Positions 1-34,031 of a DNA stretch of 34,031 nucleotides are shown here, piece after piece. A program made the translations under genes and the position numbers. The DNA lies in IMG/VR virus record IMGVR_UViG_3300028840_003177, positions 1-34,031 of that record; one strand, 5' to 3'. The notes below the pieces were generated by a model. The model was not told where the DNA came from and did not search any database. It was given only the letters and a program-made list of their open reading frames with translations. Numbering within the stretch: the first letter of the stretch is position 1; each line of letters begins with the position of its first letter. This DNA is from a virus.

Positions 1-144
1 AAGATGCGTGGCGAAAGAGCGGCGGAACTTGTGCCAGAGATCGCGCTTTTCGACATCGCCGATCGTGTCGGCCAAGCCGGCCGCCACGATCGTCTTCTTG
101 AGCGCGTGGTTCAGCGCCGGCCACTGCCGGCCGCCCTTGTCGAA
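1..144. repeat. Terminal direct repeat, left copy (circle overlap)
   Basis: This segment is identical base for base to 33888-34031. It lies inside an integrase reading frame that is continuous across the joint, so the likeliest reading is that the window is a circular molecule written with a 144-base overlap; the unit length is then 33,887 bp. A genuine phage direct terminal repeat is possible but less likely, because such repeats seldom sit inside an intact integrase gene. Confidence 0.93.
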
Positions 145-828
145 CGGCCAACCGCCAAAGACCAGATCGGCTGACCGTTGCGGTGAAACGATCGGCGTGA
201 TCGCTTCGACGGCTTCCGGTTTGAGCGTGATCGTTTGCCCCTCTTTGTCCTTTTGGTGTTGCCAGGGGACGAACATGCGTCGCGACGAGATCGACAAGTC
301 GGCACGCCGGACCAGCATGATCGCGTTGATCCGCAGACCCGAGTTGTAGACGATCCAGATCAGCCCATGCAGCCACTGCCCGAAGGGGACGCCGGCGATC
401 TGCTTGGCTTTGGGGTGCGAAACCGACTCGGCCGCCCAAAGGATCTCGCCGACTTCCTCGACGGTCCAGGCGATCGGCTCCAGTTTGGGTTTTCGGCAGC
501 CGCGAATTTTCTTGGTCGGGCCGGCGAAGTCGTCGAGCGTGTCGGCGGCCAGGTTCCAAATCGAGAGCACGGTCCGCCGGACCTTGTCGGCGGTCAGGGC
601 TGAACGGCCGCGTCGACGCTGGTAGGTGACGGCGTCGGTCACGCGGCCGGGCGACAGATCGCGGAGCGTCGGCTCGCGAGGTGTTTTTCCTTCCGCCGTC
701 AGTGCGTCGCGATAAAAGGCGGCAAAATGGTCGAGTTGAATCAGGTAGTCGTCTCGCGTTGAGGCGGCCAGATTGTCGGCCTGTTTCGCAGTGAAGAAGT
801 CTCGCAGGGTGCTGTCGGCGTCGATCAT
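1..828 (-). CDS. int: Tyrosine recombinase / phage integrase, N-terminal 276 codons
   Basis: Site-specific recombinase that would insert and excise the phage at attP/attB. The frame opens at ATG 828 and is open to base 1. Joined across the circle to 33887-33723 it gives a 330-residue protein, a usual length for the family. Residues about 1-110 form the SAM-like core-binding domain; the catalytic domain follows, with Arg166 in a GLR motif and a Lys in the KDKEG turn near 193-195. The upstream frame stays open a little further but offers no good start codon. No clear Shine-Dalgarno precedes ATG 828. The putative attP lies about 1.2 kb upstream of the start. Confidence 0.93.
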   Translation of the reverse strand, partial: MIDADSTLRDFFTAKQADNLAASTRDDYLIQLDHFAAFYRDALTAEGKTPREPTLRDLSPGRVTDAVTYQRRRGRSALTADKVRRTVLSIWNLAADTLDDFAGPTKKIRGCRKPKLEPIAWTVEEVGEILWAAESVSHPKAKQIAGVPFGQWLHGLIWIVYNSGLRINAIMLVRRADLSISSRRMFVPWQHQKDKEGQTITLKPEAVEAITPIVSPQRSADLVFGGWPFDKGGRQWPALNHALKKTIVAAGLADTIGDVEKRDLWHKFRRSFATHL

Positions 829-1196
829 GGCCGTACCCCCGGGCGTCAGCCAAGCTCCGAGCGTCCGTCGCGGGCCAACTCCCTCGTCTGTGCTCCGTCG
901 CCAGCGGCTTCCGTTTCGCCATGGTTCGCGCCCAAGCCTGCCCCGGACGCTATTTCGACTCTACGTCGAAACCGGGGACCAGCGATTTAGGTTCCGATCG
1001 ACGCCCGCAGTGGGGGGTAGACGCGCCGGCCCGATCCATTCAGGCGATTGCGTCCCGCCATGACCGCCGGAGAAAAGAGTCTCCAGAAATCACCGCCGGC
1101 CGAGTTCCCGTACTCAGCAGGCGTGATTTTTAGATATTTCTAACACGCCGTCAATGGCGGTTGTTAATTTTTTTGACGGCGGTGATCCGGCAGATT
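829..1196. other. Intergenic region upstream of integrase
   Basis: About 370 bases without a convincing gene. Only the 1120-1180 part shows structure: a nested inverted repeat (GGCGTG at 1120-1125 with CACGCC at 1144-1149, enclosing TTAGA/TCTAA) and a second one (GCCGTCAA at 1147-1154 with TTGACGGC at 1173-1180). This AT-rich patch in an otherwise GC-rich stretch suits a promoter/operator for the integrase. I recognise nothing in 829-1115. Confidence 0.5.
1127..1154 (-). promoter_or_regulatory. Candidate leftward promoter toward integrase
   Basis: On the minus strand TTGACG (1154-1149) is followed after 16 bases by TAAAAA (1132-1127). The pair resembles a sigma-70 promoter with a good -35 and a weak -10, and it overlaps the palindromes described for 1120-1180, so a repressor could act on it. 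It lies about 300 bp from the integrase start. Confidence 0.3.
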
Positions 1197-1445
1197 CTAC
1201 GAGGCGACCGCGTGGGCTCGTTTTGCCGGTTTTTCCAGCAGCGCCTCAACCGAAATGCCAAGCGATTGCGACAAACTCACCAACGTCGACACCCGAGGGC
1301 TGTTTTGCTGAGACACCAGGGAGTGCAACGTCCCGTAGTTTACGCCAGTCAGATCAGCAAGAGCGCGAAAAGAAAGGCCGCGTTCATCCATGATTCGGCG
1401 AACGTTCACGGCCAGCCATTTTTCTTCTTTGGTTTGCACGATCAT
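1197..1445 (-). CDS. XRE/Cro-family helix-turn-helix repressor
   Basis: An 80-82 residue DNA-binding protein of the lambda-repressor-like fold. The HTH covers about residues 12-70 (RGLSFRALADLTGVNYGTLH, then a recognition-helix region and SLGISVEALLE). It has no protease or dimerisation domain, so it resembles a Cro-type or small immunity repressor. ATG 1445 sits only one base after a GGAGG, whereas GTG 1439 has that GGAGG at ideal distance; GTG 1439 is therefore the likelier start. It lies directly upstream of the integrase region, a usual place for a lysogeny regulator. Confidence 0.85.
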   Translation of the reverse strand: MIVQTKEEKWLAVNVRRIMDERGLSFRALADLTGVNYGTLHSLVSQQNSPRVSTLVSLSQSLGISVEALLEKPAKRAHAVAS

Positions 1446-1458
1446 GCCTCCATGTATA

Positions 1459-1818
1459 TCAATCTCGTCTCGGGATTGCTAGGTCTCCACGTTCGCGGGC
1501 CGTCTCGACGGCGTGTCGGCGATCCGGTTCGGCCAGCATCGACAGATCGACGTCGATCTGCTTGCCGTCCGGTTTTTCCAAAATCACGATGCCCGGCTTG
1601 AATCCGGCGTAGCGGGCTTCGATCGCATGTTGCCCCGACTTGTCCGACCAAGTCCGCATGGGATGGCGGGAAGGGGTGAGGGGCTGAGGAAATGAGGGAC
1701 TGAGGGGATCAGCGGCGGCCGTCGTGGCCACAATCGGCATCGTCACACGCCGCACTTTGCCGACGGGCTCCGCCGACGCCCGTTTCCAGGACCACGAAAA
1801 GCCAAATTTCTTGCCCAT
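1459..1818 (-). CDS. SHD1-domain protein
   Basis: 119 residues from ATG 1818, preceded by AGAGG at good spacing. The N-terminal 20 residues (GKKFGFSWSWKRA) are basic and aromatic. A proline/serine linker follows, encoded by a TGAGG-type repeat. Residues about 55-105 match the SLA1 homology domain 1 pattern: RTWSDKSGQH, then EARYAGFK, then an ILEKPDGKQIDVDLSMLAEPD core. SHD1 domains are abundant in planctomycete proteins, which is part of the host argument. Function is unknown; a small protein-interaction module is the conservative view. It ends 14 bp before the HTH gene and is probably co-transcribed with it. Confidence 0.75.
   Translation of the reverse strand: MGKKFGFSWSWKRASAEPVGKVRRVTMPIVATTAAADPLSPSFPQPLTPSRHPMRTWSDKSGQHAIEARYAGFKPGIVILEKPDGKQIDVDLSMLAEPDRRHAVETARERGDLAIPRRD
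1668..1708. repeat. TGAGG-type degenerate G-rich tract
   Basis: A run of TGAGG-like words (GGGGTGAGG, GGCTGAGG, AATGAGGG, ACTGAGGGG). It encodes the proline/serine linker between the basic N-terminus and the SHD1 domain. Related tracts occur at 3758-3790, 4511-4548 and 5464-5492. Confidence 0.6.
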
Positions 1819-1837
1819 CAATTCGCCTCTGGCAATG

Positions 1838-1866
1838 GCCGTACTGGATTACCAATCCAGTACGGC
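1838..1866. repeat. Perfect 13-bp inverted repeat, anticodon-arm-like hairpin
   Basis: Bases 1838-1850 pair perfectly with 1854-1866 around a 3-base centre. There is no T-run on either side, so a terminator is unlikely. Read on the minus strand, its centre looks like an anticodon stem-loop (CTGGA, loop TTGGTAA, TCCAG), but no other tRNA parts surround it. It shares ACTGGATT..AATCC with the attP tRNA segment 150 bp away, so it may be a recombinase or excisionase site, or a remnant of an older attachment site. Confidence 0.6.
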
Positions 1867-1968
1867 TAACGGTCCCTGGCTGGCGATTTCGGCGGCCGAA
1901 TCCGCGTTTTGTGGTGTCGCGGACGATCGGCCGGTCGACTTACCGCAAGTCGCTACCAGTCAACGAGA

Positions 1969-2023
1969 TACCAGAGGTGGGACTCGAACCCACACGTCCT
2001 AATGGACACTGGATTTTTAATCC
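1969..2023 (-). other. attP: Putative attP core: 3' half of a tRNA (likely tRNA-Leu)
   Basis: On the minus strand this reads as the 3' part of a class II tRNA: the 3' side of the anticodon stem (TCCAG), a long variable arm with stem GTCC/GGAC, a T-arm GTGGG-TTCGAGT-CCCAC, the acceptor 3' strand CTCTGGT and discriminator A. The long variable arm plus A73 points to tRNA-Leu. No matching 5' acceptor (ACCAGAG), D-arm or paired 5' anticodon stem exists upstream, so it is not an intact gene. Many integrases target the anticodon loop, and their attP carries the downstream part of the tRNA so that integration restores the host gene. Identity to the host probably starts in the anticodon loop near 2018. 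Confidence 0.75.
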
Positions 2024-2068
2024 GCAAGGGCTAGAATGCGCGGACAAGAAATGCGGAAGGGAGGGATT

Positions 2069-2191
2069 GTGACGAATTGGGATAGCGACGGCGATCCAGC
2101 GGTCGGCATCCTGGTCGGCTCACTGGCCTGGCTCGCGCTCTGGGCGGCCTGGATGGGGATCTCCAATTGGATCGCCTGGGCCTTCGGGTAG
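2069..2191 (+). CDS. Single-pass membrane microprotein (40 aa), copy 1
   Basis: GTG 2069 with AAGGGAGGG just upstream, or ATG 2051, to TAG at 2189-2191. The 40 residues carry an acidic N-terminus (NWDSDGDP) and one tryptophan-rich transmembrane helix (GILVGSLAWLALWAAWMGIS) ending in NWIAWAFG. It has the same length as the microprotein at 2364-2486 and aligns with it without gaps, with about 10 identities including G13, G17, W21, G30 and IAW at 35-37. It runs against the direction of most genes. Function unknown; small phage membrane proteins often affect lysis or superinfection. Confidence 0.55.
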   Translation: MTNWDSDGDPAVGILVGSLAWLALWAAWMGISNWIAWAFG

Positions 2192-2198
2192 ACGAGGT

Positions 2199-2280
2199 TT
2201 ACAAGTCCCCGACGGCGCGGGCCGTCTCGACGGCGTGGCGACGGTCCGGCTCGGCCGCCGCGGCGCAAGTCGACAGCAGA
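2199..2280 (-). pseudogene. SHD1 C-terminal remnant
   Basis: A minus-strand frame ending in TAA at 2199-2201 encodes AEPDRRHAVETAR, identical to the tail of the SHD1 protein at 1459-1818. At the DNA level 2216-2256 closely matches 1494-1534. The upstream part of the frame no longer resembles SHD1 and has no good start. This looks like a partial duplication of the neighbouring gene. Confidence 0.55.
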
Positions 2281-2347
2281 CAACCAGTTTTGATTTTTCG
2301 TGGAGTCCTCCAGAAATAAAACGCCGGCTCAACGCGGCGTGCAAAAT

Positions 2348-2716
2348 CTACAATCGGTGGCCAATGAGCCAAGACGATCGAACGGACGAATGGGTGTTTG
2401 GCCTCGTGATCGGCGCGGCCGCCTGGTGGGCGGTCGTGCTCGTCGCGCTCGGTCTCTGGAAACTGATCGCCTGGCTGTGCTCGTGAGCACGAGTTGTCTC
2501 AGGTTTTTTTTCGAGCAGCCACGAGGCGCCGCCGGCAGCGGCGAGCTTTTCGATTGACTCGTCCGTCATACGGCGCGGCGGTCCGCCGGATTTTACGGGC
2601 CGTTCGTTGATCCAGTTGCTAATTGCGCTGGCGTTGATGCCGGTGCGGCGTGCGACCTCGTTGATGCCGATCTCGCGGATCAGCGGCGAGAGTTGAGCGC
2701 GGATGGATTTTGGCAC
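2348..2716 (-). CDS. HTH DNA-binding protein
   Basis: 122 residues from GTG 2716, with AAGGA at good spacing. Residues about 10-35 form a helix-turn-helix (IREIGINEVARRTGINASAI, SNWINERP), followed by DESIEKLAAAGG. The first 70 residues look well formed. The remaining 50 (Ser/Thr/His-rich) are low in complexity and antisense to the membrane microprotein at 2364-2486, so the functional domain may be only the N-terminus. Probably a regulator of nearby accessory or lysogeny genes. The start is 3 bp from the stop of the upstream gene at 2720. Confidence 0.7.
   Translation of the reverse strand: MPKSIRAQLSPLIREIGINEVARRTGINASAISNWINERPVKSGGPPRRMTDESIEKLAAAGGASWLLEKKPETTRAHEHSQAISFQRPSATSTTAHQAAAPITRPNTHSSVRSSWLIGHRL
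2364..2486 (+). CDS. Single-pass membrane microprotein (40 aa), copy 2
   Basis: ATG 2364 to TGA at 2484-2486. The acidic N-terminus (SQDDRTDEW) is followed by one hydrophobic helix rich in Trp, Val and Ala, and by LIAWLCS. Paralogous to the microprotein at 2069-2191. It lies antisense to the C-terminal third of the HTH gene at 2348-2716; that C-terminal part is low in complexity, so the two frames may compete or only one may be used. The shared length and conserved G, W and IAW positions favour this rightward gene being real. Confidence 0.5.
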   Translation: MSQDDRTDEWVFGLVIGAAAWWAVVLVALGLWKLIAWLCS

Positions 2717-2719
2717 GGC

Positions 2720-3115
2720 TTAATCCTTTTTGAGTTGCGTTCGGAGCGGATCGCGAAGCCATTCGATGGGCCTTGTGATCCAGTCGGTGGCACCGATGCG
2801 GGCGTAGTCGGGGGCCTTGCCGGCTTGGGCGATTTCTCTGATCCATGTCTCCGCGATTTCCTCGGTGCAGTGTTTCAGCGGCTTCACCTGATCCTCGAAT
2901 CGCGATCGCTCGTTGATGGAAACTCCATCCGGCGCGTTATCGCGATCAATCAATACTTTGTGGTGGGGCAAATCGCCGCCTTCACCACCCGCTGCCCAAT
3001 CGTCCAGGGTTACACGGATTCGCCAGCCATACGGCGTGTGTTCGATGCGGATTGTACTAGGGTGGTATCCTTCATCAGCAAGAGCCAGAATGAACTCCAA
3101 GGCGTGATTGTGCAT
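2720..3115 (-). CDS. Hypothetical protein (131 aa)
   Basis: ATG 3115 is preceded by GAGGG at about 9 bases. The first half is beta-rich (STIRIEHTPYGWRIRVTLDDW); the second half is charged and probably helical, ending PLRTQLKKD. No signal peptide, membrane segment or zinc motif is visible. It is followed directly by the HTH gene, suggesting co-transcription. I do not recognise the family. Confidence 0.65.
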   Translation of the reverse strand: MHNHALEFILALADEGYHPSTIRIEHTPYGWRIRVTLDDWAAGGEGGDLPHHKVLIDRDNAPDGVSINERSRFEDQVKPLKHCTEEIAETWIREIAQAGKAPDYARIGATDWITRPIEWLRDPLRTQLKKD

Positions 3116-3157
3116 TGCGTTATCCCTCAGTTTTGTAGTCGGCTCCCATCATTGGGA

Positions 3158-3439
3158 TCAATATTTAAAACCACTTTCAAACTCCATCGCTTCGCGGGCG
3201 GTGTGTGGGAGTCGGTTCACTGCTTGCGCCGGCCCCCGATTCAGGTCGCCATCGGCGATTGCTCGCAGAATTTGCTCATCGGCGAACTTGCTCGAATCGA
3301 GGGCCTCGGCCCGATCCCATGTTTTGGCGGCGGCGTTCCAGCGGAAGCCGGCGGCCTTGAGTTCGTTTTTCCACTCGTAGGTTTTTCCACTGAGACTGGC
3401 CATCGTTTCTTTCCTTTGCGTTGGGTTTGTGGTGTTCAT
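3158..3439 (-). CDS. Small protein with DUF5710-like GxRWxxxxKxW motif
   Basis: 93 residues from ATG 3439 (GAGGG upstream), or 81 from ATG 3403 (AAAGGA upstream). Residues about 18-45 (GKTYEWKNELKAAGFRWNAA, then KTWDRA) match the short motif in which a peptide tells an enzyme region to expect a Trp-containing knuckle, as in DUF5710 and some replication or mobilisation proteins. The C-terminus is helical. Role unknown. It lies downstream of the cytosine methylase and the 23-bp array at 3548-3621. Confidence 0.6.
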   Translation of the reverse strand: MNTTNPTQRKETMASLSGKTYEWKNELKAAGFRWNAAAKTWDRAEALDSSKFADEQILRAIADGDLNRGPAQAVNRLPHTAREAMEFESGFKY

Positions 3440-3547
3440 TTCGTTTCCCTCATGCTGCTTATATCATATCGTACTGTTCCGCCTGAGTCAACACCTAAAA
3501 GGGCTAAAATCAAAAAAACAAGAATATTTTTTGGGGCCGGAGGCCGG

Positions 3548-3621
3548 CGTGTCCGGACGTGGGTTACAGCGTGACGCATCGATGACGATTGGCGTGACCG
3601 CACGTGCGTTGGTGGCGTGAC
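3548..3621 (-). repeat. 23-bp phased repeat array A
   Basis: CGTGAC (GTCACG on the minus strand) begins at 3570, 3593 and 3616, exactly 23 bp apart, with a degenerate fourth head (CGTGTC) near 3548. The 17-bp interiors differ. It fills the gap between the C5-methylase stop (3650) and the start of the gene at 3439. Confidence 0.85.
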
Positions 3622-3649
3622 CCCCACGCCTCCAGGAAGCGTCGCCGGA

Positions 3650-4465
3650 TCAGGCGACGGAAGATCTCCGCCGGGCACGCTCGGCCCGCTTGCGACAAGC
3701 GGCCGAGTCGTAACGCTTTTTCGTCGAATAGAGGGGTCGGCCACAGCCACAACGGCAGAGGGGGCGAGGGGCGAGGGGCGCGGGGCGAGAAATCGGCGTG
3801 TGGGCGTGACCGGATGGCAACAAACCGCGTGACGCCAAAACCGCCCGGGCAACCACGCGGCCCATCGCGATCGGCACACCGTTGCCAACGGCTCGGATCT
3901 TTTCGGTGGCCAGAAAACCGGGCAAATCAAAATCATCCGGCAGACCTTGAAGCCGGCAGACTTCGCGAAAGGTGCGACCGTCGCAGGCCATCGCGGCCGG
4001 CTCGGCTCCCGGTTGCGGCCGCCCCTTGGGGATGTCGAGCGGCAAACCACCTTTGGCCCCAAATTGAAAATGGCGCAGTCGCGAGACGGGACAATACCAA
4101 GACTGATCGACGTCGATCCGCTGGCGGACCGGATACCGCTCGGCCAGGCCCGGGCAAAGGTCGACGACGTTGGGGGCGCGAGGCACGTTTTCCAACAACC
4201 ACCAATCGGGATCGGCCGCCAGCACCACGCGGCCAAACTGAGCCATCAGCCGCCGCCCTTCGCCGGTCGGCTCCGCGCGGCGAGCCGCCGAAAAGTCTTG
4301 GCAGGGCGAGCCGCCGATCACGCCATCGAATCGGCCGGCAGGCGGGCGGGCGTTTTCGACGCGCCCGCCCCACAGCAGGTCGGGGCCGCGGGCCACGCAA
4401 AATCCTTCGAGCTCGAAAGCGAGATCAAAGAGACCGATGCCGGGGAACAATGAATAAACCAACAT
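3650..4465 (-). CDS. C5-cytosine DNA methyltransferase with C-terminal zinc finger
   Basis: 271 residues from ATG 4465. It transfers a methyl group from AdoMet to cytosine C5 in DNA. Motif I is SLFPGIGLFDLAF (5-17), motif IV GGSPCQDFS with catalytic Cys55, motif VI ENVP (92-95), a motif VIII-like RLRHFQFG (129-136) and motif X AVGNGVP (192-198). The target-recognition region is short. Residues about 237-260 add a Cys-rich finger (CRCGCGRP, then ACRKRAERARRR), joined by a Pro/His linker encoded by repeat DNA. No restriction enzyme is nearby, so it is an orphan phage methylase, probably protecting the genome from host restriction. The start abuts array C. Confidence 0.92.
   Translation of the reverse strand: MLVYSLFPGIGLFDLAFELEGFCVARGPDLLWGGRVENARPPAGRFDGVIGGSPCQDFSAARRAEPTGEGRRLMAQFGRVVLAADPDWWLLENVPRAPNVVDLCPGLAERYPVRQRIDVDQSWYCPVSRLRHFQFGAKGGLPLDIPKGRPQPGAEPAAMACDGRTFREVCRLQGLPDDFDLPGFLATEKIRAVGNGVPIAMGRVVARAVLASRGLLPSGHAHTPISRPAPLAPRPLCRCGCGRPLYSTKKRYDSAACRKRAERARRRSSVA
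3758..3790. repeat. GAGGGGCG-type G-rich tract inside methylase gene
   Basis: Tandem GAGGGGC words (three near-copies). They encode the proline-rich linker between the methylase domain and its C-terminal zinc finger, and lie next to the array B heads. Confidence 0.6.
3805..3833 (-). repeat. 23-bp phased repeat pair B
   Basis: CGTGAC at 3805-3810 and 3828-3833, 23 bp apart, inside the part of the C5-methylase gene that encodes the linker before the zinc finger. Confidence 0.7.
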
Positions 4466-4482
4466 GCCGTCAGGTTACGCCG

Positions 4483-4667
4483 GTCACGGCAGCTCGTCAA
4501 GACGGGTCACGGGGAGGCTTGAGGGGTGAGACTTGAGGGATGAGGAAAAAAAGTCACGGCGAGTGCTCCGCCGCAACATCCCGCGACCGTGCCGGCCGCG
4601 TCGCTGAAAGTTGCGGCCGGTGATGGGCTTGACAACGCCGCTGAATTCGGCGACGATTGCCGGCGGG
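4483..4667 (+). repeat. 23-bp phased repeat array C (partly degenerate)
   Basis: GTCACG at 4483 and 4506 (23 bp apart) and at 4553 (47 bp on, two periods plus one base). After 4553, successive 23-bp steps starting at 4576, 4599, 4622 and 4645 lose the GTCACG head but keep a GCCGGC-like word near positions 15-20 of each unit. It occupies most of the gap between the divergently oriented C5-methylase and D12-methylase genes. Confidence 0.65.
4511..4548. repeat. TGAGG-type degenerate G-rich tract
   Basis: Words GGCTTGAGG, GGTGAGA, CTTGAGGGA and TGAGG in series, within array C. Resembles the tracts at 1668 and 5464. Confidence 0.6.
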
Positions 4668-4768
4668 AAAGTTGGAGCGGGCCGTCTGGCAATTGCGCGA
4701 CATCCTCAACGACTACTTCGAACACAACTGCGATGCCGAACTGACGGTCAAAAAATCGCGGATTCACA

Positions 4769-5473
4769 ATGAGCTATCCAGGCGGCAAAGCGGCACCGGG
4801 TGTGTATCAGCGAATCATCAACCAGATTCCGCCCCATCAGACTTTCATCGAGCCGTTTGCCGGCGACGCCGCCGTTTCCCGCGCCATCCGGCCCGCCGAT
4901 CGCACGATCCTCGTCGATCTCGATCACGCTCAATTGCGACACCTTGACGCCACGTTCGAGCGACCCGGCCGAGAGCTTCACCTGGCGGACGGAATTCCCT
5001 GGCTCAAACATTTTGCCGGCCTCTTTGCCTTGCACCGACCCAAGTGGGACGATTCCATCGTCGCCTACCTCGACCCGCCCTACCCGATGAAAACTCGCAA
5101 AGGCGGCCGCATCTATCGATACGAAATGACCGACGAGCAACACGACGATCTGTTGAATGTCGCCGCCGACCTGCCTTTTGCTTGCCTGATATCGAGCTAT
5201 CCGAATCAGCGCTACGACGAGACCCTGGCCGACTGGCGGACGATCGATTTTCAAACCACCGACCGCGGCGGCAATCGACGAACCGAGCGGCTTTACATGA
5301 ATTTCCCGGAGCCGGCCGAACTGCACGATTACCGCTACCTGGGCGACGACAAGCGACAGCGGGAACGGATCGCCCGGCGGCGGCGCAATTGGTTGGCCGG
5401 TCTCAAACGGGCGTCTCCCTTGGAACGCCGAGCGATTCTCGACGCCTGTCAGCAAGCGGTCGGGGAGGGATGA
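4769..5473 (+). CDS. D12-class (Dam-like) adenine N6 DNA methyltransferase
   Basis: 234 residues, one of very few rightward genes. It methylates adenine N6 in DNA. PGGK at 4-7 is the D12-class N-terminal signature, motif I is FIEPFAGDAAVS (26-37) and motif IV is DPPY at 102-105. The C-terminus is charged. Length is somewhat short for the family, but all core motifs are there. ATG 4769 lacks a strong Shine-Dalgarno; the upstream in-frame stop excludes a much longer product. Arrays C and D flank it, so gene and repeats may have arrived as one cassette. An orphan methylase with a likely anti-restriction role. Confidence 0.9.
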   Translation: MSYPGGKAAPGVYQRIINQIPPHQTFIEPFAGDAAVSRAIRPADRTILVDLDHAQLRHLDATFERPGRELHLADGIPWLKHFAGLFALHRPKWDDSIVAYLDPPYPMKTRKGGRIYRYEMTDEQHDDLLNVAADLPFACLISSYPNQRYDETLADWRTIDFQTTDRGGNRRTERLYMNFPEPAELHDYRYLGDDKRQRERIARRRRNWLAGLKRASPLERRAILDACQQAVGEG

Positions 5474-5492
5474 GGTTTGAGGCGTGAGGAAG
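5464..5492. repeat. TGAGG-type degenerate G-rich tract
   Basis: GGGATGAGG, TTTGAGG and CGTGAGG in series at the end of the D12-methylase gene; a reverse copy-like stretch (CTCACGCCTCAA) lies at 5621-5632. Confidence 0.6.
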
Positions 5493-5527
5493 CAATAACG
5501 CGATCGCCGGTCGCACGATCCGGCGGC

Positions 5528-5619
5528 CCTGCCAGGCTTTCGGCCGTGACGCCGCTGCGACTTCGATCGTGACCCGCCGGCGGCACTAAACGTGACGGGC
5601 CCGGCGGACGTGCCGTGAC
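5528..5619 (-). repeat. 23-bp phased repeat array D
   Basis: CGTGAC at 5545, 5568, 5591 and 5614: four heads exactly 23 bp apart. Read on the minus strand, several interiors resemble those of array E in the same register: GCCTGGC at positions 14-20, CCGCCGGCGG at 14-23, and GTCACGATCG and GTCACGGCACG at unit starts. It fills the gap between the D12-methylase stop and the late terminator. Confidence 0.88.
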
Positions 5620-5636
5620 ACTCACGCCTCAACCCC

Positions 5637-5678
5637 CAACAAGAAAACGCCCCGGCCGGGTTGCCCTGGCCGGGGCGT
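5637..5678 (-). terminator. Rho-independent terminator of the late operon
   Basis: A very stable GC hairpin (5647-5660 with 5664-5678, loop of about 3 bases) followed on the minus strand by TTTTCTTGTT. It lies just after the last structural-operon gene (stop at 5705) and would end leftward late transcription before the accessory zone. Confidence 0.85.
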
Positions 5679-5704
5679 GACGCGTCGAAAATGGTCGGTC
5701 CGCC

Positions 5705-6025
5705 TCAGTCGTCGTCGGGGATACGCCAGGCGGACCGGGCGGCCGTTAGGATCGGCGTCGCAAAGATGTCGTCGATCTTTGTGGCGCTTTGGGCAACCGC
5801 GTCTTCGATTTGATCGAAGAGGAAGTCAATCACACCTGCCGCGTCGCCGTTGACGATCGCGTTCCAAATCAGCGCCTCGATGCCCCGGTCATCGCCGTAG
5901 GCGACCTTGCCGGCCGGCATTTCCAGTTTGCCGAGCAGGGCGTCGAGGATCGATTGAATGCGATCGGGTGTTAGCACATTCAGCGCCGACATCAACAGCA
6001 TCGTCAGTAGCTTCGTCTTCAACAT
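5705..6025 (-). CDS. Hypothetical late protein (106 aa)
   Basis: Last gene of the late operon, starting at ATG 6025 inside the end of the holin-like gene (stop at 6019), so translation is probably coupled. The first 18 residues (MLKTKLLTMLLMSALNVL) are basic then hydrophobic, like a weak signal or amphipathic helix; the rest is acidic and helical (ILDALLGKL, DFLFDQIEDAVAQ). Its position after the holin-like gene suggests a lysis or late accessory role, but no enzyme motif is visible. Confidence 0.65.
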   Translation of the reverse strand: MLKTKLLTMLLMSALNVLTPDRIQSILDALLGKLEMPAGKVAYGDDRGIEALIWNAIVNGDAAGVIDFLFDQIEDAVAQSATKIDDIFATPILTAARSAWRIPDDD

Positions 6026-6459
6026 GGATCAGGTTCCTTTTTCCTCAGCGGCCCGTGGTGAAAAACCTTCGCCTGGCTGTCGTCGGGCCGCGTCGCCGAC
6101 TCCAGGTTTTTTTCTTGGTTTTGGGGAGACGTGATCGGGTTGGCTGAGTCGAACCGTCCATCCGTGCGGTCGTCGCTTGCCAAGCGCAGCACCGCGCCGA
6201 CGATCGCCGCCGACGCCAGGCTAATCACCAGGCCGGCGAACGCGCCGCCGATGGCATTGATCCAACGTGAGTTGTGGTCGGTCCGCGTTTCGAGTTGAGC
6301 GACGCGCGTGACCAGGCCGTCGTTGCCCTCCGGCGTGCCGTGCAAGATTGCCTCATGCTCGTCGGTCTTTTCCTGATGGTTCTGGCAAGGCATCTTAGCG
6401 AGGTGAATTTTGATATCGTTCAACTGTTGCCAGATCGCTTCGATTGGGTCACCGCTCAT
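6019..6459 (-). CDS. Holin-like protein (coiled coil plus one TM helix)
   Basis: 146 residues from ATG 6459, which has GGAG five bases upstream; the longer frame from 6504 lacks that. An N-terminal helical stretch, with a VTRVAQLETRTDHNSRWIN coiled-coil segment, precedes one transmembrane helix (AIGGAFAGLVISLASAAIVG), followed by a long hydrophilic tail. This layout resembles XhlA-type phage membrane proteins that act with or as holins. The position at the end of the late operon fits. Confidence 0.6.
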   Translation of the reverse strand: MSGDPIEAIWQQLNDIKIHLAKMPCQNHQEKTDEHEAILHGTPEGNDGLVTRVAQLETRTDHNSRWINAIGGAFAGLVISLASAAIVGAVLRLASDDRTDGRFDSANPITSPQNQEKNLESATRPDDSQAKVFHHGPLRKKEPDPC

Positions 6460-6476
6460 GTCGACTCCGTTCCTTC

Positions 6477-7523
6477 CTAGTCGCTGATCCGATGCCAGGA
6501 CCAATAACAGCCGTCGGCGCTGCCGTCGCCCGCCTGACCGGCCAGGTACGTCGCGTCTTCGTTGTCGGCCGACCCCTCAAAACGTGTCGCGCGGATGCGA
6601 TACGTGTGACTTGCGTTTGTATGATTCACCAACAACGCCGGCGACGCCTTGTCTTCCTCGACGTAGTTGGTGTCGAGGATCGCCAGACTGGCAGGCACGG
6701 CGTTCCAAGAAGAACCGGCATACCGTTCGATCCACGCCTCCGCTTTGCGTGGACTCGACCACGGCTGCGACGTGCCCTTTTCGGCGTGGATGTTGAGCTT
6801 GACGTCGTAGCGGCCCGTCTGTGCGATCGTGAGCACGCCCGACGACAACGAAAAGTTCGTGTCGTCGAGGTTCGTACACGCGGCGGAAATCAGAAGCGTA
6901 TCGGGGCCGCCGGTGTTCAGCACGGTTTGATCGGCGCCTAGATATCCCTGCCAACTGATCTGCGTATCGACGTTACTCGGACAATCGACGATCCGCACCA
7001 GACAAAGCACTTCGCCCAGGGTGCCGGGGGAGTACAGAATGCGGGCCGTGCCAGTGGCCGCCGACTCCAAGCGAAAGACGTTCGGACCGAGGTCGGGCAC
7101 GGCGTAGCGATGGCCAAGATCCGTGACGTCGACCTTGGCGACCGTCACGCCGGCGACAGCGCCCGGCGTCGGATAACCGTCTTTGGTCGGCCGCTGCAAA
7201 ATGGCGAACGAACAGGTGTCGTCGGCCGTGGCTTTGCGGCTGTCGAAGGTGGGCCGATACTTGAACTCCAGGTCGTTGGCCGCCTCGTTGAAGACGACGC
7301 CGGCCAGGCCGACGCAATCGAATTGGTCGCGATCGCTGCCGGTCGAATTCAGCACGCGGTAGACGTCGAGGTCGCCAAACGAACGGATCGACCGGGCGTT
7401 TGCGCCGTCGCGGCGGTTGGCCTCGGTCGCGGCCGCCGCCAGCATCGCGTTGAATTCGCCGGCGCTGATTTGCATCCGTGAGTTGCGGCTGGCAGGCGTG
7501 AAGGGCGGTCGCGTCTGTTGCAC
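6477..7523 (-). CDS. Tail/baseplate-associated protein (348 aa)
   Basis: GTG 7523 with AGGAG about 9 bases upstream. Beta-rich, with a helical N-terminus (ISAGEFNAMLAAAATEANRR) and a C-terminal half (GVLTIAQTGRYDVKLNIHAE and following) like the C1q/TNF-type beta-sandwich of phage fibres and host-facing structural proteins. It follows the 268-residue tail protein in the tail cluster. Probably a distal tail or fibre component; the exact role is not recognisable. Confidence 0.65.
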   Translation of the reverse strand: MQQTRPPFTPASRNSRMQISAGEFNAMLAAAATEANRRDGANARSIRSFGDLDVYRVLNSTGSDRDQFDCVGLAGVVFNEAANDLEFKYRPTFDSRKATADDTCSFAILQRPTKDGYPTPGAVAGVTVAKVDVTDLGHRYAVPDLGPNVFRLESAATGTARILYSPGTLGEVLCLVRIVDCPSNVDTQISWQGYLGADQTVLNTGGPDTLLISAACTNLDDTNFSLSSGVLTIAQTGRYDVKLNIHAEKGTSQPWSSPRKAEAWIERYAGSSWNAVPASLAILDTNYVEEDKASPALLVNHTNASHTYRIRATRFEGSADNEDATYLAGQAGDGSADGCYWSWHRISD

Positions 7524-7527
7524 GTCG

Positions 7528-8334
7528 TCAGACTCCTATGCCGATCAGGCTGAAATCGGCCAGCGGATACACCTGCGAGACAACGACGGCGTGGGGGGCC
7601 GGCACCATGCGGTTGGCGGTGGTGTCTTTTTCCTCGTGAAAATACGTCCAGAGGTATTCGTGGCCGTCCTTTTCGATCGGGCCGCCGGTGATGTCGCCCG
7701 GCTCTTCGATTTCAATGTTCGGTTCCATCGTGAACTTGAAAGTGACTTGCCACTGGCCGCCCGGCTTGTCCTGCGAGCCGGTCGCGCCGTCAAATCGCAC
7801 TTCGCCGGCCGCCCACCCTTTGAACGTGTCGTCGTTGACTGAGCCGGTCAATGTGGCCAGCGTCTTGGCGTAGGTTTCCGTGACGTCCTCCGCGTTGAGA
7901 TAATGCGTTTCCTGGTAACTGAACGCCGGCACAATCACGTCGACGCCCGCGACGTTGCCGTCGGCGTCGACGCCGATCGCGTTCTTGAAGTCGGGGGCGA
8001 CGTACTCGTGATGCTCGTAAATCTCTTGGTCGATGGCGATATCTTTGTGCACCGTCCCGCCCGTCGTGTCGAACGAAAAACTCGACGTGTTGTCTTCCCG
8101 CTTTTTGCTGGAATAGGTGAGCGTGTATTTCCAGACCTCGGGCGCGATCTGGTCATCGGTCACCGTTCGCAGCCGCAGGCCGTCGTCAGACGCGGCGGGG
8201 GCCTCGCCCAGGACGGCGGCTTTGAGATCGGACTTATCGTCCGAGCCGGCGGCGATGTACAACCGGACCTCTTGGTCCTGGTCGCCGACCGTCTCTTTTC
8301 TCGACTTGTACGCTTCGCGGACGATGATTGCCAT
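7528..8334 (-). CDS. Tail protein (268 aa)
   Basis: ATG 8334, directly after the tape measure gene (stop at 8343). Strongly beta-rich with acidic patches and repeated YTLTYSSKK/TFKFTMEP-like strands. In siphoviruses the gene after the tape measure is usually a distal tail or baseplate hub protein, so that is the best guess from position. No enzymatic motif seen. Confidence 0.65.
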   Translation of the reverse strand: MAIIVREAYKSRKETVGDQDQEVRLYIAAGSDDKSDLKAAVLGEAPAASDDGLRLRTVTDDQIAPEVWKYTLTYSSKKREDNTSSFSFDTTGGTVHKDIAIDQEIYEHHEYVAPDFKNAIGVDADGNVAGVDVIVPAFSYQETHYLNAEDVTETYAKTLATLTGSVNDDTFKGWAAGEVRFDGATGSQDKPGGQWQVTFKFTMEPNIEIEEPGDITGGPIEKDGHEYLWTYFHEEKDTTANRMVPAPHAVVVSQVYPLADFSLIGIGV

Positions 8335-8342
8335 GGTTCGAC

Positions 8343-10190
8343 TCAGGTGAATACGAGTTCGCTCTCCCGCGCCAAGCGAGCGATTTCCTCCACGTGTGCG
8401 GCCGTCTTTTCAGCGGCTTTCAACTGGCGGGCGGTGGGCGTGCTGCCGGCCAGCAACGCCTGAGCACCGGCTGCGGAAAACGAGCCTTTCGCCTGACGTG
8501 CGGTCGCCTCCGCGCCACCTAGACCGGCGTTGAAATCCGACGGGTCGTAGCTGAACGGCGTGTTATTGTCGCCGTCTTCGCTGTCATCGGTGGCCGCTTC
8601 ATTGGCGGCCGCCCGGGCGTCGGCCGCCTCTTTGGTCAGCCGGCCAAGATCGGCGTTCGTCGCTCGCAACGACCGATCGAGCCAGGTTTCGCCCCGGGCC
8701 TCGCGACGAGCGTCATGGGCGTCGCTGACTTGCCGGGCGGCATTGGCCTCGGCGCGATCGCGGAGTGCGTCGTTGCCGGCCAGCGCTTTGTTGAGATTCG
8801 CTTTTCCCAGCAAGTCCATACCAAAGTTGCTGGCGACCCAACTGTTGATCTTTGCGAGCGCCTTGAAGAACTTGTCGACCAGCCAGTGATTGAACGACGC
8901 CCACCCGATTTTCATGGCGGCCGTGACTTCCGCCCACACCGACGCCAGCCGGTCGGTGAACGCGAACCAACCGTTTTGGATCGCGACCAGCGCGGTCAGC
9001 GCGGCGGCCTTGATCCCCTGCCAGGCGATTTGAGCGGCCATCGACAGGTTGCCGCTCATCAAGGCGTCGACAATGCCGCCAAACGTCTGCTTAGCGATAC
9101 CGAGGATCTCGCCGAAAAACCTTTTCGCGCCCGCCCACAAGCCGCCCAGTAAGCCCAGGGCGTGCAGAGCGGCCGCGCCGATGCCGACGACGGCCGCGGC
9201 GATCGCCAAGGGCACGGCGACCACGGCAGCGGCGGCGGCGATCGCCGAGGCGATGCCGCCGACCACGGCAATCACTCCGCTGGCGACCGTGGCGATCCCG
9301 CCGATCCCGGCGGCGACAACCGAGGCGAAGACGCCGACGCCGACCAGAATCCCGCCCACCGCGACCAGCGCGGAACCGATGCCAAAGATCCATTTCACGA
9401 GCGTCTTGTTGTTGCCGGCCCACTCCTGCACGGTCTTGGCGATGCCGGTCAAAAAGTCAGCCGCTTCGGTGAGCACCGGTGCGAGCGCCGCGCCGACCGT
9501 CGTCACGATCCGCATGAAGCCGGCCCACATGGCGTCGGTCGCTCGCTTCATTTTTACGGCGTTCTCGATGTCCTCCTTGGACATGATCGGGGCGGCGGCC
9601 AGCTTGCCCCGCAGATTCGCCCCCTGGTCGAGCAACTCCATGATTTTGAAGGCGTCGCCGCCAAAAATCTCGTCGGCCGCGAACTGGCGAAACGACGGGT
9701 CTTCGATGCCGGCAATCGTCTCGGCAAGCTGCGCGTACTGTTCGGTGATCGGCAACTCTTTCATGGCCGCGGCGTCGATGCCCAGCTTCTTGAACATGTC
9801 GGCCAGCGGACCCGTGTTGTCGGCGACCGCTTCGCCAAGCCGGAGGTTTAGTTCCTCGGTCGCGCCGACAATGTCGTCAGTCTCAATGCCCAGCGATTTG
9901 GAAACCGACACAAGCTGCGAAACGCCTTCCACGCTGTGACCGGTTTGTTTCGAGATTTTCGAGATCGATGCGCCGACGTCCATGAAAAGTTTGGACGCCC
10001 CGATCAGCGGAGTCATCAAGGCCGTGCCGGCGGCGCCGACGCCCAGGCCGACGTTTTTCAGGCGACGGCCGAACCGCTTCATCCGCGTCGAGATCCGGTT
10101 TTCGAAGTGGTCGAGCCCCTTGCCGGACTTGTCTTTGACGCCCAGTTCGACGTTGCCGCGACCGGCTCGGATTTCCTTGGAGCTTGGCAT
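8343..10190 (-). CDS. Tail tape measure protein
   Basis: 615 residues from ATG 10190, with AGGAG at good spacing right after the stop of the upstream gene (10202); the open frame runs further upstream but is antisense-like there. The N-terminal 200 residues match the TP901-type tape measure domain (MKRFGRRLKNVGLGVGAAGT, then KLFMDVGASISKISKQTG, then SLGIETDDI). Residues about 270-380 hold long Ala/Gly/Val hydrophobic helices, and the C-terminus is charged and helical. At roughly 1.5 angstrom per residue it implies a tail near 90 nm. It scaffolds tail length and may help DNA delivery. Confidence 0.93.
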   Translation of the reverse strand: MPSSKEIRAGRGNVELGVKDKSGKGLDHFENRISTRMKRFGRRLKNVGLGVGAAGTALMTPLIGASKLFMDVGASISKISKQTGHSVEGVSQLVSVSKSLGIETDDIVGATEELNLRLGEAVADNTGPLADMFKKLGIDAAAMKELPITEQYAQLAETIAGIEDPSFRQFAADEIFGGDAFKIMELLDQGANLRGKLAAAPIMSKEDIENAVKMKRATDAMWAGFMRIVTTVGAALAPVLTEAADFLTGIAKTVQEWAGNNKTLVKWIFGIGSALVAVGGILVGVGVFASVVAAGIGGIATVASGVIAVVGGIASAIAAAAAVVAVPLAIAAAVVGIGAAALHALGLLGGLWAGAKRFFGEILGIAKQTFGGIVDALMSGNLSMAAQIAWQGIKAAALTALVAIQNGWFAFTDRLASVWAEVTAAMKIGWASFNHWLVDKFFKALAKINSWVASNFGMDLLGKANLNKALAGNDALRDRAEANAARQVSDAHDARREARGETWLDRSLRATNADLGRLTKEAADARAAANEAATDDSEDGDNNTPFSYDPSDFNAGLGGAEATARQAKGSFSAAGAQALLAGSTPTARQLKAAEKTAAHVEEIARLARESELVFT

Positions 10191-10201
10191 GTCCTCAACT
10201 C

Positions 10202-10684
10202 CTAGACGCTGGTCGCGTGTTCGGGGGAGACGATCGAATCCTCGAACAGGTTGGGGGCTTTGCGGGCCGACTCTTCCAACGCCGGCCCCATGAACGGATG
10301 CGGCTTCACGTAGCGCCGCACTTTTTTCGTGATGTACCGCCCGCGGACTTTTCGACGCGACGCCACGGGGCCGCCCTTCTGAATCACTTCGGGTAACGGC
10401 GGATCGGTGCGACCGTCGAGCAGCACGGGACCGACCGGCACGGTTTCCGTATCCATGTCCCAAGCAAAGTAGATCGTCCGCAGGTTCGGCTCCGGACTGT
10501 GCGAACTGGGCGGCTTGCCCGCCGCCGCCGACTTTTTGCGTTTGCGGATCGACTGCCGGGCGATGATCCGCGTCAGCGCCCCCCAGCGAACCAGGGGCCG
10601 CTTCTTCGACTTGGCGATCGCCCGCGCGACCTCTTTGCGGTCGACGAACAGGCCGGTCATTTTCATCGTCAGTTCGAGGTTCAT
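10202..10684 (-). CDS. HK97 gp10-like tail/head-tail component
   Basis: 160 residues; ATG 10684 overlaps the stop of the upstream gene (ATGA). A helical basic N-terminus (KEVARAIAKSKKRPL) is followed by a basic middle and the PHPFMGPALEESARKAPNLF segment typical of gp10-like proteins, which act near the head-tail interface or as a tail completion factor. Unusually basic for the family. Function inferred from the motif and from its place between chaperones and tape measure. Confidence 0.5.
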   Translation of the reverse strand: MNLELTMKMTGLFVDRKEVARAIAKSKKRPLVRWGALTRIIARQSIRKRKKSAAAGKPPSSHSPEPNLRTIYFAWDMDTETVPVGPVLLDGRTDPPLPEVIQKGGPVASRRKVRGRYITKKVRRYVKPHPFMGPALEESARKAPNLFEDSIVSPEHATSV

Positions 10685-10947
10685 GGTTCAGAGGCCGGGG
10701 GCTGGGTCTTTTTTTTGGTGTTGCGTTTGTGTTTCGGCAGCAACAGTTTCAGGAGCGAAATGTTGGCCGCGCGGATCGGGATGCCGCTAGTCGCACCGCC
10801 GGCGGGCGAGTGTTCCTTGTAGGGATTGAAGTCGTCGGGTGCTTTGAGGGCGGTCCCTTTCTTGCGGTGCGAGTTGAACAACAGGGCGGCCAACAATCCG
10901 GTCTGGTTCCACTGCATGACGCCGTTGGCCTCGGCCATGGCGGCCAA
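10681..10947 (-). CDS. Tail assembly chaperone, T-like extension
   Basis: 88 residues from ATG 10947, but protein-like sequence in the same frame begins earlier (LTLRQLAAMAEANG), directly at the stop of the G-like gene at 10959. This matches the small domain (LRxLxxMAEAxxxxxWxxTxxLLALL) found with chaperones before tape measure genes. It could be made separately or as a -1 frameshift fusion to the upstream product, as with lambda gpG-T. The C-terminus is Lys/Thr-rich. Confidence 0.65.
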   Translation of the reverse strand: MAAMAEANGVMQWNQTGLLAALLFNSHRKKGTALKAPDDFNPYKEHSPAGGATSGIPIRAANISLLKLLLPKHKRNTKKKTQPPASEP

Positions 10948-10958
10948 TTGCCTCAGCG

Positions 10959-11477
10959 TCAGGGGTCGGGGGTCGATACCGAGTTGTCCGGCGAACTCCC
11001 AATGGAGGCGCCAGAAGCGGTCTGCGTAGCCTCCGCGACCGTCATTTTCATCGTCCGAATCTTGCGATCCGTTTCCTTGGCGATCGCCGCTTCCATGTCC
11101 GCCGGCGTGATCTTCGACGCCGCGTCGACCAGCCTTTGGGTCGCTTTCTCCGAGGCCTCCAGCAGCGGCTTTAGCACTCGCTTTTTTTTTGGCGGCATGT
11201 ACTCGACGAGTTCGAACATCACGGCCCGTTCGAGACCGTCGTGCGACTCGCCGTAGATCAGGTCGGCAAACTCATCGATCGTCAGCGCGTGGTCGTTCGT
11301 CGCGCCGCAAAAAGCCAACGCCACGATCGCTTTCATGTGGTCGGCCAGGCCGTCGAACCCCGCGCGGCCGAGGATGGCGACGACGTTGACGCCGGTCAGC
11401 GTCTCGACCTCGATGATATGTTTCATGGTGATGGCGAACGGCCAGTCGCGGCCGTCCGCCAGTTTGAAGTTTTGCAT
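10959..11477 (-). CDS. Tail assembly chaperone, G-like
   Basis: 172 residues from ATG 11477; the frame upstream of it looks non-coding. It begins MQNFKLADGRDWPFAITMKH and contains VETLTGVNVVAILGRAGFDG, then AFCGATNDHALTIDEFADLI, a pattern typical of siphovirus tail chaperones. Late Pro/Thr/Ser residues precede the stop. The gene ends CCCC-TGA, and a -1 slip there enters the T-like frame. It should bind the tape measure during tail assembly. Confidence 0.7.
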   Translation of the reverse strand: MQNFKLADGRDWPFAITMKHIIEVETLTGVNVVAILGRAGFDGLADHMKAIVALAFCGATNDHALTIDEFADLIYGESHDGLERAVMFELVEYMPPKKKRVLKPLLEASEKATQRLVDAASKITPADMEAAIAKETDRKIRTMKMTVAEATQTASGASIGSSPDNSVSTPDP

Positions 11478-11521
11478 CGTTTTTTCGCCTGGAGGTAAGT
11501 GGAAACAAAACGCACATGCGG

Positions 11522-11983
11522 TCACGCCGAAATAGTGAGCCATTCCGGTTCGGCCAGCGAACCGCCCTCTTCGTGATCGGTCGGCGCGGCCGTGAACGCA
11601 ACGGACACGCCGTCCGCCAGCGGTTCATCACGATTGGCTTGCATTATTTCGCAGAACATGGCCAGCCCTTGCGACCCGGCGGTTGCGATATCGCCGTCCA
11701 TCGCGGCCAGTTCGATCGGCGTGTTATTGAGTACCGAATCGAGCAGGGCGTCAAAGACCGTATCGGCTCCGACCTTGTAGCGGTAGCCGAAGTCGATGCC
11801 CGCCTGCTTGAGCGCACCGCGCTTGAGTTCCCAACTCGACTCGCGGCGTGACGTGTCGGCGTCGCCCTTACTGAGGTTTAGCGTCACGTCGACGGCGCGT
11901 TTGATTTCGACCCAACTGCGCGCCGCGCGCGTGCCAGCGTTGTAGTAGAGTTTGCATTCTTGTCCGATCGGGGTATCGCTCAT
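11522..11983 (-). CDS. Major tail (tube) protein
   Basis: 153 residues from ATG 11983. It starts with IGQECKLYYNAGTRAARSWVEIKRAVDVTL, the opening strands typical of phage tail tube subunits, followed by SRRESSWELKRG, a region matching the SxWExxxxG loop of the family, and ends in VAFTAAPT. It polymerises into the tail tube. It lies between the tail terminator and the chaperones as expected. Confidence 0.75.
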   Translation of the reverse strand: MSDTPIGQECKLYYNAGTRAARSWVEIKRAVDVTLNLSKGDADTSRRESSWELKRGALKQAGIDFGYRYKVGADTVFDALLDSVLNNTPIELAAMDGDIATAGSQGLAMFCEIMQANRDEPLADGVSVAFTAAPTDHEEGGSLAEPEWLTISA

Positions 11984-11995
11984 CGCATTGTCCTT

Positions 11996-12469
11996 TTAAG
12001 GAAGGTCGGTGTAGTCATCGTCGGCGCGGAACGTGGCCGTGAACACGCCGGTTAGCACTGACTTTTCGGCCAGGTGTTTGGCGTCCCAAATGGAGTCGAT
12101 TTCGAGTCGCATCAGCACCGTGCCGGCAAAACGCCGGTCGGCTTGTTTCAGCAACTCGCGTAGTTTGCGGCCGGTCTCCAACGTCTCGCGAATCAGCCCC
12201 TGGTCGAGGCCGTCGCCCTTTTCGCCGGCTTGTTCGGCTTTCACGTAACGCTGAATCGCGACGTCAATCTGATAATCGTGTTCCCAAACGTGGCGAGCCT
12301 TGCGTTCCTCGGCCTCAGCCCGCGGCACAATCGTGACGCACGGCCGGGCCTGCAATTCGGCCTCCGATCGCCGCGGCACAAACGCCACCTCGACGCCCTC
12401 GGCGGGCACGATGTTCGCCGCCTGGATGTACAGGCAAACGGCGTCGGCGATGGCGGTTTCGGAAATCAC
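11996..12469 (-). CDS. Tail terminator-like protein
   Basis: 157 residues; GTG 12469 overlaps the upstream stop as GTGA. The alpha/beta composition (AVEGVEVAF, RPCVTIVPRA, HDYQIDVAIQRYV, GVFTATFRADDDY) resembles minor tail or tail terminator proteins of the lambda gpU/HK97 gp10 neighbourhood. Position just before the tail tube gene supports that role. Family assignment is by pattern and context only. Confidence 0.55.
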   Translation of the reverse strand: MISETAIADAVCLYIQAANIVPAEGVEVAFVPRRSEAELQARPCVTIVPRAEAEERKARHVWEHDYQIDVAIQRYVKAEQAGEKGDGLDQGLIRETLETGRKLRELLKQADRRFAGTVLMRLEIDSIWDAKHLAEKSVLTGVFTATFRADDDYTDLP

Positions 12470-12855
12470 TTGGTCGTTGCTTCCAAAGTCGTGTGCAGGC
12501 GATAGTGCGATCGGTGGCTCGGCGGCGTGTACCGCCAGGGCCGTTCCGGTTTGGGGGCGTTGAGCCGATACGTTTCGACGCCGTGCGGACCGTCGATTTC
12601 GTAGTGGTCCGCTTGGTCGGGCGTCACCGGTCCGTCACCAAAGTCGTACTCGTCGACCGGCACCACGAAGTCGCGCGTGACAAAATGGTTGTCGACGATG
12701 TCGCTGACGCTGACCGCTTCCCACTCCGTTTCGCCGGGAATCGCGCCGTCAATCACGATCGCTTTGTCGCCCCGCCGAATCGTGAGCTTGACGCCGTGAA
12801 TCCGGGCGGTTACCCGGCAAGCGGCGGTGTGCACGTTTTCGGCGATGGATGGCAT
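12466..12855 (-). CDS. Head-tail joining / head completion protein
   Basis: 129 residues from ATG 12855; the longer frame from 12933 begins with sequence that is likely untranslated. Beta-rich, with VKLTIRRGDKAIVIDGAIPG and FVVPVDEY segments and a terminal HYRLHTTLEATTK. Small beta proteins in this place (after capsid, before tail terminator) close the head or attach the tail. Exact family not recognised. Confidence 0.55.
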   Translation of the reverse strand: MPSIAENVHTAACRVTARIHGVKLTIRRGDKAIVIDGAIPGETEWEAVSVSDIVDNHFVTRDFVVPVDEYDFGDGPVTPDQADHYEIDGPHGVETYRLNAPKPERPWRYTPPSHRSHYRLHTTLEATTK

Positions 12856-12979
12856 GGTGATGGTTGGGTTAGGAAGCGTGAGAGACGATGGAAAACAGTT
12901 CGCGGTGTCCACATAAAAAACACTGGCCGGCACGGTCGGCGGCGTGCAGAACCGGCCGGCCAGCGACCAGGCGACTCGG

Positions 12980-13522
12980 TTAGGCGCGCAACGACGCCGT
13001 CATACTGGCGGCCGAACAGTCGCCGTCCGACAGCGTCGCCTTGACTCGCAAGTAACGCTTGACATCCGTCGGCAACGCACAGCGGGCTTCTGCCGCGGCG
13101 ACGGCGCTGCCGTCTCCCGTCAATGTCAACAGGTTGTCGTGAAGCAGTTCCTCGCCGGAAAAGTCGCTGGCGTCGTCGTGGTAGACGTCGTAAACCAGCG
13201 TTTCCGTGTCGGCGAGTTGAACGGCCGTCAGGGCAGGCGATTCGAGCAACAACTCCGCGCCGGCCACGAAGTCGGACCGGCTGGTAATGTCGAGGTCGAT
13301 GCCGTCGGACGCCACCGTGCCGGTGGCCGCAGGCAAGGCTTTCGACACCTCTAACTGCTTGTCGCCTTGCAGCCGGCCGGTGGCGAAACTCATGCCGAGT
13401 AGGGGGACGCCCAACAACATCGCAAACAGGTCGTAAAGACCCGTCACGTGAGCGGCGCCGGCGGCAACCGGCATCAGTAGACAGGTGACGAGCAAGGCGA
13501 GCGTGAACGTGTTGAACTTCAT
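12980..13522 (-). CDS. Capsid cement-like protein (Bbp16 type) with a hydrophobic N-terminus
   Basis: 180 residues from ATG 13522, supported by AAGGAG six bases upstream. Residues 1-24 look exactly like a signal peptide (MKFNTFTLALLVTCLLMPVA, then AGAA), and hydrophobic sequence continues to about 43. From residue 44 the protein resembles capsid cement/decoration proteins: GIDLDITSRSDF, LVYDVYHDDAS, KRYLRVKATLSDGDCS. An internal ATG at 13393 would give a normal 137-residue cement protein but has no Shine-Dalgarno. A secretory signal on a head protein next to the major capsid gene is odd. Confidence 0.65.
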   Translation of the reverse strand: MKFNTFTLALLVTCLLMPVAAGAAHVTGLYDLFAMLLGVPLLGMSFATGRLQGDKQLEVSKALPAATGTVASDGIDLDITSRSDFVAGAELLLESPALTAVQLADTETLVYDVYHDDASDFSGEELLHDNLLTLTGDGSAVAAAEARCALPTDVKRYLRVKATLSDGDCSAASMTASLRA

Positions 13523-13618
13523 GGCGAGCTCCTTTTTGATTGAGTGAGTGATTGAGCGTTTGTGCTTTCGTGTTGGCGATCGCGGGCCGCCGGATTCGGC
13601 GGCCCCGGCCGAAATGGC

Positions 13619-14563
13619 TTAGGCGGAAATCGCTTCCGTGTTGAGGATCGAACCGCTCAGGGCGATTGGGATGCCATCCACTTCGGTGGGGAACGGTGCC
13701 GGCGCGCCGGTCGCGTTGGTCGCCGTGCGACTGTTGCGCAACTGGCCGAGCGAGCGGCGGTTCATAAAGATCGCATCGGGATAGACGCCCTCGGGGAAGG
13801 TTCCCAGGGCGTCATAGATCAGATCGTCGGTCAGCATTTTGCCGGCCTCGGCGGTCAGGTTCTTGATTTGCGCGCACGAGTGCTTCGAACCAACCTGAAC
13901 GCCGGCCCACAAAAGCAGTTCTTGGATGTAGGCCGTGTACGGGTTGCCGTCGGCGTCTTCGACGTCACCGATACGGACATCCGACAGGTCGAGTTGGCCG
14001 TCGGCGCCCCAGACCCACTGCACGTCACGCGGACCGAACTTGACCAGCCAAACGGACGAACCACCGTTTGCTGTCGTGCCGGCGGCGTCGACGACCATTT
14101 CATCATCGACGGCGTCGATCAGGCCGGGGTGTCCCTCGTCGTCGCCGACGTTGCGGCCGTAGTAAAACTGCTTGCCGAGCGTCCGCATCGACGCTTCGAT
14201 CTGTGCGACACCTTCGGTCGCAATGTAAGCCTCGCGACCATCCTCTGACGCATCGGCGATCGCCTTGTCACAGTCGATGCGTGGGTTGAGGATGAACGTT
14301 TCAACGAGCCTGTTTTCGAAGCTCGATTTCGAACGGGTCGCGCCTTGATTGGCTTTGCGGAACCCGGCCGAGCCGAGACTCGTGCGGACTCGCGTTTTGT
14401 ACTGTGTTCCCGAAATCGAGCGCGACGCGGCCACGTTGGGAATGGCGTCGCCCGTTTTCGGGTCCTTGCCGGACACCTCCGGCGTTGCCTTGATCGATTC
14501 CTCGATAATGTCGCCAGTGCCTTCGTTCAGCTTGGCGATGTCGAGCAGCGTGGGAAAACTCAT
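13619..14563 (-). CDS. Major capsid protein (Bbp17-like)
   Basis: 314 residues. It opens SFPTLLDIAKLNEGTGDIIE and has GTQYKTRVRTSLGSAGFRKA near residue 52, the strand pattern of the Bbp17-type major capsid family of HK97 fold. Mid-protein LIDAVDDEMVVDAAGTTANG, and the C-terminal MNRRSLGQLRNSRTA and VDGIPIALSGSILNTE, are also characteristic. It assembles the icosahedral shell. It sits between the scaffold/protease and cement genes, as in related phages. Confidence 0.82.
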   Translation of the reverse strand: MSFPTLLDIAKLNEGTGDIIEESIKATPEVSGKDPKTGDAIPNVAASRSISGTQYKTRVRTSLGSAGFRKANQGATRSKSSFENRLVETFILNPRIDCDKAIADASEDGREAYIATEGVAQIEASMRTLGKQFYYGRNVGDDEGHPGLIDAVDDEMVVDAAGTTANGGSSVWLVKFGPRDVQWVWGADGQLDLSDVRIGDVEDADGNPYTAYIQELLLWAGVQVGSKHSCAQIKNLTAEAGKMLTDDLIYDALGTFPEGVYPDAIFMNRRSLGQLRNSRTATNATGAPAPFPTEVDGIPIALSGSILNTEAISA

Positions 14564-14640
14564 CGTTTAACCTTTCGTGTTGAGTTGGGAAGTTGGTCGG
14601 GTCAGTGCATCGCCTGGCTAAAACCTTTTGAACAGAACGG

Positions 14641-15801
14641 TCAGTTGTTGCTTGGTTCCAAGAACTTGAGATTGGCGGCGTAGCGGCCGAGCTTCTCGCC
14701 GAGCGGCGACTTTTTGGTGTCGCCGTCATCGCCGTCATCGCCGGAAAACGACGCGCCGTGTTCCTCGGCCTCGTCGTTCACCGCCAGTTGTTTTTGCAGT
14801 TGCTCGATTTCTTCGTTACGCTCGCTGAGCCTTTTGGACAACTCACTCAGCCAGGCCGAAAGGGCCTTGCCCGACGTCGCCTTGGCCTCCAACTGGCCGA
14901 CATAGAAATCAGAGTCGGCGTCGGGGCACGCTTCTTTGAGTTGCTCCAACGTCGCCGGTTCGTCGTTCTGCGAATTGCTCGCCTCGCTGTTGCGCTGCAG
15001 CTCGCCGACGTTGACGATCGACAGCCCGTTGTCGGCCAGGTACTTCGACAGAAAGCCTTTGATCCGCTCGGGGTGGATGTCGAGCGACGTTTCGTCCGGC
15101 ATTTCGTCACTGCGGCCGAGGGAGTAGTCCAGCACGGCCTCCGCCGTCTTGGCCAATTCCGCGCCGCGATGAAACAGGCCGTCCGGGTTGGCGGCCGGAT
15201 CGTCGACGACGTCGCCGGCGTGCAGCGCGGCCAAGCGGAAGTGCCGCAAGTTTTTGCCGTTCTTTTCGTCGGGGCTTTTGAACTTGCCGTCTTTGTCTTG
15301 ATGCTCGGCCGAGAATCTCGCCTCTTCGCCGCGATCCCTGCTGAACACGATCGACGTGCCGAATGCTGCGGGATCTTCCTTGGCCATTTTGAGGACGTAG
15401 GCCGACAGATCGCCGTCCGGCGCGTGTCTGGCGGCCTCGGCCAAATGCAAATCGGCCAGCACGCGATCGCCGTCGTCGACGAACTTCGGGTTTTTCAGCC
15501 GGCCGAGGAAGTGCCCCAGCCCGTCCGCGGATAGGCCCGGATGCGTGAACCGACTTTTGACACCGACGCCGCCGGCCTGACCAACCTTGTCGTGTACCTG
15601 TTGGACAAAGAATTGGTCGACGTAGGCGTCATGCCCCAACGCCTCGCCGCGCGTGATGAGAGAAACACCCAAAATCACGCCGGCACCGAAGTCGCCACCG
15701 TCGGGGTCGATCGTCGGGCCATCTTCGCCGACCGCCAGACCGGTCGCTTTGGGCGCTCGCTGAAATTTGGGCTCGCGTTCTGGATGCGTGTGTTCGCTCA
15801 T
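14641..15801 (-). CDS. Capsid maturation protease/scaffold fusion (putative)
   Basis: 386 residues from ATG 15801. The N-terminal 200 residues are alpha/beta with VILGVSLITRGEALGHDAYV, KSRFTHPGLSADGLGHFLGR and DPAAFGTSIVF, resembling phage head-protease domains with conserved His/Ser. The C-terminal 150 residues are acidic and helical, with a clear coiled coil (SKRLSERNEEIEQLQKQLAV), typical of an attached scaffold. It lies between portal and major capsid genes, the position of lambda gpC/Nu3. The catalytic residues are not certain. Confidence 0.65.
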   Translation of the reverse strand: MSEHTHPEREPKFQRAPKATGLAVGEDGPTIDPDGGDFGAGVILGVSLITRGEALGHDAYVDQFFVQQVHDKVGQAGGVGVKSRFTHPGLSADGLGHFLGRLKNPKFVDDGDRVLADLHLAEAARHAPDGDLSAYVLKMAKEDPAAFGTSIVFSRDRGEEARFSAEHQDKDGKFKSPDEKNGKNLRHFRLAALHAGDVVDDPAANPDGLFHRGAELAKTAEAVLDYSLGRSDEMPDETSLDIHPERIKGFLSKYLADNGLSIVNVGELQRNSEASNSQNDEPATLEQLKEACPDADSDFYVGQLEAKATSGKALSAWLSELSKRLSERNEEIEQLQKQLAVNDEAEEHGASFSGDDGDDGDTKKSPLGEKLGRYAANLKFLEPSNN

Positions 15802-15803
15802 AA

Positions 15804-17282
15804 TTAAGCCTCGGGAAAAATGGTCTCGGGATTGAAAATGGCCGGCCCGGCTTCGGTGATGGTGATGCCGGACTCGGCGATCAGTTGTTCCTCGCCCTTA
15901 AGCGCTTCGACCGTGCCGGCAAAGTCGCGATTGAAATACTTGCGACAGACGTCGTCGCGGGTTTGGAAGCCGGCGGCGATCGCCATGATCTCGCCGCGGA
16001 GTTCCTTCGACATGTCGAGCCACGGGACGCCCGTCGGCATCCACGTGCACTTGCCGGCCAGTTCGTCGGCGGTCATGCCGGACGGCACAAGGATGTCGCC
16101 ATTCGCATCGGCCCGCCGAAACTGCCAAGCGTGCCAGGCGGATCGGGCCTCTTGATGGTCGGCGCGCTTCGAAAACGCCGATTTGAGATAGAGCGTCACG
16201 GCCGCTTTGGAACCAAAAAAATTGGTGTGACTCTCGTCGAAAAAGTTGTAGGGCAAGTCGATCGATTTCATCGCGACCGCCAGACAAAACGTCATAAAGT
16301 TCTGGCTGTCGCTGGCCGGCGTGCCGGTCTCTTTGATTTCTAAATCGTCGCCCTCGTCGAGTTCGAGCTTCCAGGGGCTGCTACCAAGATCAACCTCATA
16401 CTTCTCGACGGTTTCCGTTTCGCCGTCGCCGGTGGTGTCGGCCTGTGTCGTTTCCGACGTTGCACGATGGAAGCCGGTCCCCTCTTCGGAATCCGACTTA
16501 ATCACCAGCCCCATCATTTGCGACACTTTGATTTTGGCCAGGGCGGCCCCCCGGGCCTCGTACAAGTCGCGCAGATCGTTGACGGCCGTGGCAAACGGCG
16601 ACACGCCGCGCGTCGCGTCGAACCGGTGGTGAGCGTCGAAGGTCGCGAAATGAATCGCTCGCTTCGCGTCCACGTTTTTTTCGAATTGAAAACCGCCCCA
16701 CTTGCCGCGCTTGTGAATCGCATACGCCATGGCACGGCCCGCCGGGCCGATTCGCACGCCGTGCTTCCACTTGCCGTCGCGATCGGCCCGACCGTTTGGG
16801 GTGCGGATGCGATCCGCTTCGATCGCCTGCAACGACCCCTCGCGCAATTTCATAAACAAAATGTCGCCGTCGATAATGCGGCGAGCCTCGGCCATGCGAA
16901 AGAATCGGTGGGCGGGATGGCGGCCGGCGGCGTCGAAGGTCTCGGCCTTCGATCGCTCGGCAATGAACGCCTCCAGGTCCGCGTCGAGCGACTTGTCACC
17001 GGTCGCCGCGTGGAACGAATGCGTCGCGACGAAGTCGAGGTGCTTGCGGATGATCCAGCCGGCCAAAGACACGTTGCGTTGCAGGTCGCGTTTGTTCGCG
17101 ATCAACCGCTTGCGTTGTGTCGGCGTCAGGTGGTCATCTTCATGCCGGAGCGTCGTGGAGACGGTCTTGCGGCGGTTGCTCGTTTCGGCGGCGTCATAAC
17201 CAAACCGCGTCTGCGCAGTCGCCGCGGCGGCCGCGTTTTTCTGCGGCGGTCGACCGGACGTTTTGATCGGGGTCGGGCTCAT
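15804..17282 (-). CDS. Portal protein, lambda family
   Basis: 492 residues. It forms the dodecameric DNA channel at one capsid vertex. Family signs are VSLAGWIIRKHLDFVATHSF near the N-terminus, EADRIRTPNG, a mid-protein RGVSPFATAVNDLRDLYEAR, AVAMKSIDLPYNFFDESHTN and the late GMTADELAGK and RDDVCRKYFNRDFAG. Length and order (after terminase and gpW, before protease) follow lambda gpB. Confidence 0.92.
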   Translation of the reverse strand: MSPTPIKTSGRPPQKNAAAAATAQTRFGYDAAETSNRRKTVSTTLRHEDDHLTPTQRKRLIANKRDLQRNVSLAGWIIRKHLDFVATHSFHAATGDKSLDADLEAFIAERSKAETFDAAGRHPAHRFFRMAEARRIIDGDILFMKLREGSLQAIEADRIRTPNGRADRDGKWKHGVRIGPAGRAMAYAIHKRGKWGGFQFEKNVDAKRAIHFATFDAHHRFDATRGVSPFATAVNDLRDLYEARGAALAKIKVSQMMGLVIKSDSEEGTGFHRATSETTQADTTGDGETETVEKYEVDLGSSPWKLELDEGDDLEIKETGTPASDSQNFMTFCLAVAMKSIDLPYNFFDESHTNFFGSKAAVTLYLKSAFSKRADHQEARSAWHAWQFRRADANGDILVPSGMTADELAGKCTWMPTGVPWLDMSKELRGEIMAIAAGFQTRDDVCRKYFNRDFAGTVEALKGEEQLIAESGITITEAGPAIFNPETIFPEA

Positions 17283-17283
17283 G

Positions 17284-17619
17284 TCAGGATCGAATCACCG
17301 CGATATCGGAATCGGCGTCGTCGTGGGTCAGCTGAACCTTGCCGTTGGCGTCGTTGTAGATCGATGGCGGGAACGGGCCGACGACTACGGTGGTGTCGTC
17401 GGCGATCGACAGCGACTTGTCGGCCACCGCCTGGCCGTCGACCGTCTGTTGGGTGACGACGGTCGTTGTCCCCGCCCCGCCGGCCCCAGACCGTGCCAGC
17501 AAAACAAGTTCTCGGCCGGTATTGAGGAACTCGTTGCCGTTGGCGTTGTCGACCGCCGTGAAGCTGAGGGCGACGCCGTCGCGGTTGGATTGCTGAGGGG
17601 TGAGCGCGGTGGCCGACAT
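17284..17619 (-). CDS. Small head protein (111 aa), possible decoration/stabilisation
   Basis: Thr/Val/Asp-rich beta protein with ANGNEFLNTGRELVLLARSG and VVVGPFPPSIYNDANGKVQL segments, a pattern seen in small phage head proteins (NGNxFxxTGREivv, then fGPF and nxxGkv). It lies between portal and gpW-like genes. Role inferred from position; biochemical function unknown. Confidence 0.6.
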   Translation of the reverse strand: MSATALTPQQSNRDGVALSFTAVDNANGNEFLNTGRELVLLARSGAGGAGTTTVVTQQTVDGQAVADKSLSIADDTTVVVGPFPPSIYNDANGKVQLTHDDADSDIAVIRS

Positions 17620-17628
17620 GGGTAGCTC

Positions 17629-17829
17629 CTATTGACCGCTGAGATTGATCGTGGAAACGCGGGGCCGCTTGCCGGGCGTCAACTGCCGCTGAATTTCGCG
17701 GCGGCGACGTCGCAGGGAGTCGAGGTCAAACGACACGTTCACGCCGTCGGCGTTCGAACTCTTCGCTCCGGACGCCAAGATGGCGTCGATTTGAGCAAGC
17801 TCATCGGCAAGTGCTTTTAGGGTGGCCAT
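17629..17829 (-). CDS. gpW-like head-tail connector
   Basis: 66 residues. Two helices flank a short beta hairpin: LKALADELAQIDAILASG, then VNVSFDLDSLRRRRREIQRQ. This is the architecture of lambda gpW, which seals the packaged head and prepares it for tail joining. It lies upstream of the portal gene in lambda order. Confidence 0.7.
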   Translation of the reverse strand: MATLKALADELAQIDAILASGAKSSNADGVNVSFDLDSLRRRRREIQRQLTPGKRPRVSTINLSGQ

Positions 17830-18226
17830 GTTTCACGGTTACACCACGTGAGGCGAACCGCTCAAGACAGGAAAATCGATTTGAGATTTTCCTGTTTTCC
17901 AGGGAGCGACGCCGAAAAGAGCGGCCGCCGCGGCCAAGCGAGGCGGGATTTGTTACTCAGGGGTAGGGTCTAGCGTGCAAATTCGGTGTCAAAAACAGGG
18001 GTTTTCGCGGTTTCAAGTCACGGTACCGGGCCGCCGATTGCAGCGGCCGGTGCTGACCGAACGTGTCACAGTCACTACGCCGGCGGCGTCACGCTTTTCA
18101 CCTCCAGACCGTCACGGTTTTGTGCCTGGCGAAGTCACGGCACGGTCCGCCGGCGGGTCACGATCGCCGCCGCTGCGACGTCACGGTTGTTGCGATCGAG
18201 GCGTCACGTTTGAAACGCCAGGTGAT
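17830..18226. other. Intergenic region between Zn protein and gpW-like gene
   Basis: About 400 bases, the longest gap in the late operon. It contains array E (18017-18248), the hairpin at 17867-17895, and a TTGACA (minus strand, near 17993) without a convincing -10. No gene seen. Confidence 0.6.
17867..17895. repeat. 11-bp inverted repeat in the gpW leader
   Basis: ACAGGAAAATC (17867-17877) pairs with GATTTTCCTGT (17885-17895) around a 7-base loop, 38 bp upstream of the gpW-like start. On the plus strand it is followed by TTTTCC; on the minus strand there is no long T-run. It could be an mRNA processing or attenuation structure. Confidence 0.5.
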
Positions 18227-18248
18227 TCACGCCTTGGATCCCGCCGCT
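18017..18248 (+). repeat. 23-bp phased repeat array E (largest)
   Basis: Heads GTCACA at 18065, GTCACG at 18088, 18111, 18134, 18157, 18180 and 18203, and TTCACG at 18226: eight units in strict 23-bp register. An extra GTCACG lies at 18017, off by two bases from the phase. The 17-bp interiors differ but tend to carry GCC(T/G)GGC or CCGCCGG at positions 14-20. The last unit overlaps the end of the Zn protein gene and supplies its TGA stop. Confidence 0.92.
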
Positions 18249-18595
18249 GGATCCGGCGGCGTGAGCTGCTGATCGTCGCCGGTCGGACGAAGATACACCT
18301 TGTCGTCGCGGGCTTGCCCGCACTGGAGACAGCGGCATCGCTTCCAGACGATCGTGGTGTAGAGGCCAAACGTCGGGTGGCTGCCGGAGATATTCGCCGT
18401 GCGGATGTTCGTGTAAGCCGATCGGTCGGTACATCCGCACGCTCGGCACTTGCTTATGCCGACCTCGACGGTGGGGCGGGCTTCCGTCTTCGCTCCCTTC
18501 GGCCGACCGCGACGGGCCTGGGACTTTTGCCCTTGTTTGCGTGACGTCTTCTTGGGAGTCGTCTTCTTGGGGGCCGCCTTTTTTCGTGTCGTCAT
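18227..18595 (-). CDS. Zinc-ribbon protein with basic AT-hook-like N-terminus
   Basis: 122 residues; ATG 18595 overlaps the terminase stop (ATGA). Residues 1-40 are Lys/Arg-rich (APKKTTPKKTSRKQGQ, then RRGRPKGAK, an AT-hook-like RGRP). A zinc ribbon follows: CRACGCT near 50 and CRCLQCGQ near 89. Such a layout suits DNA or RNA binding. It is encoded directly after the large terminase, so a packaging-related or moron role is possible. The stop lies in the last unit of array E. Confidence 0.72.
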   Translation of the reverse strand: MTTRKKAAPKKTTPKKTSRKQGQKSQARRGRPKGAKTEARPTVEVGISKCRACGCTDRSAYTNIRTANISGSHPTFGLYTTIVWKRCRCLQCGQARDDKVYLRPTGDDQQLTPPDPAAGSKA

Positions 18596-20658
18596 AGTCG
18601 TTTTGCCTTCCGTGATCGTTTACGTTTGGGTTTCGCCTGACGTTGGTGTTCGGGCAGGATGCAGCCTTCGACGGACGCCGCCACGGCGGACATGACGACG
18701 ACGTCCAAGAGGTGGTTGTCGGGCTTGTTCGGCGGCAGTTTCCACTCGATGACCCGCCGTTCGTTCGCTTCGACGGGAACGGGCCTTTCCGACGTAAGAT
18801 GGTCCGCGATCATGCGATGCCGTGACGGCTTCGCGGCGTACAGCCGCCATGCCCCCGGATCTTCGTCGGGTTGCGCGAGTCGGTTTTGAACGAACGTTTT
18901 CCAGTAGTTCGAATCGTAGGAAACATAGCGAACCGGCTGGCCTCTGTTGACCGCCGGAGATCTCCAGTGATGACCGACGATGTCGCCCTTCTTCTTTTTC
19001 CGGTCGTTGATCTCGCGTGTTGTCGCTCCGATGTATCGGCCGTGACACGGCGTCAGGAGCGGCGCCATCGCGTGATGGTTGCAAATCTCGTAGATGATGT
19101 CCGTCGATTCCTTCCAGTTGGCGTCGATCACCACCCGGTCAACGTGTGCCAAGCCGCCGTCTTCCCGCTGCCACACCTGGCCGGTCAGCATGTCGATTAG
19201 ATCAGTCAGCGAGGCAAACAACCTCGATTCAAGCCGCCCGCTGTATTCGATCCCAATCGTCGGATGCGCTCGGGCAAGCGTAAAGTACGATCGCGACTGT
19301 TCTGGCCAGGTTCCGTAGTCGGTGATGCCAGCCGACATATCCGGCGCGACGCCAACCATTCCCCAGTAAAGCAGGTCTTTTTGCACGTCGATCGCCGCGA
19401 CGAGTTTCGTGGTGGCGTTGGGGATCTGTCGACGAGCGACCGCGTTGACCCGCTTGGCGATCTCCGGAGCCGTGAGAAACTCCTTTTCAATCGCGTGATC
19501 TTTTGGCGGGTCGTTCTGGCACTCACAAGCAAAGGCGTAGGGGTCGGCCAAAAACTTCCGCATCGTCGACTCGAGCGCCGACAGATCCCCCGGCTTGATC
19601 GCGTCGGGCCAATCGACCACCGCGCCGCGGTCCATTTCACGGCGATTGTCGCCGTATAGCTTGTGTGCGTTTGGCGTGTTTTGAAGATCATTCGCTAGGT
19701 CTTCGCGGCGGATTTCGTCGTATTTCTCCCAGAGATCCATTCGATCCGGAAAGCTCTTCAACTGCTGAAATCGTTCGCCGTTCCAGTCGGGATGTTGTTC
19801 CTTGTCAAGCATTCTGGCCGCCAGGTCATCGGGGCGAATGATCGTGCACGGCATCAGCGCGGCTAGGCGCTCCGTTGGCCCCTCCAGTCCGTCGATCGCC
19901 CCTTGAATGATTCGTTCCCGATGTTCCGTTTGAGCTGGACTACTGGCGGATTCGTCGGTTTGTGGATCGTCGATAACCGCCAGCGACGGCCGAATACTCC
20001 GGCCGTCGAGCGTGTTGTGTTTCGCGCCTCGAATGCCGCCCAGCAGGCCGGCGGTGTGGGTCTTCGCACCGGATGCCTGACTGCCGGGGATCGTCGGGAA
20101 CACGATCGATTCAGCGCCAATCGTGATCTTCGTGTGCCGCCCGTGGTGAAGCTGGCCGATGGCGCGGCGTGGTTCGCCATCTAGTTCGCGAATGGGGTAG
20201 CAGATTTCCGGAAAGTCTTCATTCAGGGCATCGTTGAACATGAGTTCCGTGCGAATGTGATCGAGCATTTGTTCGGCAGCGTCTTTGTTCGCGCCGATCA
20301 GCATCACAAAAAAGTGGCGTCCGGTCATCGCCGCCCACATGGCGGCGATTTCGGACCGCGTCGTTTTGCCCCGGGACCGTGGCATCACAAAAGCGAACTT
20401 GCCGCCGTGCTCGATTGCCGACTGAATTTTTTGATCGACGCGGACTTGATCCTGCGACGATGGCAGCGTGAACAAATGGCCGAAATACTCGCGACAAAAA
20501 AACTGGAAGTCGCCGAAGGCGTGACGGCGGCGGGACGGATCGCTGACCGGAGGGATCGATCCAATGTCGCGGGCGACGCGGCTGGCCGCCCGATTGCGCT
20601 GAATGGCGGCCGCCTTAATGCCTTCATACACATGATGCGATTTACGTCGTCTCGACAT
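18592..20658 (-). CDS. terL: Terminase large subunit (GpA-like)
   Basis: 688 residues. ATPase/nuclease motor that packages DNA. Walker A is MPRSRGKTT (92-100), Walker B LAVIDD (225-230), and the nuclease domain begins with a VAAIDVQKD strand in the middle of the protein, followed by VDRVVIDANWKES and a terminal NHLLDVVVMSAVAAS acidic strand. The basic C-terminus ends KPKRKRSRKAKRL. It overlaps the small terminase gene by 17 bp. Confidence 0.93.
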   Translation of the reverse strand: MSRRRKSHHVYEGIKAAAIQRNRAASRVARDIGSIPPVSDPSRRRHAFGDFQFFCREYFGHLFTLPSSQDQVRVDQKIQSAIEHGGKFAFVMPRSRGKTTRSEIAAMWAAMTGRHFFVMLIGANKDAAEQMLDHIRTELMFNDALNEDFPEICYPIRELDGEPRRAIGQLHHGRHTKITIGAESIVFPTIPGSQASGAKTHTAGLLGGIRGAKHNTLDGRSIRPSLAVIDDPQTDESASSPAQTEHRERIIQGAIDGLEGPTERLAALMPCTIIRPDDLAARMLDKEQHPDWNGERFQQLKSFPDRMDLWEKYDEIRREDLANDLQNTPNAHKLYGDNRREMDRGAVVDWPDAIKPGDLSALESTMRKFLADPYAFACECQNDPPKDHAIEKEFLTAPEIAKRVNAVARRQIPNATTKLVAAIDVQKDLLYWGMVGVAPDMSAGITDYGTWPEQSRSYFTLARAHPTIGIEYSGRLESRLFASLTDLIDMLTGQVWQREDGGLAHVDRVVIDANWKESTDIIYEICNHHAMAPLLTPCHGRYIGATTREINDRKKKKGDIVGHHWRSPAVNRGQPVRYVSYDSNYWKTFVQNRLAQPDEDPGAWRLYAAKPSRHRMIADHLTSERPVPVEANERRVIEWKLPPNKPDNHLLDVVVMSAVAASVEGCILPEHQRQAKPKRKRSRKAKRL

Positions 20659-21253
20659 TGATTTTCTCCGCCGCGATTCGCGCGTGTTCTTCGATCGGGT
20701 AATCAGCCGGTGCCAGTTCTAACGGCAGCAAGTGAGCGGCGATCGTTTCGATAGTCTTCAACAAGTCTGCTCGCTCGGCCGTGATTTCGTCCGTTTCACC
20801 AACGGCGTCATTCGGGTACAAATCCAACAGCCGATTCAATTCCTTTTGGCTGGCCAGCGCCGACTTGACGTCGTCTTGGTCCGCCGCGGTCGTGTACAGG
20901 TGATTGATCCGTCGCACGGCTTGCCCGACTTCGCGACGGCGATCGAAGTCGGCGGCGATCGCAATGCGATCGCCAGCCAGGCCAACAAGTGCGGCGGCGT
21001 CGGTTCGCCGAACACCTAGTTCCTTCACGGCCTGTTCGATCGCACTCGCTTCCGAACGGCCCAACACCAAAAACAAAATCAACTCTTCGAGTTCGGTCGG
21101 GTAAGTTTTCGCCAGCTTGGCCGGATCGGGCGTTGCGGGGCGGCGCGTCTTTTTTCGAGTCGCCGTTTTTTTCTTTGCCGGCGATCGTTCCCTGGCAGCC
21201 GCTTTCTTCCTTGCCGGCGACCGCTTCTTGGGCGTCGCTTTCTTCTTTGCCAT
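20642..21253 (-). CDS. terS: Probable terminase small subunit with histone H1-like tail
   Basis: 203 residues. Residues 1-45 are almost only Lys, Ala, Arg, Pro and Ser (KKRSPARKKAAARERSPAKK and similar), like a histone H1 or AlgP tail. The rest is helical: ELEELILFLVLGRSEASAIE, then VKELGVRRTDAAALVG, an HTH-like segment, and a long helix around QAVRRINHLYTTAADQDDVK. Immediate overlap with the large terminase supports a DNA-recognition role in packaging. The H1-like tail is unusual for this subunit. Confidence 0.7.
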   Translation of the reverse strand: MAKKKATPKKRSPARKKAAARERSPAKKKTATRKKTRRPATPDPAKLAKTYPTELEELILFLVLGRSEASAIEQAVKELGVRRTDAAALVGLAGDRIAIAADFDRRREVGQAVRRINHLYTTAADQDDVKSALASQKELNRLLDLYPNDAVGETDEITAERADLLKTIETIAAHLLPLELAPADYPIEEHARIAAEKINVETT

Positions 21254-21272
21254 ATTCGCCTGGCGAGTTGAA

Positions 21273-21542
21273 TCATGTTCCGCCGAGAATTCCGGTCGCC
21301 GTGGTGCCTGTCGCGTGAATGCGTTTCGCTCGGACGGGATGCCAGCCGTTTTCCGCGTCGGGAATCACCACGTCGTTGCCACGTACCGTCGTGACTTTCA
21401 CGTCACCGGCTGATCCCACGTAAATGGCTCGCGTCGCGTAAGGCAGGTCTTCGTTGTCGTTGGGCGTTACCTCAAACAAATCCTCGCAGGGATCGTCTAG
21501 GTCGAGGCGTTGGTTTCCGACGTGGGGGGCTTCGGAGGCCAT
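21273..21542 (-). CDS. Spike base-like protein (RCAP_Rcc01079 type)
   Basis: 89 residues with DDPCEDLFEVTPNDNEDLPY, then ATRAIYVGSAGDVKVTTVRG and a late VRAKRIHATGTTATGILG. This is the pattern of the small head-spike base protein first named in the Rhodobacter gene transfer agent, which anchors spike fibres on the capsid. The next gene downstream in the cluster (LamG protein) could be the fibre it carries. Confidence 0.68.
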   Translation of the reverse strand: MASEAPHVGNQRLDLDDPCEDLFEVTPNDNEDLPYATRAIYVGSAGDVKVTTVRGNDVVIPDAENGWHPVRAKRIHATGTTATGILGGT

Positions 21543-21877
21543 GATGGTTCCTTGGGGTTGATGCGTTGTCGCTGAAAGCCGGCTTTTGCCAGCACGGTTT
21601 CAAAGTTGGCTCGCTTGTCGGTGGTGCCGGCGGCGAGCTTGATGATCGGCAAGGCCGCCGCGATCTGATCGGCAATCTCGGTTTCGCGGCCGGGGCGCGG
21701 ACCCCAGAAGCACACACGCGCAACCTCTTCGGCGGCGGTCGGGCCGGGATAGGGAACCACCGACACAGAGAACAGGTTCTTGAGCGAGTAGCCTGTTTGT
21801 TCATGCGGCGCAACCGCTTCTTGAAACAGCTTGAGAGCTTCGAGGGGAAGAACGGCGATATAGGCCGGTAGTGACAT
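21497..21877 (-). CDS. Hypothetical protein (126 aa) between LamG and spike base genes
   Basis: ATG 21877, with GGAG in a leader that is identical to the replication gene leader. It overlaps the spike base gene by 46 bp. The sequence LPAYIAVLPLEALKLFQEAV and a C-terminal FETVLAKAGFQRQRIN suggest an alpha/beta fold. No known family recognised; position suggests a spike or head accessory protein. Confidence 0.65.
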   Translation of the reverse strand: MSLPAYIAVLPLEALKLFQEAVAPHEQTGYSLKNLFSVSVVPYPGPTAAEEVARVCFWGPRPGRETEIADQIAAALPIIKLAAGTTDKRANFETVLAKAGFQRQRINPKEPSWPPKPPTSETNAST

Positions 21878-21916
21878 CGTTAAACTCCGTGCTTCGCCTT
21901 CAACTTTTGGCTGGTG
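21875..21916. repeat. 42-bp duplication, copy 1
   Basis: Identical to 30426-30467. This copy encodes the last ten residues and stop of the LamG gene plus the Shine-Dalgarno and ATG of the 126-residue gene. Confidence 0.95.
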
Positions 21917-23874
21917 ATGGCAATCTGCGAATCAGAATGTGCGACGCCCAAGAAGCGGCGAGTCGCGTACAGATGGCAGGCGGCATGCATGTCGGCCACG
22001 CCGTCGGAGTTGCTGGCTCCAAGATAAAGCGGTTGGCTGCCAGACGGATCGCCGGGGTGTGCCGCGTGGTATTCACGTTCTCCGTTCACAAAAAGGCTGA
22101 CATTCGCGCCATCGTTCCGAAGACAAAACACCGCCGGCGTGCTGGGGTCGCTCGTGCCTTGAATCGTAGATTCGTCGGCAGATCCAACCGCGGCGGCGAT
22201 TTTGCCGCCTGCTCTGCCCATGCGAAACAGAATCTCGCCGTCACTGCAACCGACCAACGTTTGGCCGTCGCCCGCTATCGAGCCAACGGCGTAGAGAGTG
22301 TTGACATTGCCCGGTGTTTTGGGCGTCACAAGATGGTCGTCGCCGCCGTCGAAATCGAGATACCCGGGAAGTCGGAACAACGGTCGGGCGGCGGGGTTGG
22401 TTTGGTTGCCGTCGCCACATGAGTAAACCGGGTCCTCATCGTCTGCCGTGTGTTCCCAGTAGCCGTTGACCAACGTGGAGCCGCCCGTGATGGTTGCATC
22501 GTGATTGCCTTGACCATCGACTAAAACGCCGTCATTTGAGTCGCATTCATAATTGTAGACCGGCGTAAGAACGGGTTTCGCTGATGTAAACTCGGCGGTT
22601 ATTTCGGCTTCGGTAAGTGCGGAGTCGAAGTAGCGGATACCCTCGAATTGTGCCCACGAACGATTCGTGCCAAATGTACCGATCTGATGGGCCTTGCCGC
22701 CAGCGTCGTGAATGCCGCCAGTGTGAATCTTCGTTTTATAGACGCCGTTCAGATACACCGCGAGTATGTTGCCCGTGGGATCGTGAACACAGCCGATCGT
22801 GTTCCACGCCCCGGCATTCAATGAGCCGGCTGTATCTAAGTTCGTCGCGGTAGACCCGTCGTCGTAAATCGTAAACCGCACGATACCAGACGGTTCTTTG
22901 CTTCGCAGTAACCACGACCGATTGTTTCCGGACCCCGCGTAGTAGTAGAGAAATCGGTAATTCTTGGTTAAATCCGGCACCCAAACACGAGCGAGCCAAG
23001 TGAAGGCTTCGTTGGTTGTCAGTGCGATGTCGACGTGAGCCGCAACTTCCGCGTATTGGGAGGCAGTCGTCGTTTCGACCTTGTCCTCCATGTCCCATTG
23101 GTGAATTAGTTCGCGTTGAAACGTGTTCCAAACTACGTCGTGGTCGATACGAACGTCGTCGATCGTGCCATTGAACCGCGACAACGACGAACCCGTCCAG
23201 CTTTTGTTTGCGATGTACGTAGACGTTACTCCATCGCTCAAATCGTAGTTCTCATAAGCCGAGCAGTCGGTTGTGTCGTCTGGAGTCACCGGATCGTCGC
23301 AATAAATCGCAATGACACCATCACGATCTATTGTCACGCAAATCCAATGGTTTTCCCCGTCAGCAATCGCCGTACTGCCAAGCGCATAGGCGATATTGCC
23401 GCTGTGTCGAATCATCGCAGTCACATAACCACTGCCGTTGACCCACAGGGCGTACCCGTCTTGATCGCTGTCAGAGCGACAATCAAGCAACGCTCTTGTT
23501 TCTGCTTGCGTGGTGTTAATCACCATCGAAAACGAGACATCCTCCCCGGCCGCGAGTTGGGCTTGCACTCCAAGATCAACTTCGTCCCCAGCCGCCGCCA
23601 CGAACGTCTGAGCCGCTCCCGCAACCAGTGCCGTCGTCGTGGTATTGCTGGCATCGCGGGCATACGTGCCATCACTTCCACTGCCGCTGTTGACTGCCGT
23701 CGTGCCACTGGTTTCATCCAGTTTTAGGTGGATTACCGGCTCGTCGAGTCGCGTGAACCGCACGGCCTGTTTGGCGTTGACGTTGTCCAGGATGTCGACC
23801 ACCAGGTCCTGGCCGAGGGTCGGCAGGTGGGGGAGCTTGGGCTTGGCTGCGGAGATCGTCGGGCCGAACCTCAT
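21880..23874 (-). CDS. LamG/concanavalin-like receptor-binding protein
   Basis: 664 residues. After a 45-residue N-terminal anchor (GQDLVVDILDNVNAKQAVRF) come three laminin-G/concanavalin-type beta sandwiches at about 45-235, 240-420 and 430-664. Each shows the family's signs: LDETSGTTAVNSGSG, HWICVTIDRDGV with FNGTIDDVRI; AWNTIGCVHDPTG with QFEGIRYFDSALTEAEI; YLDFDGGDDHLV with LFVNGERE. Such domains bind glycans or proteins. Its place next to the spike base gene suggests a head spike or tail fibre that recognises the host surface. Confidence 0.82.
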   Translation of the reverse strand: MRFGPTISAAKPKLPHLPTLGQDLVVDILDNVNAKQAVRFTRLDEPVIHLKLDETSGTTAVNSGSGSDGTYARDASNTTTTALVAGAAQTFVAAAGDEVDLGVQAQLAAGEDVSFSMVINTTQAETRALLDCRSDSDQDGYALWVNGSGYVTAMIRHSGNIAYALGSTAIADGENHWICVTIDRDGVIAIYCDDPVTPDDTTDCSAYENYDLSDGVTSTYIANKSWTGSSLSRFNGTIDDVRIDHDVVWNTFQRELIHQWDMEDKVETTTASQYAEVAAHVDIALTTNEAFTWLARVWVPDLTKNYRFLYYYAGSGNNRSWLLRSKEPSGIVRFTIYDDGSTATNLDTAGSLNAGAWNTIGCVHDPTGNILAVYLNGVYKTKIHTGGIHDAGGKAHQIGTFGTNRSWAQFEGIRYFDSALTEAEITAEFTSAKPVLTPVYNYECDSNDGVLVDGQGNHDATITGGSTLVNGYWEHTADDEDPVYSCGDGNQTNPAARPLFRLPGYLDFDGGDDHLVTPKTPGNVNTLYAVGSIAGDGQTLVGCSDGEILFRMGRAGGKIAAAVGSADESTIQGTSDPSTPAVFCLRNDGANVSLFVNGEREYHAAHPGDPSGSQPLYLGASNSDGVADMHAACHLYATRRFLGVAHSDSQIAITSQKLKAKHGV

Positions 23875-23955
23875 CGTCTCATCCTCGTGTATTTCTTGAA
23901 AAATAAAACTTTACCGATCAGGCCGGCGCTTCCGTTAGGGGTCGGCGTATCCAGT

Positions 23956-23989
23956 GTCCAAAAAGGACCCGCCCCGGCCGCGGCCGGGG
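23956..23989 (-). terminator. Stem-loop with T-run between peptidase and LamG genes
   Basis: A perfect 18-bp palindrome (23972-23989) lies before a GTCC-A5-GGAC hairpin (23956-23968). On the minus strand the GC palindrome is followed by GGTCCTTTTT, resembling a rho-independent terminator within the late operon; it may attenuate rather than end transcription. Confidence 0.55.
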
Positions 23990-24022
23990 ACGGATCCGGC
24001 TTTCAAAAAAGGTTGTGCAGTG

Positions 24023-24823
24023 TTACGACGGCCGACGGGTGTTGGTGACCGTCGATCGGAAGATGTACAACTCGCTCGGCACGGCGCGTCGCCCATGTAG
24101 GCGGATGACGTCGGCCTCGTTGTGCGAGTTCCGCAGCACCCAAACGGTATTCCAGAGCACGCTCTCATCCCACTCCAGGGCGACCAGTTCGAGCGCGTGA
24201 CCCCACCAGTCGTAGGCGCAGTAGCCAGGCCCGCCAACGGCCAAGCCGGTCACGGCGTGCTGAATCATGCGGTCGTATCTGGTGTTGTCGCAGTCCCATA
24301 CTTCGTCGAGTCGGTTGTTGGCGGCGTCCGCCTCCCAGCCGTCGAGGTACGCACGGTGATTGCGGCTGTGAATTTTGGGCGTGAACTTCTGGCGGCACAC
24401 GCCTCTTTCACGCAAGCCGGCAATAGCCGATTCGAGGTAGTTGCCGCGATTGCTCCAACCCACCGCCCAGCCGAGTGAGACGGGCGACAGCGGCTCGACG
24501 GCTTTGCCCTCAGCCGCTTGCAGGTCCATCAGGGCGGCCGTGGAGCCCCAGGTCCAGCAATACTTGAGCGTCGACTGATTCCACCGCGTTTGGGGGGGCA
24601 ACCACGTTTCGCGTTGGTGATAGTAGGCGAACGTTCGATCGCGGTGGCAATCGGCAATCACCTCTTTGTAGTCAGCCGGCGAGACGAGCTTGTCAGCCAT
24701 ATCGCCGAGCGGTGCGAGGCCCGGAGCCGAGCCGTACAACGATTTTCGTGGCATCGCGCCGTTGTTCGTTTGCGACAACACTTCGTAGTCGCGGTCAGCG
24801 TCGATCATCATGGTCATGGTCAC
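24023..24823 (-). CDS. Papain-like (C1 family) cysteine peptidase
   Basis: 266 residues from GTG 24823, which overlaps the previous stop as GTGA; ATGs at 24817, 24811 and 24808 are alternatives. Residues 83-92 hold Gln83, Cys89 and Trp90/92 (NQSTLKYCWTWGSTAALMDL), matching the oxyanion Gln and catalytic Cys of papain. His209 in WWGHAL and Asn232 in VLRNSHNE match the rest of the triad, with NYLESAIAGLRERGV between. It lies among receptor and spike genes. It could cut host surface protein or peptide bonds; planctomycete cell surfaces are protein-rich. Confidence 0.72.
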   Translation of the reverse strand: MTMTMMIDADRDYEVLSQTNNGAMPRKSLYGSAPGLAPLGDMADKLVSPADYKEVIADCHRDRTFAYYHQRETWLPPQTRWNQSTLKYCWTWGSTAALMDLQAAEGKAVEPLSPVSLGWAVGWSNRGNYLESAIAGLRERGVCRQKFTPKIHSRNHRAYLDGWEADAANNRLDEVWDCDNTRYDRMIQHAVTGLAVGGPGYCAYDWWGHALELVALEWDESVLWNTVWVLRNSHNEADVIRLHGRRAVPSELYIFRSTVTNTRRPS

Positions 24824-25821
24824 TCGACCTCCCTTGACAACAGGAAAAGCGTGTCGGCCTCGGTCGCCGGCAACGCACGGGCAACCGGTTCGCCGCCGCT
24901 CAGCGGCCGGAACACAACCAACGGCAGCACATCCGAGCCACCCGCGTCATAGGCTGCCTTCCAGAACGGCCAAAGGTTTGGTTTCACTTCACGGACCGTC
25001 TTGGTTTGCCGGCTGCCAGGCGGGCTGTACGTTCGCTCTGTGACCACGGCGTCGAAGTCATACGATCCGATGAATCGATGCCCGGCCTCGGCCAGGCGAT
25101 CGCGAAACGCACGCCCGCGCACGATCGCCACCTGAGCACGGTCCATGTTGTCGAGGTCGTTACTTTCGAAGAAAAACACGGCCTCGCTTTTTTGCGGTGT
25201 TGGTTCGGGACCTGGTGCCGGCGCCGGATCCGGCGTCGGCGGATCCGGCGGCTGTCGATCGATGACCGGCAGCGTCACCGTCGCCTGAGCAACGCCGGCG
25301 TCGGCCGGGGCAGAGACCGCGATCAGGTAGTCGCCCGTTTCGAACGCGGTGAAGATGATGAACGGCTTGCCGCCCCACGTCTTCGCCGCGATCGCTTGCG
25401 ACGTCGATGGCCAGGCCAGCAACACGGCTTGTTTCGCCTGTTGCTCCGAAAGCCCAACGACGTCGATCCTCACAGACCGGCCGACCAGGCAGGATGTCGT
25501 CAGCGGCGGCAGAACCAACTTGAGTTGTGCAGCCGGGTCAGCAGCTGAGGCCGCCGAATAGTGCGTCGATCGAGCGTCGCCCGATTCTGCGTCGCCGGAT
25601 CCAGACAACACGGCCGGCCACATTTGGACCTCAGCCCCAGGGTCTGGCGGCGAAATGTGGGGCCGAATTGGCGGCGTCGCGGCGACTTCGCTATCGCATC
25701 GCACCGCCACGTTGACGGATGGGCCATTCGTGGCCGCGCCAAAGAAGACGACTGCCGCCCAAAACGTGGCGGCCGCCAACAAAACGACAGTGGCTCGGAT
25801 GCTCAGCGTCGAGAAGTTCAT
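24820..25821 (-). CDS. Membrane-anchored or secreted protein with Pro-rich linker
   Basis: 333 residues. A hydrophobic N-terminus (IRATVVLLAAATFWAAVVFF) acts as signal peptide or anchor. Residues about 100-190 form a beta-rich Ig-like domain (KPFIIFTAFETGDYLIAVSA, VAQATVTLPVID). A PDPPTPDPAPAPGPEPTP linker leads to a C-terminal alpha/beta domain (QVAIVRGRAFRDRLAEAGHR, FWKAAYDAGGSDVLPLVVFR). I do not recognise the family. Its overlap with the peptidase gene suggests a shared role in lysis or surface interaction. Confidence 0.65.
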   Translation of the reverse strand: MNFSTLSIRATVVLLAAATFWAAVVFFGAATNGPSVNVAVRCDSEVAATPPIRPHISPPDPGAEVQMWPAVLSGSGDAESGDARSTHYSAASAADPAAQLKLVLPPLTTSCLVGRSVRIDVVGLSEQQAKQAVLLAWPSTSQAIAAKTWGGKPFIIFTAFETGDYLIAVSAPADAGVAQATVTLPVIDRQPPDPPTPDPAPAPGPEPTPQKSEAVFFFESNDLDNMDRAQVAIVRGRAFRDRLAEAGHRFIGSYDFDAVVTERTYSPPGSRQTKTVREVKPNLWPFWKAAYDAGGSDVLPLVVFRPLSGGEPVARALPATEADTLFLLSREVE

Positions 25822-25868
25822 TTTGATTGCCTCGCGATCGATGAAAGGGTGACGAAAAAGGACAACCG

Positions 25869-25914
25869 GTCACGGCGGTGACACGATCTCGGTCACGATT
25901 TGGTGTCGGGACGC
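25869..25914 (+). repeat. 23-bp phased repeat pair F
   Basis: GTCACG at 25869 and 25892, 23 bp apart, in the gap before the 333-residue gene. The second head contains the stop codon of the gene at 25893-26195. Confidence 0.65.
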
Positions 25915-26195
25915 TTCGACTTCCGGCGGTTGTGAGCTTGCCGCTCGGCCTGAGTCTTGGCGGCGCTCGCCGCCGGCACGGGTTTTCGTCGGTGCTTTTG
26001 CCGGCGGGCCTGGCTTTCGGGGTGGTCGGTCGGTTCCGTTGGCTCGGCTGCCGGCGGCGAGTTTTTCGGCGGCGTCGGCCGACGGGTATGTTGCTGGCGG
26101 CTTTCTTGGCTGCCGGGGCCGCGTGTTTTGGACTCGGCCGGCGTTGCCGGCTTCTCTGGCGTTGGCTGTTCGCTCGTGTCTGGCTGCTCAGGCAT
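25893..26195 (-). CDS. Disordered basic protein (100 aa)
   Basis: ATG 26195 with GGAG at good spacing. Almost no hydrophobic residues; rich in Pro, Glu, Lys and Arg (TPEKPATPAESKTR, RRQKHRRKP, RRKSKRPDTKS). It must be intrinsically disordered. First gene of the late operon after the terminator at 26209. Nucleic-acid binding is possible; no function can be assigned. Confidence 0.6.
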   Translation of the reverse strand: MPEQPDTSEQPTPEKPATPAESKTRGPGSQESRQQHTRRPTPPKNSPPAAEPTEPTDHPESQARRQKHRRKPVPAASAAKTQAERQAHNRRKSKRPDTKS

Positions 26196-26208
26196 GGCGG
26201 AACTCCAA

Positions 26209-26255
26209 TAAAAAAACGGCCAACCGGGCCGGCGACGTTGCCGGTGGTTGGCCGT
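26209..26255 (-). terminator. Rho-independent terminator ending the early operon
   Basis: ACGGCCAACC (26216-26225) pairs with GGTTGGCCGT (26246-26255), with an inner GC stem, followed on the minus strand by TTTTTTTATT. It separates the early genes (last stop at 26288) from the late gene starting at 26195. Confidence 0.88.
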
Positions 26256-26278
26256 GAATGGGCGATTAGGTTGTTAGT

Positions 26279-26301
26279 TGAGAGTTGTCAGTCGTCAGTC
26301 G
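26279..26301. repeat. GTCAGTC micro-repeat
   Basis: Tandem GTCAGTC words after GTTAGTTGAGAGTT, at the very end of the early operon; the last gene's final codons (QLTTDD) lie in it. Similar GTTGTCA words recur at 30668-30683. Confidence 0.55.
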
Positions 26302-26527
26302 TCAGTTGCCGGGCTTCCTCCGTCGTGTCGGTAGCCCCGACCGCCCGCAACGCCTCTTTGAAGTCGGGATTTTCCATCACCTTGGTTACCAAAGACTGAA
26401 TGGCATTTGCTAGAATACCAAAAGCTTTGTGAGCAGCTTCAACTGCCGCACTCACTTGGCGTCGCTCATCGTCCGTTAGCGTAACGCCGGCTTCACACTT
26501 CGCCATGATGTCTTTCAGGTCGCTCAT
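26288..26527 (-). CDS. Hypothetical small helical protein (79 aa)
   Basis: ATG 26527 with GGAG five bases upstream, overlapping the stop of the upstream gene. Fully helical: LKDIMAKCEAGVTLTDDERR and AFGILANAIQSLVTKVMENP. Its end is encoded by a GTCAGTC repeat. Last gene of the early operon. Family unknown. Confidence 0.65.
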   Translation of the reverse strand: MSDLKDIMAKCEAGVTLTDDERRQVSAAVEAAHKAFGILANAIQSLVTKVMENPDFKEALRAVGATDTTEEARQLTTDD

Positions 26528-26718
26528 CGACACTCCGGAAATTGGGACATCACGTCGGCGAGTTCACTTTCAAGGGCCATGATGTCGTGGGCAAGCACTT
26601 CCGCCTCGGCATTATCGTCGGCCAACTCGGCCGCGTTGAGTTCTTCGTGCAAACTCGCGAGCGTCTTTTTGAGTCGCTCGAATTCGTCCATTGCCGCGTC
26701 ACGCTCTTTCGGCGTCAT
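26524..26718 (-). CDS. Small coiled-coil protein (64 aa)
   Basis: Starts at ATG 26718. A single long amphipathic helix (EFERLKKTLASLHEELNAAE and AEVLAHDIMALESELADVMS) suggests a coiled-coil dimer. Stop overlaps the next start. Function unknown. Confidence 0.65.
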   Translation of the reverse strand: MTPKERDAAMDEFERLKKTLASLHEELNAAELADDNAEAEVLAHDIMALESELADVMSQFPECR

Positions 26719-26765
26719 TTCACTTTACCCATCTTCGGTTGCGAAGAAAATACCACGTGCTCCGC

Positions 26766-27080
26766 TCAGTCCTCGAAAAGGGTCGTCTGGCCGTTGATTT
26801 TGTCGAGTCGATCCCGCCGGTTTTTGCGGCGAAACGGGGCGTCGTAGCCGTTGTGGCACCGCTGACAGAGCGCCGCCAGGTTTTCGTCTGCACAGTTTTC
26901 CGGGCAATGGTCCAAGTGAGCGACCGTTAAGACGACGATCGAACCGGTCACCGGATGAGGCTGACCGTGCACGGCCCCGCACCACTCGCATTGCCACTTG
27001 GCCCGATCGCGACGAATCCGCAAACTGATTTCATTCCAGTCGTCGGGGTAGCGAGCCGCGTTTTCAGGCCGGATCGGCAC
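26766..27080 (-). CDS. HNH endonuclease
   Basis: 104 residues from GTG 27080, chosen because GGAGG lies seven bases upstream; a longer frame from 27158 is antisense-like. Structural zinc cysteines C31/C34 (CEWCG) and C72/C75 (CQRC) flank the HNH core AHLDH (H55, H58), N67 and H76. Many siphophages carry such a nuclease for packaging support; here it lies at the end of the early operon and overlaps the DUF4326 gene by 17 bp. Confidence 0.87.
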   Translation of the reverse strand: MPIRPENAARYPDDWNEISLRIRRDRAKWQCEWCGAVHGQPHPVTGSIVVLTVAHLDHCPENCADENLAALCQRCHNGYDAPFRRKNRRDRLDKINGQTTLFED

Positions 27081-27663
27081 GTCGAGGCCTCCGCAACAAA
27101 TCGCCGCCGGACGCCGCCTCAGCCAACACGTCGGCGTGACACGGCTTGTCGAGGGCACACCAGCACGCCAGCTGCTTTTCTCGCAAGGGAGCGATGTACG
27201 CTTCCCAGTGGCCGGGCCACCGCGCTCGCCAATGCAGCAACCAGTGCCGGAACAACAACACGGCCATTTCGGTCACCAGCGCCGGCGACTTCATGCCGAA
27301 CACGGTCTGGCAACCCAGCGAGTCGGGAACGGGCGACGGCACGGCCGAAAAATCGTATTCCAGTTGGTGGTTGTTCATGGACGTCAGCAGGCAGCCCGAC
27401 TGAAACGGATTGCCCCACCGCGACGGCCTACCGACGTAGACCGTGTGCTCGGGCATTCGCCAACCCTTGGTCCGCTTGCGTTGAACCCGCAACGGGTGAG
27501 GACAATAGACGCTCCCGTGGCTCTGTCGTTGCTCGATTTCGTCAGCCAGCCGTCGAGCGGCGTTACCAAGCCGGCCAACGAGAACGCGCGGGTTGCCACG
27601 CCACTCTTCAGCGCGGGCGATCTCGATGGCTTGTTCTGCGGGCATTCGCTTGTCGAGGTTCAT
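27064..27663 (-). CDS. DUF4326-domain protein
   Basis: 199 residues. The domain covers residues about 59-185: RVQRKRTKGWRMPEHTVYVG, RPSRWGNPF, and near the end YIAPLREKQLACWCALDKPC then HADVLAE. These are the signature pieces of DUF4326, found in many phages and of unknown function. The N-terminal 55 residues form a helical addition (AIEIARAEEWRGN, LGNAARRLADEIEQ). Confidence 0.85.
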   Translation of the reverse strand: MNLDKRMPAEQAIEIARAEEWRGNPRVLVGRLGNAARRLADEIEQRQSHGSVYCPHPLRVQRKRTKGWRMPEHTVYVGRPSRWGNPFQSGCLLTSMNNHQLEYDFSAVPSPVPDSLGCQTVFGMKSPALVTEMAVLLFRHWLLHWRARWPGHWEAYIAPLREKQLACWCALDKPCHADVLAEAASGGDLLRRPRRADPA

Positions 27664-27742
27664 TTTTTCGTCCGGTTGTCAAAATGCGATCTGAAAGAGT
27701 TGCTTTTTTGTCCCCCATGCGATCCACGATCTCTTGGACCAT
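27608..27742 (-). CDS. Possible small protein with Cys cluster upstream of its ATG
   Basis: From ATG 27742 the frame gives 44 residues (MVQEIVDRMGDKKATLSDRI and on). Protein-like sequence continues upstream in the same frame to about 27832, including ECECLACEVV, a C-x-C-x2-C cluster, but no standard start exists there. It may use a rare start, be joined by +1 slippage from the gene ending at 27816, or be a decayed gene. Confidence 0.35.
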   Translation of the reverse strand: MVQEIVDRMGDKKATLSDRILTTGRKNEPRQANARRTSHRDRPR

Positions 27743-27815
27743 GAAGACGACTTCGCAGGCGAGGCACTCACACTCAGACGGCGGGGCTTCACCGTGGTAG
27801 GTGATGAAACGCGTG

Positions 27816-28085
27816 TTATCTGTACATGTCTCGACGCGCCATCTGCAATTCCATCGCGGTAATTGCCGCCACCAGCGCTACCCACGGCGTGGTGCATGGC
27901 ACTGTCTGTATGGGTTCCAGTTTCATTTTCCAGTTCGTGAGCTTGCAACCATACGCGAGCTGTCCATCATCGCGCTTGTTGCCGACAATCTTCACAAAAA
28001 AGCCCCGGTTCATCAGTTCCCGAAACAATGCCCAAAACTGCTGATGTCCGTAGCGTTTGCCGTCAAATTCTATCGTCTGTGCCAT
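27816..28085 (-). CDS. Hypothetical protein (89 aa)
   Basis: ATG 28085. Begins AQTIEFDGKRYGHQQFWALF, a helix-strand region, then GFFVKIVGNKRDDGQLAYGC and a hydrophobic PWVALVAAITAMELQMA helix. Tightly placed between neighbours of the early operon. Not recognised. Confidence 0.6.
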   Translation of the reverse strand: MAQTIEFDGKRYGHQQFWALFRELMNRGFFVKIVGNKRDDGQLAYGCKLTNWKMKLEPIQTVPCTTPWVALVAAITAMELQMARRDMYR

Positions 28086-28126
28086 AGTACTGCCCTTTCA
28101 GATAACCACCGGATGGAGAGGGACGC

Positions 28127-28243
28127 TCATTCTTCGCGCCCCTCATCCGCGGCGTAGTCTTCCGGCTCGTCGAGCACGTGCCCGCAGTGCGGACAGGTCA
28201 GGGCATTCGAGACAATCGCTTGTCCAGGTGGTTGCGTTGGCAT
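28127..28243 (-). CDS. Zinc-knuckle microprotein (38 aa)
   Basis: ATG 28243 to TGA at 28127-28129. The short product contains TCPHCGHVLDEPEDYAADEG: one CPHCGH zinc half-site and an acidic tail. One half-site suggests dimerisation or partner binding. It overlaps the 68-residue gene by 46 bp. Confidence 0.5.
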   Translation of the reverse strand: MPTQPPGQAIVSNALTCPHCGHVLDEPEDYAADEGREE

Positions 28244-28404
28244 GAATTTTTCTCTTTGGTAACGATGATGTGTCCGTGGTCACGATCGAAAGCCAGGACT
28301 TTGACTTGATTGGCCGACAGTTCGAGCACCTCCACCGACCACACGACGCCATCGGCGTCGGAGCGTTGGATAATGTCGCCAGGTTTTAACCTTGTCTTTT
28401 TCAC
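28198..28404 (-). CDS. Small beta-barrel-like protein (68 aa)
   Basis: GTG 28404. Sequence KKTRLKPGDIIQRSDADGVV, WSVEVLELSANQVKVLAFDR, DHGHIIVTKE predicts a five-stranded small barrel, as in some nucleic-acid-binding or KOW-like folds. Not assigned to a family. Confidence 0.6.
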   Translation of the reverse strand: MKKTRLKPGDIIQRSDADGVVWSVEVLELSANQVKVLAFDRDHGHIIVTKEKNSCQRNHLDKRLSRMP

Positions 28405-28407
28405 TTG

Positions 28408-28611
28408 TCAGTCCGCCGGCTCATCCCATTTACCCTCCGCCTTGAGTTGTGAAATGAATTCATCGAGTTCTGCGTTGGGGTACGGAGCCTTCGCCCGCAC
28501 GAGCCCGGCGGCGTGCAACTGAAGATGATCTAGTTCCGCCCGTTCGTCGTCAGTGAGGCCGCTTGAAAGCTCTTTGTCGATCAAATCGCACCGACGATCG
28601 TTGGCCGCTAT
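28408..28611 (-). CDS. Hypothetical protein without a standard start
   Basis: A clearly protein-like frame: NDRRCDLIDKELSSGLTDDE, RAELDHLQLHAAGLVRAK, then APYPNAELDEFISQLKAEGK to TGA at 28408-28410. The pattern RRxxLIDKExxGxLTxxExxEL is typical of a small family usually starting a few residues before RR. Here no ATG/GTG exists at that place; ATA 28611 fits position and may be a mutated ATG, while TTG 28584 would remove the first nine residues. It overlaps the DUF551 gene. Confidence 0.5.
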   Translation of the reverse strand: MAANDRRCDLIDKELSSGLTDDERAELDHLQLHAAGLVRAKAPYPNAELDEFISQLKAEGKWDEPAD

Positions 28612-28753
28612 CCCAATGCCAACGGGTTTCGTCGTGTTCGTGGCTTACATACCCGATCCAGCCGGGAAACGATTCGTGCATCGTCGAAATCAACACCTCT
28701 ATTTCGTCATCGGGCAGTCGTTCCGTGACGGGAATCCAGTCGCCAACGCTCAT
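28550..28753 (-). CDS. DUF551-like protein
   Basis: 67 residues from ATG 28753. The start GDWIPVTERLPDDEIEVLIS matches the DUF551 opening (WIPVxxRLPxxxxxVLv), a short phage family of unknown function. The usual final THWMPLPEPP is missing; instead the frame ends FDRQRAFKRPH after overlapping the next gene, suggesting a shortened or altered C-terminus. Confidence 0.7.
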   Translation of the reverse strand: MSVGDWIPVTERLPDDEIEVLISTMHESFPGWIGYVSHEHDETRWHWDSGQRSSVRFDRQRAFKRPH

Positions 28754-28798
28754 GTCAATCTCCTCAAGCTTTCGTTGTCTTCCAGCGTGCGGACCTTT

Positions 28799-29140
28799 TT
28801 ACGCTAGGCCCAACAGCGCACGGACGGCGGTGGCCGCGACTTGGATCAGTTCTTTGCGCATCGCCAGGTGGTCACGTTCGCTTTCTTTCCTGCGAACTTC
28901 GTCCCAATACTCATCCAACTCTTCGAGAATCACGGCGTAGGCTTCGTGGTGGCTGTTGTAGGGATCGAACCGTGATTCCGCCCGCTCAACCTCGTCGCGG
29001 ACGTCCAACAACACGGCGTCGAGCAAACCCGTATTCAGGCTGGCCGATTCCAGGTAGCTGCAATCGGCACACTCCCGGTTGCCGGCTTTGGAGGTCGTCA
29101 TCGTCTCGCCGCAAAGCGGGCAATCATCACTCTTGATCAT
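28799..29140 (-). CDS. MazG-like protein with N-terminal zinc ribbon
   Basis: 113 residues from ATG 29140, overlapping the upstream gene. Cys7, Cys10, Cys24 and Cys27 form a zinc ribbon (CPLCGE and CADC). Residues about 57-105 are a MazG-type helix pair: SRFDPYNSHHEAYAVILEEL, DEYWDEV and ELIQVAATAVRALLG. MazG enzymes hydrolyse NTPs, and phage forms can affect (p)ppGpp or dNTP pools. The EExxE-like set is partly present, so enzymatic activity is plausible but unproven. Confidence 0.72.
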   Translation of the reverse strand: MIKSDDCPLCGETMTTSKAGNRECADCSYLESASLNTGLLDAVLLDVRDEVERAESRFDPYNSHHEAYAVILEELDEYWDEVRRKESERDHLAMRKELIQVAATAVRALLGLA

Positions 29141-29376
29141 GTCTTTTCCTCTCCGTGGTTTTTGGGACTCTGCGGTGAACTCTCCGCCTCGCGTTGGAGT
29201 TGTCGCATGCGATTCCGCATCGCCGTCGCGTCGTGCCAGTCGAAACTCAAGTCGGGATTCGCCGCCCAGCGGCCGAGCCGGTCCAAGGCCTCGCAGCGCT
29301 GGCGATCGCCGTACAGCAGGATGTACCGTTCGCCGCCTTTCACGATCGCCAGCACGTTGACCGATCCAGCCTTCAC
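29137..29376 (-). CDS. Hypothetical protein (79 aa)
   Basis: GTG 29376 overlaps the stop of the replication gene (GTGA), with GGAGG seven bases upstream. An N-terminal beta hairpin (VNVLAIVKGGERYILLYGDR) precedes helices (CEALDRLGRWAANP, MRNRMRQLQREAES). Coupled to the replication initiator, so a helper role is possible. Not recognised. Confidence 0.65.
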   Translation of the reverse strand: MKAGSVNVLAIVKGGERYILLYGDRQRCEALDRLGRWAANPDLSFDWHDATAMRNRMRQLQREAESSPQSPKNHGEEKT

Positions 29377-30428
29377 GATGTCGCCTCCACGGGTTGCTGG
29401 TCGTTGGCCGCCAGTGCCGCGATTAACATTTCGCGGGTCAGCGGCGTATCGCCCTTGGCTCGCCAGTAGTCGGCCGCGATCCCGCTCTTGCCCCGCAGGG
29501 TCGCCAACTTCTCAGCGTCGCTCATCGCGTCGATGGCCGGCCCGTAGCGGCGTTCGAGGTCGGCCGCCGTTTGCGTCTCCGCTTGCCGCTGGGCCTCGTC
29601 GGCAAGCCGCCGTTCTTGCTCACGCCGTCGCCGATCCTTTTGCGTGCGAATCAGCCGAAAGTTTTTCGAGGCGTCCGAGGGCGGTGGCCAACCTTGATCG
29701 GGCGATTGCCCCGACCTGGCGTTAGCAAAACGGTGGTAAAGGGCTCCCGACGAAAAGGCGTCGGGGCCGTCACCCGCGTTGGCCGCGTCAAAATGCTCGA
29801 CGATCGCCGCGGCCTCGTCGGGCGAGAGACCGGCCGCCAACGCCGCCTGAGCGGCTTGCCTGGCCATCCCCACCCCCCGCCGACTCAAAGCCGCCTCCAC
29901 CTCCGCCCGGTTAGGTGGGCGGTTCTCTGGGCGGTTCTTGGGAGGTTTAACAGATAGGTCACCATGTCCTATCTCACCGGTCACCATGTCCGGTCTGACC
30001 GGACACCATGTCCTATCTGACCGGACACCATGTCCTATCTGACCGGTCACCATGTCCGCTCTGGGCTCGGGCTGGCGACCATCAAAATCGGCCAGATTCG
30101 ACCAGATGATTTGATAGCTGGCCGTGTACTTCCACCGCTTCACGTCGAGAATCTGGAGCGACTTGGCGGCCTTGATCACGCGGCGGATCTGCCGGGGCGA
30201 CATCGCCAGGTTTTCGGCCAACGTCTCTTGCTTGGGGTACGCTCGGCCATCGTCACCGGAATATCCTTCCAGCGCCTTCAGCAGGGCCACCAGGGCCGCC
30301 CCAGAGACTTTGGCGTCTGCCAACTCGTCAATCGGCCGGCCGTCGTCTCGCGTGAACCTGAGCGACTCCAATAGCCTCAGCCGGCAGCCTCGCTTGGAAA
30401 AGTCGAACTCTGTTTGCGTGTGTTCCAT
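29373..30428 (-). CDS. Replication initiator, O-like, containing the origin
   Basis: 351 residues from ATG 30428, with GGAG eight bases upstream. Residues about 40-110 form a winged helix-turn-helix (GAALVALLKALEGY, KQETLAENLAMSPRQIRRVI, VKRWKYTASYQI), as in phage replication proteins of the lambda O kind. Residues 121-157 are encoded by the five iterons and read as low-complexity repeats (DMVTGQIGHG, RTWCPVRPDMVTGEIGHGD). The C-terminal half is helical and charged, perhaps for loading host helicase. No phage helicase gene is seen. It probably melts the origin and recruits host replication proteins. Confidence 0.85.
   Translation of the reverse strand: MEHTQTEFDFSKRGCRLRLLESLRFTRDDGRPIDELADAKVSGAALVALLKALEGYSGDDGRAYPKQETLAENLAMSPRQIRRVIKAAKSLQILDVKRWKYTASYQIIWSNLADFDGRQPEPRADMVTGQIGHGVRSDRTWCPVRPDMVTGEIGHGDLSVKPPKNRPENRPPNRAEVEAALSRRGVGMARQAAQAALAAGLSPDEAAAIVEHFDAANAGDGPDAFSSGALYHRFANARSGQSPDQGWPPPSDASKNFRLIRTQKDRRRREQERRLADEAQRQAETQTAADLERRYGPAIDAMSDAEKLATLRGKSGIAADYWRAKGDTPLTREMLIAALAANDQQPVEATS
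29957..30066. repeat. ori: Five tandem 22-bp iterons: putative replication origin
   Basis: Units begin at 29957, 29979, 30001, 30023 and 30045. Consensus GG(T/A)CACCATGTCCTATCTGACC; units 3 and 4 are identical. Each unit has GGTCA..TGACC symmetry. Because 22 is not a multiple of 3, the repeats are read in changing frames of the host gene. Lambda ori likewise lies in gene O as tandem iterons, so this is the likely origin and the initiator's binding site. Confidence 0.85.
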
Positions 30429-30467
30429 CGTTAAACTCCGTGCTTCGCCTTCAACTTTTGGCTGGTG
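30426..30467. repeat. 42-bp duplication, copy 2
   Basis: Identical to 21875-21916. Here it spans the final codons and stop of csrA and the Shine-Dalgarno and ATG of the replication gene. Confidence 0.95.
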
Positions 30468-30645
30468 TGGGTGCCGGCTCGTCGGCCGTGTCGAGCAATT
30501 CGTCCCGCAGGATTTTGAAATCGTGCGGTGCCTCGAAACCGACGCTGATTCGATTCCCTTTGACACCACAAACCACCACGCGTACTTTGCCGGCCGGCGT
30601 GAAAATCGTCACGCCCTGATCGGGGGTTCGTCCAAGATTCAGCAT
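30451..30645 (-). CDS. csrA: CsrA-family translational regulator
   Basis: 64 residues from ATG 30645; AAGGA lies upstream at good distance. CsrA is a small RNA-binding dimer that blocks or aids translation by binding GGA motifs. Conserved parts are ML(x)LxR at the start, VVVCGVKGNRISVGFEAPHD, and FKILRDEL with the Arg that matches Arg44 of E. coli CsrA. An extra insertion (FTPAGK) lies in the first hairpin. Its own leader carries GACAAGGAATGT, close to the CsrA consensus, so autoregulation is likely. It is directly upstream of the replication initiator. Confidence 0.88.
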   Translation of the reverse strand: MLNLGRTPDQGVTIFTPAGKVRVVVCGVKGNRISVGFEAPHDFKILRDELLDTADEPAPTPAKS

Positions 30646-30664
30646 GTCAACATTCCTTGTCGAA

Positions 30665-30740
30665 AAAGTTGTCAATTGTCAGTCCGAGGTCGGGTGCCAT
30701 GCCCCACGCTTGCGTGGGCATGCCTCATCCCTCACGCCTT
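30665..30740. repeat. Dispersed-repeat cluster with hairpin between csrA and the HTH/Zn gene
   Basis: Holds GTTGTCAATTGTCAGT words, then the stem-loop GCATGCCC/GGGCATG-type palindrome (about 30695-30724), then CTCATCCCTCACGCC. On the minus strand the hairpin is followed some 30 bases later by TTTTT, so partial termination before csrA is possible. I associate such pieces with planctomycete intergenic repeats from memory. Confidence 0.5.
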
Positions 30741-31016
30741 TCGGTAGTTCCCCATCCAGCGATCGCAGTGGGGGCAGTAGGCCGCGCCGTCGCGGCGCAC
30801 AAACGAGCCGGGGTCGTGGTGCCGGCAGCCGGGCGTCACGCGGCCCGGCTCGACGAGCGTGTATCGGTACACGCCGCCTTCGATCGGCGTCGCCGTGATG
30901 ACGTGCCCCGCTTGCCGTAGTTCGCTGACGCGGCCCGTGTACTTCAGCGCGATGGCCGCCAACTCGACCGTCGTCGCCGGCCCTGATCGATCGCTTTGCT
31001 TGGTTGCTGGCGACAT
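30732..31016 (-). CDS. HTH_39-like winged-helix and zinc-knuckle protein
   Basis: 94 residues from ATG 31016. Residues about 17-60 (ELAAIALKYTGRVSELRQAG, HVI, then GGVYRYTLVEPG) match the small winged helix found in many phages (RIxxLRxxGhxI). The C-terminal part has CRHHD and CPHCDRWMG, a zinc-binding knuckle. Probably a transcriptional regulator of early genes. Confidence 0.68.
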   Translation of the reverse strand: MSPATKQSDRSGPATTVELAAIALKYTGRVSELRQAGHVITATPIEGGVYRYTLVEPGRVTPGCRHHDPGSFVRRDGAAYCPHCDRWMGNYRKA

Positions 31017-31018
31017 GG

Positions 31019-31393
31019 CTACAGCGTGACCCTTTCTTCGACGGGTTCAGGGTCTTTGAATGGAGGCAGCTTGTCCCAATGAAACAAGATGCCCGATTCG
31101 TGATCGCCAAGTTTGAATGCCTCGCCTCCATCCTCCCGTCGTCGCCGGCAGACCTCGCGCCCGGCGAATAACCGATGAATCGTCTCGGCACGCTCGTCAC
31201 GATGGCCGTCTGGCATCAGATACCCGAAACAAATCTCAACGCTGGAATCGCGATTGAGTCCGATCGTGACACCGTGTTGCAGGATTTCCGTGTTAGCCTC
31301 TAGCCACTTCACGGCACGGCCGAGGCCGAGCAACGACTGCTGACACTGTTCGTCATGCGATGCATGTTTTTGCTGTGGTCCTATGGCCGACAT
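31019..31393 (-). CDS. Hypothetical protein (124 aa)
   Basis: ATG 31393. An N-terminal His/Gln-rich stretch precedes a helix (QSLLGLGRAVKWLEANTEIL), beta strands (HGVTIGLNRDSSVEICFGYL) and a helix (ERAETIHRLFAG). Overall alpha/beta; no catalytic motif. Early operon member. Confidence 0.62.
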   Translation of the reverse strand: MSAIGPQQKHASHDEQCQQSLLGLGRAVKWLEANTEILQHGVTIGLNRDSSVEICFGYLMPDGHRDERAETIHRLFAGREVCRRRREDGGEAFKLGDHESGILFHWDKLPPFKDPEPVEERVTL

Positions 31394-31430
31394 CTTTGAT
31401 TTCCTTTCGGCTTGAAAGCTAGGTGGTGAC

Positions 31431-31631
31431 TCAGTCCTCAACACTTTCCGGCTGGCTTTCGATCGCCCTGCGTCTCAAACTCTCGCGAATTTCGGCCGGC
31501 AGGTCATACACGCTCAGCGGCTCTTGACAAAGCGAAGCGGCACGCATGCGAGCAACCTCTTCCGAGACGGGGGTGATGCAGTAGATTCCTCTGCCTACGT
31601 CTCCCGCTCGATCGACAATTTCCCGTTCCAC
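31431..31631 (-). CDS. Hypothetical protein (about 66 aa), start uncertain
   Basis: From GTG 31631 the frame reads EREIVDRAGDVGRGIYCITP and VSEEVARMRAASLCQEPLSV, then DLPAEIRESLRRRAIESQPE. It overlaps the Cro-like HTH gene by 37 bp. No good Shine-Dalgarno was found for GTG 31631. Charged and helical, of unknown function. Confidence 0.5.
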   Translation of the reverse strand: MEREIVDRAGDVGRGIYCITPVSEEVARMRAASLCQEPLSVYDLPAEIRESLRRRAIESQPESVED

Positions 31632-31834
31632 GCAAAGCGGAGCCCGAGCACCCCGCAGATTGCACACAGCATCGGCCACGACGGGGCCTTGTGCCCTCCG
31701 AGAATCCGCTGGATTGTCGGCTGGCTGGTTTTGCACGCATCGGCCAGGGAGGCCTGTGTGTGACCCTGTTGGCCCATCTCGCGGGCGATTAACCCGCGGT
31801 GGGCCTTGGTCAGTGGGATGCCGCCGCTATTCAT
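31595..31834 (-). CDS. Cro/C1-type HTH protein
   Basis: 79 residues from ATG 31834, which has AGGAGG seven bases upstream. HTH: EMGQQGHTQASLADACKTSQ, PTIQRILGGHK, then PSWPMLCAICGVLGLRFAWN. This pattern is of the XRE family. Near the main early promoter, so a likely candidate to bind the operators at 32329-32371. Confidence 0.82.
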   Translation of the reverse strand: MNSGGIPLTKAHRGLIAREMGQQGHTQASLADACKTSQPTIQRILGGHKAPSWPMLCAICGVLGLRFAWNGKLSIERET

Positions 31835-32273
31835 TACTGGCCTCCTCGCCGCATCCGACCGCGTCTTTCGCTGCGTCCTCATCTCCGTCATGGAAGAGGA
31901 CTAACAGCCCGCGGTCCATCTCGTCGATTACCCAGTCCCCATTGTCATCATCACCCCAGCTTGGCTGCCCAGCGTGAGAGCATGCTTCCAACCCAGGCAG
32001 CAGCCGCTCCGTCACAAAGTCACGATAATCGCTCCACACTTCGTCCTCTGCGTTATTGCAATACCACAGACTCCCGTCGTCAAACACACTGTAGCTGGCC
32101 GTGTCCCCACTGCCAGACCGCGTGAACTCGTGATCCGGCTCGCTTGTTATGTCCATCTGGGACAACAGGTAAGCGCGGCCAGCACAAAGTTGCATGAAAT
32201 CCTTTGCCTCCGACCATTTCCAAGCGGCTGGCAATCGGATGTAGTCCCGTTCGTAATCCGTAATCGTCGTCAT
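31827..32273 (-). CDS. Hypothetical acidic protein (148 aa), first early gene
   Basis: ATG 32273, about 50 bases from the promoter at 32327. Begins TTITDYERDYIRLPAAWKWS; middle FMQLCAGRAYLLSQMDITSE and SYSVFDDGSLWYCNNAEDEV; strongly acidic end. Being the first gene of the early operon and acidic, it could be a host-takeover or DNA-mimic-type protein, but nothing specific is recognised. Stop overlaps the HTH start. Confidence 0.65.
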   Translation of the reverse strand: MTTITDYERDYIRLPAAWKWSEAKDFMQLCAGRAYLLSQMDITSEPDHEFTRSGSGDTASYSVFDDGSLWYCNNAEDEVWSDYRDFVTERLLPGLEACSHAGQPSWGDDDNGDWVIDEMDRGLLVLFHDGDEDAAKDAVGCGEEASNE

Positions 32274-32326
32274 GGCTCATTCTCCGATAGGTTTGGGTGG
32301 CGGTTGCCTCAGTAACTCTATCGGTC

Positions 32327-32354
32327 ATTATACCTGGTGGGTATAGTGTGTCAA
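32327..32354 (-). promoter_or_regulatory. Strong leftward early promoter
   Basis: Minus strand TTGACA (32354-32349), 16-base spacer, TATAAT (32332-32327): both hexamers are perfect sigma-70 consensus. Transcription would start near 32320 and drive the early operon from 32273 to the terminator at 26209. Confidence 0.88.
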
Positions 32355-32371
32355 GCATGCCCGGCGGGTAT
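32329..32371. promoter_or_regulatory. Operator candidates O1 and O2
   Basis: O1 is the perfect palindrome TATACC-TGGTG-GGTATA (32329-32345), lying between the -35 and -10 and overlapping the -10. O2 is ATGCCC-GGC-GGGTAT (32357-32371), just upstream of the -35. Together they look like a two-site repressor operator. A looser inverted repeat (CCGATAG at 32284-32290 with CTATCGG at 32318-32324) lies downstream in the leader. Confidence 0.7.
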
Positions 32372-32416
32372 TTTCTGGATTTTCCAAAATAGTTCGGCAC
32401 CCCCCGGCAGAGGAAC

Positions 32417-33121
32417 TTACACGTTCGACGTAAAGGCGATCACGCCATGCAATCCGCTCTCAGCAATCGCCAATTTGTTGTTCTCGCCGTATGCCACAAG
32501 GCAACACGGCGCACCGAAAGCCCCATTGGCCACCGTCCCATCTGCGTTGTAGAACGCCAGCCGCCCACGGAAGAAGAACACGGCACACGCCGAGCCCCAC
32601 ACCCATCTGTGAAAGCCTCGCGTTTCCGTCCGTGCCGGGATCAACGCAATCCCGTTGCCGTGTTCGGCAAGACGGCTTACCCAATCGTATATCCGTGGAC
32701 CATACGGCGGGTTCAACCACACGCGCCCGCTCCACGGCTTTGCGAGGCCACCCTCCGTGTAATGCGTTGCGGCCATTTCCCACGGTCGTTTCACCGGCGC
32801 GCACGGGTCGAGGTCAAACGGTCCCAGCGCACTCAAGACTTCTGGCGGCGTCAGCCATTCAGACTTGCGCCCCGGAGCACCAAAACGTCGAACAACAGGG
32901 TCCACGTTACGCCCCTTCCGCTTCGCTACAGGGTCGAACGTGACCCTGAGCGTCGACGCCGCGCCAAAAAGCTTTGAGAACGCTGCCTGCCCGTCGACTT
33001 CGGGAATGTCGACGCGGACAAATGATGCACCGCCCACCGTTTCTTCGGAAACGACGCCGGCGTACGTGTTGTGTCCCATCACTTCCAAAATGGCCCACTG
33101 CCTAAACTCACTTGACTCCAT
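32417..33121 (-). CDS. N6-adenine methyltransferase (phage Dam, PF05869-like) fused to an N-terminal phage domain
   Basis: 234 residues from ATG 33121. The C-terminal part (from about 84) has the phage Dam plan: KSEWLTPPEVLSALGPFDLD, PCAPVKRPW, then WLNPPYGP with NPPY at 137-140 and IALIPARTETRGFHRWVW. The N-terminal 65 residues (FRQWAILEVMGHNTYAGVVS, VRVDIP, FSKLFGAASTLRVTF) match a separate small phage protein type found alone elsewhere. Thus a fusion. Orphan methylase. Stops just before the early promoter. Confidence 0.85.
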   Translation of the reverse strand: MESSEFRQWAILEVMGHNTYAGVVSEETVGGASFVRVDIPEVDGQAAFSKLFGAASTLRVTFDPVAKRKGRNVDPVVRRFGAPGRKSEWLTPPEVLSALGPFDLDPCAPVKRPWEMAATHYTEGGLAKPWSGRVWLNPPYGPRIYDWVSRLAEHGNGIALIPARTETRGFHRWVWGSACAVFFFRGRLAFYNADGTVANGAFGAPCCLVAYGENNKLAIAESGLHGVIAFTSNV

Positions 33122-33132
33122 GTTTTTCCTTT

Positions 33133-33570
33133 CTAATCGTTGACGGGGCCGGGCATCCAAAACGCTTGCGGTTGGGTGTCGGCACGCAAGTAGAGCGGGT
33201 GCTTCGGTCGCCCCGCGACGGTTCGGCTTAAACAAAACACGGCCTTGCCGATCGCCTGGCAGACGGCCCGTTCGCGATCGGGTGGACACTGCGTGCCCCA
33301 GGCGGCGACGATCAAGCCGGCTTGACTGCGGTAGTAGCCGAGCGCCTCGTCGTTGTCCGCCCCGACGGGATCGTCGGCCGCCCGCATCACCTTCGGGTCG
33401 GTCGCCCGAAACGCGAACGCATTGAGCATCAGCAGGCCGCTGTAACCCCAGTCGCGGGCGAACTGGATACAACGTCGGATGGTCGGATCGTCGTCGTTTT
33501 CGTCGGCCGTCGACGGATTGAGGCCGAGTCGTTCCTTCGTGCTGTGCTGTTGCGAGTCAAAAGAAAAATC
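33133..33570 (-). CDS. DUF1643 protein, N-terminally degraded
   Basis: The core is clear: LGLNPSTADENDDDPTIRRC, FARDWGYSGLLMLNAFAFRA, DPVGADNDEALGYY, VAAWGT and a terminal KHPLYLRADTQPQAFW. DUF1643 is a phage/bacterial family of unknown function. The usual opening (about 20 residues ending in LLFVxLNPSTAD) is missing: the frame upstream is low in complexity, and no ATG or GTG lies at the right place. It may be a damaged gene or use an unrecognised start. Upper limit 33570 is approximate. Confidence 0.6.
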   Translation of the reverse strand, partial: DFSFDSQQHSTKERLGLNPSTADENDDDPTIRRCIQFARDWGYSGLLMLNAFAFRATDPKVMRAADDPVGADNDEALGYYRSQAGLIVAAWGTQCPPDRERAVCQAIGKAVFCLSRTVAGRPKHPLYLRADTQPQAFWMPGPVND

Positions 33571-33722
33571 GGCCGGCGGCCGACGCGTGCGGGGGAAGGC
33601 ACACGCGCCGAACCGCCAGCCAGGTGGTGTACAAGAACAAGAAAAAGTCCGGCCGGCGCTGGCGTGCTCGGAACACACACGCAGGGGGCGCGCCGGCCGG
33701 TGCCTGGAGGTTACTGCCGATC

Positions 33723-34031
33723 TCAGCCGGTAAACACCCTCAGCGTGGGTCGTGTCGGCGTCGGCAACAGATCGGCCTGCGACGGCTGGCCGAGTTGGCT
33801 TTGGTCGATGTAGTGGTTGCGGGTCACGTCGATCGACGAGTGCCCCATGAAGCGTCGCACCGCCTCCAAATCGCCCGTCTGCTTGTAAAGATGCGTGGCG
33901 AAAGAGCGGCGGAACTTGTGCCAGAGATCGCGCTTTTCGACATCGCCGATCGTGTCGGCCAAGCCGGCCGCCACGATCGTCTTCTTGAGCGCGTGGTTCA
34001 GCGCCGGCCACTGCCGGCCGCCCTTGTCGAA
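33723..34031 (-). CDS. int: Tyrosine recombinase / phage integrase, C-terminal part
   Basis: This is the other end of the integrase at 1-828; 33888-34031 duplicates codons already present there. It carries the rest of the catalytic signature: HKFRR (His266, Arg269), GHSS (His292) and the nucleophile Tyr302 in RNHY, followed by a short proline-rich tail ending in TGA at 33723-33725. With Arg166 and the beta-hairpin Lys, all expected active-site residues are present, so the joined enzyme looks functional. A frame beginning at 33974 gives a spurious short product; the real protein starts at 828 across the joint. Confidence 0.93.
   Translation of the reverse strand, partial: FDKGGRQWPALNHALKKTIVAAGLADTIGDVEKRDLWHKFRRSFATHLYKQTGDLEAVRRFMGHSSIDVTRNHYIDQSQLGQPSQADLLPTPTRPTLRVFTG
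33888..34031. repeat. Terminal direct repeat, right copy (circle overlap)
   Basis: Exact copy of bases 1-144. It carries the integrase codons that link the C-terminal part of the gene (ending at 33723) with the N-terminal part at 1-828. Confidence 0.93.

Follow-up and report, generated by a model that had tools for sequence, protein, structure and literature searches.

Phage C5 methyltransferases without a target-recognition domain, and GTGAC arrays that may serve as their DNA address tags

The specificity of a DNA methyltransferase is generally attributed to a domain of the protein. Among the closest described systems to the one considered here are the multispecific C5 methyltransferases of Bacillus phages SPR, SP-beta, phi3T, and H2 (cited in PMC8936443), and the homology-directed C5 methylation of fungi (PMC4858203). 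The present locus carries a short C5 methyltransferase gene among clustered GTGAC pentamers. It lies in a virus record of 34,031 bases, analysed whole and called the window below, whose ends are identical over 144 bp (1-144 and 33888-34031), so that the genome is probably complete, and either circular or terminally redundant. The spacing GTGAC-N18-GTGAC occurs 14 times in it, against 0.06 expected from dinucleotide shuffles. GTGAC is here termed the handle, and a C at the tenth base of the unit that it opens, the addressed C. The features are as follows:

3571..3621, plus strand: array A, two addressed sites (ATCGAT, CACGTG) and a terminal handle; GTGAC at 3571, 3594, and 3617
3650..4465, minus strand: short C5 cytosine methyltransferase, 271 aa (PF00145, E=2.5e-18)
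C-terminal end of the 3650..4465 product: Cys4 tail of the C5 enzyme (C237, C239, C241, C257, then RKR)
3806..3833, plus strand: array B, two handles 23 bp apart (GTGAC at 3806 and 3829) within the linker of the C5 ORF, without an addressed C
4483..4510, minus strand: array C, one unit with an addressed C (interrupted palindrome GTCTTGAC) and a terminal handle
4553-4557: lone handle near array C
4769..5473, plus strand: short D12-class adenine methyltransferase, 234 aa (PF02086, E=1.6e-6)
5546..5619, plus strand: array D, three addressed sites (GCTGC, GCCGGC, CCCGG) and a terminal handle; GTGAC at 5546, 5569, 5592, and 5615
18065..18207, minus strand: array E, addressed sites CGATCG, GCAGC, GCCGGC, CCAGG, (TCTGGA), and GCCGGC, and a terminal handle
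18226-18230: degenerate handle GTGAA past array E, addressing CCTGG
25869..25896, minus strand: isolated pair of handles 23 bp apart, without an addressed C

Arrays A, B, and D are as an earlier note on this DNA had described them, its coordinates being those of the C preceding GTGAC; so are the C5 (PF00145) and D12 (PF02086) genes, both real and oppositely oriented, and the large array E, with seven units seen as GTCAC at 18065-18203, that is, on the minus strand. Array C is shorter than had been claimed: two handles (4483 and 4506, minus strand) are in register and make a single 23-bp step, but the handle at 4553 is 47 bases on and out of the 23-bp register, and the proposed degenerate steps to 4667 contain no GTGAC. 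The interior of D does match that of E in register (79% over 53 nt), D being homologous to part of E. TCTGGA in array E is a TCCGGA decayed from C to T. Array B and the pair at 25869/25892 keep the spacing and not the unit rule described below (the bases at the address are T, A, A, and T), and since these are not C, both may be decayed or due to chance. What the note missed was the fixed C ten bases from each GTGAC, with its restriction-site context.

Other features of the window were recorded in passing. A third methylase, a Dam-like adenine methylase (PF05869, 32417-33472), is distant from the arrays. Four to five copies of a 22-bp repeat (GGTCACCATGTCCTATCTGACC) are found at 29957-30057, within an ORF (29373-30569) identified as HTH_36 and as the phrog_270 replication initiator; this probably represents a replication origin embedded in the gene for the initiator, a layout known from lambda O. 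A 36-bp repeat in 2.5 copies (21162-21251) forms the closing part of ORF 20642-21253. Short G-rich heptamer-like repeats (GGGGCGA, CTTGAGGGATGAGG) at 3761-3789, 4514-4544, and 5463-5490 share stretches with arrays B, C, and D. Array E adjoins a small zinc-ribbon gene (18227-18595), and apparently the same gene stands beside an eight-unit array in another contig (L006, near 2300-2440, a 6-kb fragment); no methylase is known near either array.

Viral contigs were scanned for four or three GTGACs at 23 bp, and arrays with divergent interiors were found in phages of 35-68% G+C. Among ~220 loci, every ORF with the motif PCQD[FY]S adjoined such an array; the proteins are a single family, and a search with this family yielded 41 viral loci. 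GTGAC or GTCAC occurs 251 times vs. 84 in the flanks of the methylase loci (38 of the 41 loci), and GTGAC is the top over-represented pentamer around the gene family across unrelated phages, which bears out the proposed association of arrays with the C5 methylase. The only family common to most loci is the methylase (C5 and D12), with D12 homologues adjoining the C5 gene in about 14 loci, a minority. Hosts of the family include tailed phages, inovirus-like phages, a corticovirus (Pseudoalteromonas corticovirus GXT1010), and plasmids, one of them from Methylomonas; it is also found in Kiloniella laminariae contigs. Some members have no recognizable array.

Chance and simple tandem repetition are ruled out as sources of the arrays, by shuffles and by the divergence of unit interiors: interior identity is about 0.26-0.48 in arrays beside the C5 gene family, and a test for iterons or tandem repeats found no near-identical whole units there. 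A scan of the genome collection for five handles returned mostly ordinary 23-bp tandem repeats, which interior identity sets apart. Two other kinds of repeat came up. GTGAC clusters in L018, L022, L131, L152, L158, and similar contigs have an 11/12-bp sub-spacing and do not match the addressed-C rule; theirs is a different kind of repeat. In L346-L347 (genome G034), TAGCTGAT-like words stand at a fixed distance before cores resembling restriction sites, and are perhaps another repeat family.

Units near the methylase genes follow the rule (Y)GTGAC-N4-C. The tenth base is C in 76% of them, compared to 27% for control GTGACs, and a tenth-base C falls within a listed site for 174 of the 278 GTGACs around the genes vs. 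50 of 396 controls (p=1e-42; the loci are not independent, so that p-values throughout are guides only), sites being called against a list of C5 sites of the authors' choosing. At shifted positions, the number with a listed-site C falls to 12-57. A blind search of all 5-mers at all offsets recovered GTGAC at offset 4, and the same search in the inovirus-like clade gave GTTAC at offset 4 (36 vs. 4.9), with the same geometry; the logo of 352 units is roughly AANY-GTGAC-N4-C. The addressed sites are mainly CCGG, CCWGG, TCGA, GCWGC, GGCC, ACGT, AGCT, and GGWCC, all palindromic type II restriction sites; GCGC and CGCG, restriction sites as well, are rare in arrays. With each addressed C inside a type II site, an array amounts to a list of restriction sites, one C marked in each. 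GGCC, CCGG, and GCNGC appear as phage methylase sites in PMC8936443. The lists are no less redundant than chance would make them (101 vs. 104.8). Adenine contexts that might belong to the D12 partner gave no separate signal at the C5 address position: an adenine excess at offset 6 fits the A of TCGA itself, and in the low-GC group offset 3 shows a slight surplus (12 vs. 4.1).

The units come in three arrangements: in tandem at 23/24 bp, as inverted handles 32 bp apart start to start, and head to head around one core. The first two go with subtypes of the enzyme. Proteins with W[YF]xxxSR at motif VIII have tandem arrays, while those with the usual GxxQxR have inverted 32-bp pairs, a split read by eye in the alignment and without exception among the compared loci having either arrangement. 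In 32 of 34 head-to-head pairs (for example GTGAC-TGATCGATGC-GTCAC) the spacer is N8 or N10-N13, and in 29 of these 32 the addressed index (4) is a C whichever strand is read. Spacer lengths and contents correspond: N8 holds AGCT or GGCC; N10 holds TCGA, CCGG, or ACGT; N11 holds CCWGG and GCWGC, addressed at the second base; N12 holds [C]CGG; and N13 holds [C]CWGG. Handle spacing therefore follows from the enclosed site. In tandem arrays a site is carried by 81 of 98 inner handles vs. 9 of 30 last handles (p=1.4e-7), which places each listed site between two handles. Units show no orientation bias (92 vs. 81) and obey the same rule on both strands, and in 77 inverted pairs there is no pairing beyond the 5-bp handles; together these observations point to recognition of double-stranded DNA.

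The enzymes are mostly 245-300 aa long, and all 37 members examined match PF00145, with the catalytic motifs FxG, PCQ, ENV, RxR, and GNxVP present as invariant columns. A profile of the 37 homologues aligns to residues 3-168 and 260-323 of M.HaeIII, and what is missing is the target-recognition domain between motifs VIII and IX (about 9 residues vs. about 92 in M.HaeIII); nor are there tandem target-recognition domains. At the C-terminus is an invariant Cys4 tail with CRKR. The clade using GTTAC has a CRKRxxD tail, with D in place of the R found there in most others (an observation from this single clade).

The arrays depend on this tail. Among held-out loci from a second scan, arrays with at least three addressed sites accompany 7 of 10 tail-bearing members and none of 53 tail-less ones, which also match the family core (p=2e-7; the tail-less count takes in two members from the first set that are truncated or frameshifted). 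Blind discovery in the held-out loci again put GTGAC at offset 4 first (56 vs. 4.8), in the tail-bearing set only. Of individual copies, that of Methylorubrum AM1 has neither tail nor array, and that of the Methylomonas plasmid has both a tail and inverted pairs. About 50 loci (L402-L457) encode phage C5 methyltransferases lacking target-recognition domain, Cys4 tail, and arrays alike. Since such tail-less relatives without a recognition domain are common, the arrays do not explain the loss of that domain.

The explanation judged best, and slightly on the probable side, is that the arrays, read as double-stranded DNA, act as address tags for the neighboring C5 methyltransferase. The handle, YGTGAC or in one clade GTTAC, would be the docking point of the Cys4 tail, from which the catalytic domain would act on the same-strand cytosine ten bases from the handle's first G. 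Each target would be bracketed by two handles, in tandem at 23/24 bp in one subtype or inverted at 32 bp in the other; alternatively, head-to-head handles would flank one palindromic site and so address both strands. Docking by the tail, methylation by this enzyme, and the role of the arrays are inferred; the unit rule, the bracketing, the dependence on the tail, and the co-variation with enzyme subtype and clade can be read from the sequences directly, as can the loss of the recognition domain and the C-to-T decay at the addressed base.

This decay was counted in units one change away from a listed site. At the addressed C there are 16 changes of C to T, with six of G to A at its opposite-strand partner and four other changes; the C>T/G>A share is thus 22 of 26 at the addressed C or partner, vs. 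3 of 24 at other C/G positions (p=5e-7). Deamination of 5-methylcytosine would leave such a footprint, be the methylation the work of phage or of host enzymes, and the decay could stem from host methyltransferases acting on the same sites.

As for function, the most likely role of such tags would be in conflict with host restriction-modification, the array sites being kept and protected by the enzyme; some phages purge the same sites from the rest of the genome, while the array copies are kept. The case for protection is weak, since a phage has no obvious gain from keeping methylated restriction sites. A decoy for restriction enzymes was considered and is disfavored by argument, the host genome already holding far more methylated copies. 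The alternative is that the list directs methylation elsewhere.

This second possibility, with the array as a template list from which the enzyme methylates the listed sites across phage (or host) DNA, we regard as conceivable but rather unlikely. DNA would then play the part that tandem recognition domains play in multispecific phage methylases. The contents of the arrays are the usual sites of multispecific methylases, and the enzyme is missing the domain that would otherwise recognize them. Sites on a list also meet with less avoidance in the genomes that list them (T=0.164, permutation p=0.012), a weak test in that related genomes are not independent and counter-examples exist, for which reasons it was rejected as proof of genome-wide protection. 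In one low-GC group, the sole phage to list ACGT (G032) has about 35 copies of it (70 if each palindrome is scored once per strand) compared to 0-1 in four non-listing relatives. On the other hand, strong avoidance is seen in 39 genome-site pairs, and in 14 of these the avoided site is one that the array lists. In a set of 25 pairs, hand-picked as avoided or purged, 121 copies of the sites are left, and 32 of them occupy addressed positions, which make up about 0.1% of the genome. Both CCWGG copies of G038 are in its array, as are the only GGCC and the only CCGG of G018 (20 kb read), so that protection would have no other copy of these sites to cover in the phage. Within the array the address falls on both strands, which a template would not need, and we know of no physical way for double-stranded DNA to program an enzyme in trans, except for fungal homology-directed C5 methylation. 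Genome-wide protection would make the purging of other copies needless, and the evidence favors array-local action, which is ranked ahead of programming in trans.

The arrays might instead be operators: the methylase would repress its own gene by binding the unmethylated array, and host methylation would alter that binding and so report the host's restriction-modification systems. Arrays are often in the leader regions of methylase genes, each addressed C is a base that host methylases of those sites would be predicted to modify, and the decay fits host methylation on both strands. However, arrays are also found downstream of the gene, inside it, and many kilobases away, and no clear benefit is apparent, making this an improbable reading.

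Transcription of the array and its processing into guide RNAs that direct the methylase is more doubtful still. The bracketing with a terminal handle is CRISPR-like, and terminator hairpins immediately follow the final handle in G049, GXT1010, and Kiloniella, but these hairpins sit between converging genes and may belong to the opposite one. The two unit orientations obey one strand-symmetric rule, and RNA hairpins, including the conserved stem of a structured, C/D-box-like guide RNA, were rejected, extended pairing being absent from the inverted pairs and the window region giving no Rfam match.

The proposal of the earlier note, that arrays are insertion targets or boundary marks of mobile accessory genes, draws on their flanking both methylase genes in the window and is barely credible as a general account: arrays also lie within the methylase reading frame (array B; 24-bp arrays in L233-L239), far from any methylase or other accessory gene (array E; several clusters in G007, G004, G020, and G030), and where no accessory gene was gained, they are absent beside the 53 tail-less relatives, and genes gained or lost with a break at a unit were not observed, the two close relatives found being near-identical to the window over the compared stretches.

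In the full-text literature searched, whose scope took in few subscription papers or preprints, there was no description of a methylase without a recognition domain in combination with address arrays. The preferred reading, that of address tags, would be of interest on several counts. The family is phage-borne and lacks the domain that normally carries specificity, and tags in the DNA, set at a fixed distance, single out one cytosine in each of many different restriction sites, the spacing of the tags depending on the site they enclose. If an array protects only itself, it would represent an unknown layer of phage-restriction conflict; if it acts in trans, the methylase would be a nucleic-acid-programmed modification enzyme, and a phage could alter its modification specificity by editing a few non-coding bases rather than a protein domain. 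Either way, it would be a compact, testable one-protein system.

Compared to M.HaeIII and M.HhaI (PF00145), the array family has the catalytic motifs PCQ, ENV, and GNxVP in common, but the motif VIII-IX stretch is reduced from about 92 to about 9 residues and the Cys4 tail is extra. The Bacillus multispecific enzymes are likewise phage C5 methylases facing many restriction specificities, and the known set was assayed on GGCC, CCGG, and GCNGC, sites that also occur in arrays; their specificities are tandem target-recognition domains, however, whereas the array family has no such domain and its sites are written out as DNA arrays. As in CRISPR, a short constant element alternates with variable spacers and stands at the end of the array, but it is 5-6 bp long, not a near-identical repeat of 21 bp or more, the spacers name generic 4-6 bp restriction sites, both orientations are used, and no cas genes were seen. 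In fungal RIP/MIP (RID/Masc1, PMC4858203), too, the target of a C5 methylase is set by other DNA, with no conventional recognition domain; that system is fungal and works on long repeats without address tags.
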